Assembly (NCBI RefSeq): GCF_037392515.1
Contig: NC_090285.1
Coordinates: 4,529,501 to 4,593,500, forward strand
Source: Haliotis asinina
Taxonomy: Eukaryota > Mollusca > Gastropoda > Lepetellida > Haliotidae
Reading direction: 5' to 3'
Length of the DNA: 64,000 nt
Below, in pieces: positions 1-64,000 of the stretch (the first letter of the stretch is position 1; each line of letters starts with the position of its first letter). Made by a program: the position numbers and the translations under genes. Under the pieces are notes generated by a model. It saw only the letters and a program-made list of their open reading frames with translations, did no database searches and was not told the origin of the DNA.

Positions 1-52
1 TGAAACAGGAATGTATGTTCATGATGCCAGTAATTGTGTTGTGTTTTGCCAG

Positions 53-202
53 GTATGTTACACGTGTATGGGAGCTCAAGACACCACTCAGCCTTGCATT
101 TCTCTGGACTGCCCAATACTGTTTCGCAGAAACCTGGCCAGGAATGATGTCTCCCGTGGTGACCATCTCAGGCAGTGCTTGGAAAAGGCTCTGCCATTCT
201 GA
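53..202 (+). CDS. REV3L: REV3L, last coding exon (partial gene)
   Basis: This exon codes the C-terminal 49 residues of the catalytic subunit of DNA polymerase zeta, the translesion polymerase that extends past damaged bases. It starts after a good acceptor (TTTTGCCAG) at 51-52 and stops with TGA at 200-202. The visible motif is CxxC, nine residues, then CxxxxC (VCYTCMG ... QPCISLDCP), followed by ILFRR and a short charged tail. This matches the second cysteine cluster at the end of B-family polymerases; in polymerase zeta that cluster is known to hold an iron-sulfur centre and to contact the accessory subunits. The rest of the gene lies left of the window. A paralogous B-family polymerase is possible, but the CPxLF context and the position of the stop fit REV3L best. 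Confidence 0.85.
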   Translation, partial: VCYTCMGAQDTTQPCISLDCPILFRRNLARNDVSRGDHLRQCLEKALPF

Positions 203-326
203 TATTGTCCCCCAAAGTGTTCACAGCAGTGATATGTGATGGGAGCTCTCCTCATATCTTAGGCTTAGAATAATCTTGAAGGTTTAACTGTGATAGTAAA
301 TCTGTGTATTGCAGTCAATTCTTCTT

Positions 327-484
327 AAATGGATTATGGAAAATGCTCTGGAAATGGATGGATTGTGGAAGATCCTCCAGAAATGGATGGATTGTGGAAG
401 AGCCTTCAGAAATGGGTGGATTGTGGAAGATTCTCCAGAAATAGGTGGATTGTGGAAGATTCTTCAGAAATAGGTTGATTGCGG
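327..484 (+). repeat. 29-bp minisatellite, about five units
   Basis: Five imperfect head-to-tail units of 29 bp beginning AAATGGATGG and containing ATTGTGGAAGA. They lie just downstream of the REV3L stop, probably within its 3' UTR. Confidence 0.8.
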
Positions 485-959
485 TACAGAGTACTGATAA
501 GTTTGGTTTGTTGATAGGCTTGGCTTGGGTTCATAAAGAAATCATAGTCTTTAGTCTGAAAGGGTAATTTCATTTATATTTTTGTTCTCAAAAGGATTTT
601 TGCTATACAAACACTAATGGTCGTTATCATATGATGTTTTTCCTGAATTTTCTTTTTCTAAAGTAAACCAAAAGAATAACAATGTATGGTCTGATAATCA
701 GTCTGCAAGTATCCTTCACCCAAGAACTACACTCTCCATGACTCACCTGAGATTGCTGTATCAGTTCCAATGAATGATCTTCTCAACATTGTTTATCAGC
801 CTAACAGTCTGGTAATACCTAGAAACTGTGCTAAAATGGAGATGTCATATCTGTTGACTACTGTCTTCTTTACAAGTTGGAATGGAATATCTATGTGTTC
901 TTCTGCAACATATGATAGCGTGACCATTCTTCTCAGCCATTACATAGATCCACACTTGT

Positions 960-1400
960 GACCATGTTCACCTGGAAAGTGTGAACATCCAGATTCCAAA
1001 TGTTCATGGAAGTGGGACTATAATATCAGCTCTATCAACATAGGCTACCATGGGACTTACTGCATGTGCATCACCGGATTCCAGTTGTGAAAATGGGACT
1101 ACCCTGTAAGCCAGTCACCATGTGCTACCATGGACACTCATGATGCGAGGACCTCCTAATTCCTAGTGCTCATGTAAGTGGGATGCTAATATCAACTATG
1201 TTACCATTTGCCAGAATGAGACTTGTAAATGTGTTTGTCATGATTCCAAATGTTGACGGAAGTGGGACTGTCACACAGCTGTTACCATGTGCTACTGTGA
1301 AATGAGCATCTGATGAAGCCTAGTGTATTTGGAAGTGGGACTAATACATAATCTGTTACCATGTGCTACCATGTGCTACTGTGACACTTGCGATATGGAT
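960..1400 (+). repeat. Degenerate tandem repeat, roughly 100-bp unit
   Basis: The phrases AAGTGGGACTA, GTTACCATGTGCTACC and CATGATTCCAAATG recur in the same order at about 100-bp spacing, with many differences between units. It looks like an old minisatellite. Confidence 0.5.
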
Positions 1401-2156
1401 TAACAATGTTCCAGGAGTGCTTCAAAGCCTCACTAATGAGGATCGTTCAGCTTATTTTGCATTTGGCTAGTTTTTGTTGTCTCTGAAACAGTGTTTAAGA
1501 GATTAAAATCAAAAAGAGGTATTGAGCAATTTTTGTGATACAGAGGTGTACATGTTAGAACTTGTTATTTATGCTAGTCATTTGTTCATGTATATACAGG
1601 TAAACAGATGATGTTTAGTATTCATTGTGGAACGTATTAGCTGGGAATTGTGGATCTTATGTTTGTGTGTAAAAGTGGATGGCCACTTGAGTGGATTTTA
1701 CAATTTTCCTGAACAGGTATTTTCACCATATGCTGCTTTGATATATAGCCCTAGACAGTGTGGTTGCATAGATTCAGAGGTATAAATATATATAATGGTT
1801 GAATTAGATGAGACAATGATGTGTATTCGAGAAGTGATTCTGGAATGTATCACGGAACAAATGCATAGTCTACCCTCCTCCCATCCCTCGTGAGACATAT
1901 GGTTTGGGATGGGACGAGTGTCTGATGAAGAAATGACTGTGCCAAAGCTGTAGGACTGCCCATCTCAGGGATGTGTTGCCATGTATGGACGTGCTGGTTG
2001 CACACAGCACACGACTAGGGCAGCTCTACTACAGCTCTCATACAACGAGGTGCTTCCACATCTGCCTCTCCAACTGACCTTCACCTTGTTGGCACAAAAC
2101 AAAATGGCCAAGTGCTGTAATATTATTTCACCAACGAAAGACTATGTATTATCTCC

Positions 2157-2162
2157 AATAAA
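2157..2162 (+). terminator. Candidate poly(A) signal downstream of REV3L
   Basis: AATAAA occurs about 1.95 kb after the REV3L stop, in an AT-rich stretch. It would give a long 3' UTR. Assignment to REV3L rests on strand and position only. Confidence 0.35.
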
Positions 2163-4689
2163 GAAATACTGAATTTTATGTTCATATGTGAAATGAATAT
2201 TTTCATGGTAAAGCTTGGTCTTTTGTGAGATGTTAAATAAGTATGATCTTGACCACAGCACAGTGGGGTCATAAAAGACTGAGATGTGATACCCCAGCTT
2301 ACTGCTCAAACCCTTCCGACATCACCCTCCATCTGCATAATATCACGCTGTTGTCACTGTGAGGCATGGCAGCATGCTCTAATATGGTGTTCGAGAATGA
2401 GGGGGAAAATGTGCCATTTTGTTTATCTTATTTAATTTTGTGAGTTATTTAGAATCATATAATGTTTCTCAAAGTCCTATTTATATAAAGTGTGTACAGT
2501 ACCATGGGAATAGATAGTACCTCAGTGTATTGTACACTTTCCAGTCGGGAAGGTGACCACTGCATGTGATTCAGCTGCACAGAAACAGGAAGAGCTTATT
2601 CTTGTTCATTTCAGAGAGGGTAGGGTGTCATTAGTGGGGATTTACTGCTTGAGTAATTGTACTTGTTGTTATTGTGTGTGATCATTAGCACTGTGATTCT
2701 GGACTGTGCAGCTGAAGCCAAGATAGAAACATACAGCCCACACCATCTTGGATCAGGAAGCACGTCAGTCTTATACTCCATGCTCATCCATAATGGTGAT
2801 CAGTGTTACAGCTTAAGGGGAGACCCAGCATGGAGTGTTACTGAACTGTCCCCTTGATTTCATCATGGAGTAGACTGTGTCTGCATTTTGTGGTCATTTT
2901 CCCTGACTTTTGAGTCTACCTATCAACTGTTGTACAAATGGTAGTTGTATACAGATGGTTCTGTGTTGTATTTGTTGTAGTGGTAAGTGCAATATGTACA
3001 AGTGATGATATTCAACTGGTTGCAAAGGTGTAGCATCGGCTGGTTCATTCATCGTACATGCATTGTTCGAAACTTTCATCTTATTAGCAAAATCAAAGTT
3101 GATTACATCATAATATAGTCATACAAAATATTTTGTGAAGCATCATCACTTTTCAAGTATGTGTGTCCTGAAGTTAGATTGTAAACGTTTTCCTGTGAAA
3201 TGTGATTGCCAGGCATTTATTTACATGTAGTTGCCTCAGGAACACGAGGTGTCAGTCTTTGTGAACAGTACATGAAACTTTGTTTTGGAACCAAAGATAT
3301 TCATACGTCATCTGTGGGACTGTTCAGAGACAGTGTTTTGTTAACATTATTTTTTGTAGATATTTTGAAGATTTTATAACAAAAAATATGCACAAAAAAT
3401 CAAAAACTACAAGCAAAGATTTTCAAACAAATTCAATATTTCAGTCTCAACTACTTGAGAGACAATATGGTCAAATCTTCATGTTGAAACACCTTCAGAT
3501 GAGTTTCACATACTTGTTCCTTGTTACTTGATGGAAATATACCATCCATTCTTCAAATGTGTACCAAGAGGAATATTTCTGAATGCCACAGAGTGTATGT
3601 GGATAATTTTGTTTAAAGTAATATATATATATACCAGATTTGTTTTTGTGAGAAAAGCTAAATTTGTTTTCAAATTGGATATTTACTATACATAGTTTGC
3701 TCAGCAAAACGTCTGTGTGTAACCAATGTTGATTGTCAGGAGGAGGATGCCTTTTTTCTTCTAATTTTCAGTGGAATTTTATTCAGTTTGCACAATGGCA
3801 ATCTTGTGAATATCACTTTTAATGTATGGGATCTGGACCTTGTTATTCATGTTTCTGTTACCATATTTTCCTCATAGCCAAGCTTCAGGTTGTAAGTATC
3901 AATGGTTTATGTCATGGTACACTGCGTGGCAGACAAACTGTGGTATCTAAGTTTATTATTAGATTGTTATTTTATATTAGATATTTACATTGTATGCTGC
4001 TAACAAAGCCCTGCTGTCTAAGCTGAGGGGTGAAACAGAGTGCTTATGGCATAGTCAGGCGTTTATGATATTTATTACAGATTTCACATTGATATTCATT
4101 CATTGCTTGTGAGCATAGCTGGACTACATTTTTTTAAGGACAGTTTTCCATATTTCTGAACATTTAAAACTTCTCAATCTCTAAATATGTTTGGACTTCA
4201 AGGTATCACATAAGGAGATTTAGAGGCACATTATTTGTAATTTTATATATACAAATTGTGTTCAACTGAATTTAAGATGTATGTGGTTCATCATGTTTGA
4301 CAAGCAATATTTAACTGGAGCATCATGTCAGTAACAGCCTGAACTGCCCTGCTTGTAAGCAGCCGATATGTGTGTCTGATGGTCTGTGAGTTGGTTTTGT
4401 ACTCTCTGAGCAGCTACAAGTACCATTTGTGGAGGCATAATATTGATTTGTTTTGAATATTAAAAGTGGAAATTGGTAAATACATCTTGAGTGTTTCTTT
4501 GAGTGATGCTAATTGTGCTAGCACTATGGAAGCAGTATAAGGATGTCTTGCAATGGGTACTGAAGAGGGGAAACAGTGGAAGCTAAACAAGACTAACACA
4601 GTAAACTACACTTGTAATGAGTGAGTGAGGTATTACAAGGCTCTTAGTAATATTCCAGCAATAAGACAATGGGGGCACATTGCATCCAT

Positions 4690-4935
4690 GTGGGAATCGA
4701 TCCTGGAGTGAGTGAGTTTAGTTTTACACCGCACTCAGCAATATTCCAGCTATATGTCGGCGGTCTGTAAATAATCGAGTCTGGACCAGACAATCCAGTG
4801 ATCAACATCATGAGCATCGATCTGCGCAACTGGGAACCGATGATGTGTCAACCAAGTCAGTGAGTCTGACCACCTGATCCCATTAGTCGCCTCTTAAATC
4901 GATCCTGGATCTGTGGCGTGACAAGCAAACGCATT
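4690..4935 (-). mobile_element. Gastropod tRNA-like SINE copy (reverse orientation)
   Basis: The segment is the reverse complement of the SINE seen best at 16861-17123. It begins with the 3' tail (GAGTGAGTGAGTTTAG, then a CACCGCACTCAGCAATATTC block) and ends near the 5' head with the CTGATCCCATTAGTCGCCTC block. The copy has small differences from the others. It lies between REV3L and SETD4. Confidence 0.85.
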
Positions 4936-4939
4936 AACC

Positions 4940-6199
4940 ACTAGACTTCAACATCCCTGACATTTGTTATGAACAGATGGATATAATGAATTGGTTTTAG
5001 GTCACGCCTGAATATTTCATTTGATGTTTATACTAAAATTTGTGGGCCCTTTGAATTTGGTATATAAACCTGAAGTGTGCTCATCTCTTTTTTTCCCAGG
5101 AAAAAACATATCTGAGGTGTTTGTTTTCTTAGTAATACCTCTTCCCAGGTTCTACTTTCTGTAATTATCTTTTCCTAAATCTACATGAACGTCAACATTC
5201 AAATGATGTATGAGTGTTTGAGATCAATTGAAAAATATCCCTGAAGTTTAAGTTGAAAGAGAAAATGTTTTCCCAAGCAAGATAAGAACTGCAACTTCAG
5301 ATAAGTAGGCAGACACTCTACCAAACAACCACCGTGCCGATGGAAGAAGTGGGGTTTAATTATCTATTTATAGTTACTGTCATTAAATTGATTTTACTTG
5401 TGCTTCAGTTATTGTTATGTAGCTTCATTAATGATCATCTACATTTAATTATCCACAACTGATGGTATATATGTTAAAGAAAACACTTCTCATCAGTTTT
5501 GGTAGACAATGCAAAACCATCGGGATCTGGAAATACTCTCCCTCTGGTTTTACACCCTACCAACACCTTGCTTTCTCCTATACATAACCATTGTTTAGTT
5601 TAAATGGAATCTACCTTTAGATGCTAATAGTAATATAAAAGCATATCCGAGCACAAGTATCATGTCATAAATTACTACTTCGAGTATTTGAAATTATGAT
5701 ATAGAACTGGTATGTTTGTAATCTTGTCCATTGTAAGAGTGTCTCAAATAGATAAGGTTATCACACTCCGTCACTTTCATTCCATGCTGCTTTTATCAAT
5801 CACTGTGGGGTCAAAAACACATTGCATCATACAAACCAATGGTCTTCCGTTTTATATTTTGTGCAAAATCTAACAGGATACATTTGGTTATAATATAAAT
5901 TTTATCACAGAAGATGCCTTACACACACATAACAGTGCACAACATAACAAAGTCCAGCTTGCCCGCACACACATCCATCTCACAGATGGACATGTCAGGA
6001 AGCAGTGTATGGAACATATGAAGTACAACACATGTTGATTAAATCAACTTCAAACATACTGGGTGTTAAAAATATATCCCACAGAAATAACTAAAGTAAT
6101 ATTTTCAGTAACATTTTGGTGTCTTCCATGCAGAGGATGATCCTGATATGAAGTACTAACTGCCTGTGGCACTTCAGAAGTGCACAGACTCTGGAGTTG
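4940..6199. other. Intergenic DNA / SETD4 3' flank
   Basis: AT-rich sequence without a recognisable gene. SETD4 must end its transcript here, but no AATAAA on the - strand stands out, so the poly(A) site could not be placed. Confidence 0.5.
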
Positions 6200-9100
6200 T
6201 TATTTCAGGAGTCCATCCAGAGTCTGCTCCAAAAGGTGTTTCTTGTCCTGAACCAAGGTCAAGGCCAGTTTTTCATGTTCAGACAGAGCATCTCTTTCAC
6301 TCACCTGCAATTAACCAGCCCTGATTTCATACTAGAAAGAGGATACAAAGGCATATTTCAACATGCATGAGCCAGAACATAAAGCTATCAAGTCATAATC
6401 TTGACTACATCTCCAAGACTTGTAACTAATATTAGCCATATTTCTACTGCATACTTCTGAAATGCTATAAATAATTAAATGACAACCAGCTCTATTCTTT
6501 AATCAAAATGGTCAGAGGATAATGCCCAAATTAACATACCAAGTACTTGTTAATCTTGACCAAAGCCTCTTGAAGGAGAACCTTGGCAAAGCTGAGAGCT
6601 CTGACTTCATTTTCTTGTGATACCTCACTCGTATATATTACTCTCCAGTTGTTACTAAATCAAAACATACACAATGTTAAATAGTAACAAAAAATGAAAG
6701 TCTTTATAATTTGGTAATTATGATTGACCCTATTCTGTCCACTGGTATGTGATGACATGAGCTACAGTCAGACAACTCGTCTAGCCTTCAGACATATAGA
6801 CTCCATCATTATAGATGGCTGCTGCTCACCACTTGCTCACAGGCTGTAAAACGGCACTGACATTCAAACATTGTCTGCATGAATACTTAAAACTAAAGCA
6901 AAAGCCCTGATGACTTGAAACAACATATGCCCAACAGTTAGAGGATACATTCATGTCAAAGTTCAACTTCAGCCTGGTAGTTTCAAAGGACACAAGCTTT
7001 TTGAATGAATTGGAGTGCAAGGTCAAAACACAAACTGGTGATGAATCCCACTCCCAGTATATCACATTTCTCACAAACTGGTGATGAATCCTACTCCCAG
7101 TATATCACATTTCTCACAATATGGTGATGAATCCCCACTCCCAGTATATCACATTTATCAAAATATGGTGATGAATCCCACTCCCAGTACATCACATTTA
7201 TCACAAACTGGTGATGAATCCCACTCCCAGTACATCACATTTCTCACAAACTGGTTTTGAATCCCCACTCCCAGTATATCACAGCATATCAAGAGAAATT
7301 TAACAACTCACAGCTCCTCACAGCTCATGGCAAATATTCTAAGTAGTGTGTGGAGGTTCCACGCCATCCCATCTGTGCGGCAGGTAAGGTCACTGTGATA
7401 AACATGAACTTATGACAATTGCCTGTCTTCCATTCTCTTCCGACAGAGGTTACATGTCATGGCTTCCTACAGACCTGTTCTATTACGTCCCGGTTCACAG
7501 AAATCCCCTAGCAGCATAATATTGTAACACGAATTATCTCCCTTCTTTCTATCCAATCAGAGCACATGTTACATCGACAGAGATCTAACTTGACTAATAC
7601 AAGTAAATGTAGGGACATAAATATCCCTCCTCTGCAGGGAATATTTGTTGATGTGACACACAAGAATTTAATGACCAGCTTGCCATCGAGTGTCATGGAG
7701 TTGCCATTGATCCAGCCATTACATGACTGAATTCTGTCTAAATGAAACATTTGCACACAGCGCTGGGGAAGAGATTCTAGTTTTCCCAAAGCACACTGAA
7801 TTACCAAGGCCTAAGTAATGATCACTTTTGAAAAAACATTGCTGATTGCACAACTAAATCTGACTGCAACCAATCACGAATCCTAAACATTCGCACCATG
7901 AAAGTGTCATTTTAGAACAGAGGTTCACAGGAAGAAAGGACAAGTAACCTCTGTGGGAAGAGAATTCCTGTCTTCATACATGATGCTTTTGTTAATAAAT
8001 GGCAGACATTTCATTACCAATCACTAGCTTTCATAATTTCCCCCAATGAAACAATAACCAATAACTGAAAGTACAGGCCCCCCTAAGTAACTGAACGAAT
8101 TACGGCAAATTTGATGGAACTGCATCTCAAATGTAAACAAATGCAGCTCACTCGCGAAACAATTGCAGTGATATCGGTAGTCATGCCACCTGAGGTTTTT
8201 ATGTCTGAACATCGGAAGCATCCAGGGGCATGACTTATGATGCTCTTTTGCAGTAACGATCTTTTCCTACAAAAATATTTTATAGCCCCGATAACACCTC
8301 ATACCTAAACGCATTCAACAAGGGTGGTCAAAGGTGGGTAATTATAAAAATGAAAACAGCAGAAACTAAAAACAAAAACTCACCAAGACGGGTGTCTCTT
8401 CCAGCGACACCATGTTTTGATGTGTGAGTTTCAGAACGTGACCGACAAATCAGGGAACAGAGCCGAAAAATCTAAGAGAATGGCCAATCTTGTTTCAAGT
8501 ATTTGACAGATAGATAGGACATTTATACAGTGCACATATCCACCCACTAGTGCATGCTCAAGGCGCTGGTATTTCCGACATTGTTTCCCATAGGGGCGTT
8601 GTGTTTCTGTTATTACCGCTAAACTACTGATATTGCTGCATTTGTTTTGCGAGTGGGCTGCGTTTGTTTACATTTGAGATGCAATTCCTTCAAATTTGCT
8701 GTAATTCCTTCCATTACTCATTGGGGGCCTGAAGTATTTTCATCAAAAGTCTAACAAAAGCTTATGATAGGTCGCATCAGATAACCTTTGAGACTGACCA
8801 ATCACAGCTTACCAAAGTGCAAAAGTGGACATTCGCACATACCTTTTGAACTTTTTATATTGTGAAGGTTTGTCTCCAAACGATTCTGAATGCTATTAAG
8901 CATACGCTCGCTTCCGGGTGATGCACACGGCACACGTTACAACCATGGTAATGGTGAGTAAACAGTTGCTGAAAATAGTGTCTGGGGCAATATCCAAGGA
9001 TGTGAGCTTGTGGAAACATTAGCTAATGGTAACCATGTCAACAGAAACCCCAAAGCGTGTATACTGCAGGCCAAATAACTGTGTTATCTCCAGATTTTTG

Positions 9101-12100
9101 TTTGTGGAGAGATCTGTGTCAGTGACCTGAATATTTTGTAAGACCCTCAGATGACTAAGTAGTAGCTGTTGTCTGATTGGTTAAATCTATTTAACCGTCT
9201 CACGTATGATTGGACAGTCATAGGTCGATCAATGGTTACCTGGCGCGACCTTCTACCAGGGTTTGTTAGGCTCACTGGTGGAGTGTAACCAATAACACTG
9301 AGAATGATTAAATTATTGAATCCCAAGCACAGAAGAATTAAAAGTAAGTCCTAAGCATGGAATAACTGATTTATTTAGACTTAGTTTACTTAGACTGGTA
9401 TTTTCATACAGGTTGCATGTTAATTTACCTCTTACAGGGACATTAGCATACCATTAGCTAAGACATCAATATATCAGGGTTAAGTTGTCTAAAGGGGCTT
9501 ACTTTTTGAGTTTCATTTCACCAATAATCTCCATCTTCCTGTCCCAGTTGTCCACAGAAAGCTTGTGCCTCAGGATTACTAGGTCAGCTGGAATAATGCA
9601 TAGAGAAATGTTATGAAATCATCACAGTTGTGTTTGTGTTATACTGACACCAGCATGACAGCTGATCTTTTGAAAAAGACAAGTTTCTGAAAGTTGAAAT
9701 ACCATAAAAACAGATATTTCATATTTACTATTCACATCACAGACATGTTTTAAGAAGGAAGATCAAACTGTTACATAGACATGTTAAAGCAAGGCATCCC
9801 ACCATACAGATATAAGATGCCAGGGAATCCCCAGCAACTATACAGATATGCTACATCAGGAAATCCCCAGCAACTATACAGATATGCTACATCAAGAAAT
9901 CCCCAGCAACTATACTAATATGAGACACCAGGAAGTCCCCAGCAACGACACAGATATGAGACACCAGGGAATCCCCAGCAAATATACACACATGCTACAT
10001 CAGGAAATCCCCAGCAACTATACAGAAAATCATATGAAACACCAGGTAATCCCCAGCAACAATACACATATGCTACATCAGGAAATCTACAGCAACTATA
10101 CAGACATGAGACACCAGGGAATGGCCAGCAACCATGCATATATGCTACACCAGGACTCCCCAGCAACTATACAGATATGAGATACTAGGCAATCCCCAGC
10201 AACTATACGAGACACCAGGGAATCCCCAGCAACTATACAGATATGCTACATTAGGAAATCCCCAGCAACTATACAGATATATAGACATGTTATAGCAAGG
10301 AATCCCCAGCAGATATATAGACACGACATGTTACAAAAAGGAATCCTCTGCAACCACATAGCCCTGCCAACTTGATTTACCTGTGGTTAATTCATACACA
10401 TTGAAGGGGTTGTGTGGGAGAGTAAATCCATATTCTATGAAGAGCTCATCATTGCTGTAAGGGTTGTAGTGGATAAAAACCTGGTCATATTTCTGGTACT
10501 CATCAGCTGTAACAATCTCATATCGACCGCTTTCCTCATTCACCCTGGCCTCCACCTGTAGCTTAGAAACAAACAGGACCAACTCTGTAATTCAGATAAC
10601 GGGAAGCAAAGATATTCTGATTCAACATGCAGTTTAGATTTAGATGAGTTGTGTGTCAGTTTCTTTAATTTCTTTTGTTTTCCTTAGCACGTTTTTACTC
10701 TTAATATTTTCATCTGCTATGGGTTATCCTTCCACTATACTCACGGAAATTAACAAGGGAACACATGAAATTCAAGTGTTCCTTTGTTCTATTCCAGGTT
10801 TTTTCTCATGATAAGAATTGCACTGTTGGTGAAATTCTAGAAATAAATACAGCAACACTTGTACATTAATGTGTTCCCTTATTTATTTCTGTGAGTATAT
10901 TTCAGATGAACTCTGACCTTTGCTTCTGCGGAATGATTCAGCAGGTCGAGGTACGGAGCTAATGCGACATTTGTTTCTCTCTCCATCAGTGACAGGTATG
11001 GGGACTCCTGTATCTTCACATACACAGACCGGGTATTAACAACACACCAGGCCCAGCGGAATCTTTCATATGTAAAAGCCTTAAAATCAGAAACATGTTT
11101 TTGCAGGAAATCCCTAATACTTGCAAAAATATCTTGAACTCTTGTCTGTTCAGAGATGGATCTCACATACACACTGGGTGGAAGCCTTTCCAACTCTTGC
11201 CTTGTGAAGTACAGTGGTGTGCTAAATGTAGATGGTAGGGTCTGGATGTAGGGGTACCAGGATGAAGTGGTGCCCTTCTCCCACTCCCACACCAGGAAGA
11301 TGGACAGGACTCTCTGGGGGCTCAGCGGTGGAACACATCTGAAGAGGAAACACATATTACATCGAAGAGTTAGGGTCGATTAAGCATAGGTTGTTTATCC
11401 ACATGTAAAAACTGAAAACAACCACTTTTAGTAACTTTTTTTCTGAACAAACTGTTTCAGCAGATTAAACAGAAATATGTGACAAATGAAATCCTACAAC
11501 TGCATATGCTAGAGTTGGATTCTGAAAACTTGAAATAACTAATTAGTACTTCGGTTGGTTCCATGTCTGGAAATAAATCTTTCAGAGGAATTAATATGTG
11601 TTGTCAAAATGCTGGAGGAAAGCTGACTTAGATGACTGACAAGTGCTTTGACAGGACTGTCCTATGGCCTGAGAGTTGTCTCCCCTTAACATGTTGATGT
11701 CTGCTTATGAGCTTGACAAAGCTTCATACAACGAGAGTATGATGACTTCTTGTTGATGTTATGGACACCCATACAAACTTATCCAAAAACAGAGCTGATG
11801 CGCAAGCATAGTGTCACATAAAACAGTTTGTATTTTACATTTTACTGAGGGAAGCAATCTTTAATACATAACATACTAAGTTTATTACATATTCTTGGTG
11901 TTCTTTGTTCCCCAACGCATACAGCATAAGTACCTGAACAACATTGTCAGTTGTGTGTGCATGCAAGGGTAAGTGCTATTGTGTTTTCATATTTCCTTCT
12001 CATTCCTATTCAAACGTTGAATGCGCACACTCATATATAAAATATTTGTTTCACGACTTGTCAATTAATTGGCTCAAAACTCTTCAACTCGGACATCATC

Positions 12101-13829
12101 ACAGAGATTAAATAAACATGATCTCACTTTTTAAGTATTGCTCCTATGTCACTCCTGAACACTGTGTTTGTTGTAATAAGTGCACTTTCGGGAATGGACA
12201 CAATTATCTCTCCTTTATGGATGGGCTTGTTTGCCCGCAGCCCTCGCCCAGTTTCTGGAACAGAGATGAGGTTACAGTTGCAGCTGATGACTGAGTGCCT
12301 GAAAAAAAATTGAGTAATGATGGAGATAATAAAGAGCGAAACTTTCCCCATCTATCTTGTTGAGGAAATCAATGTCACCTGTATGGCACTTGTACAAATT
12401 TTGTGAAGATGTCTTGAAATAGCATAATCACTTGAGAGAAAAAACCAAAAGGTTCTCCAAATAAAGCCATAACTCTGTATATTTTGAATTCTTGATGTCA
12501 GGTTTTACAACTTAATTAGTCAACCATCACTTACTCATACACATAAAAATGTCACCCATGACTTTTAAGGTTATGGGTTTTGAACTAGATCACTATATTT
12601 ATACCATAATGGAAAATGGAAGATGCCATCATGCTTGTGTCCAATGTTTTTCGTGAGAATATATGTATTATTTCTGGAATAAGTCTAAATCATATGGCAC
12701 AGGAGCAGACATCTAAAAACTATTTATTCTCTATGATGCCTTAGACCTTGATCAGCAAATTTTCCCCTGAAAGTATTCACAATGACTCATTCAAAAGCAT
12801 GTCCACAGTGCTGGCATCTGGACAGTAATGAATGATTTGCTTCCCTCTGTCCCTGGGGATGATGAATACATTATGTGATGGGAGAGGCAACCCAGGTACT
12901 CAGGTCAGTGGGTGGGGTTAGTACTAGTAAGCCCCAGGTACCCACAGGACTACCCACACCTGTGGTTAGCATGGCATGAGACTGTTTGTTCCATCAAAAA
13001 TGATAACTTTGTGGTTACACTACAAGCCATGAAAATGAGCATTTCTTTTTGATAATGCACAAATGTGCTCTGACTCTCATTCGCTTGATTGTATGCATGT
13101 CCAGGCTGTCTTTTTTCCAGAACCCAAAGAAAACAATCCTCTATTGGATATTTGGAACTGGTAACAGAATGTACCCAAGTAGGGCAATGTCATTGGAATA
13201 CCTGGGTAATACATTCCAGCTCGCCCCAGTCTCGAGAAAAATGCAACTTTCTCTATATTCTTCATTTGTGAATGTCATATATGTACCTTATCCATTTGAT
13301 ATAATCCATGTGTATTGAGTGTTTCGATATGTTTTTGGTTCCTTTATCACACACACATTTGTAAAACATGTCACTGACATCCAAATCATAATTCTGTGCT
13401 AAAGACAACCCATCACTCAAGAATTAACAATGTCGGTGATATGCAATACCCCTCGATATAACCCAACTTGGCACTGCTCTGGAAAACTTTGATGTCATGC
13501 CCAATGTGTAAACAGAAAAATCAATGGCTTGTCAGTAGTGACTTCACTTACTATTTTCTAAAGATAAACATCAGCTTCAAGAACTGATCAAATGTAGATT
13601 ACTCTGTAATAACTACCTGGTACCATTGATATCTGTGTGTGTAAATATCTATAACAGCTCTATACTATATACCTTTAAATTCACATGGTTCTAAGTCAAT
13701 GCTGCATGTACTGTCAAGACTTTTAATCCACTTCCTTAGTTGTACATATTCTTGTCTGCTAGCATGTGATACGGTATGTGTTGCCTTTGAGCGATTCCTC
13801 TGCCTTGAACAGCGTCCGTTTCGCATCAT
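6200..13829 (-). CDS. SETD4: SETD4, SET-domain lysine methyltransferase (complete, 8 exons)
   Basis: SETD4 is a Rubisco-methyltransferase-type SET protein that methylates lysines on nuclear proteins. Exons on the - strand: 13829-13673, 12290-12128, 11338-10918, 10555-10381, 9587-9503, 7392-7312, 6654-6540, 6304-6200. All junctions are GT-AG and all phases agree, giving 433 aa against about 440 in vertebrates. In order: a basic N-terminus; an EYVQLRKWIKS helix; the SAM-binding ETGRGL turn (about residues 65-70); an inserted helical region; the LDLLNHS motif (about 237-243); the FIHYNPYSNDELFIEYGF end of the SET fold (about 274-291); then the helical Rubisco-LSMT-like C-terminal domain. The start was taken at the first Met of MMRNGR because its length matches relatives; an in-frame Met lies upstream at 13949. 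The gene is divergent from MORC3. The family assignment is firm; the substrate is not visible from sequence. Confidence 0.93.
7028..7283. repeat. 43-bp minisatellite, six units, SETD4 intron 6
   Basis: Six units of 43-44 bp contain GGTGATGAATCCCACTCCC and a run like AGTATATCACATTTCTC. The array ends about 30 bp from the 5' splice site of SETD4 exon 6 (7312). Confidence 0.9.
8020..8790. repeat. Fold-back repeat with arms near 8020-8190 and 8610-8790
   Basis: The stretch CATCTCAAATGTAAACAAA in the left arm (about 8122) returns as its reverse complement near 8672. Flanking blocks such as AATTACGGCAAATTTGA also pair. The arms are roughly 150 bp with a 420-bp loop. It lies in SETD4 intron 5. It looks like a non-autonomous fold-back element with no coding capacity. 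Confidence 0.65.
8770..9300 (+). mobile_element. Dispersed repeat, family shared with 19760-20135
   Basis: Blocks such as ACGATTCTGAATGCTATTAAGC, TTTTGAACTTTTT and GACTGACCAATCA occur here and again near 19995-20120 in the same order. The copies are diverged. No open frame is conserved between them, so this is a non-coding transposon relic of unknown class, probably linked to the fold-back next to it. Confidence 0.6.
9795..10345. repeat. About 36-bp minisatellite, roughly 14 units, SETD4 intron 4
   Basis: Units read GCTACATCAGGAAATCCCC then AGCAACTATACAGATAT with small length changes. The array ends about 35 bp from the 5' splice site of SETD4 exon 4 (10381). Long open frames through it are artefacts of the repeat. 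Confidence 0.92.
10736..10899. mobile_element. MITE, 164 bp with 31-bp terminal inverted repeats
   Basis: The left end TATACTCACGGAAATTAAC and the right end, read in reverse, TATACTCACAGAAATAAAT pair over 31 bp, out to AAGGGAACACAT. The TA at each edge suggests a Tc1/mariner-type TA target. No coding capacity. It sits in SETD4 intron 3, between exons 3 and 4. Confidence 0.88.
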
Positions 13830-14114
13830 ACATTCGTAAGGTAGGAGGCATTCCTGATCGAAACTTGCGCGAGCACCTGCAGCGCCACCTTTATTTTCTG
13901 TTTGGATGAGAACCGGCCGGACAAAATAATGTGTCAGATGTGAGACCAAAATCAGAATTGCAATTTAAGCCATTGCAAAAATACATTTAACTGTTAACGA
14001 TGGGCAAATTAGGTCTACATCTTCTTTATCGATAAAATATTAACGTTTTCATGAGAAACAACTCTTAATCGTCTCGGTGCTACTAGAGCCCGTACGGTGC
14101 ACGGGTCAAACAAA
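13830..14114. promoter_or_regulatory. Bidirectional promoter between SETD4 and MORC3
   Basis: Only 285 bp separate the two start codons, which point away from each other, so both promoters and 5' UTRs must share this stretch or overlap the first introns. It is less AT-rich than its surroundings and no TATA box stands out near either start. Promoter function is inferred from the arrangement. Confidence 0.65.
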
Positions 14115-17100
14115 ATGGCGAATCTCACTGGAGGGATTCCCCTTAGTAAGGTTAGTTGATGTTTATGAGCAAACTGTCAAAGTAACTCAGTGATAGTTGG
14201 TGTTCTGTACAATAGCCATTCCTCGATCGGTTGTGCTTTATTTTGTAGATTTATTCAAAAGTCATATACATACCTTTATACATGTATAAACTTAGGTTTG
14301 AGTTGATGTACTCCGAAAGCGTGTGTCAAATCATTGCTTTGAGCTTGAAAGAAACTGCATAATCTTTCTTTTCTGTGTATGGAGGTTCCAGGGTATGAAT
14401 GAACTACTTGTTTACCTTTACTTATGATGATAGACGTTTGTGTGTCAGTGTTGCGTTTGCCTATATTCATGATGATATTCGAAATAAACATCGCCTTAAT
14501 ATTATAATTCTGTAAGTAGGAAGCACTATCCTATGTACGAACTGATTGTGACGATGTAGAAAAAATGCAAGAGCGTCAGTTAGGATTATCACGCTTTGTT
14601 GGCAACTGAAATGCTGTCACTGACTTGAGAATTGTGAAAGTTTTAACAGGCACTGATCCGGCGTGCACAAAACGCGTTCTGTTTTACGCCACCAATCGGT
14701 CTTCAATTTGCAATGAAAATTGTGTTCAGTACAGCGATTATATGGCGTTTCCTGTTCTCGTGGTACTTAAAGATATCAGCTGCAAAATAATATAGACAGT
14801 CCTTTTCGTATGTATACTTGTTGTTTTTAAATGAAGAGATTCCCCCTCTAACGTCTGCATCTATCAACTGCTTGATCTGTCAGGTGAATTATCGCTCTTG
14901 AGCTCGATGTCCATGAAAAACATGGTTGCATGGTTGTCCGCTGTTGATTTTTTTGAGGCATCTCCCATTCTCGTGGCATCATTAGGAAGTAACGTTATGA
15001 AGTGTAAGAAGGAGGAATCCTGTTGGTAAGGGCAGGGAAACGTTCCGATTTTCCAAGTTGGTTTAAACTCAGAAATACTCGTTACATTGCAAAATTTTGA
15101 TAATTCACAGATTTGGGCCACTTCCTAGTTACCAGTCAGTGATGTAAACAGCCACTAAGTATCACGTATCAGCTATCTCAGGAGAAAATGTGTTTAGCGC
15201 GAGAATAGGAGACTGTCCTATACCACTTCCTGGGTGTAATCCACATTTTGTGGTATAAACCTAACCTGTTTGTTTATCATCATTGATTTGATGGTGAAGT
15301 AGCAAGTTTGACAAGTGATAACACAACTCACAAAAGGACACACGTAGCATTTCTTGTCTTTGGAGTGAACCATTAACACTGTAAATGAAGGTCTGGGGCC
15401 TGTTTCACAAGATCTTGTAACTTTTCTCGTAGCATTTGTACCTGGCATACTGTAGCATAGGAGGTGCAAATGCTACGAGAAATGTTACGAGATCTTAGGC
15501 TTACGAGAGCCTTGTGAAACGGGGCCCAGATGTCATAATTGTATTTACATGTTATGCAATATGTGGCTGTGCAGCAAAATATAACTGACACCAATCAAAT
15601 TATTAATAAATGATACCATGATTAATTAATAACTTTTATTTTGGACAGCAGATTTGTCAAAATGGAGAGTTTATGTATGTAAGTTTACCAATGTTTATCT
15701 TCTACACCAGCATTCTGCCATAAGCTGCCTGTGTAGAAACAAAGGATTGACTGGTGCAGGGAATGAAACCAGTCAAAATTTCCTAGTAGAGCACAGAACC
15801 ATTGAGTGGACAATAATTAGTGGTCCTGTCTGTACTTACCTGGTCCAAAAGAACATTTGCTAATTTACTCAAGTATTAATTCAAGATTCACTGGCCTTAA
15901 TTACCTCTGCAAACTTATTTAGTGGTCCTATTCTCCTGATAAAGTTTTTCCTAGCTAGGGACTACAGGACCAACATAAATTTTGCACACTGCCTTCAAAG
16001 GGTTAACTGACAATGTCCTGTTTGATAGGACTTCCTCCAGCAAAACAATGTTCAAATGTTGCCTTGGCCTTCTCGATCACCTGATTTGTCCCCCATTGAA
16101 CATCTACATGATACTCTTGGTCGATGATCACTCCAGCAAAATCTGCCACCTCAGAGACTACAAGAACAGCACACAGCACTTAACAAGAGTACCAAAACAT
16201 TCTTCAAGACAGCATTCGCCAATCTGTTGTCGATGCTAATGGTGGTCACACCAGACACTGACATTTTACTCTGACCAAGTGGCTTTGATAGCCCTGTGTG
16301 GTTTTACCAAGCACTTTCTGGATAACCATTTTTTGGAAGTTTGTAAAGTGATGACTTTACTGTAATTGAGCAGTGATGTCATGTTTGAATTAGTTGTGTG
16401 TGCTCAGTAAACTCCAAAACAGCATGTATAGTTTCTTTTTTTAAAGAGTATAATTACCAATTACGAGAAATGTCAGGTGGTATTCTATGTCTATTTCTGT
16501 TGTGCCTACAGACAGTAGCCCAGTGTCTTGTCATGTCTCCAAAATGACTCTCGGCAGCTTATGAGCTCTGGTGATCGGTTTCAGAAGAAACAAGAGTTTA
16601 GTCCTAAGAAACTTGAAGAGAACATCCAAACTTTAGAAGATATGTGCATACATTGCATGAATTTAGAAAGGGACACATTTAGAGAAAATCACCATAAGGA
16701 TGTATGGTAGTCCTACTAGTAAACATCTGGAAGATATTCAATTGAATCAAGCTCAGACAACCTGTGCAAACTTTGACAGATGGTTACATTTACATGATTT
16801 ACTTACCTTGATTGTAACTAAGTCATCAAATATTGTATCCCCAAATCAGTTGACTTCGAAGTTCCGGGGTAGAATAGGCCTTCAGCAACCCATGCTTGCC
16901 ATAAAAGGCGACTCAGCTTGTCGTAAGAGGCGACTAACGGGATCGGGTGGTCAGGCTTGCTGACTTGGTTGACACATGTCATCGGTTCCCAATTGTGCAG
17001 ATCGATGCTCATGTTGTTGATCACTGGATTGTCTGGTCCAGACTCGATTATTTACAGACGGCCGCCATATAGCTGTAATATTGCTGAGTGCGGCGTAAAA

Positions 17101-20100
17101 CTAAACTCACTCACTCACTCACTTACCTTGATTGTAACTAAGTCATCAAATTGTGTGGCTTATTGCTGGCAAATTGGATATTTTTTAAAGAGGCCCGTTG
17201 CCATTTTGTAATCACTCTGAGTTATTTTTGCTAATCACCCTAATGGTTTGTCTTCACTTTATGAATAATAAGTATCCCCAAACCAGTTGAATTCGAAGCT
17301 CTGGTGATTTCAGTGATTTCATTGCTCCTGCAGTGTTGGGGAAATATGTGCGTGATAGGAGTGCACAAGCAGTTTCATTGGCAGGGAGAAGTTTTATTGA
17401 AAACTGAAATCCAGAAGTTAAGTTATACAAAAAGCTAACATCAACAGTGTCTACCTGAGATCATTAGTACCACTTCAGATGCAAAATCAATTGTCTTTTT
17501 ATAAAAAATAGCAAGTGAAAATTCAGTAAGATCAGTCGTTTGCTAGTGACAGGCAATAGTAAATAGGAGGCCACATGATGACAAAACTCCCTAGCAGTGG
17601 GGAGAGAAAGGTGTGGCTCATCGTCGAAAAACTTACTATAGTCTGTTTGCAGTGAAAACATACCACTGGATTTCACTTTTAACAAAAAAAGTAAATCAAT
17701 TAAAGTGAAATTAAGAATGTGACTCGTAATTTTACCTTGCCAATTGAACATTTAGATCTCAGAATTTTTTCAAATAGCTATTATTGGTTTGTATGACAAA
17801 GGGGTTTGCACACTACATAAAAAAACGAGAACAAATGATCTAAACACTCATCACATACAGCACATGCTTTTGTTTCACTGTTTCACGTATTGTACTTACC
17901 CCATTGTAATACATTTATTTATTTATTTTTTCATTTTTTACTTGCTCTTTTGTTGGTTCATGTTATGTGAGATTTTTTTTAGCTGTTTTGTCTTTTTCAG
18001 GTCAGCCCAAATTTCCTTCATGCCAACTCAACCAGTCACACATGGCCATTCAGTGCCATTGCAGAGTTGATAGGTATGTATATGATTATCACAAGTCTTA
18101 ACCTGCCACAGCCACAGCACATAACCTTCCAGGATAGAACAAGTGTTTTATTTCCACTAAATAATGTCCTGCTACAGAATTGCCGACCAGTGAAGGTCCA
18201 GGGTAGAATAGGCCTTCATCAACCCATGGTTGCCATAAAAGGTGACTATTCATGTCGTGAGAGGTTACTAATGGGATCGGGTGGTCAGGCTCGCTGACTG
18301 GGTTGGCATATGTTATCGGTTGCCGATAGCACAGATTGATGCTCATGCCGTTGATCTCTGGGTTGTCTGGTCCAGACTCGATTGTTTACAGACGTTTGCC
18401 ATATAGCTTGAATATTGCTGAGTGTGACGTAAAACTAAACTCACTCCGTCACAGATTTGCCACCTAATGATGAAAGTGATAGTCCATAGAAATGTTGCTT
18501 GTCTTTCCTGAATAAACTGGCTTTGGACAAGAGATACTAACATATTTTTTGATATTGCAATCCCTGGGGAAAAATGGATGTCAGAGTCCTTTTTATGATG
18601 CACACAGTGTTTCAGAGTATTTTCTGTCTGCTGAATGAGGTTAATGACTGCATGACTGCAGGGAACATATACCAACAGCAGAAGTAATGGCTGGTAGATA
18701 ATAGCCAAGATTGCTTTTATCAATAATTCCCATGCGCAGAGTAAATTAATCAATCGGTCTCAAGACTGGATTAGGCCATCCTTTTTAATAACTTCAATTA
18801 CAGATTTTTTTCAACTAAAATGCAGAGTCGGAGGTGTCCAAAAAAAAAATCACTTGAATTGTTTTTGTGGAGGTGCTTCGACTTCACCTATGAAAATATA
18901 TAGTAGGCAGGAAAAGACACAAATAAGGAAAATATTTCTGACATGTCAGGCCTCAAAATTGCGACTATGGGTTCATTTATTAAATCTGTTACTTTTGACA
19001 ATGACTGAAAACACTTACTATAAACATATTGTATATCGTAGGGGTTTTATTTTCACACTTTTTGTGCAAAATGTTTTACAACAAAAATTAATACACAGCG
19101 AATAAACCTTTCATTCATACATTCACTCTACACACACACGCTTCTGAGTTGTTACCATAACACATTAAGTTAGAAGACAGAATTCTACAGAAATCTTAAA
19201 ATGACAACTGATAATAGCGCAAAGAACTTAGCTGTCGCTGTAATGGATTTATTGACCAGGTAGGAATTTCCTGTGACTGTTCACTTAACACATTCAGAAT
19301 GGCATGATTTTTCCCAAAGTTTTCAGTTTAAAATCTTCTGTTTTCATTTACAACTGTATCATTGATGTTTAGAACTCTCAAATGAATCAAGCAGTGCTCC
19401 CTATGAATTTTTCATGCTCTGTGAAATTCTGTTTTGCCCATAAGAGGCAAGAACGTTGTATGCCTGCGTGTCATCAAGCTTACATGTGTATCAAGATCAA
19501 ACCCTGTCAGATTCCCATCGTGTTTCATACCTGCCATTTGCAGATGATGCTTATCGGGCATTGTAACCAGGGACATGTGACTCTACTTGTTTATCACATC
19601 TACATGAATGGTAGCAAATGCCATTTCAGGAGTAAACGGGGTAAAACATGTGCTGTTGTTTATTCCTTTTTTTCTCCAAGTGTTTGCAGAATAATAAGCA
19701 AATATTTGTCCAGTCGGTAGGGGAAAACAAATGACAATCTTCTTTTCTGATTTTCAGATGTTTAGGGTTGGCGGGTCCAATTTATTAAAATTAAAGGGTG
19801 GCCTTAAGTTATATTACTTAGGCCTAAGCACAGAAGAATTAAATCAATACGGCCCAATTTCAGACTAATTAAATAAACAAATCTCAAGCGCAAAAGAATT
19901 AAATTAAATTAACAGTCTACGTAAACTTAGCCTCAGTACTTTTCATTACACTCCACTACTGAGTCTAAGAAAACCTTATGGGAGTACGTGTCAGGTAAAC
20001 TTTGAGATTGACCAATCAGAACATAGCTTTCCAAATCGTGAAAGTGGACATTTGCACAAATCTTTTGAACTTTTTGTATTGATAAGGTTCGTACCTGAAC

Positions 20101-23100
20101 GATTCTGAATGCTATTAAGCGTATGCTCTTGGTTCTTGAAGATGTACCTGTGAAGATCTGGGTTAGAATCGATCGTCAATAACCCATGTTTTTTTGCAAG
20201 AATCGACTAGCAAGATTGGGTGGTGAGGCTTTCTGACTTAGCTGTATCTCAACTGTATAAATCAGTGATTGTGCTGTTCAGCACTGGATTGTCTATCCCA
20301 GACTTGGTTATTTTGAGTTGTGATCAATGTTAGTCACTGGATTGCCTTGTCCAGATTTAATTATTGATCATTTAGCTTCCACCGTATAGATGGAATATGT
20401 GTTAAACTAACTTTCTGAGTTAACATTGGTCTATCTTGTTTTAGACAATGCCTATGACCCTGATGTCAATGCCTCAGAGTTGTGGATTGACAAGGTGGAG
20501 ATCGGTGGATATCAGTGTATGACATTTGCTGACAATGGAAATGGGCTTGATGAGGACAAGCTGCTGAAAATGCTGAGGTATGTTTCACTTTACGCTGAAA
20601 TATGATACCACATGCTAAGAAAGTATGTATATATGATGTTTCAGACAGACCAGTCATTTTGTTGAGATTAAGTAAAAATAACATGAACAAATTTGTTTAT
20701 TATATTTTTCAAACAGTGTGGTAAAAATCTTGGCACTCAACCACATCCCTCCCACCCCACCGCCATTCCATATCATGCCGTAAATATATGTCAAGGTAGA
20801 GACTGCAGTAGAAAGTGAGATCAGAGTCTCTACCAGTAGAGATTGCTATCAGAGTTTCTGCTGGTTGAGTCTCCGATCCTACTAGTAGAGATTGCAATCA
20901 GAGTCTCCACTGAATTGTCAATATCCAATTCAGCTGGCAGAAACGCTTATTTATCTATGGGGCAACAACAAAAACACTTTACTTGACGAATAGCAATATG
21001 CATTTTTCTCAGGTATAGACTGTTTCAAGTTATAGATAGCAATATACACATCTTACAAAACAGGTAACAATGAAGATTACAACTGAACAAATATCTGCAT
21101 TTTACTCAGGTATAGACTGTTTCCAATTACAAATTCATTTAGAACAATATTTACACATCTCAATTATAAAACAGTTAACAATGAAGATAGCAATAGTACT
21201 AAACTTTATATTGACATATGTTGGTTGTGGTTTTGTGACATTAAGTAGAATATTTTACTCCTTGATTTTTACGACATTTGTTGGTTATGCATCTGCCTTT
21301 ACAAGGACATACACTTGACCCATGTGTCATTCCTGTTGCCCAGCCTGTGTTCATTCTTGAAGCCAGTCTAGATTGAGATATCGTCTAGATTGGTGACATG
21401 CTGTAATGATGGAAGATGTCAACCAGTTGCTCTACACTAAGGTGTTTCTCAGAAGACCATGTGCTGTATATAACTTGTATGTTGCATCCTTCCCTGCACC
21501 CTTTAATATGTTTCTTGGGTGATGCAAAATGTTTCTTGTTTCTTCTTGTCAAGGTGTGCTATGTGGTCATCCAGCAGTTTGTAAACCTCAGCCTTCTGTT
21601 CCTCCATTGTTGACATGTGTGTTATGATCTCCTCAGCTGATAACTGGTTCGTGCTCAAATCTATTCCCCTTATATACCCATAAACAGTGTAATACCACTG
21701 ACATACCTACAGCTCTGTATATCTACATATCAGTATATCTACATTAGGTAAAACAACAAAATGGTTTCTCCTGCATATAATGGAACAGTCTTAAAGACCA
21801 ATTAATCCATGAGAGTAAGCTGGATTCACAGATTGAGATTAACAGATTAAGATTGACTGAAACTAAGTAAGCAGTCATTTTAATTAACTTAAGATTTTTT
21901 TAACATATTATATTTCTTAAGAAACCTGAATTGGTGTAAAAGCATGTTTGCTTTTTGTGACACTGTTCCTGGAAATTCTGGATTGGTTTGTTGTTACAAA
22001 GTGTAGGTGGCATTGGGACATTCTGGAAGGAAAGGTCTAGGGCAATTCCCCACTTGGACATTACCCACCTAAGAATATCATTACCTGGTCATTCCCCCAT
22101 CTAATCATTGGTTGAATTACATCTACATGAATTCGAACTTCCTACTTTTAACTGCGACTTTGAGGTGTAGGAGTTGGGGGGATGAATGACAGCACACATT
22201 TAACATCTCACTGTAAACAATAGGAAAATATGTAAATCTATAAGTTCCTACTGGTATGGATTGTGATTGTGTAGGTTATTTTATATAATCAGAGTCTCGA
22301 CCAGTAGAGACTCCGATTGCAATCTCTACTAGTAGGATTGGAGATTCTACCAGATGAGACTCTGATTGCAATGTCTACTAGCAGGATCGGAGATTCTACC
22401 AGTAGAGACTCTGATTGCAATCTCTACTAGCAGGATCGGAGATTCTACCGGTAGAGACTCTGATTGCAATCTCTACTAGCAGGATCGGAGATTCTACCAG
22501 TAGAGACTCTGATTGCAATCTCTACTAGCAGGATCGGAGATTCTACCAGTAGAGACTCTGATTGCAATCTCTACTGATAGAGACTCTGATCGCAATTTCA
22601 ACTGGTAGAATCAGGATCTCTACCCTGACATATACATGGTGCCTTGGAACAACTTTATTTATTGCCTGTCTGGTTTGTATATAATATTCATGCATTTCAG
22701 TTTTGGATTCTGTGAGAAAGATGTTTATGAGAAATCAAATCATAAACCAATTGGGCATTATGGCAATGGCTTTAAGTCTGGTTCAATGCGACTCGGCCAG
22801 GACGCAATCGTCTTCACCCGACATGTCCACTCCACCAGCATTGGGATGCTATCCCAGACTTACCTGTACAAGACAGGCTGTGAGACAGTCATGGTGCCAA
22901 TCCTCACTTGGGAATTACCTTCCAATATCCTTTACTTATTGTTGGTTTGTGGTATTTAAACTATTTATTGTCCACCCAGCATGTAATGCGGGGGGATATA
23001 GTCGACGCCTCGTCCGTCTGTCCGTAATCATTTTGTTTCCAGAGCATAACTCAGAAACAGTTCAATATTTTTAGACCAAACTTGATAGATATAATAATCT

Positions 23101-26100
23101 CAACCTATAATTGTGCCTTTTGCTATTTACACAGTTCTGGCATTTTTATTTTTTTTCGTTTTTCCATGGAGCATTTTCATGTTAGTCTACTGATGGGGTG
23201 GGTTCGTTTCTGGAGCAGAACTCAAAAACCACTCAGTAGTTTCCTGTAAAACTTGGTAGATATGTGTGACAGACCCCAACGTGGTACCTTTTGCTATTTA
23301 CATGTTTTTGTGATTTAATATTTTCTTGGTTTCCATGGAAACGTTTCGGACTAGGAGGGATGGGCTTCGTTTCTGGAGCATAACTAAAAAAAACCGTGCA
23401 ATATTTTTCTGCAAAACTTGTTTCATACATCAGTCAGAACCTACAGTGGTGCCTTTTGGTATTTACATGTTTTTGTGATATATTATTTTCTTGGTTTCCA
23501 TGGAAATGTTTCGGACTTTGTCTCAAAATGGGGGGATGGGCTTCGTTTCCAGAGCACAACTCGAAAACCATTTCATATCTTTTAACAAGTCTTGACAGAT
23601 ATATGACACAGATCTTGAAGTGGTGTCTTTTCCTGTTTGCAGACATATGGCATTTATATTTTTCATGACTTCCATGGAAACGATTCAAACTTAATGTAAG
23701 AAAACATCAAGTAACAAATCAGATGATTTGTCCTTTCATATATGTGGGGGCCGGGGGATATGTCATCTTCTGATGACCTTTGTTATTAATGCTTAGTATG
23801 CATTTTTTGTGGCTTGTTGGAGATGAATGTGAAACATTATTATCATTTAATGATGACATCTAACCTGAATTTGGTGAAAAGATTGTTTGTGTATCTTTCA
23901 ATAATTGCAAACAGAGCCAAGTGGTCAAAGCGAACATTCTACTACTGTAGTTCATGATGTGTTGATTTCCTTGACTGAGATGACATAAAAAGATTCACAG
24001 TGGCAGCTCCCAAAACAACCTGGCAGCAATCCTCAAGTACTCACCATTTACCACTGAGTCCAGTCTTCTCACGGAACTCTTTAGTCTGGAGAGGCTAAAG
24101 ACTGGAACCAAAATTTTCATCTTTAACTTGAAACGGTGAAGACTTTTCCTTTATCATATTAATGCATAAAGAGTATGGATCTTGTTTCACATTGCAGTCA
24201 GAAATATTTCAGCTGCATGATTACATTCTGTAAATTATGGTAAATTATGGAGACTGACAGAGTAAGTAAGAGTAAATCATGGAGTCTTGGTGCTTTTGAC
24301 GGTCTGTCAGTCTGTCTGTCATGTGTTTCAGTACATCATGCAATTGGAACATATTCTGACCTGGAAATACAGCAATGGTTGAGTGACAATGTGTGGACTT
24401 GATATTCTTATCTTGGAGGAATTTTCACTGTCTCTAGCTCTTATCTTGTAAATGAAAACAGTAGGTCTGTATAGTAGATTTATTGATGCCTGCATGTTTT
24501 GTGAAAACGTGAACTTTATTCCTTCGTTTAACGATGGTACTTGTTTCAGTTCCAAGTCAGGAAGCCCTGAGTTGGACTTTGAGAGTGACCCACTGGACAT
24601 TCGTAATCCAGAGACGCTAGCCATGGACATGACAACAGTGTACAGGCCCATGCAGGAGGCCATTCCAGAGTTCAAGAGTTCTCTCAGGGTCAGTTATACG
24701 GTTGTATTGCTTGTTTAGCACTCTGATTGGGTGGTCAGACTCCCTGACTTAGTTGACACAAATTATTTTATGCCATTGATATAAATCGATGCTCATGCTG
24801 TTGTTCATTGGATTGTCTGGTCAAAACTCAATTAGCTACAGATTAATGTTATTTTGCTGGAATGTTGCTGTGTAATGAATTAAATCCCAAGAAAGAAATG
24901 TCTTGGTTTACAACGTAAGTCAAACACAATATAACAGATTATGTCTAGTAATCATTGTAATAGTAAAGAATGTGGACTTAAATATATTTTAAGTAATATG
25001 AATACATTCATCTTCCCCTGTGTTGGATTGAAGCGTATAAGAGATAAAAGAGTTTCCCATAGTCAGTACTTGTTTGTTCCAGGAATATTGCAGCATCTTG
25101 TTCCTGAAACCTCGTATGAAGATTGTACTCCGTGGACAGAAAGTTAAAACCAAACTTATTTCCAAAAGTTTGTCACACACAGAAATTGATGTGTACAAGC
25201 CGGGATGGCTGGTATCCTTGTGCAAATCTAGCAATGCCTGGAATTATAAGACCCATGAGGGTCTGGGTTAGAATATTGGCCTCCAGTAACCCAGGCTTAT
25301 TATGGAATGATTCTCAACAAATCTTCCACTTCTGTTTTGTCCTCATGAAGGTTTGAGGACAGAATAAGAAAAAGATACCTTGGCTTAAATTATCTCCCTT
25401 GTGTTGGTTATTGGTTAGAAGAGGTCCCAAGCTCTCTATATTGGCGTAAAAGGGTACCACATCAGGGGATCACATCCTGGGACTTAGTTGATTGTATGCC
25501 CTTATAACCCATCATTGTAGGGAGGTGCTCACATTTCCATTGATCTAATTCTATTGTTTACCAGCTGCTATCAAATAACAAACAAACTTGAGAGATTACA
25601 GTTATTTTTATCCCCCCGGCATGTAATGCTGCTGGATATAGTCGACGCCTCGTCTGTCCGTCCGTCCGTCCGTAATCATTTTGTTTCCGGAGCACAACTC
25701 AGAAACCGTTCAATATTTTTAGACCTGACTTGATAGATACAATGATCTCAACCTATAGTTGTGCCTTTTGCTATCTACAGAGTTTTGGCATTGTTATTTT
25801 TTGTGTGTTTTTCCATGGAACATTTTGGTGTTAGTCTAGTGGTGGGGCAGGCTTCGTTTCTGGAGCATCACTCAGAAACCGTTCAATATTTTTCTGCAAA
25901 ACTTGGTAGATATTTTTGGCAGACCCTAAAGTGGTGCCTTTTGGTATTTAGAGGTTTTTGTGATTTATTATTTTCTCAGTTTCTAAGGAAATGTTTCGGA
26001 CTTAGTCTCAAAATGAAGGGATATGCTTCGTTTCCGGAGCATAACTCAAAATCCGTTCAATATTTTTCTGCAGAACGTGGTAGATATATCAATCGGAACT

Positions 26101-29100
26101 TGAAGTGGTGCCTTTTACTATTTCCAGGTTTTAGTGATTTATTATTTTCTCAGTTCCCATGGAAACGTTTTGGACTTAGTCTCAAGAGTGAGAGGTGTGT
26201 TTTGTTTCCAGAGCAGAACTCAAAATCTTCTTAATATCTGTCAGTAAAACTTGGTAGATATATGTTGCAGACCCCAAAGTTGTGCCTTTTGCTATTTCCA
26301 TTTTTTTTATGTATTATTTTCTCGGTTCCATGAACATGTTGCTGACTTCGTTTCCGGAGCACAGCTTGAAAACCATTTCATATCTTTCAAAAGATCTTGG
26401 CAGATATACGAGACAGATCATGAAATGGTGACTTTTTCTGATTACTGATATATGGCATTTATATTTTTCATGAATTCCATGGAAACAATTCAGACTTAGT
26501 CTATAAACACAATAAGTAACAATCGGATGATTTATCCTTTCAAATATGAGTCGTATGTGGGGGCCGGGGGGATAAGTCGTCTTCTGATGACTCTTGTTTT
26601 CATTAGGCAGTGTTGTATGAAAGCATTACATTGATGATATTGACATCTAGTGAAAAGTGTGATCATGACAGACTTTAGTAACAAACAAGATTACTATTGG
26701 TTTAAACAAAGCAGTTACCAGGTTTCATGTGAGATGTTCACTAGTGTCACATTCCTTAAATCATGGCCAGGGTCGTCCCCTGAAGATTGTGTTTGGGTTC
26801 ACCTGCTCTAAAGATGCCCGCAGTGAAAACTATGGACTTATGATGTACCACAGGAACAGGCTGATCAAAGCCTATGAGAAAGTTGGCTATCAGAGACAGG
26901 TAGGAGACTGGTTGACTTTCACAGACTGATCATGTGGCCAGTATGCAAGATATGATAGTTTCCACCTTCTTTGAGCCAGTTGGGCGACCTATGCCTGGAC
27001 ATTACTAGCCCACAAAATAATTTACTGGTCCAAAATTTGAATGTAGAAGCTAAGCACAATGGATTACAATAAGATATTGTCGGCATGACATGGGTTTCAT
27101 CACAATAGATAACAATAAGATATTGTCGGCATGACACAGGTTTCATCACAGTAGATTACAATAAGATATTGTTGGCATGACTCAGGTTTCATCAAAATAG
27201 ATTACAATAAGATATTGTCGGCATGACATGGGTTTCATCAAAATAGATTACAATAAGATATTGTCGGCATGACATGGGTTTCATCAAAATAGATTACAAT
27301 AAGATATTGTCGGCATGACATGGGTTTCATCATAATAGATTACAATAAGATATTGTCGGCATGACACGGGTTTCATCATAATAGATTACAATAAGATATA
27401 TGAGAGATAGAGACAGAGAGAGGGAGAGAGATGTCGCATGACACAGGTTTCATCATAATGCTGATATATGAGAGAGAGACAGAGAGAGAGAGGGAAGGAA
27501 GGAGGGAGGGAGATGGAGGGAGACAGCGTGAGAGATGGAAGGTGGGAGGGAGACAGAGATGGAGGGAGACAGATGGCAGGGGAGAGAGATAGGGAGGAGA
27601 CAGAAAGAGAAAGAAGGCAGGAGTGAGAGAAAGGGAGGGAGAAAGACATGGAAGGGGGCAGAGAGCGAGAGAGATAGAGGCAACGGGAGAGGAAGGAGGG
27701 AGGGAGGGAGAGAGAAGGAAAGAATAAAGGAGGGAGAGCGGCAGAGAGAGAGATACAGACAGAGTGAACGTGTGAGTGTTTTGATGGGACCGAAGTGGTT
27801 GACAATGGAGGTGATTCTTGATGCTGACATGTTACTTCCCCGACAACATGTTCTTGGCATTATTATTAAATACTTCTGTTTGTGGATGAATATCGTTTGT
27901 CTGTACACTCACATTGTTTCCTTGCATGTTTTCATTTACAATCGTCAGTATGTTTATTCACCACTGATCACATTTGTACTTTATTCAAGTTTCTTATATA
28001 ACTGAGTATAATAATGTCAGTCACCTATTGTAAAACAGACTTTATTATCAGTGTTTTGGTTGACTTCACAGAATCCTTGTTTATGTAATATTAAGGGCCA
28101 GTTTTTAGAAAAACAACCTCTTCAGTTCTCATGTCATTTATCCAGCGCAATAATTTGGGTGAAGGAGTAGTTGGTGTGGTCCAGGTGGATTTCCTTCAGC
28201 CCATCCACAACAAGCAAGACTTCAACAAGGACGAGAAGTACAAGTAAGTAGAAGTACAACTCTTGCACATGTTGTCACACTCACTTGTTCATGGACTTGA
28301 CTTGAGGGACTTTGTTGTGTATCAGATATTTGCTTAAAGTGACACTTGCTGCTGTTAAGGTGTGTAAAAGGTTTGTTTCATTCGAATGTACTGGTATTAT
28401 CACTGAGATTTGTGACAACTAACTTTGGAGAATAAGGGAGATAACCTGTTTCTATTGATGTTGTGACTTGCCATCAGTGTATTGCAGTCAGGCCATGTAT
28501 GTTTGTCATGCATATTGCAATGAGTAATCAGTACATCCATGTGTGACATTGAGACAGTTTATAATATTTGGAGACATATATTTTACTGAACAGAGGATGT
28601 GCTAATACATTTAACAACTGAAAAGCTCTTATCTTGCTTGATATGTGTCTTCTAAAGACCTTATTTTTGATAACAGTTTTAGCCACCAAATTTACCTGGT
28701 ATTATTGTTCCTGTTGTCCCCTGCAGCTCCTTCATGACCTCCATTGCACAGAAGTTGAATGATTACTGGAACGAGAAGAAGTGTGGAGGCAGTCGGGTCC
28801 AGGTGGCACCAGCAGGGTAAGGTCATCACACTTATCAGGGGTGAGGGTAAAGTGACACACTTGACAGGGGGAAGGGTAGGTGACACACTTGACAGGGGGA
28901 AGGGTAGGTGACACACTTAACGGGGGAAGGGTAGGGTGAACACACTTGACAGGGGGAAGGGTAGGGTGGACACACATGACAGGGGGAAAGGGTAGGTGAC
29001 ACACTTGACAGGGACAAGGGTAGGTGACATACTTGACAGGGGGAAGGGTAGGTGACATACTTGACAGGGGGGAAGGGTAGGGGACATACTTGACAGGGGG

Positions 29101-32100
29101 GAAGGGTAGGGTGGACATACTTGACAGGGGGGAAGGGTAGGTGACATACTTGACGGGAGGGAAGGGTAGGGTGACACACTTGACAGGGACAAGGGTAGGT
29201 GACACACTTGCGAGGGGTAAGGGAAGGGTAGGGTGGCATACTTGACAGGGGGAAAGGGGAAAGTGGACACACTTGACCGGGGTAAGGCAAGGGAAGGGTG
29301 GCACACTTGACAGGGACAAGGGTACGTGACACACTTGACAGGGGTAAGGGAAGGGTGACACACTTGACAATGCGGTAAGGTAGGGTGAATCCACTTGACA
29401 GTGGGGGAAGGGTAGGGTGAATACACTTGACAGTGGGGGAAGGGTAAGGTGAATACACTTGACAGTGGGGGAGAAAGATATGGCGTAGACAATTTACAGG
29501 GTTGAGAGACCACTGAATCTGTGTATGCAGCTTATGGTTGTGACTTGTTAGGTGAATGTTTTTAGATTTCAAAGATCAATGTCAGTGTGGGGTCCATATT
29601 CATTCATTTACTGAAGGCTGTCATATATCTGGAATAATTCAACGATAACAATTGATATAGAAAGAAAACAAACCTACCTGAAAAATGCTGACAGTTAACA
29701 AAACACAACTATTTAAAGATTACCTTGATATGTACTAAGAGTATCAAATCTCTTTCACTATGTAGTCGGTGTGTCATGTTTTCCTAGGAATCTCCCTGAC
29801 TGGCTGTGGGCCCAGTGTGAAAACTGTCTGAAGTGGCGCCGTCTTCCAGATGGCGTTAGGCAGACAGGACTCCCAGACCGATGGTTCTGTCACATGAACC
29901 CTGATGCATCACATAAGTATGTTGTAGATTTGTGGACTTAATAGGATATTATTCTGATTTATGCTGGATGCTTTATCATTTGAAATACATGATTATAGAT
30001 AATGAGAATGTTGTTTGACCCTCTGATTACTACTGTGTAGAAAATTACCAACTTAAGTATATAGTGTTCATCTTTTCATTTCAAGTTAATGAAAGTTTCA
30101 CCTTGTTACATTATCCATTTCATCAAATGGAGGGACAAATGGAAATAAGAAATCATTTCTGAAACATTTGATTGCTGTCTGTGTTGAATTAAAGCAAGCA
30201 TGCTCACAAGTTGGTCCTTAATAACCTATGTTGATCAGAAAAGATGACTGAGTTGATCTGTGATCTGTGGTTGTGATGAGGCTGTGTGACTGGTTGATAA
30301 CTTGTCGTAATACCCTGACTGCATGGATTGTTTCTCATATCAGCCACAGGATTGTCTGTTTCAGACAAGATTGCTTACTGACTGTAATATAGCTGGGACA
30401 TTCCTGAGTGTCGTGTAAGAGCAAAACAGAAACCAGAATACTGTCTGAAATAAACATGTTTGTTGACGTCTATTCTGTGTTTCAGTCGTTGTGATGTGGA
30501 GGAGGAACCGGAGGATGAGGACGAAGCTTTAAACAGGCCAACTTACGAGAAAACATACAAGAAACAACAGTAAGTGGTGGACAGCTATGTTACATGAAGG
30601 CAACCTTTTACTGTGTCAGTATTGGTTTCAGGTCAGCTCATGTTCTTGTTTACTTTTCTGATTGTGTAATGATAATCTAGTAACAAAGAGAAAGATTTGT
30701 TTTGGTAAGAACATGGCATTGATCTAGAGTGTTCTCATGACATTTTCTGTAGCAGGATTAAAGCCGTGGCAAAGCCAAGTTATTTAAGCATTTGCTTGTG
30801 ATACCAGAGGCTTGGGTATTAATCTCTTTACAACGGTTGTGTGTGAAAGTCATTGTTGGGGTCCGTCTGCCTTGATATGACAGAGATTTACAAAGGTTGC
30901 ATAAACAGTATACTCACTCACAGTAGCAAAAATTGCTGCCGTTTGCCATTCCTCACCTTCTCCAAACCACATCGACAAATGTGTACACATTATTCGGTGG
31001 TTTTAAGTATTGTTGTGAATATTTTTGTTGTCATTCCATCCATTCCATAACTCGATTCCATCTTTCATTGACTAAGATTGTGCCTTTTGTGGGAGTCATG
31101 TTGGAGATATGTATTGAGTCTAAATTGCCTTTGTTTCAGAGAAGAGAAGAGGAAACAGTGCAAGCTGGAAGAGGTAGCTATTGAATGTCAACTTGTTCAT
31201 TGTGTAGTGAATCATGTTAACTGGCTGCTCATTACATATTTGTGTTATTCAGCTGTTCAAGAGAAAATCAGAATAAATAGTACTGAATGGAGTTCCCCTG
31301 TCTTATTTCAGAAATTGACCTATGACATTAAACAACCTGCTTTAAGAATGGTTTCTGGTACAGACCTGCAGGAATTGTTTCCAGCAACATATAGCTACAT
31401 AACTACTAATGACTTAATACAAATAACCTGTATTTCACATATCAAGGCAAAATATGAAGAATTTGTTTGCCTGACATGCTCACAATGTTTAAAATCCTGG
31501 ATAAGTCTCTGACATTATATTATTATGGTTCTACGTTGTTGCAAAATTACTCTTCTGCAAGATTCCTAAGAAAGAACTTGCTCAGAGCAAATCTGCAACA
31601 AAAAGACCAGTAAAACTTGCCAGGTTTTCTATATTTTGAGTAAGACTTTAATCCCTGAAGTTTTTGAGCAGGTTTGGGTTTGATCACTGGAAGCATACTA
31701 CAGGGATCTGGGTCAGAATTGATTCGCAACCTATTCTCAATGTTACGGGTCACACAGTGTCTCAGGTGGTCATGCTCAGTGATTGGACTCAAAGTGCTTC
31801 ATCGTAGACTGTTTTTTATCAGTGTAAACTTAATTAATCATCTTATTTGGAATATGGTGTTGTAAGTTTTGTGTATTCAGTTTTAGTGTTGTAATAATAA
31901 AACATGGTGTTCATCCTCAGCACCAACGTCGGATACAGAAAGAGAGAGAACTACGAGATCGGGAAGTGGCAATTCAACGAACATTACAGCGTATAAATCA
32001 AGGAGAGGTTGGCATTTTCATTTCATATGCATCTATATTCAATCAGAAAATGTCATCAGCAAACAGCTTCAAGGTCACATGCAACGTAAAACACAACTTT

Positions 32101-35100
32101 ACAGATTCTGATACCTTAAGGTATGCACTTACCGAAACAAATCATGGAAAGTGCCAATTCAACCTTTAAAGTTGAAAAAATGCGATGAAAAGTATGAGAT
32201 CGTGAGCAGTAGTCTAATCTTGGTTGTGTAAACAAACAACTAAATAATCTGCTCGTTACATAAAAACTTGTTGATTGTGGTAAGCAGCCTCTGTCACAGA
32301 GAAAGCTCAATGTCTGACTTATTGACACCTGTATGTCTGCCTGCCTGTCTGCTAAAGACAACATGCAGTACACAGCTTCAATCATTGACCACATGCAATT
32401 TGAACTTAACACACATTGGTCTATATGCCATAAACAAGATAAATTGATTTATGACTCGTGCACCCGAGTCCAGTCTCTACCAGATTATGTAATTAGGCAG
32501 GTGTGACACTTGTACACATGACAAGTTTTTATGTCTGTGGGTTGCAAACAAACTACATTTTCTCAGATGACTGGATTGGACGGAAACTGGTGCAAACTCT
32601 TCTAAGTTTCAAGTCCTGCTTTGTACTTGGACGAATGACAGTTTCCAGTCATGCAGTAGTTCACCATCTCTTCTGAGATGATATTTGATCCAACTCAAAT
32701 TCAGAGAAGGTGTATTTAGAAAACCCAAAATCTCTATATAAATTCTCTATAGAGAACAACTTCTTCTAGTGTATAAGGTTTTGTTTGACAATGGTATATG
32801 AATCCATACTGAAACGATGCATCAAGTACAATAAAAGAAGTGGTTATCCATTAAGAATCTTGCCCATCAAACAGATCATCTTTCCGTACACACATTGAGC
32901 CCTTAGCAGATCAGCAAATGAAACAGCCAATGGGAAGCCGTCGTTACACTTGAGTGCACATCCACCCGCTATGACTGGGTTCGGTCTCCCAAGGACTTCT
33001 TTTCGAGGGAAGTAAGCCCAAGTACAAAATATCGCACTTTTCAATCGGGATTGAACGATTATAATTTTGTTTATTTGTTTTTTAACAAGCAGCAGTGTAT
33101 ATTATATGTCATGAATAAGTGATAATTGTGTTTTAATTATGTTTGATTTTTTGGTTGCACATGACCTTTCACAATATCAGCCCTATGGTCATCTTGGAAT
33201 TTGTAGTCATTGTAGTCACACACCCATGGGCCACAAATCTGTTTCAGGTATGCTAATGTAGGGGTTAAAAAATCCCATCGCTTGATGCCTGGGACAAGTC
33301 AGTTTTCATTTCGGACAATCAAATAATGGTATCTTACTTGTCCGTGGACTACTAGATAATTTTCGCTTGTGGTTTCAAAATGCAAATAATCTTGGATTTC
33401 ATTTCTTATCTGCTCATAATGAAGCTTTTAAAGTTAGCGCTAATAATAACATAGAGCTGGAAGAGAGTGAAATTATCATCACGCATTGTGTCATAAAATC
33501 AGGGCAAGTGGAAAATTAGTCAAGACAAGTTACTGTCTTGAAGTCACTTGCCCTGTCGCAAGTGGCTTTTCAAAATATTTTTGAACCCCTGTATTGTATT
33601 TTTGACAACATTTATGTTACTTTCAACACAGGTCTGATACTGAGATACATGCATGTTACACATCCCCAACTCATAACTTTTATGGTGAATTCTAAACTAG
33701 TTTTAGTCTCTTTATGGCTGCAGTATTGCCGATGTGACTTCAATTCTTTTTCATAGAGATCGTCTTTGGGGTACATTTTCTGCTGCCGGAAAATGTCAGG
33801 TGACAGTTGTATCAATATTTTGAAAAAATATTGTACAATAAAGAAAAAGTCTCTTTTGCTCATGATATGGCCCCTCACCACATGGAGTCACCCCTCTGCC
33901 GCGCGTGCGCAGACAACCAGGTAAGCATCCAAGCCCGTATCATCATTCCTTCTGCTGTCACCATACTGTTAAAGACGTGTGTGTTGGAAAGAAGTTAAAA
34001 CTACGTTCAACTCTATGTGTACTGTGTAGATGTCTGAGTCTTCCTCGACTGTATGTATGGTTTATTCGTTCGTTAATAGGAAAACAGAACGTTTATTTAA
34101 ACCTGGAGTTGAATTGTTTGTCTGTGACTTTTGTGTTGCACAGGCTTTCCTGTGGGTTGCGCACGTGTTGCTTCCCCATGGCGGGAAGTTGACGCCCTTG
34201 CGTGTTGAAATATTGCGTTTAGTACCAATTAGTTCATGTCGTGGGTATCCATGTAGTTTTCAATGTTTTTAATGTGTTAATTATGTGCTGCTGTTTTGGC
34301 GGTCAGCTTATGCTTGGCATATTGGCTTTCAGGCTTTTACGATGTGTTCCACTTGTGGTACAAACATCCCTCCACAAGACAAGCATGACAAATGTCTGTG
34401 GGGCGGATCGCCGGGCTCTGCTCGCTCAGCTAGCCTGGAGATGTCTGTCGATCCGGAGCCTTTGGCTTCAGGTCCGGACGCCTCGGCTACCCCGGAGAGG
34501 GAGGGTTCGCTCCTAGTCCCTCTCTGGGTCTTGGCGCAGGATAAATTGAGGATTCCGGGGTTTCCGGTCTCTGCCCCACCCCTCCCCATGAGAGTGGAGG
34601 ACTCGGTTTCATCTGAACTTCTTCTTGCATCTCGGGACCAGGGTTTGGATGGTATTTCGGTGACTTGGGTGGAAGGTGCCTTCGGCTCTTCCTTCCCCGC
34701 TGTGGTTCGTTCAATCATCCACTGGGTCTGGGTGTGGATCCTCCTTTAGAGAGGATTCCGGCTCGGCCTTGGGATCAGAGATCAAGGCTATGGACACACT
34801 GGTCTATATGCCATTAAACCATGACTGTTTTGTTTCAGTTCGTAGTCTAACCAACCCAGATAGTAGTTAGACTACGACCGGGACTACTTTTTAAATGTCT
34901 GCTTTCATGTTGGAATCTGACAGCTTTACGTCACATCGACGTCACTTATAGTCATCCAACCAAAAGTAGGCGCAGATTGTTGCAATTGAAAATGTCTTAT
35001 GAAACAATAGGAAAAAACAGCAGTGCATAATTGTTCCATAAGACCTTTTTCCAACAATCTGCGCCTACTTTTGGTTGGATGGTTGTAACTGGCAAACGCC

Positions 35101-38100
35101 GATGTAAAGTACAGATGCCAGATTCCAACATGAGAGCAAACATTTAAAACGTAGTACCAGTAGTAGTCTAATATCTGTGCTGAAACAAGACAGCCATGGG
35201 TTAATGGAACCATAAAAAGTAAAAGCAATGCATACTGCAGAATGTATTTTATTCACCGAACATACACAAACTTTCATTTTGTGACCGCAAGGTTGACAGA
35301 AATGTTGATGCCCTCGGTACTGGTCATTTGCAAAGCTTGGGATTTCTCGCAGGAACTTGATGACATGGTTGCCGTTTCACTTTTTCGCCTTCTTGGTTTC
35401 CTTTGCACTATCCTGCTCAGAGTCGCCTCTTGTTCAGTACAGATACGCTTGTAGTTGCGAATGGCATTACTCCTGTGACCAGTTGTTTTTGCAATCAACT
35501 GCTCATCTACACCTGAGCGAAACAGCCGCGTCGCACACGTCGCTCTCAATGAGTGATTTGTGTAGAAACCTTAAAAGACAAATGTTAACCCAATCAAAAC
35601 AAGTCAGGAGGTGAATTGATGCAATATTTACATATGTCAAGAAATGCTTTGTCATTCACATCTCACTAAATTACTGGCAAAGAAACATATGGTTCAAGGT
35701 AGAAATGTATGTTTTCATTGCGGTTTTTTTGACACTGTAAAGTTAATAATTGTAATATGTTGTGAGTAATGCAGTTTTTAGATAAAAGAATTTGAAACTC
35801 TTACCACTGAATCCGGCAGCAGCGCACAATCTGGATACAGTTTTACTCAGTGTGTGCTCTCCTACGGGCGACAATGAATACCATCGATCAGGCCTGGGTT
35901 TACTTAGTGGACGTAAGTATAAAACTGTAGGAGCATCAGTAGGGCGAAGACCAAGGTACTTCCGGTACAGTTGGACGATGAACCTATGAGATACATCACT
36001 AGCATACGCAGTAACACTTTTGGGTGCAACATGGTAGTCCTTCAAACCACGCTGATCACGTTTACTGACCTTTTCATGGTAGCGTATGAATTCACCCTGG
36101 TCATTTTCTCCAATTTCAAGTTGTTCAACTGTCAAAGTTCTGTGTTCAACGACACTGCGTAAAGCAAAGTTGAGGCCAATCAAATATAACATAGTATCAA
36201 GCAGTGTCTGAGGAGATGAATCGCCAAGAATACCTTTCTCCCACAGTACTTGCTCCTGATTCACAGTGATGACATCTGCCTGTCTTGGATGCATTCCAAG
36301 GCCATCGCTTGCCCTCACTTTCATGACGTTTTCCAGTGTGTTTTTCAGTTCTGTGTAAACCGGGTCAGATAAGAACTGCCCATTTCTTCCCAAATTCACC
36401 AACTTCATTTGAATAAGCAACACCAACTGTCGTAAAGTTTGGGGGGGGATAGTTTTCGCCGCTCTCCTTTCTCACTTCTATAATAAATCTACACAGACAA
36501 GAATTAAGTTCGTCATCATTAAGATCCTTTAGATCATGCAGAATCAAACTAAGTTGATGCCCTGATGTATCTCCATTTAGTATCCTTCCATTCCTCGAAA
36601 TTCGCCAAGATTCAAACAGACGACATGCCCATTCTATAGACTTCTGTGTTTTCTTTGGCACAGTCTTCTTGCTCATTTCCGTAACTTCCCGATCAGATAA
36701 AGTTTCACTGAAATGTTTATTTGTAAATTTCCTCGCATATTGCCTTTCCATCTCTTGTGAAAGTGCATATATCATATCATCATCGCTCGAAGACATGATA
36801 AGAGATTCACTTGTCTGTGTCTTAAACAACTCACTCTCAATCTGTTGGGAAGCTACATACATGGCATCATCCTCACTTGACGGCATGTCACGATGTTTAT
36901 CAGCAGTCTGCAAATTCTCACCAACGTTGTCGTTGTCGCTAATATCACTGTACAGAGTAGCATAATTTGTCGCAGAAACTGCATAAACACTTGAGCTCAA
37001 ATACCTTTATGAGCACGGAAAATCTTCTTCAGACATTCTGAACACATTTGTGACTGACACTGGCAATGGCGGTGAATGTGAAAGCATGTATCTTGATGAA
37101 TGTTTGCGCATGCGGGAAAATTATTCACGAATACCTCCCGTTCGGGGCAAACAAAAATTCAACCATTCGCCACTAACTGAGAATAACATATCAATTGCTA
37201 CAATTACTCTGCGCATTCCGGGCCACATTACGTTGTCAAACAGCCCCTATCGTGTTCAGATATATCAGATGGCACATGCTGTAAGTGACATGTGAAAGCA
37301 CGTGCAACGCGAAATTTTCAAGGACCTGATGGGTGAAAATAAAACGTGAGAGCGCAGCAAAACATTGAATTTATCATTGTTTTGATAACGTTTAATGTAC
37401 ATGTACACATTTAATTAAGTGTCATGGTTTAAGTCGGTTAGACCACTTGGACCTTGGCGTCTAATCGTTGAAGTTGTTAGTTAGTAGATCTAACTAACAA
37501 CTTCAACGATTAGACGCCAGGTCCTCGTGATCTAACCTATACTAAACAAGATAAATTGATTTATGACTCGTGCACCCGAGTCCAGTCTCTACCAGATTAT
37601 GTAATTAGGCAGTTGTGACACTTATACACATGACAAGTTTTTATGTCTGTGGGTTGCAAACAAACTACATTTTCTTGATCTTGATCATGTTACACATCCC
37701 CAACTCATAACTTTTATGGTGAATTCTAAACTAGTTTTAGTCTCTTTATGGCTGCAGTATTGCCGATGTGACTTCAATTCTTTTTCATAGAGATCGTCTT
37801 TGGGGTACATTTTCTGCTGCCGGAAAATGTCAGGTGACAGTTGTATCAATATTCTAATAAAATATTGTACAATAAAGAAAAAGTCTCTTTTGCTCATGAT
37901 ATGGCCCCTCACCACATGGAGTCACCCCTCTGCCGCGCGTGCGCAGACAACCAGGTAAGCATCCAAGCCCGTATCATCATTCCTTCTGCTGTCACCGTGC
38001 TGTTAAAGATGTGTGTGTTGGAAAGAAAGTTAAAACTACATTCAACTCTATGTGTACTGTGTAGATGTCTGAGTCTTCCTCGACTGTATGTATGGTTTAT

Positions 38101-41100
38101 TCGTTCGTTAATAGGAAAACAGAACGTTTATTTAAACCTGGAGTTGAATTGTTTGTCTGTGACTTTTGTGTTGCGCAGGCTTTCCTGTGGGTTGCGCACG
38201 TGTTGCTTCCCCATGGCGGGAAGTTGACGCCCTTGCGTGTTGAAATATTGCGTTTAGTACCAATTAGTTCATGTCGTGGGTATCCATGTAGTTTTCAATG
38301 TTTTTAATGTGTTAATTATGTGCTGCTGTTTTGGCGGTCAGCTTATGCTTGGCATATTGGCTTTCAGGCTTTTACGATGTGTTCCACTTGTGGTACAAAC
38401 ATCCCTCCACAAGACAAGCATGACAAATGTCTGTGGGGCGGATCGCCGGGCTCTGCTCGCTCAGCTAGCCTGGAGATGTCTGTCGATCCGGAGCCTTTGG
38501 CTTCAGGTCCGGACGCCTCGGCTACCCCGGAGAGGGAGGGTTCGCCCCTAGTCCCTCTCTGGGTCTTGGCGCAGGGTAAATTGAGGATTCCGGGGTTTCC
38601 GGTCTCTGCCCCACCCCTCCCCATGAGAGTGGAGGACTCGGTTTCATCTGAACTTCTTCTTGCATCTCGGGACCAGGGTTTGGATGGTATTTCGGTGACT
38701 TGGGTGGAAGGTGCCTTCGGCTCTTCCTTCCCCGCTGTGGTTCGTTCAATCATCCACTGGGTCTGGGTGTGGATCCTCCTTTAGAGAGGATTCCGGCTCG
38801 GCCTTGGGATCGGAGATCAAGGCTATGGACGTTGGGGAGGTTTAGAAGTCCGAGGGAGCTTTCCACTTTTCCTCAGCCTTGAAGAGGTGCGTCAACATAT
38901 CGCACAGGCTATTCGCCAGGCAGCAGTCCTGACTAGCCGTCTGGTCTCGGCTGAGTTCTGCCTGCCGGACGTGGCGTTTGCCCCTAGGCAACCCACGCAG
39001 ACACAGCTCTGCATTCTCCCTTCCTGGCTGCGGGATGTGATGGATCCCCTCCTTGCTGGTACCTGCCAGTGCTTTGATTTACCAGAGCTGGTTTGGCGCT
39101 ACCAGCTGGGTGAGAATTGTCTTTTCCAGGTACCGCTTGTGGATGAGTGTGTGTTTACTTCAGTCGCCCTCGGGGGAGGCTTGGCTTCCTCGGGTGCAGC
39201 TCTGGCTGCCAAACAACAGCGTTTAGTTCCGCCTTTTGCCCAGTCGGGTGCCCCTCTGCGGCAGGCATACCGGACCTATGAGGAGATCTATCGAAATGCC
39301 ATGCAGCAGGTTTTAAAAAAGTAATTTAGGTAGCCAATAATGAGCAATCAGTCAATGCATTGGCGGTTAATCCTTTGAAAGAAGGGTGTTGTTTTTACAT
39401 AGACACAGACACGACAGAGTGTGTTCAGTATAGATTAGTAAATGTACATACATAATCACTACTTTTGACAAATCCCCCATTCAAATCCGCATAGAAGTAA
39501 TTAATCAATCAGTGTGTTATCGGTTAATCCTTTGATCGATCCAGACACAAGAAATTCCAAATGGAGACCCTTTTGGGGTAATCTAAGTGGCGTCACCTCT
39601 AATTATACCTGTAATAAATTCATTTACTGAGCATCAAGTGAAAGATGACAAATAATGTGTAGGTTTATAACACCTAACATGGATTACAACCCAGCGACAC
39701 CACATGATTTTGACAGAATCGTCTATGAAAACAAGGGTTGTAACTTGGAAACTACGCAAAGCAGGAGACAAAACTAAATGATAGTAGATTGTGAGAACAT
39801 AGAGCTTTCATTTTTCACAACAGCTGTTGTGATTCAGGTTTGCACGAACCTGTAAATGAAATAGTTTAAGCCCTGAAATGTAGATGAATTCTGCATAGAC
39901 CCTCATAGCTATACCTACTATTACGTCACGGAGACACGTCACTCTGACTGGTTGAAATTTTGTTTGCGGCTGAGAATTGTGCACAGTTGTCAAAAAGGTC
40001 AATTGAAAGTAATTAAAGATCGTAATGAGCCGTTTTAATGACGGGCTGGAGCAGCCGCGGGTTTCTTGCCCCCACGCTCCTGTAGTGAGTTCTTCTTCTG
40101 TGACGCAGCCTACGTCTGAGTTTGCCGGCTCGCTTCAGCCACTTTTCAGGAGTAAGAAGAGTAGTTGTGCAAAAAATCCGCAATAGATCATGTAACCACG
40201 GCGAGGGAACAGGCAGGATTTTACTCCACATGCTTCCTCGTTCCAAAGAAGGATGGTGGGTTCCGTCCTATTTTCAACCTCAAGGAGTTGAACTGGTTGA
40301 TAGAAGTTCAATCCTTCCAGATGGAGACACTTCGCTCGGCATCTCCGCAGCCCCAAAGGTGTTCACCAAACTCATGATAGTGCTGGCTACTCTAGCCAGC
40401 TCGCAAGGAAGGCGTTGTCACCCTTACCTGGACGACTGGTTGCTCAGTTCGCTATCTCAACCAGCGAGTATAGATTCTACTTACGCAGTGATAGATACTC
40501 TAGATCGGCTCAACCTCAAGAAGTCCGACCTGGTACCCACCCAGGACTTGGTCTTTCTGAGGGCGAGGCTCACAACACATCAGGGTCTTTGTCACCCGAC
40601 TGGGTCAGGAGAGTACGGGAGATTGTGTCTTCCTTCCTCTCGCAGCCGCGGGCACCTGCACGAACTTGGCTTCGTCTCTTGGGTCACAAGGCGGAGACCG
40701 TCTCTGTAGTATGGCGGGCGCGGTTGCGGATGCGCCCCATACAGCAAGCTTTGGCGAGTCTGTGGGCCCTCTCAGAGGACCTGGAGAAGTGTCTCACAGT
40801 TCCCGGGTGGTTGTCTCCTCACTTTCAGTGGTGGACCGATGTCGGGAATCTCTCCAAGGGGGTCCATGTTAACAGCTGAATGGAAATAGCCGATAGACAT
40901 GGATCGCCGGATTCAAGCATTACCAGCTTGATACGCACTCACATGAGAGAGTGCACTCTGGCCGTACTGTTCATTCCAGTGGACAGTGTCATGCCACCGT
41001 GGCCGAGTGAGTCTTGGTTGATTGTCAGTTGACGCTGCTGGTTACTGCGTATAAGTGCATGTCTCCACTGTTGACGTATCCCACGACTGAGATCTTTTGC

Positions 41101-44100
41101 ACTTTTTACAGTGCTATTTATATCATGCTTAGCTCTGAGGTTGGTTCTCTCCCATATTGCCTCTCACGGAAGCTAATCAGGAGTTCACAGGTGACTTTTT
41201 TGCATAAGTTAATTTTCGTAATTACTATCGCTATAATTACGTATTGTACCAGAATTCCCTCCTCCCTAGCCTTTGGTCTTTGGGAGTCTGAGTTTATGCA
41301 TATATGTACCCCAAGGACGATCTCTATGAAAAAGAATTAGACAAACCTGTAGAGGTTTCCAATTCTTTGAAAAGAACAGTCCTTGGGGTTGGGCCACCCA
41401 CCTCCCTGCAATTCTGTTCACTGATTTATTCAGCAGAAGGAATGATGATACGGGCTTGGATGCTTGCCTGGTTACCTGCGCATGCGTGGCAAAGGGGTGA
41501 CTCCATGTGGTGAGGGGCCGTATAATGAACAAACAAGACTTTTTCTTTATTGTACAATATTTTATTAAAACATTGATACAACTGTCACGTGACATTTTCC
41601 GGCAGCAGAAAATGCATATATGTACTCCAAGGACGATTCTCTTCAAAGAATTGGAAACCTCTACAGGTTTGTCTAATTCTTTTTCTTAGAGATCGTTCTT
41701 GGGGTACATATATGCATAAACTCAGACTCCCAAAGACCAAAGGCTAGGGAGGAGGGAATTCTGATACAATGATAGCGATAGTAATTACAAAAATTAACTT
41801 ATGCAAAAAAGTCACCTGTGAACTCCTGATTAGCTTCCGTGAGAGGCAATATGGGAGAAACCCAACGCAACATTTGGACATCGTCAGTCATCAACAACTG
41901 TTACAGTCACCTTGTGTGACGATTCCACAGCTGTAACAGGTCCATCGGATATAGAAGATGCATACGGCCATCAGCTGTATCATCTCAACACAGTTTAGAT
42001 GCACTGTGTGAAAACTCCCATTCACGAAGGTCTTCAATATCAGCTGTATTATTCACCATCAGCTGTATTATTCACCATCAGCTGTATTATTCACTATCAG
42101 CTGTATTATTCACCATCAGCTGTATTATTCACCATCAGCTGTATCATCTTTACGCAGTTAAGAGGATGCACTCTTCATCGACTCAACAAGGATTGTATCC
42201 CCAAGTCATCACAGACGGTCCCCACACGCAGGCCCCCCTGGAGGCATTAATGGAATGATGATCACTCCTGGGATGCATGCAAACTTGAAGACCATTGATG
42301 GAGTCTTATGCAGCTCTCCTGCAAGATGATCTACGATGACTTGACATCTTGACCTTCCCTTCAATTGTGCTGATATCTATAGTACCAGACAACTTATCTA
42401 TGATTTCCTATACTGCGACAAAGTATTAGCATCAAGGCATCCTGTCCTTCAACTCTACAACCAACACGGCAACTGCATTCAAATATTCAGCATTTGTTAC
42501 TTCCTACTTCGTCAGGACACTATGACTTGTGATAATGGTCGTCTTCACCGTTGGACACAGATCTTCATCCTTCACAGGAACATGTGCGCACAATTAAAGA
42601 CACCAATCGCCAGACGATGTTGCATTACATTATTACCCATTGTTTCAATAGACTGATACATAGACTGTGGCCACAGTGTGACTGGTGGACCAGGTGTCAT
42701 CAATAGGGGATACATACATGTATAAGTGTGACATACGCATGAAGGGCAATGCAGATCTGAAACTGTGCTTAGATACTATGATGGAGTAAGAATACTGAGG
42801 AGAAATAACAGATTTGGTACAGATAATGAGAAAGTTGGAAACAGAAAAGGTAAGGCTATATACAATGAAATGTACACACAGAAAATAAGATAACAAAATT
42901 TATATCGACTAAATTTGGATTTCAAATTTACTTATATTTGACATATTTACAATCCACGAACATCTTTGAATAGCACACATCACAAGAACAAAACTAGAAC
43001 ACGGTTACTTCATGTACTGATCGAGTTCTGACTCGTGAATCACACGGGTACGTCCTTCGGTCTGTTCGAGAATATATACACGTCCATCTCTTGTCCACTG
43101 AGAACCAACCCGCTGATCCTGGGGGAATTTCTACGACTGTGTTGCTCCAGTTCGTCCGTTTTCATCCTTAGCTCTGTCCTCAGTTATTCGATCGCGTTCA
43201 TAGGTACTTTGCGACTGGCATGAACGCTTGTTTGAATTTCTCCTGAAGTTGGGGTAACATCAACGCACTTGTCAACTTACTTGTCAGGACATCTTGAGAG
43301 GCCTCGTTGATGAACTTGAATAGGGTCGATGGGTAAATCAAATACAATATTTGCCAATCACTACCTATGGAGAACGTCACTGGCATTCACCAATTTGGGC
43401 CACTTGTCACAACAACTAACGGTTCCACAAAGGTGCTGAGTTTCACTCACTTCTTTTTTATCAAGAGTGATGATGACCCTGTACTTGTAAAGGAGTTACT
43501 TGTACATGAAGAAGGGTAGCAACTCTGTGATGAGGACATCATGAAGAAAGAGTATAGCTAGCTAGCTAGCTTGTAATGAAGATACTTGTATATGTGAAGG
43601 GTCGCAACTTGTCTTGATAGGAATCTTGACATACAGTTGCATGAGACACTAGCAAGATGCCAGCTGATCTATATATCATCACGTTTCAGTCAGCAATCGC
43701 TTCCCAAGAAAAGTTTGACTGGATGTGATTTCCCCCACCGTTTCATGAATGAATGTTGGAAGAACTGCACCGAATTATCACCATTAAAGTTTCCAAAGGG
43801 GTGGAAGTACTGGATGTACTTGTATGCCAGCCAACAGAATCTATCATGGTTTGATACAAGGCCTGTTGGATTCTATAAACAAATAAGCTTGAGTTAGGTT
43901 AAGGAACAATATGTTGTTTTCTGAATAAAATATCAATATACTTAAACTGACTCATGATGTCAAGCTGTCCCTACTACCCAACTCAGACATGTTGGATTCT
44001 CTGCAGTTCTGTCTGGCTTATAGAATTAAGGAGAGAGTGACAAACAGGGCTGGTCATGTGACTGATGTGGCGGGAAACGGGGAGGCTTTCTGTGGGTGAT

Positions 44101-46921
44101 TGTACAGATACTTCAGAAAAGGGAACTTCAGGGGATTTCAAGTGTTCCACCTTCTTTGCACAGAGGGAGGAGATAAGCAAATAAGCATGAGTCAGGATAA
44201 GTAGAAGATGTTAATTTTTAATATTCAAGTCATGACAAATTATAGCAGTGTTTACATATACGGGCATATGCCGGTATTTTACAGGTGAAAAGGTCAATGG
44301 ACCAGTATATTTTTAACAAACAAATCCAGGAAACCGGCAGTAAATTCACGTGGTTAAATTATTTACTCCAAATAGCAACTGTTAAGATTTAAGGAAACTG
44401 CCCTGTATATTCAATTTGCGTCATATGCGATAGTGCATATGGAATTCTGTGTCTATTATTAGGAACAACCCCTAGAGATTATTGTCATTGGCTGGAGGCC
44501 TTGCTTAGCCTCTGCCGAGACGAGGGGCCTTTAGGCGTGAGGCTATAATGTATCGTATAGCAATTCTCTATTGGAGACAGTAGTAAAAATAATCAACGGT
44601 AGGGAATGACTAACCCATTCATCACTGCCGACCAGAACCTACCTAACACATGATTCATTTATTAAGTCTTCACAATGTCTTAAAACACTTCTGACATTTC
44701 AGATGACCATACATTAGCGATAGAAATAGAATTATACACAATTTATTGCAATGTATTGAAAAAGAAAATCAATTCTCAGACACATGCAGAGTTGTCAAAT
44801 GTACATTACAGCTAATTATTTCCGTCTTTTTGTGCGATCATGTAATGCAATTCAAGAACATCTCAACTTTCGTCACCTCGAACTTAGCACTCGGACACAA
44901 TGTTTAATGCCAAAATATATGCAATAAGCATTTTTGTCACAGGTCATAACCTAGTACGTGCACTGAGTTCCATAATATATATATAGGTGGTGATCTTTAG
45001 CGTAACACTCTACCTTAATTACTTGCCACTTAATCTCACAAATGGGACAGGTTTTGTCAAGTATAATCCCACCACTCTCTCTCTGATTGTTTTAGTAAAC
45101 ATGATTCAGTTAAGACAGCTAGTCTTGATCATTGCATGTCTATCACTTGTTAAAACTTTGTTGTCACTCAGGTGCTTGAAATGCGCAAGAAAAACATCTT
45201 CGCTAACAGGTTGTTTTTTTTAACTTTCCATGAAAATATATACGAGTACAGTGTATGTGATCTTGAAGTAAAGTTTAACACTGTCCTTGCCCCAGAATTC
45301 TACATGCCACGTGTTTTCAATCTGTTTCAGGTGTCAAGTTCCAAGAATCAGATGCGGAAGGATGTGGTAAACCTGGAGAAGGCTCTGATTGAGTCGAAGA
45401 AGCGTGAGGCGCTGCAGAAGAGGCTGATCCTACAGCTCCAAGAGCAGAAGAAACAACAGGAGCTGCAGAAGGGCGAGCTGCTGAAGGCTGCCGAGAACCT
45501 CCGTGTTGTCAACATGCAGAACAATGTCAGTATCTTCAGATATGTGCTTTCCTTCATACACCTTCATATTGACACTGTTACCTTTCCAGTGGTATCTCAT
45601 GATTATGTGTTCAAAATAACATTCGGCGTAGGTTTGTCCTCACTCACACTTACTCTCTCACTCACTCAGATGGAACTAGTATTCAGTGCTAGAATTGCTT
45701 AGATTGATGCATGTGCCATTATTACTGCATTGTCTCATCCGGCCTCAGTTGTTGTCTGTCACCATATAACTGAAATATTGCTGAGTGTGGTGTTAAAACA
45801 ACAACAAACAACCACAAGAACCTTTGGACAGCCTTGTATTCATTATGGACACTGCCTGTAAAAGTATGCGTTATAGGTCTGTTGTGATTACATGTTATGA
45901 TGTAGTTGTTTCTTTGTAGACTCTTCTGGAGAGAGCAGAAAATCTGGCTGGTAATTCTCCTGTGTCATCTACAAGGTCAGTTACCATGGTAACTATGTCA
46001 CTATAGTGAGATTCAAGTATATGTAAATTTTTCAGTTGCTGCGGGCTACTCTATTTTATGTAGCCATGTATGGCCATGTATATCTTTTGGAATTAAGGAA
46101 GTAAATGTGCTGGATATTCTCTGAGGGTATGATTCAACCAATGCTTTTTATGCAGTGAAAATTGCTTACAGTGGTTATTCAGCAGTGTATAAAATTTTTG
46201 TGTCACTTTCAGCGGCAACAGGAACCAAAACCAGAACCAGAACATGTATTTCAAGACAGAGGATGGAGAGGTGATCAACATTGTGGAGAATGATGATGAT
46301 GCAAGTCTTCAGCAAAAACATTGCAATGCTGGAAAGCGGAAACCTGTGACCGACCTCATTGATCTTACACTGGAGGACGATGATATGCCTTCATCACCAA
46401 CAGCTAGCAAGTTGTTCCGGACTGAGGACATTAAACCAGACAAGGACGAACTGGATGAACAGCTGCGGCAGAACAGTGATGGCATGGAGACTGATGAGGT
46501 CAAGGACAAAAGCAAGGATGTAAAACCTAGTCTTGAAGAGTTGGACAAAGAGATTGATATGATGAGGAAAGCCAACAGTGATTCAAAGAAACAGAGGAAA
46601 AATGCAGCAAGTGGAAATCAGTGTTCAAAATTAAAAGAAAAACAGATTGCACCTCGAAAAGAAAAGGACAAGGATGGATTGTGTGAATCTGAAACAAAGC
46701 AGAGATATGAGGAACTGAAAAAGATGTATTCTGCTAAATGTACGGAGGTGACACAAGCTATGGAAGAGCTGAAGGCTTTACAGGACAATGTGCACAGGCT
46801 TCTAAGGATTATTGTGCCCGATGTGGAATTGGGGGATGCCAAAGACATTCGTTACATTGTGGAGGAGATGATCAGGGTGAACTCAGATGAATGTTTGTTG
46901 AATGGAGCATCAGCCACGTGA
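14115..46921 (+). CDS. MORC3: MORC3, GHKL ATPase with CW zinc finger (complete, 17 exons)
   Basis: MORC3 is a DNA-clamping ATPase that reads H3K4 methylation through its CW finger and forms SUMO-dependent nuclear bodies. Exons: 14115-14150, 18001-18073, 20445-20577, 22701-22924, 23985-24135, 24550-24688, 25083-25211, 26771-26899, 28146-28243, 28727-28816, 29788-29916, 30486-30569, 31140-31173, 31921-32007, 45331-45525, 45920-45975, 46213-46921. Phases agree throughout, giving 831 aa (about 940 in human). In order: ATPase motifs AELIDNAYDPD (about 33-43), DNGNG (66-70), GNGFKSG (102-108); the S5-like segment with [16 protein letters not shown]; a CW finger with WxQC, CLKW, WFC and a last Cys in the next exon (about 408-450); an EEPEDED acidic stretch and PTYEKTYKK; a charged coiled coil; SUMO-binding-like VINIV and [10 protein letters not shown]; and a C-terminal helix with IIVPDVEL. 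Two introns are U12-type. Intron 14 is 13.3 kb and full of transposons. Confidence 0.93.
15395..15527. mobile_element. MITE with GGGGCC...TTTCACAAG inverted ends
   Basis: The left end GGGGCCTGTTTCACAAG pairs with the right end CTTGTGAAACGGGGCCC. An inner CTCGTAGCATTTG also pairs with CAAATGCTACGAG, so the whole 133 bp can fold on itself. Ends of this kind are common in marine invertebrate MITEs. Confidence 0.88.
15970..16265 (+). pseudogene. Tc1/mariner transposase remnant (3' part)
   Basis: Translation in shifting frames gives [20 protein letters not shown] and [11 protein letters not shown], then [15 protein letters not shown] before a stop. These are the SPDLSPIEH catalytic block and the C-terminal end of Tc1/mariner transposases. 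There are several frame changes and stops, and no 5' half or inverted repeats are visible, so it is a dead fragment in MORC3 intron 1. Confidence 0.8.
16861..17123 (+). mobile_element. Gastropod tRNA-like SINE, best copy in the window
   Basis: This near-complete copy has GGGTAGAATAGGCCTTCAGC near the head, CGGGATCGGGTGGTCAGGC, GACTCGATTATTTACAGACG and CTGAGTGCGGCGTAAAACTA, and ends in a (CTCA)n tail. The same order recurs in every other copy. This sequence is what points to abalone. Confidence 0.88.
18001..26899 (+). CDS. MORC3: MORC3 ATPase-module exons 2-8
   Basis: These seven exons code the ATPase module. Exon 2 carries [16 protein letters not shown] and ends inside the aspartate codon of the catalytic ELIDN box. 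Exon 3 carries DNGNG. Exon 4 carries the glycine-rich lid. Exon 5 resumes with NKKIH and reaches [10 protein letters not shown]. Exon 7 carries [18 protein letters not shown], and exon 8 the [16 protein letters not shown] helix of the transducer part. The Glu that activates water and the Asn that binds magnesium (E-L-I-D-N) are present, so the ATPase is expected to be active. Confidence 0.92.
18190..18447 (+). mobile_element. SINE copy in MORC3 intron 2
   Basis: Same family and orientation as the copy at 16861, full length, with scattered substitutions. It begins 117 bp after MORC3 exon 2. Confidence 0.87.
18450..20154. other. MORC3 intron 2, remainder
   Basis: Mostly featureless AT-rich DNA. 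Between about 19760 and 20135 it matches, in the same orientation, the dispersed repeat at 8770-9300 and its flank. No gene was recognised. Confidence 0.55.
20155..20412 (+). mobile_element. Diverged SINE copy ending 30 bp before MORC3 exon 3
   Basis: The head TGGGTTAGAATCGATCGTCA, the GATTGGGTGGTGAGGC block and the final TGTGTTAAACTAACTTTCTG keep the family order but are strongly diverged. It ends 30 bp before exon 3 (20445), so it may overlap the branch region. Confidence 0.65.
20785..22635. mobile_element. Possible transposon flanked by inverted arrays with a palindromic core
   Basis: The left edge ATATATGTCAAGGTAGAGAC and the right edge CTCTACCCTGACATATACAT are inverted copies. Next to each edge are tandem units carrying TCTACCAGTAGAGA, a palindrome. 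The right array (22285-22620) has about six units of 49 bp; the left (20800-20920) has about two. The 1.3 kb between shows no recognisable transposase. It lies in MORC3 intron 3 between exons 3 and 4. Confidence 0.55.
22285..22620. repeat. 49-bp tandem array with TCTACCAGTAGAGA core
   Basis: Units read GACTCTGATTGCAATCTCTA then CTAGCAGGATCGGAGATT and CTACCAGTAGA. The middle four are nearly identical. The array ends 80 bp before MORC3 exon 4. Confidence 0.9.
22925..23984 (+). other. U12-type AT-AC intron of MORC3 (intron 4)
   Basis: The 5' end is ATATCCTTT, the full consensus of a U12 AT-AC 5' splice site. A branch site TTCCTTGAC lies at 23967-23975, and the intron ends GATGAC, 10 nt after the branch A. 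Joining 22924 to 23985 keeps the frame and yields PSNKKIH, in register with the vertebrate NKxRQ segment. No GT donor keeps the frame here. The intron contains a 0.8-kb repeat element. Confidence 0.85.
22974..23765 (+). mobile_element. Repeat element with internal 174-bp tandem modules, copy 1
   Basis: It starts with CAGCATGTAATGCGGGGGG and TATAGTCGACGCCTCGTC and ends with GGGGGCCGGGGGATATGTC. Between these are about four imperfect modules of roughly 174 bp carrying CGTTTCTGGAGCA, ACTTGGTAGATAT, GTGCCTTTTGCTATTT and TTTCCATGGAAA. No gene. It lies in the AT-AC intron of MORC3. Confidence 0.75.
24700..24885 (+). mobile_element. Old partial SINE copy
   Basis: TGATTGGGTGGTCAGACTCC, GATGCTCATGCTGTTGTTCA and GATTGTCTGGTCAAAACTC keep the family order. 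The head is missing and the tail is decayed. Confidence 0.7.
25212..26770 (+). other. U12-type GT-AG intron of MORC3 (intron 7)
   Basis: The donor reads GTATCCTTG, which matches the U12 GT-AG consensus except the last base. TTCCTTAAA lies at 26752-26760 with its branch A 11 nt before the CAG acceptor; it matches the U12 branch consensus except the final base. There is no polypyrimidine tract before the acceptor, as usual for this class. It holds a 1-kb repeat element. Confidence 0.8.
25608..26602 (+). mobile_element. Repeat element with internal 174-bp tandem modules, copy 2
   Basis: The ends TATCCCCCCGGC (25614) and GCCGGGGGGATA form 12-bp terminal inverted repeats. Inside are about five 174-bp modules like those of copy 1. 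The unit length is a multiple of three, so one frame stays open over 150 codons; this is a side effect of the repeat. It lies in the second U12-type intron of MORC3. Confidence 0.8.
27035..27400. repeat. 46-bp minisatellite, about eight units, MORC3 intron 8
   Basis: Units read TAGATTACAATAAGATATTG then TCGGCATGACATGGGTTTCATCA. Several are identical. It begins about 135 bp after the 5' splice site of exon 8. Confidence 0.92.
27396..27770. repeat. Long (GA/GGGA)n purine tract
   Basis: About 370 bp that is nearly all purine on the + strand, made of GAGAGAGA and GGGAGGGA runs. One unit of the preceding 46-bp repeat is embedded near 27430-27465. It could form triplex structure; the open frames in it are low-complexity artefacts. 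Confidence 0.93.
28830..29480. repeat. About 30-bp G-rich minisatellite starting at the MORC3 exon 10 donor
   Basis: About 20 units of the type ACTTGACAGGGGGAAGGGTA then GGTGACACAC. It starts within 20 bp of the exon 10 5' splice site at 28817. The + strand is strongly G-rich and some units hold GGGGTAAGGG. Long reverse-strand frames rich in Pro, Ser and Val run through it but are repeat artefacts. Confidence 0.92.
29788..30569 (+). CDS. MORC3: MORC3 CW-type zinc finger (exons 11-12)
   Basis: Exon 11 holds [17 protein letters not shown] and RWFCHMNPD; exon 12 begins with [13 protein letters not shown]. Together they give the four zinc cysteines (QC, NC, FC, RC) and the aromatic cage tryptophans of a CW domain that binds the H3 tail methylated at lysine 4. 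The intron splits the finger between the third and fourth cysteine. Confidence 0.93.
30190..30432 (+). mobile_element. Old diverged SINE copy
   Basis: Recognisable by TAATAACCTATGTTG, GGATTGTCTGTTTCAGAC and a final GACATTCCTGAGTGTCGTG. It lies 53 bp before MORC3 exon 12, so it may be part of the acceptor context. Confidence 0.6.
33259..33591. mobile_element. hAT-like MITE inside copy A only
   Basis: The left end TAGGGGTTAAAAAAT and the reversed right end CAGGGGTTCAAAAAT are hAT-style inverted ends. Inner GACAAGT blocks also pair. There is no coding capacity and no clear 8-bp target duplication. It lies in the 1.08 kb absent from copy B. Confidence 0.6.
33745..34793 (+). mobile_element. DIRS fossil, second partial copy (left part only)
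   Basis: Left terminal repeat and start of the gag-like region, nearly identical to the copy at 37775 because both belong to the A/B segment pair. It stops at the segment boundary and is not an independent insertion. Confidence 0.85.
34811..35207. repeat. 397-bp near-palindrome at the left end of the Crypton insertion
   Basis: The ends CCATTAA and TTAATGG mirror each other, and CATCCAACCAAAAGTAGGCG (34953) pairs with its reverse complement near 35063-35082. Arms of about 175 bp leave a loop near 35010. It may be a fold-back MITE sitting in the Crypton, or the Crypton's own end structure. Confidence 0.8.
35274..37000 (-). CDS. Crypton tyrosine recombinase (DUF3504 type), two exons
   Basis: This is the integrase of a Crypton, which cuts and joins DNA through a tyrosine. 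An acidic Ser/Asp-rich N-terminus leads to the SAM-like [13 protein letters not shown] and CRFIIEVRK core-binding block. The catalytic domain follows with Arg in [22 protein letters not shown] and the nucleophile in NYKR, so the full R-H-x-x-R-H-Y set is visible. A GT-AG intron at 35570-35804 joins GFSG to [10 protein letters not shown] in frame. The reading frame changes once, at a run of eight G (36441-36448), which may be real or a base-calling error. Otherwise the gene looks intact. It resembles mollusc Cryptons and the vertebrate genes derived from them (KIAA1958, QRICH1). Confidence 0.85.
37437..37536. repeat. 100-bp hairpin at the right end of the Crypton insertion
   Basis: GGCGTCTAATCGTTGAAGTT is followed after a short loop (TAGAT) by its reverse complement. 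The arms are about 47 bp and almost perfect. It lies between the 12-bp inverted motif and the insertion edge. Confidence 0.88.
37775..41690 (+). mobile_element. DIRS-type retroelement fossil (tyrosine-recombinase order)
   Basis: Family: DIRS. Parts seen in order: left terminal repeat (about 37775-38000); a gag-like region with a CxxC...HxxxC finger and the segment ending near 39324; a reverse transcriptase / RNase H region at about 40160-40880 with FLVPKKDGG and YLDDWL; then an inverted copy of the terminal repeat at about 41440-41690. A recombinase domain is not recognisable. The element is broken in several places and shorter than usual family members. It is GC-rich against its AT-rich host intron. 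The ends still pair well, so it is probably of fairly recent origin. Confidence 0.8.
41140..41870. repeat. Large palindrome around the right DIRS end
   Basis: TCCCATATTGCCTCTCACGG (from 41150) returns reversed at about 41833-41854. The arms, roughly 41145-41390 and 41620-41865, hold TAGCCTTTGGTCTTTGGG and its complement. The spacer contains the inverted DIRS terminal repeat. The structure could come from a nested or fold-back insertion. Confidence 0.8.
42040..42150. repeat. About 20-bp tandem repeat, six units
   Basis: ATCAGCTGTATTATTCACC is repeated head to tail, nearly without change. Confidence 0.92.
45700..45815 (+). mobile_element. SINE 3'-end fragment in MORC3 intron 15
   Basis: CATATAACTGAAATATTGCT and GAGTGTGGTGTTAAAAC match the SINE tail. 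The head is absent. It lies between exons 15 and 16. Confidence 0.55.
46213..46921 (+). CDS. MORC3: MORC3 last coding exon: SUMO-binding motifs and C-terminal helix
   Basis: The exon opens with an asparagine/glutamine run and then two hydrophobic-acidic motifs, [10 protein letters not shown] and [10 protein letters not shown], typical of SUMO-interacting motifs. A long Lys/Glu-rich region predicted to be disordered or coiled follows. The end, [18 protein letters not shown], matches the conserved C-terminal MORC3 helix. The stop TGA is at 46919-46921. Confidence 0.88.
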
Positions 46922-47046
46922 TGGTGGATCTCTGCTTCTTCCTTGTATCTTATATGGGTCATATTGTTATATTTTTGCAAAGGAACTTTATGAACTTGAT
47001 GTGACGGACAGTGAACAGTCAAAGAATTGAAGAGTTGTTTTGGACA

Positions 47047-47052
47047 AATAAA
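47047..47052 (+). terminator. Poly(A) signal of MORC3
   Basis: AATAAA lies 126 bp after the MORC3 stop, a typical distance. Further AATAAA hexamers near 47190 and 47300 could serve as alternative sites. Confidence 0.7.
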
Positions 47053-47389
47053 AGCCATGGAATGACTTCCTGTTTGTGACAAGTGTCTGCTAAATTTATG
47101 TGCAGAGAAATATGTTTTATATTTTCATAGCAAACTTTTCAGCCAGCTTAATCTTCAGCACGGGGACCAGCTATTCCTATTCATTGGAAATAAACTATGT
47201 TCTAATGATTCATTATTCTTTATCCCAGAACTGAATTGCTGCGATTAATAAGTTCTGAATGGACTGGTCAGCCATCACAGATTTCATACTTCAGAGAAAT
47301 AAATTGATTTATTGTAAATGATTATGTATGATTAATGTACTTCTCTCCTGGAATGAGTTGATTCTGTTCCATCCCCTGACTGGGCTCTA

Positions 47390-47940
47390 GCCTGTGACTG
47401 TTAGTTTGTTGTAGCCTGTGGCTGTGACACTAGGAATCTGTGGCTGTGACTGAGTAGTAGCCTTTGGCTGTGACCGAGTAGTAGCCTGTGACTGTTACTG
47501 AGTAGTAGCTTGTGGCTGACTGAGTAGTAGCCTGTGGCTGACTGAGAAGTAGCCTGTGGCTGTTACTGAGTAGTAGCCTGTGACTGACTGTTGAGTAGTA
47601 GCCTATGACTGACTGAGAAGTAGCCTGTGGCTGTTACTGAGTAGTAGCCTGTGACTGACTATGCTGATTAGTAACCTGTGGCTGTGACTGAGTAGTAACC
47701 TGTTGCTGTTTGACTAGTAGCCTGCGACTGTAACTGAGTAGTAGCCTGTGCCTGACTGAGCAGTAGCCTGTGACAGTAGTAGCCTGTTGTTGACTGAATA
47801 GTAACCTGTGATGGAGTAGTAGCCTGTGGCTGTGACTGAGTAGTATCTTGTGGGTGTATCCTGTGACTGTAACTGCTTAGTATCCTTTGGCTGTAACTAA
47901 GTGGTAGCCTTGGCTGTGACTGACTCGTTGCCTGTGGCAA
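47390..47940. repeat. About 22-bp minisatellite downstream of MORC3
   Basis: Roughly 24 imperfect units of GTAGCCTGTGGCTGTGACTG plus AGTA. The unit length varies between 18 and 30 bp, so it is a noisy array. Confidence 0.88.
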
Positions 47941-48799
47941 GTATACACAGTAAAAAAAGTTATGCATCCCCTTGATTATTTTTGATGGGGGAAATTCAAA
48001 GACACATTGTGATAAAGATAGCATGGAGGATTACAGCTATTTTGCTATTCTCGAAATGTTTGTAGCCCTACAAACTTCTTAAGCCCATTCTTAACACACT
48101 GGCTACGATCAAAGTTAAGAAGACACGAACGGCTGATGTTATTGATGACTGAATAGGTTCCTGTCTTCTTGCTGTGTGGTAGCTCGGAGCCTGATGGAAC
48201 AGGGACAATCGTTAACATGATTTGTTTGGTCATGCTTTCGCACAGAGTGACTGGTTACCATATAGCGGTAACCAGTCCTCCTCTAAATTTCTTTGTAAGA
48301 CAGACCCACTGAATGCTGCCCAATAATTTGACCTCTTGTGGTCTCTGACGGTCTCCTTCATGCCATCGTTCTTGACATGTTGTATTAAACAGACAATGAA
48401 GTTAAAAAAAGCTGTTCAGATAGCAGCGGAAAGTCGATAGGTGAAACTGCATTTTGCAGAAAGCATGGGTGGCATGACTCACTTGACCGAAGCTTCATCT
48501 GTGAAAGGCATTCTGTAACAAAAACACTCCAGTTCATAGCCAGAATACCATATTTTGTCTATCCTTCAGATGGAATGACATGATCTTAGAATTCATAAAG
48601 GCAACAACTTTAAATTTGGGGCTGCTTAACTTTGTTTACTGTGTTTATTTATGACTGTTAATTGGTGAAGTTACTCCATTAAAAGTTTTGTATTTCCTTG
48701 ACTCAAATGCAATTACTATAGTACTTTTCACCTATATGCTGTTCCGGAGCAATATTACGGAACTCAGTGTTACAGAACTTACGATTCAGAAGTACATGT

Positions 48800-49390
48800 A
48801 CATGTTAATCCTTGTCAGCGTTACTGAATGTCTCATCTAGAGGTATAAGCTTTTCCTGTACAGTGCTACAGATCTTATCACTTGGAGGGAAATGTTATTT
48901 CAAGACAGTGTTACTGAACATATTATCTGGAGGTATAAGGTATTCCTGGTCAGTGTTACTCAGACAGTATTACAGATGTTATCACCTGGAAGTACTTGTT
49001 GTTCCATGACAATGTTACTGAACATATAACTATTATCAGCTGCCTATATGTGCTATTCCCGGAAAGTGTTACAGAGGTCACAGTGTTAGATATGTTATTA
49101 CTGAGAGGTACGTACTATCCCACGATGGTGTTACTGAAGGTATCGGCTGGAGATATATGCTATTCCTGGACAGTGTTACAGAGGTCACAGTGTTAGATAT
49201 GTTATTACTGAGAGGTACGTACTATCCCACGATGGTGTTACTGAAGGTATCGGCTGGAGATATATGCTATTCCTGGACAGTGTTACAGAGGTCACAGTGT
49301 TAGATATGTTATTACTGAGAGGTACGTACTATCCCACGATGGTGTTACTGAAGGTATCGGCTGGAGATATATGCTACTCCTGGACAGTGT
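48800..49390. repeat. Tandem array ending in three near-identical 107-bp units
   Basis: Early units (48800-49060) are diverged and carry ACAGTGTTACTGAA-like phrases. Units from 49064 on are about 107 bp and nearly identical, with GGTATCGGCTGGAGATATAT and GAGAGGTACGTACTATCCC. Confidence 0.9.
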
Positions 49391-49889
49391 CATAGTCAAG
49401 AGGTGCTGGTCAGGTCACAAGTAGAACAAAACTTGTCATACATGAATTTGCATGGTTGTGAAGTCTGAATCTATATTTCTAGGTCCCCAGTCATGTATTT
49501 GTTGTTGTCCACAGGAGTCTAATATCAGGGCAGGAATTATGCCACCCTGATTTATAAATTGCTAGTTCTCAGGTAATCACAAATATTGAGCAGCAATATA
49601 GTGCTGGATTCCATACCTCAAGGTGATTCTAGCGCTACGACAGTCGAAAGTCTATGTTAAAGTATGGGAGTTAGATTCATCTTACCATCATTTTGTGGAA
49701 CTGGGCCCTGGTGTGTTGTTCTGAAGTAGCTAACTTCAGCAAGTATATATTTATTAAGTAAAATGACTGCACCTGAAGCTTGAGGTTTCACAGCTCTGCT
49801 CACTTTCAACTATGACTTTTACATGAAAGCATAATTCTTGATGCATAATTTATCACATTTCATGTTAGGATAAGATGTATGAAATTAAG

Positions 49890-50040
49890 ATTAAAAATTA
49901 GCGTTTAAGGCCAAGTTGGGCATAAAGTATTAGGCTCTGTCTGTACGTACAAATTGGAATATCTTAAGAACCACTGACTAGATTCTTTTCATATTTTGTA
50001 CCCATGTTCATCACTTCCGTTCAACTTTTGAGTGGTTTCT
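49890..50040 (+). repeat. Dispersed repeat, shares blocks with 52540-52960
   Basis: AGTATTAGGCTCTGTCTGT and TAGATTCTTTTCATATTTTG recur at 52548-52630, followed by similar phrases about ATCTCAAGAA. Both lie between MORC3 and parkin. The class is unknown and no coding capacity is seen. Confidence 0.6.
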
Positions 50041-50044
50041 GATA

Positions 50045-50215
50045 TTGTGTGAGTTTAGTTTTACGCCGTACTCACCAAGGTTCCAACTATATGGCGGCGG
50101 TCTGTAAATAATCGAGTGTGGACCAGACAATCCAGTGATCAACAACATGACCATCGATCTGCGCTATTGGGAACTGATGGCATGTGTCAACCAAGTCAGC
50201 AAGCCTTCTTGGAGG
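50045..50215 (-). mobile_element. SINE copy, reverse orientation, partial
   Basis: It begins with GTGAGTTTAGTTTTACGCCG and goes through GGCGGCGGTCTGTAAATAAT to CAACCAAGTCAGCAAGCC. The 5' head of the SINE is missing. Confidence 0.85.
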
Positions 50216-53200
50216 CCTTCCTCCATAAAGAAAAGTGCAAAAACAGAGCATAGTGAAGATTCCTTACAGTTTTCATTCTGTGATTCAGGGTTGAACTCAT
50301 AGTATTTTTTAGGTGAAAAGTGTGCAAGTTTCGATACTACTTGTTTCTGAAACTTTGCTTAGCTAGATGTAGATCTAATGTTTTTAGGGGATAATTTGCA
50401 ATTCAGAAATGTAAATGTATATTGCAAGACCAGCTATGCCTCTGTTTGTTACATTCCAATCAGAAGAGTTTTAGACATAATTTGGGCACAAGCAAACAAA
50501 TATTTCATAGTAAGGGTATTTGGAACAAGCAACCCAAATGGTGTCTTCTGTTTCATTGTCACTCTCACTTTGGTGGAATGGCCTTTTGGTTTTACTCACC
50601 ATTGGTACTTTACACTTCCATACATTTGTTCTATGATGATAGGTTTGATCACAGACACGCCCTGATCACGTTTTAGGCATGTCCTCACAGTACCTTTCCT
50701 CCTGACTCAATCACTCTTGTCTGGCCCTACTGGTAGGCTGTAGACTCACTGTAATTTAAAGTGGTTTTTATTCAGCACATTTTACAAGTTGTGCGACTGA
50801 TAAGCAGGTTGTAACTCACTGTTTTCAAGGAGTGTGCATAATCGAAGTCTCAAGTGAGTCTCTGTTGCATTGTTCCCACTCATGATACTGCAGACCATTT
50901 AGAAATCACCAATTCATTGATAGGTCGTTGCAGTTCTGGGCGCAGATTATCCAAAGCCCTGTGCAAGAGTGGCCTCCCTTGGGTTGCAAGGAATTGATCA
51001 TCATGAGTTTGATTATTGGATTGCCCTCCTTATGTTTAAAGGTTGGATTTCACCATACTTGTGCTCATGGGTTAAACAAATCTGACTTCAGATGCTCTTC
51101 TCACATAAAGCAGACACCATGATATAACTAGAATAATGTTCCCTACTCCATTTCCTTTACGTGAGATCAGCAGGCAGTCAGGACTTACCTCAGTCTGCAG
51201 CACTACCTCCGAATTTCAGAGTCAATACCTCCAGTGTTGTGTAGCAGATATCTTGTACAGCATGTTGTGTATAAAACATATCTGCAGCAGTCACATAGGT
51301 GAAATATACAATGGCTGATTACATACTGCAACGTTTGTTTCACTGTTTCATGTTCATTTGTACAGTTTATTGCAATGAAATCCTTTGATGCAGATTGACT
51401 GGGTTTCCTACATTGCCCAACAGTTCAGCTTCAGGCTTTGATGTTTGACAAATCCGTGAAAGATATTGGCTGTTGCCTGTTTCTAGTGTACAGAAGTTTT
51501 AATAATAATAATGATGATGATTATTTATGATGAGCTGAGCCCCACAAGGTGCATGCTCAAAGTGCAGTTCAGATTCTGAAGAATATGTGTTGTTCCTTTA
51601 AGTTACTTTCACACCATGGTGCTGTTGTACAAAGCAACAAAGGTGATCGCAATTCCTATTCCTTAACATTGAATTTCGATGATCGCAACAAGGTTATTTT
51701 GTACAACACTACTTAAGGATATATTTGTCACTTTAAAATTTCATTTATTGTTGAAAGATTTTATTTGGAATTTTGCATGTATGTTATTTTTAGCATGGAT
51801 GTACGTAGCATGCTAGATAATATGAGACATGTTATGGACTTATCATGCAAATGAGAGTGCCAAAGTATTGTGCTGCATTCAAATATCTTGATTCTGCAAT
51901 GGAAGTGTTTGAAAATATGTTTGTAACTCCAAGGAACTCTTCCTGAGATCTTTTGCTTGGTTTGTCCAACAATTCCTGGCTTAGGCTAAGAGTTCTTGTT
52001 ACTACTACCTTTTTTATGGGGATAATCAGCTGTGTCATGGAAAGATAAAAATATGTCTCTATCAAGAGTGAGTTGTACAGTGTGTTTTTTTTAAACCTTC
52101 AAAGAAACCAGAAAATGTTTTTGCATCGTGGCATTTTTGAATTCCCATAGTTTTTACCTGTATTGCCGTGAAACGATGGGATCATTTTACGTACACTCCA
52201 AGTTTTGTTGTATACAGATGCTCATTTCTGAAAAGTCCATTTCATTAAGTGACTTCATTGTTGTTATTTTCAAGGCGAGTTGTTTTCAGACTATTTATTT
52301 AGTTTAGGAGTTTTTAGTTATAAGTATTGTCTACTTGGAGTCAAATAGTGTACTTATATATAATTTTATCTTTTGTTATTTCAGAAGCGTTGTACATATT
52401 TTGCATCAAAACTCACATACATAAATCATTTTTCTGTTTAGTCAGTGTTTATTCCCAGAACAACCAATCTGATTAGCCCAGCTGCCGGGCAGGACTTCAT
52501 GGCATTGGGGTGATCCACCAGGTCTCTGACAATATTATATTGATATAGTATTAGGCTCTGTCTGTCTGTCCATTTGTCCATATGAATTGGAATATTGTGC
52601 TGACTAGAATCTTTTCATATTTGGTAGCTATGTTTGTCAGAGTATAAGTGAGGCCCCAGTCAGGTTTTGCTTGACTTTCATTTCAAGGCCACCAGAGGGC
52701 TATTAATGCTTACTCTTGTAAATGAGATATCTCAAGAAACGTTGAGATTGGATTTTCTTCATATTCAGCACTAAGCTTTATCTTTCGACAGAACAGGATC
52801 AGAGCATTCTAGAGACCTTCACATAATTTTCGACCCTTTGAAGGTTTCAGCATGTTAAGCTATCTTAAGAACCATTCAATACATTTTTTTCATATTCAAC
52901 ACTAAGCTATATTTAGGGAAGGTGCAGCGCCCAGTCAGTTTTGGTGACCCTCACATAATCCTTAAGTTTACTGCGACACTTTGACAATTTCAGCATGTTA
53001 ACCGGAATTGTCAGCAAGATATCTCAAGAATGGTTCACTGGATTTTGTTCACAGACTTTCCAGACTTCCCTTGAATATTTTTCAGTAAGCAGTTTCTTTA
53101 GTACTATTTTTGCATATTTCATGCACTATGAAATATTCATGTCAAGGTCAGTCAGTCTTAAAAATATGTGTGTGTTTGAACAACTACAGAAAGATACATT

Positions 53201-53830
53201 CGTTACGTTTTTGTATGTTTAACACCATCATAAACTTTCATTCTGATGTCACCTTAGTGACACTGCATTTTATAAAGTAATTTTAGATATTGGAGTTAAT
53301 CTAACATTACAGCCATCATGTTTATAAATCCCTGGTGTTGATTTGAATCTCCATATGAAATCATGAAGAAGTTAGTAATTATATTTATTTTGGCCACGAA
53401 CCCCTGGCTTAGATGTCTCTAGCGGAAGTACAACTTTTTCATGGGATGTACCATCTGCTTCAAACACTTAACAAGGCTTGTCATTATCCTCCTCTGATCA
53501 TTTGTTTGAATGAGTTTCACAATTGGATGAATGTTTCAATAAGGGGAAGAGATTGTTAGTGTATTATTAATTTGGCCTTGACTTACTTTTCAGAATAGCA
53601 TGAAATACAGTTTTTGTCATTTTGTACACTGTTATTTTTATTATTTTTCACTTTCTATGATTAAAATATGGATGCTAGCATTCAGTCACAGGGTAAACAC
53701 ATTTCAAGTCATCTTACATATTGGATCATTTGAATATGTTGAAAGACCTATTAAACATTGCCTGAAGAACTAAATATTTACTTTCATGTAAAACAGTCTT
53801 CTTTTTGTTATTATCATGCCATTCATTTCT
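50216..53830. other. Intergenic DNA between MORC3 and parkin
   Basis: AT-rich sequence without a supported gene. It holds a short AAT/GAT microsatellite (about 51490-51530), a small MITE (51617-51712) and a diverged dispersed repeat (52540-52960). Short open frames here have no recognisable domain. Confidence 0.6.
51617..51712. mobile_element. Small MITE, about 96 bp
   Basis: The ends GGTGCTGTTGTACAAA and, reversed, GTAGTGTTGTACAAAA pair. Inner GTGATCGCAA and GATGATCGC blocks partly pair as well. Confidence 0.6.
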
Positions 53831-53839
53831 TCTGTAACT

Positions 53840-53995
53840 TGGGGCATTTTGGGTAGCCCAGTGGTTGTAGTGCCGGCTTGTCATGTGAAGACCCACATGC
53901 ACTCTCCACATGGGTACATTGTGTGAGGCCCATTTCTGGTGATATTGCTTGCTGGAATATTGCAAGGAGGTGTAAAACCATACTCACTCCCTCTT
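53840..53995 (+). mobile_element. tRNA-headed SINE of a second type
   Basis: TAGCCCAGTGGTTGTAGTGC resembles an A-box tRNA head. It is followed by AAGACCCACATGCAC and a tail GCTGGAATATTGCAAGGAGG with CTCACTCC. It shares its tail, but not its head, with the SINE at 16861. Confidence 0.65.
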
Positions 53996-54389
53996 CTTTA
54001 TCTCCTTTGTGAGGGTGAGCACTGTTCAACTCATGAAAGGGTTAAGAGCTATTGAATCCTTCCACCACTGACTGCCAAGTAAATGGTATGACATGTTGTG
54101 GAATTGGATAACCCTGTCTTAAGTTGAGTAGTATATACTGTAGGCTTTAACTCACTGATTTCTTGCCATTCATCATGTTCTCAGACATCCTGGTTCATCC
54201 ATACCTGCAATACTATTAAAATGTTGAATTATGATCATTCATGTTATTTTATTTGTCCTGTTGTGTTTGCTGGGAGGGTCTGGCTGTCCCAAGAGTCTCA
54301 TCTGGTGCAGTTGTTGTGCAGAGTTAAATACCTTGGGCCCACATGAAACTTACAATTGAAGGTTCAAATACAGCTAACACAGAGAAGAT

Positions 54390-54890
54390 ATTGCTTAGAA
54401 TTTGGTAACCCATGCTTATTGCAAGAGTTGACAGGATCAGGTGGTCAGGCTCGCTGACTTGGTTGACATGTTATCGTATCCCAGTTGTGAAGATGGATGA
54501 TCATGCTGTTGATCACTGGAATGTCTGGTCCAGATTCCATTGCTTCATACAACAGCCATATATATATGTGTGTGTTTAGAATACACTCGGCACTATGCTG
54601 TTGATCACTGGACTGTCTGGTTCAGACTCAATTATTTACAGACCACTGCCATATACTAGTAGCTGGAATTTTGCCGAGTGTGGCATAAAACTAAACTCAC
54701 TCACTCCACTGGTCTGTAAATAATCAAATCTGGCCAGACAATCCAGTGATCAACAGCATAAGCAATAATCTATGCAACTGGGGTACAATGACGTGTCAGC
54801 CAAGTCAGTGAGTCTGACCACTCGATCCTGCTAGTTGCCATTTACACGAAGCATTGGTTGCTGAAGATGAATTCTAACCTGGATCTTTAC
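54390..54890. mobile_element. Cluster of three SINE pieces in both orientations
   Basis: One + copy (54390-54560) lacks its tail. A + 3' part follows (54595-54710). Then a - copy (54711-54885) begins at ACTGGTCTGTAAATAATC. The last two meet near the (CTCA)n tail, giving a fold-back. Confidence 0.75.
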
Positions 54891-54964
54891 AGGTTCTTGG
54901 GCAGGGTGTGTACAAAATACACAAATGTGGCCCAGTTTGGGCAAGCTACTTGGCCAGATAGGTG

Positions 54965-55115
54965 GATAGTACCTAGGGGTAGCCTTGTGGTTAAAGCTTT
55001 GTCTTCTCAAGCTGAAGACCCGGGTTCAAAAGACCACACGAGTACAATGTGTGAAGCCCTTATCTGGCATCCCAAGTTGTGATGTTGCTGGAATACTGCC
55101 TAGTCCCATACTATG
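54965..55115 (+). mobile_element. tRNA-derived SINE with clear A and B boxes
   Basis: GGGTAGCCTTGTGGTTAAAG is an A-box-like head and CCGGGTTCAAAAGACC a B-box-like block at tRNA spacing, followed by GTTGCTGGAATACTGCC. It is not a functional tRNA because the stems do not close. Confidence 0.7.
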
Positions 55116-57134
55116 ATTTCATCAGTTCACCTCATTTCATGCCAGTACATGTTTGTTTCCTTTTCTTCAATACAAATCGGTTTTCAATTTTTTCTGTCAT
55201 TCCAAAGTGGTGACTAGATGAGAATCTAAGGAATTCACATCAAGCAAGGTGGATGGAAATATTTCCTGGACTTCTATTTGAGTTCCTGTTGTTAGTATGA
55301 ACACTGATAGTAAGATGGCAAAAATATGTACAAGAATAAATACAAGAGTGAGGGGAGTTTGGTCAGTACATCTACAGACAAGACTGGAAGCATGTGCACT
55401 GAATCTCCACCCACAAATCTAATGTCCGACAAACTGAAACTACAAATAAAAACAGTAATACTATTTATTTCATATTAATCAAAGAATATCTTCTTTTTAA
55501 AAATCAACAACAGTGTATAATATAAAACATACATCACAGCATACCATAACACGATCATGTCACTCACATAAGAGTTCACAACAATGGAAGCCCTGGCTAA
55601 ACAAGCCATGTTACATTCAAATAACACTGGAGACGTTTAACAAAAAGTCATACCAGCATTACTCAATCAAATGTAAGGTAGTTCTAAATCTAATTCAAAA
55701 TGTTTAAAATCTAACATATTAGCCATGATCCATACTCTCGTTCACTCAAAATCAGAACTGTAGTTCAAAGTTAACTAAAAGTCCAAATAAGAAAATATTT
55801 ATACCAGTCTTCAACTCATTCAGAGCAGGAGATCAACTTCCCACAGCAAAAATATAGACATTTTTCTCATAACAAAAGTGTACTCTGAGTTAGCTGCTCA
55901 GTTGACATCCCAAACAGTTTCAATCAATTTTTTGATATTATCATACACGTTTGCCATTCAGATGAAGTTGAAAAGCTTGATGCCATTTAAAACTCTCTCA
56001 TATGTTAACAGGCCAATACCGTAAGAAAGCTTAACTACAGAGGTGCAAGTGTCAATACCTCTTAAGCCCTAAACTACTGTAAGGCACCAATGATTATAAT
56101 CATCTTTGGTGGAGCTGGTATTAAAAGCAAATATCTTTTCTCAGTACACTATTTACCATTCATTAATTCCATGGTATTCAGCATGTTCATATCTTCAGGC
56201 TATATGTTCCGATAACTCCCAACTATATCCTGGATGTATCTACGGCTTGGCCCAAAACTTTTATCACCTCCCTTTGCTGCTTCTTTATCCAATCAGCTGC
56301 ATACGCTGAGAAGTTAAGTGGACCAATCACAAGGCTAGAAACAGAATACACCTCCGCTCCCTGGATAAACAGTAATGGTGGCAAAAAAACTGACTTTATA
56401 AAGACATACTCAGAATATTGTGCCTATAAAGAATGAGTCTTTAACACTAGAGGACCCCAGTTGATGGACTGACATCATATGTCATTGTTTGTATAAAGTG
56501 TCTGGCGAAAATAATCCACAAATTACTTGGGTTTGAAAGAGTGGCAATGGTGCTAACGTCTAAAGGAAGAACCACTTTACAACTGGTTTAAGGGGTCAAT
56601 ACTTTAGTCATTATTTCTTTTTCACGTTTTTTATCCAGAAAACACATTATAGGATTTGCTAGAAATAAAGAGAACATGGAGTCACCATTGTCAAAACTAC
56701 AGAAATACCTTAGTAGAGGAAGCATCAGTTGGTGTTTTGCTTTCTGAAAGTTAAGATGTAGCACGTCCAACAACACAAACAGTTTGATAAGGCTTCATCC
56801 CAACTACCTCATTCAAAAAGGAAATCCCAAAGTGGTGCAACTTTTTCAAGTTGGGCATTACATAATGTAACTGCTGTTACTTAAATACAAAGAAATTACC
56901 TTGTAGATTCAAATGCAAAACGGTTCTCATGGACGTGATTGAATTATTGTGAATTTGGAAAATGTCTACTGCATCTATTAAGCACACCCCAGATTACCAT
57001 CAAGCTGAAAGATGTCCAGCAGCTGTCACAAACTGACATGTAACCACTGACAACCAGAGGTCTTACCTCCTCATAGCCAAACATCTCAAGAATGCTTCTG
57101 ACAATCAACATCAAAGCTTTAGTTTCTATGGGGT
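55116..57134. other. Intergenic DNA, nothing recognised
   Basis: About 2 kb of AT-rich DNA with no gene, clear repeat or element visible to me. It may contain the parkin 3' end. Confidence 0.5.
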
Positions 57135-57236
57135 GATGGGGTAGCCGAGCCCATTTCTGGTGTTCTCTGCCATGATATTGCTGGAATATTACTAAAAGCG
57201 GGGTAAAATCAAACTCACTCACTCACTCACTCAGTA
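57135..57236 (+). mobile_element. SINE tail fragment with (CTCA)n end
   Basis: GCCCATTTCTGGTGTTCTCT, ATATTGCTGGAATATTACTA and a (CTCA)n run match the tail of the second SINE type. Confidence 0.65.
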
Positions 57237-57923
57237 AAGCTCTTTGTTCCATACCAAAACAAGAGGTATCAGTTCTGTAGCGTGACAGTCGTTAAAATCA
57301 AATGTAAGTTTACAATCTGATACACTGACCTGTTCCAACCCATCAGATAGGTTTCTGTGGTGAGGTCACTAAAGCAGTTGTTCCCATGACTGAACTGACA
57401 AAACTGATCTACTGGTAGAGTGGATCATAAAACAGCTGCTTTAGATAATAATCAATAAAATTAATCCGCATGTATTAGCTCTAGAATTGCCACAAAAATA
57501 AATAACAAAATTGTTGTGGGTCTGATGAGGTCTATTTATCTCACTTCACAACTTTTCATGACAAGAACACGAACAGTCATTCTCTCACTCGCAGTGCTGC
57601 CATTGCCATTCTGTTGCATTTTGCACTTTTAGTTTGCACCAGTGCAAGTTCAAAATGCTTAAATCTAGCCCTGAATATCGTGTTTTGTGAGTTTCCCTGG
57701 CATCAACATAGCACCTCACATTTGGCATCACATGTAATGTAGCTACTAAATACCATTTCAGCAGGTCTCTGGAATATTTCACTCATGTATCAACATGATA
57801 TCAACATCATTTCTACATATGAATGGTGGCGGTTCAGAGGGTATGGAAATATAGGGGGCTTCTTCCTGAATGATATATCCTGTATATTGTTATTCTAAAG
57901 ACTCTTGAAGGATATGCTGAACT

Positions 57924-58569
57924 CTATCCAAACCAATGCTGGCCTTGACAGTCACGGTCCCACACCTTGTTGCACACCCAGCACCAGTCCTCCCCACACC
58001 GTGGACACAGCATGTGCATACAACCGCCTGTAACACAGGGTCACACACACAGGGTCACACAGTGTCACAGATCATGCTTCTTCACGATGATAATTGGGAG
58101 AGAGGTAACTGACCTACTCCCACACTCCAACACCACAGCTACCAGAAAACCTTCAGAATCTGTTTGATTTAGTGGTCAATAGCTAGAGCATGATGCAATG
58201 CTACTCTTTCAGATGAAAAAAATATATCTTCCATTCTACGTTATAGAACTTACCATAAGCCATGGAAACCTGTTCTGCCCCAGAATCCAATATGGCATGA
58301 TAAGATGACCTCTTGAAGATTATTTCCACTGTGCTTTTGTTATCGGTATTAAGCTAATATGAGATCACTAAATATTCTTCTCCATGGTAAATGTGAACTG
58401 CCTAACAGTTGGTTTGAATTTCCAGTATAGATGTCTGAGATCCAGACTAACCGTTTCTCTCTGTCCTTGTGCCACACTTGGGACAGGGTTTGGTGGTGCG
58501 GTCTATTAGGGTCCGAGACTGGTCCTCCCACCGAGACCGGTCAGCCTGGAACGGGTCCACCGAGTAGTC
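57924..58569 (-). CDS. PRKN: Parkin REP linker and catalytic RING2 exons
   Basis: The exon at 58569-58452 carries the repressor helix (DRSRWEDQSRTLIDRTTK) and PCPKC. The last exon carries NGGCMHMLCPRCGEDWCWVC and RDCQGQHW. The cysteine after GG takes ubiquitin from the E2 before passing it to substrate. RING2 keeps all its metal ligands. The end is HWFG, one residue shorter than the human HWFDV. Confidence 0.94.
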
Positions 58570-61500
58570 CTGGACAGACAGTCACCAAATACTGAATAAT
58601 TCCTCAACACCACAGTCATGACTACTGCACACCCTATACAAATGGTTAGATATCATGTACTGTGAATGTTATCACAAACTTGCATTGAAAGAGAGAGACA
58701 CACGCCTGAACCACCATCTGGGTCTGCCTATAAATCAGTGTTGTTTGTTTCTATAAGACAAGAGTGTATCAGAGTTGAGCATAAAAGCAGGACTAAAACT
58801 AAAACCAGGAAGGGGGTCTGATTTTATGAAAATGTCCTGTCACTGGAATTATTCTCACTGTCACTTACCTGGGCTGAAAGTCGAAGGAGAGGATTGTCAT
58901 CACATGGCCCCTCATGGTACTCGTTCTTGCAGTCACGACAAAATGTCATCTGTAACACCAGAGGATGGAAGACACAGTAAGTGGGTAACTGGGTGTGAGT
59001 GAGTGAGTGAGTAAGTAAGTGAGTTCAAGTAATATTCTACTTAACATAAAGTCAGTCAGGAAAGTGAGTGGGTGGGTGGGTGAGTGAGTAAGAGAGTTGA
59101 AGTAATATTCTAGCTAACATAAAGTCAGTCAGGAAAGTGAGTGGGTGGGTGAGTGAGTAAGAGAGTTGAAGTAATATTCTAGCTAACATAAAGTCAGTCG
59201 GGAAAGTGAGTGGGTGGGTGAGTGAGTCAGTGAGTGAGTGAGTTGTTGTAACATTTCAGCTATATCATGGCAAAAGACATGAGAAATGAGACTCACATAA
59301 TGTACCTACGTCAAGCTGAAAGCTGATAAAAAGTCAGGAAAGCAGTTCCTGAAATGATGTACTGTCCATGACATTGTAACAATTTCCTTGTTGTTCAGTT
59401 AAAACTCTGACAACACCTGGTACATACCACTGTTGTCTGACATTTTGCACAACTTGTTTCTGCATCAAGGAAAACAGCTGTACTAAAAACCTTATCATCA
59501 GTTAGGACATGACATGTTTACCATGCAGTCCTTGGCAACACAGGTAACTTTCCTCCCGGCTGTGTCAAGGACAAAGCCCATCCCACATCCTGGTCCTGGA
59601 CACAAGACGCCGCCATCTTGTAGTACATACTCCTCTGCAGCGAATGTGTTGAACCGTTCATACTGCAACATTCATAAACATTTTCATAAGATAATGGTGA
59701 AATGAAAATTTTAATCACTTGCTTTCTGCTACAGCAAGCCATGTCAGAAACCGACCCACTACATTTCCCGTCTCCATGTGAGGCATCTGGGTTAGATCCA
59801 CACTCCATCCTTGATTACCCTGATGGTCTACAATTGGTCCCTAGCACTCCATGCTTCTCCTCTCCCCAGTGAGGATTCCACATCAGAATAAGTACCCAGT
59901 ACCCATCACACAGGCACAATGACCTCCTCTCACCCAGGGAACACAAATCCTCTCAACCAGTTAACACAAACCCTCTCAACCAGGTAACATGAACCCTCTC
60001 ACCCAAGTAACAGAGACCACTCTCAACCAGGTAACATGAACCCTCTCACCCAAGTAACAGAGACCACTCTCAACCAGGTAACATGAACCTCTCTGACCTA
60101 GGTAACATGAACCACTCTCATCCAGGTAACACAAAGCCCTCTCCTGAAAATTTTCGGCCAGACAGTTGGTCTGGTAATTTTGAAAAGTTCCAAATCAGTG
60201 GAAAATTGCCTGGACAGAAGTTTTGGGGTTAAGATGAATAATAATAAGGTTAAAAAGAAGAGATTTCTTTTCAGTCAAGACTTTAGTCATAATACTCAAA
60301 GTCAGATTCATCATCAGGCATGCAACTCGTTAAATCTGACCGTCCGGTCGCAAAAGAGACCATCCTGGACAGTCAGGCAGGCAGGAGTTTGCAACATTTC
60401 TCTAATTCAGGTAACAGAATCCCCTTTCAGCCTGGTAACATAAGAAACCCTCTCACTTAAATAACATAAAAAAGCTTCTCAGCTTCTCACCTGCTCGTCT
60501 CCCAGTAAGTGGAAGTGGTGGCTTTCCTGGATCTCCGAGCTCGGACAGCCAGCTGAAATAAACCAGGTCTAATACAACATCTGGTTACAGCTAGTCTGGT
60601 GGAGAGGATCATACATTTATTTGGTCAAGAAAATAGCTAATGTACTCAAAATTTCACTTTGCTAGCACAGTGTGGCAAGGTGCATCAACGTTTCTACCGT
60701 TTACTTACCAGTATCTTGTCTCTGCTGTTAACTAACCTAGCTAAGGCATGGTGTGATTATCCCTGAATGTTTTACTAACCTAGCCATGGCAGGGTGTGGT
60801 TAGCCATGAATGTTTTACTAACTTACCTAAGGCAGAGTGTGGTTAGCCATGAATGTTTCACTAAACTAGCCAAGGCATGGTGTGGTTAGCCCTGAATGTT
60901 TTACTAACCTAGCCAAGGCAGGGTGTGGTTAGCCCTGAATGTTTTACTAACCTAGCCAAGGCATGGTGTGGTTATCCCTGAATGTTTCACTAACCTAGCC
61001 AAGGCAGAGTGTGGTTATCCCTGAATGTTTTACTAACCTAGCCAAGGCAGGGTGTGGTTAGCCATGAATGTTTTACTAACTTACCTAAGGCAGAGTGTGG
61101 TTAGCCCTGAATGTTTCACTAACCTAGCCAAGGCATGGTGTGGTTAGCCCTGAATGTTTTACTAACCTAGCCAAGGCAGGGTGTGGTTAGCCCTGAATGT
61201 TTTACTAACCTAGCCAAGGCAGGGTGTGGTTATCCCTGAATGTTTCACTAACCTAGCCAAGGCAGAGTGTGGCTATCCCTGAATGTTTCACTAACCTAGC
61301 CAAGGCAGAGTGTGGCTATCCCTGAATGTTTCACTAACCTAGCCAAGGCAGGGTTTGGTTAGCAATGAATGTTTTACTAACTTACCTAAGGCAGAGTGTG
61401 GTTAGCCCTGAATGTTTTACTAACCTAGCCAAGGCATGGCGTGGTTAGCCCTGAATGTTTCACTAACCTGGGCAAGGCAGGGTGTGGTTAGCCATGAATG

Positions 61501-63542
61501 TTTCACTAACCTGGGCAAGGCATGGTGTGGTTAGCCCTGAATGTTTCACTAACCTGGGTAAGGTAGAGTGTGGTTAGCTCTGAATGTTTCACTAACCTAG
61601 CCAAGGCATGGTGTGGTTAGCCCTGAATGTTTCACTAACCTGGGCAAGGCAGGGTGTATCCATACTCTGGGTGCTTGATGAACCTGCGTTCACTCAACTG
61701 GGTGATTCCATACACCCTGAAGCATTCAATACACATCACATGTCCCGACTCACAGGGGAACACAAGCACTGGAGATCTGAAGAAGTATTTCCATATTAAA
61801 CATCATAATCAAACGAAGGAAAACTGTTTAACTGTCAAACACTGCACCCAGCAATATCCCTGCTGTACTACAGTTGTCTGTCCAGACTAGATAAACCAAC
61901 TGTGGATAATGAGAACAACGATCTAAGTTGCCAGTGTATGATGAACATCATCAACAAAGTCCTTCAATTGGACCAGCCTCCCACCACCAGTTTCGGCTGC
62001 AAAGGGACTCGATCCATGTGTGTACCCTCACCATTGACAGATCTTGCATTCCAGTACGTTTTGAAAATAATGTATTAGATGTTGGGTGGCATGAAAATGC
62101 GACTTCCAATTATTGTTGGAACTGAGCAATAGTTCTGAACAGCTTCTGACCTGCCTCACATGTAACACCTTAACCACAGGTTAGAAGTCATGACATAACA
62201 AATTAACTATAGTATTAGGTACTAGAATGAATTTTAAGCTCTTTGACTCCTTTTGAGCATATATTGAAACAAATTTGCAAACAATGATTTTAAAGTATTC
62301 TGAAAATACCATCCCGGCCATGATTTAAACCCAGTTACCTCACATCTGCACAGGTAATGCACTCAACCTCACGTCTGTTCGGTCGTACATGTCGCAGAAC
62401 AGCAGCCGATATGCCATCAGGGTGGGACTTGCCACATTTGAACACAAATTCCTGAAATGATATCATGAACACAGACATGTTGCCACGTAATCTACAGAAG
62501 CTGCTGGAACACAAAACTGAATCTATCTTCCTTAACATGGTCCATTTAGCTGTGTAATAACCAACTGACTATCAGGAACATCTCCTAGAATATGCTCAGT
62601 CAAAGGGACTCTTCAGATATAGTAACCTGACCAGCCAGTCAAGTCATTTGTTATCCTGACATTTCAATTACACATGTAACTAAATGAACAAAACCTCACA
62701 CTAATGTATACTGATCCCACAAACACAGATGAGGAAGGTCATCTTTAAGAAAATGAAAATTCATATTCAGGTCTGCACTTTCCGTTTCATTTCATGACCT
62801 TCAGCTTCAGAGTAACCTGAAGTAAGGCGAGGGTCATGCCATGAGGTGGTAAGACTGAAAAAAACTTTCCAGAAATCCTTGAGGTCTTGTAGAAGCTATT
62901 GAATATATAAGACCAGTATATGGATGTCAAGTTGTTCTTCAATGTATAACACAATGTTGCTGGGCTACTTCTGGCCCCTTCCTCAGGTGACTGAAGAATG
63001 GGCAAATAACAGTCCACAAATATTACATTACACAATAAAGAAAAGAAGTCGTCATCCACATACTGGTCTTATATTTCCAGAAATCACTTACAGCAGCTGT
63101 CCCTTCACAACCGTCATTCCGACACTCCCCGCCCATGCACCTTGACTGCAGAACATCGCTCCAGCCCTCGGGGTCCTGCAATAAAGTATAGTATTCGGAC
63201 AATCTCCTTAAAAGGCTATGATTTTCAGCTCTAAGCTCACACACATTTAATCCATGTTCAATAAAACACAGAGCAACTGATGGGATTGTCAAAACTTTCA
63301 TTATTAAATTCTGAAAAGAATCACCAACATTTTTGGTGAGGACCTGTTCTAACATGAATTTTTTACTAGAAAGATTCCTTTCACAAATGTTTCTGAAAAC
63401 ACATATTCTGTACTTACCCTGCTCAGAACAAAAGCCCCATCTTGGCACATGGCACACTTGACTCTGAGCTTGCCGGGCTGTATAGATCGACATTCTTTAC
63501 AGTATACATAGTACTGGTTCTTCAGCTCCCTTTCCTCATTTA
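57924..63542 (-). CDS. PRKN: Parkin, RBR E3 ubiquitin ligase (RING0 to C-terminus, 9 exons; 5' part outside)
   Basis: Parkin is the RING-between-RING ligase activated by PINK1 on damaged mitochondria. Exons on the - strand: 63542-63418, 63175-63092, 62451-62339, 61776-61640, 60552-60491, 59662-59522, 58949-58869, 58569-58452, 58027-57924. Phases all agree, giving about 321 residues, close to human 141-465. In order: RING0 with YYVYCKECRSIQPGKLRVKC and VFKCG; RING1 with ECITCADVR, CESGHVMCIECF and LPCPAGC; IBR with LCPGPGC and FCRDCKNEYHEGPC; the REP helix with SRWEDQSR, keeping the Trp that blocks RING1; RING2 with PCPKC, the catalytic Cys in NGGCMHM, and a C-terminal QHWFG. All zinc ligands in RING1, IBR and RING2 appear present. 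The UBL exons lie past the right edge. The intron after exon 61640 is filled by an exon-derived minisatellite. Confidence 0.95.
58985..59250. repeat. About 70-bp tandem repeat, three to four units, with (GTGA)n
   Basis: Units read AGAGAGTTGAAGTAATATTC then TAGCTAACATAAAGTCAGTC plus GTGAGTGGGTGGGTGAG. It lies in the parkin intron between exons 59662-59522 and 58949-58869, close to the acceptor of the latter. Confidence 0.88.
59940..60135. repeat. About 30-bp minisatellite in parkin intron
   Basis: Units read CTCTCAACCAGGTAACATGA plus ACC with small changes, six or seven times. Confidence 0.85.
60733..61666 (-). repeat. 43-bp minisatellite made from a parkin exon end and its splice donor
   Basis: Read on the - strand, each unit is ACACCCTGCCTTGCCCAG, the last 18 bases of exon 61776-61640, followed by 25 bases starting GTTAGTGAAACATTCAGGGC, the first bases of the intron. 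About 21 units follow without a gap. Units nearest the exon keep CCCAG/GTTAGTG; more distant ones have GGCTAG/GTTAGT. It fills most of the intron before the next exon (60552). Confidence 0.93.
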
Positions 63543-63949
63543 CTACAAAATAAAACATTACACTATCCACTGTGAGACAAAACACTATATTACCCTATGT
63601 GATAAAACAACGTATTTCTTTTGTGTAAGAATTAGAAAATATTAAAAATATAATTTATAATGGGCAAGTGTCTTGATTGGATAAAACCATTTTACTTTGG
63701 TGTAAACTATAATTATATACTACCCTGGTGTAAGATAAAACAATACATTGCCAAAGTGTAGCATAAAAGAGCATAGCACCATGGTATATAGCATGACAAC
63801 TTATTACCCTATTGTAAGATAAAATACTATATTTTCAAAAAGTGAAATAAACAATACATTGTATGTTACAAATTTGGAAGATGACAAAAATGTATGACCC
63901 TGACATAAAATACAACAATACATTAACCTGGTGTTAGAAAAATACAAGA

Positions 63950-64000
63950 GTAATCAGAAGATGACATATCCCCCAGCTCCCACATATCTGAAAGGAAAGG
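63950..64000 (-). mobile_element. Same 174-bp-module element, edge of a third copy
   Basis: Read in reverse, the last bases give GGGAGCTGGGGGATATGTCA then TCTTCTGATTACTC, matching the right end of copy 1. Only the tip lies in the window, upstream of parkin exon 63542-63418. Confidence 0.6.

Follow-up and report, generated by a model that had tools for sequence, protein, structure and literature searches.

The right end of the analysed window, a 64-kb stretch of a 1.14-Gb genome that we searched in 159 contigs, is occupied by a parkin gene on the minus strand, with exons that can be followed from RING0 through to the stop codon. The joined pieces match the Pfam models zf-RING_14 (1.5e-39) and zf-RING_12 (1.1e-27) as well as the IBR models, so that the RING0, RING1 and IBR domains of parkin type are present, and the gene looks intact. 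An N-terminal ubiquitin-like domain would be encoded further upstream, near the window end or past it. The translation of the exon that carries part of RING1 (61776-61640) matched 24 distinct solved sequences at E values up to 0.01. The best two of them (3.7e-15 and 5e-15) bear the name RBR-type E3 ubiquitin transferase; from 2e-14 onwards there are chains called parkin. A query of three parkin exons gave three matches in the genome, all of them at this locus.

The RING1 exon and the one that follows it are both open, and joining them in frame yields GYTLPCP-A-GCPSSE, which fixes the donor at 61640. GYTLPCP, encoded by the exon end, is common to the solved relatives and belongs to the conserved coding sequence of parkin. 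The lengths of the two exons, 137 and 62 nt, are presumably those of human parkin exons 7 and 8, which together with the in-frame junction points to an old intron between them. Elsewhere in the window, a minus-strand open frame at 10879-11379 resembles, by eye, a SET-domain methyltransferase. Two near-identical open frames of 158 aa are located 4 kb apart on the plus strand (34273-34749 and 38308-38784); they and their neighbouring frames resemble genes of mobile elements, also by eye.

This intron is largely made up of one tandem array, which takes up 909 of its 1087 nt. TRF reported the array at 60731-61657 with a period of 43 bp, 21.6 copies, 89% matches and 0% indels, and its score of 1406 is the highest among the 36 rows obtained for the window. 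With 21.6 head-to-tail copies of 43 bp, it is a minisatellite by the usual definition, which asks for units of about 10-100 bp. The units are numbered in register, beginning at exon base 61640, with unit 0 as the real boundary and units 1-20 as the complete copies. In this register each unit is composed of the final 18 coding bases of the exon and the initial 25 bases of the intron. Both this composition and the roughly 21-fold multiplication had been proposed in the original prediction, and TRF and the register layout bear them out, although its array end at 61666 lies nine bases too far into the exon; the similarity stops at 61657. Unit 21 is partial and retains the 18 exon-derived bases, GTTAGT and a few more bases before it diverges. 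The mean difference between units is 4.7 of 43 positions, and unit 4 matches unit 0 at all 43. The features are collected in Table 1.

Table 1. Positions of the parkin exons, the minisatellite and the donor-like sites in the window (U1 pairing in kcal/mol).
Feature	Positions	Strand	Basis
Parkin exon, 137 nt, RING1 part; final 18 bases common with the array unit	61640..61776	-	Translation matches and reading frame
Authentic donor CAG/GTTAGT, last exon base 61640	61634..61642	-	In-frame junction PCP-A-GCP; U1 pairing -9.0
43-bp minisatellite: unit 0 (real boundary, 61657-61615), 20 complete copies and 1 partial	60731..61657	-	TRF; units in register
Units 2, 3 and 4, sole full copies with CCCAG; donors equal to the real one by U1 pairing	61443..61571	-	Register layout, U1 pairing
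Putative decoy TAG/GTAAGT, unit 6	61380..61388	-	U1 pairing -10.5
Putative decoy TAG/GTAAGT, unit 13	61079..61087	-	U1 pairing -10.5
Unit 18 donor position, GT lost (TAG/TTTAGT)	60860..60868	-	Register layout; U1 pairing -1.5
Putative decoy TAG/GTAAGT, unit 19	60821..60829	-	U1 pairing -10.5
Donor-like CTG/GTAAGT just past the array	60703..60711	-	U1 pairing -10.7
Next parkin exon, 62 nt, acceptor TTTCAG/CT	60491..60552	-	Open frame, in-frame junction

The array appears to have grown out of the real exon-intron boundary, as had been predicted, and this origin is well supported by the conserved exon end, the 18-base match in register and a probe that finds this array alone. Two differences separate the last 18 bases of the exon and the units 1-20 consensus, and with uniform bases the chance of two mismatches or fewer in one fixed register is 2e-8. 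The best match of the consensus 18-mer elsewhere in the window, on both strands, has five mismatches and occurs at three places. Upstream of these 18 bases, no similarity between exon and unit was seen by eye. The exon bases must be older than the array, since they encode the conserved parkin residues GYTLPCP. A probe of 131 array bases gave ten matches in the genome, all ten inside the array, in a search that skips very common words, and on this result an origin from a dispersed repeat was rejected.

The cysteine at the exon end (codon TGC), which we take to be a zinc ligand, shows how exon and array have gone separate ways. The corresponding position reads TGG in 14 of the 21 copies, TAG in four, TGC in two and TAC in one; the array copies have drifted at this codon and the exon has not. 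Variable columns make up 11 of the 18 exon-derived positions versus 7 of the 25 intron-derived ones (Fisher p 0.059). Several units have identical partners that are not adjacent (0/4, 9/15, 10/11/17 and 13/19), and mismatches between units drop to 3.4 and 3.7 at lags of 6 and 7, compared with 4.4-5.2 for the remaining lags, taken up to 11. Together these two observations show block-wise turnover within the array.

A gradient, in which the units nearest to the exon would be the most exon-like, had also been predicted and was rejected. The correlation with distance is not significant, whether computed on the exon-derived 18 bases (21 units; Spearman rho 0.22, p 0.34) or on all 43 bases (20 full units; rho 0.33, p 0.15). 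Some features favour it: the mean mismatch to the exon end is 2.2 in units 1-5 versus 3.4 in units 6-21, and of the 20 full copies only the neighbouring units 2-4 have kept CCCAG (chance 0.0035, in a test picked post hoc). However, unit 1, the nearest of all to the exon, is of the majority GCTAG type.

The exon ends in CCCAG/GTTAGT, and AG/GTTAGT is retained in 17 of the 21 copies, preceded by C in three and by T in 14. The original prediction that every unit carries a CAG/GTTAGT-like donor thus stands for these 17, but not for the rest: units 6, 13 and 19 read AA/GTTAGT in register and have gained a TAG/GTAAGT 4 nt upstream, and one further copy has lost its GT. Pairing with U1 was computed against 11 bases of its 5' end and is only a rough guide to donor use. 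By this measure units 2-4 (-9.0 kcal/mol) equal the real donor, 13 copies reach -7.4 or -8.2 kcal/mol, and unit 21 reaches -6.6. Units 6, 13 and 19 fall to -3.3 in register and rise to -10.5 at the shifted TAG/GTAAGT, which would make the shifted sites the strongest decoys within the array. Six further donors of parkin within the window range from -5.3 to -12.9, one of them likewise starting with GTTAGT, and 32 of the 3797 minus-strand GT sites outside the array in the window reach -9.0. The complementarity to U1 supports the predicted display of a row of putative donors. The original prediction had not mentioned the three GTAAGT decoys, nor the AG/GT geometry, by which a 3' and a 5' site would coincide. 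Conservation specific to the donor is unsupported across the copies, as columns +8 to +16 vary no more than columns +2 to +6.

If a copy replaced the real donor in splicing, parkin would be truncated. In the frame of the exon, the intron starts as G/GT TAG and gives a stop one codon past the junction. The extended product therefore ends in PCPG-stop, as translated for n = 1, 2, 3 and 21 units, and extensions of any n begin alike. The original prediction expected extensions by 43n bases to preserve the frame only where three divides n; this rule is irrelevant because the in-frame TAG stops every extension first. Stops are present in each of the three frames of the 43-nt unit. Extension by one to three units would result in exons of 180-266 nt, and exons of this size are ordinary, so exon definition need not bar such extensions.

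We consider it probable that the array is a minisatellite born at the boundary, mainly a tolerated passenger, with the true donor used most of the time. A tandem duplication of the parkin exon-intron boundary would have founded it, and amplification and reshuffling by unequal exchange or slippage may then have enlarged it to most of the intron. The spliceosome would mostly pick the exon's own donor, and occasional, presumably rare, use of a copy would yield a transcript with the early stop, to be degraded or translated into a parkin cut within RING1. The established part of this explanation is formed by the anatomy of the array, its match to the exon, the single genomic place at which it was found, the stop codon and the donor-like U1 pairing. 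The observation behind the original prediction is confirmed, and its interpretation is partly supported. Counting against a mere passenger, three copies match the real donor in U1 pairing and three shifted sites exceed it. The partial last copy also counts against this explanation, being unlike the remnant of a simple whole-unit duplication.

A different role would follow if the copies were dual-specific AG/GT sites and the array an error-tolerant tract for recursive splicing. Splicing from the exon donor could reach the AG in one of the copies, where a donor would be formed anew. Alternatively, a second splicing step in an extended transcript could run from 61640 to the terminal AG of the extension and so restore the exact junction. 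AGGT is present in 20 of the 21 copies (17 in register and three shifted), and most units have a branch-like CTAAC about 20 nt before AG/GT. The pattern CTAAC-N(12-25)-YAGGTNAGT occurs 14 times in the window against 0.06 expected, and all 14 occurrences are inside the array; they are copies of one ancestor, however, and hence not independent. In the usual register the extension forms a GT...AG segment in 18 of the 21 copies, and extensions to the three shifted sites, with lengths of 254, 555 and 813 nt, likewise start with GT and end with AG, but this geometry results automatically from copying an AG/GT donor, and the donor bases are not specially kept. We regard the dual-site reading as improbable.

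Human introns and the UBC array do make use of dual AGGT sites (PMC10809524), a precedent that makes self-correction possible in the parkin array without being evidence for it. Mistaken use of a downstream copy would then leave a GT...AG segment that might be spliced out again to the exact junction, which we think doubtful in this gene. If true, such correction would explain how a conserved gene tolerates about 20 truncating decoy donors, and it predicts intermediates in steps of 43n in nascent RNA that are absent from mature RNA.

The array might also act as a regulated switch, in which the choice of a copy adds the early stop and lowers parkin output via nonsense-mediated decay. The position of the stop, one codon past the junction, and the presence of strong decoys by U1 pairing fit such a switch. 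The donor hexamer in the copies is without sign of selection, however, and GT has been lost in one of 21, and we hold this role to be unlikely. The copies are read from a single assembly, and their number or order could in principle be an artefact; this is very unlikely for an array of 0.93 kb that sits within a 71.8-Mb contig and has units so different from one another (4.7 of 43 positions on average). Least credible of all is an older array that overwrote the exon end, for which the identity of units 0 and 4 leaves room for exchange, but which conflicts with an exon end encoding the GYTLPCP of the solved relatives and with an array probe that matches no other genomic place.

Tandem arrays are frequent in this genome, which favours the passenger reading. 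We surveyed 60 loci (30 kinase and 30 kinesin matches) with TRF, and arrays cover 13,994 of the 208,788 sampled bases. A total of 73 rows with a period of at least 10 and at least two copies were obtained, several describing the same array, and three of them (L021, L057 and L067) lie no more than 60 nt from the match. None of the rows with a period of at least 20 shares 12 nt or more with the match and its 20-nt flanks; the longest shared stretch is 11 nt (L067). The survey is small and its power is low, as a single open frame contains the whole domain in most of the 30 kinase matches and the limits of the matched stretches are domain or exon edges. The parkin array is the only boundary-derived one in this small, low-powered sample. 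One sampled array of 59 bp x 13 (L057:1730-2498) starts 23 nt past a kinesin exon match, near the donor, and shares no exon sequence. A tandem cluster of seven protein kinase frames (Pkinase 225.5-226.7 bits) was noticed within 17 kb on another stretch of the genome (G000 C5:13406869-13423781).

Within the window itself, TRF gave 35 rows with a period of at least 10, the parkin array included. Each of the other 34 has at most 10 nt in common with the interior of the eight tested parkin exons, versus 13 nt for the array consensus. When 20-nt flanks are added, the repeat at 58033-58061 shares 16 nt and the array consensus 22, in a comparison for which the last parkin exon was placed one base too high. 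The 16 nt are reached because this repeat adjoins the last parkin exon in the intron; it is 29 bp long, with a 14-bp unit present about twice, and lies beside the acceptor of that exon. The following parkin introns hold arrays at 58995-59239 (units of about 70-73 bp) and 59926-60143 (units of 24/47 bp), which share at most 8 nt with the parkin exons tested.

Turri, Cuin and Porter reportedly described in 1995 (Nucleic Acids Res 23:1854) a minisatellite with multiple splice donors in the human gene G1P3/IFI6 (6-16). Two downstream repeat units of G1P3/IFI6 are reported to serve as donors and to give protein isoforms (PMC4526556). The parkin array is similar in that donor-bearing minisatellite units adjoin the authentic exon-intron junction, but its copies are candidate donors only, and extension leads to an immediate stop rather than to isoforms. 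Human UBC has a tandem array of dual-specific AGGT splice sites (PMC10809524). As in UBC, the tandem units in parkin carry AG/GT, a potential donor or acceptor, in 20 of 21 copies; unlike the 228-nt UBC units, which are coding and keep the frame, the parkin unit is 43 nt long and intronic, with stops in three frames. It does not keep the frame, 43 not being a multiple of 3, and the second codon is already a stop.

Introns are also described to be gained when AGGT segments are duplicated in tandem, as in the Rogers model, ATP2A1, the 24-bp repeats of fission yeast and the potato RdRp (PMC4974935). In parkin a duplicated AGGT segment likewise yields paired GT and AG, but the segment straddles the 5' end of an apparently pre-existing intron and no new intron is evident. 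An abalone TSSK1-like gene contains a 27-bp intronic minisatellite, which resembles the parkin array as a short-unit intronic array in an invertebrate gene and differs in that the accessible text describes no link to splice sites (PMC6905558). The parkin array belongs to a known phenomenon, here in a conserved gene and with one predictable outcome of extension. Among the titles and abstract openings listed, from a literature with subscription journals mostly outside it, neither parkin nor any mollusc was found to have a donor array born at an exon boundary.

The parkin array amounts to a natural competition test, in which one exon is followed by about 20 similar downstream donors in fixed steps of 43 nt. 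A few of the competing donors equal or exceed the real one by U1 pairing, and extension to any of them would bring the same early stop. The choice of the spliceosome among near-identical donors, and the reversibility of its errors, thereby become testable. The array may also be viewed as a store of defective templates beside the codon of the presumed zinc ligand: 19 of the 21 copies lack the cysteine codon, so that exchange between exon and array would usually be damaging.
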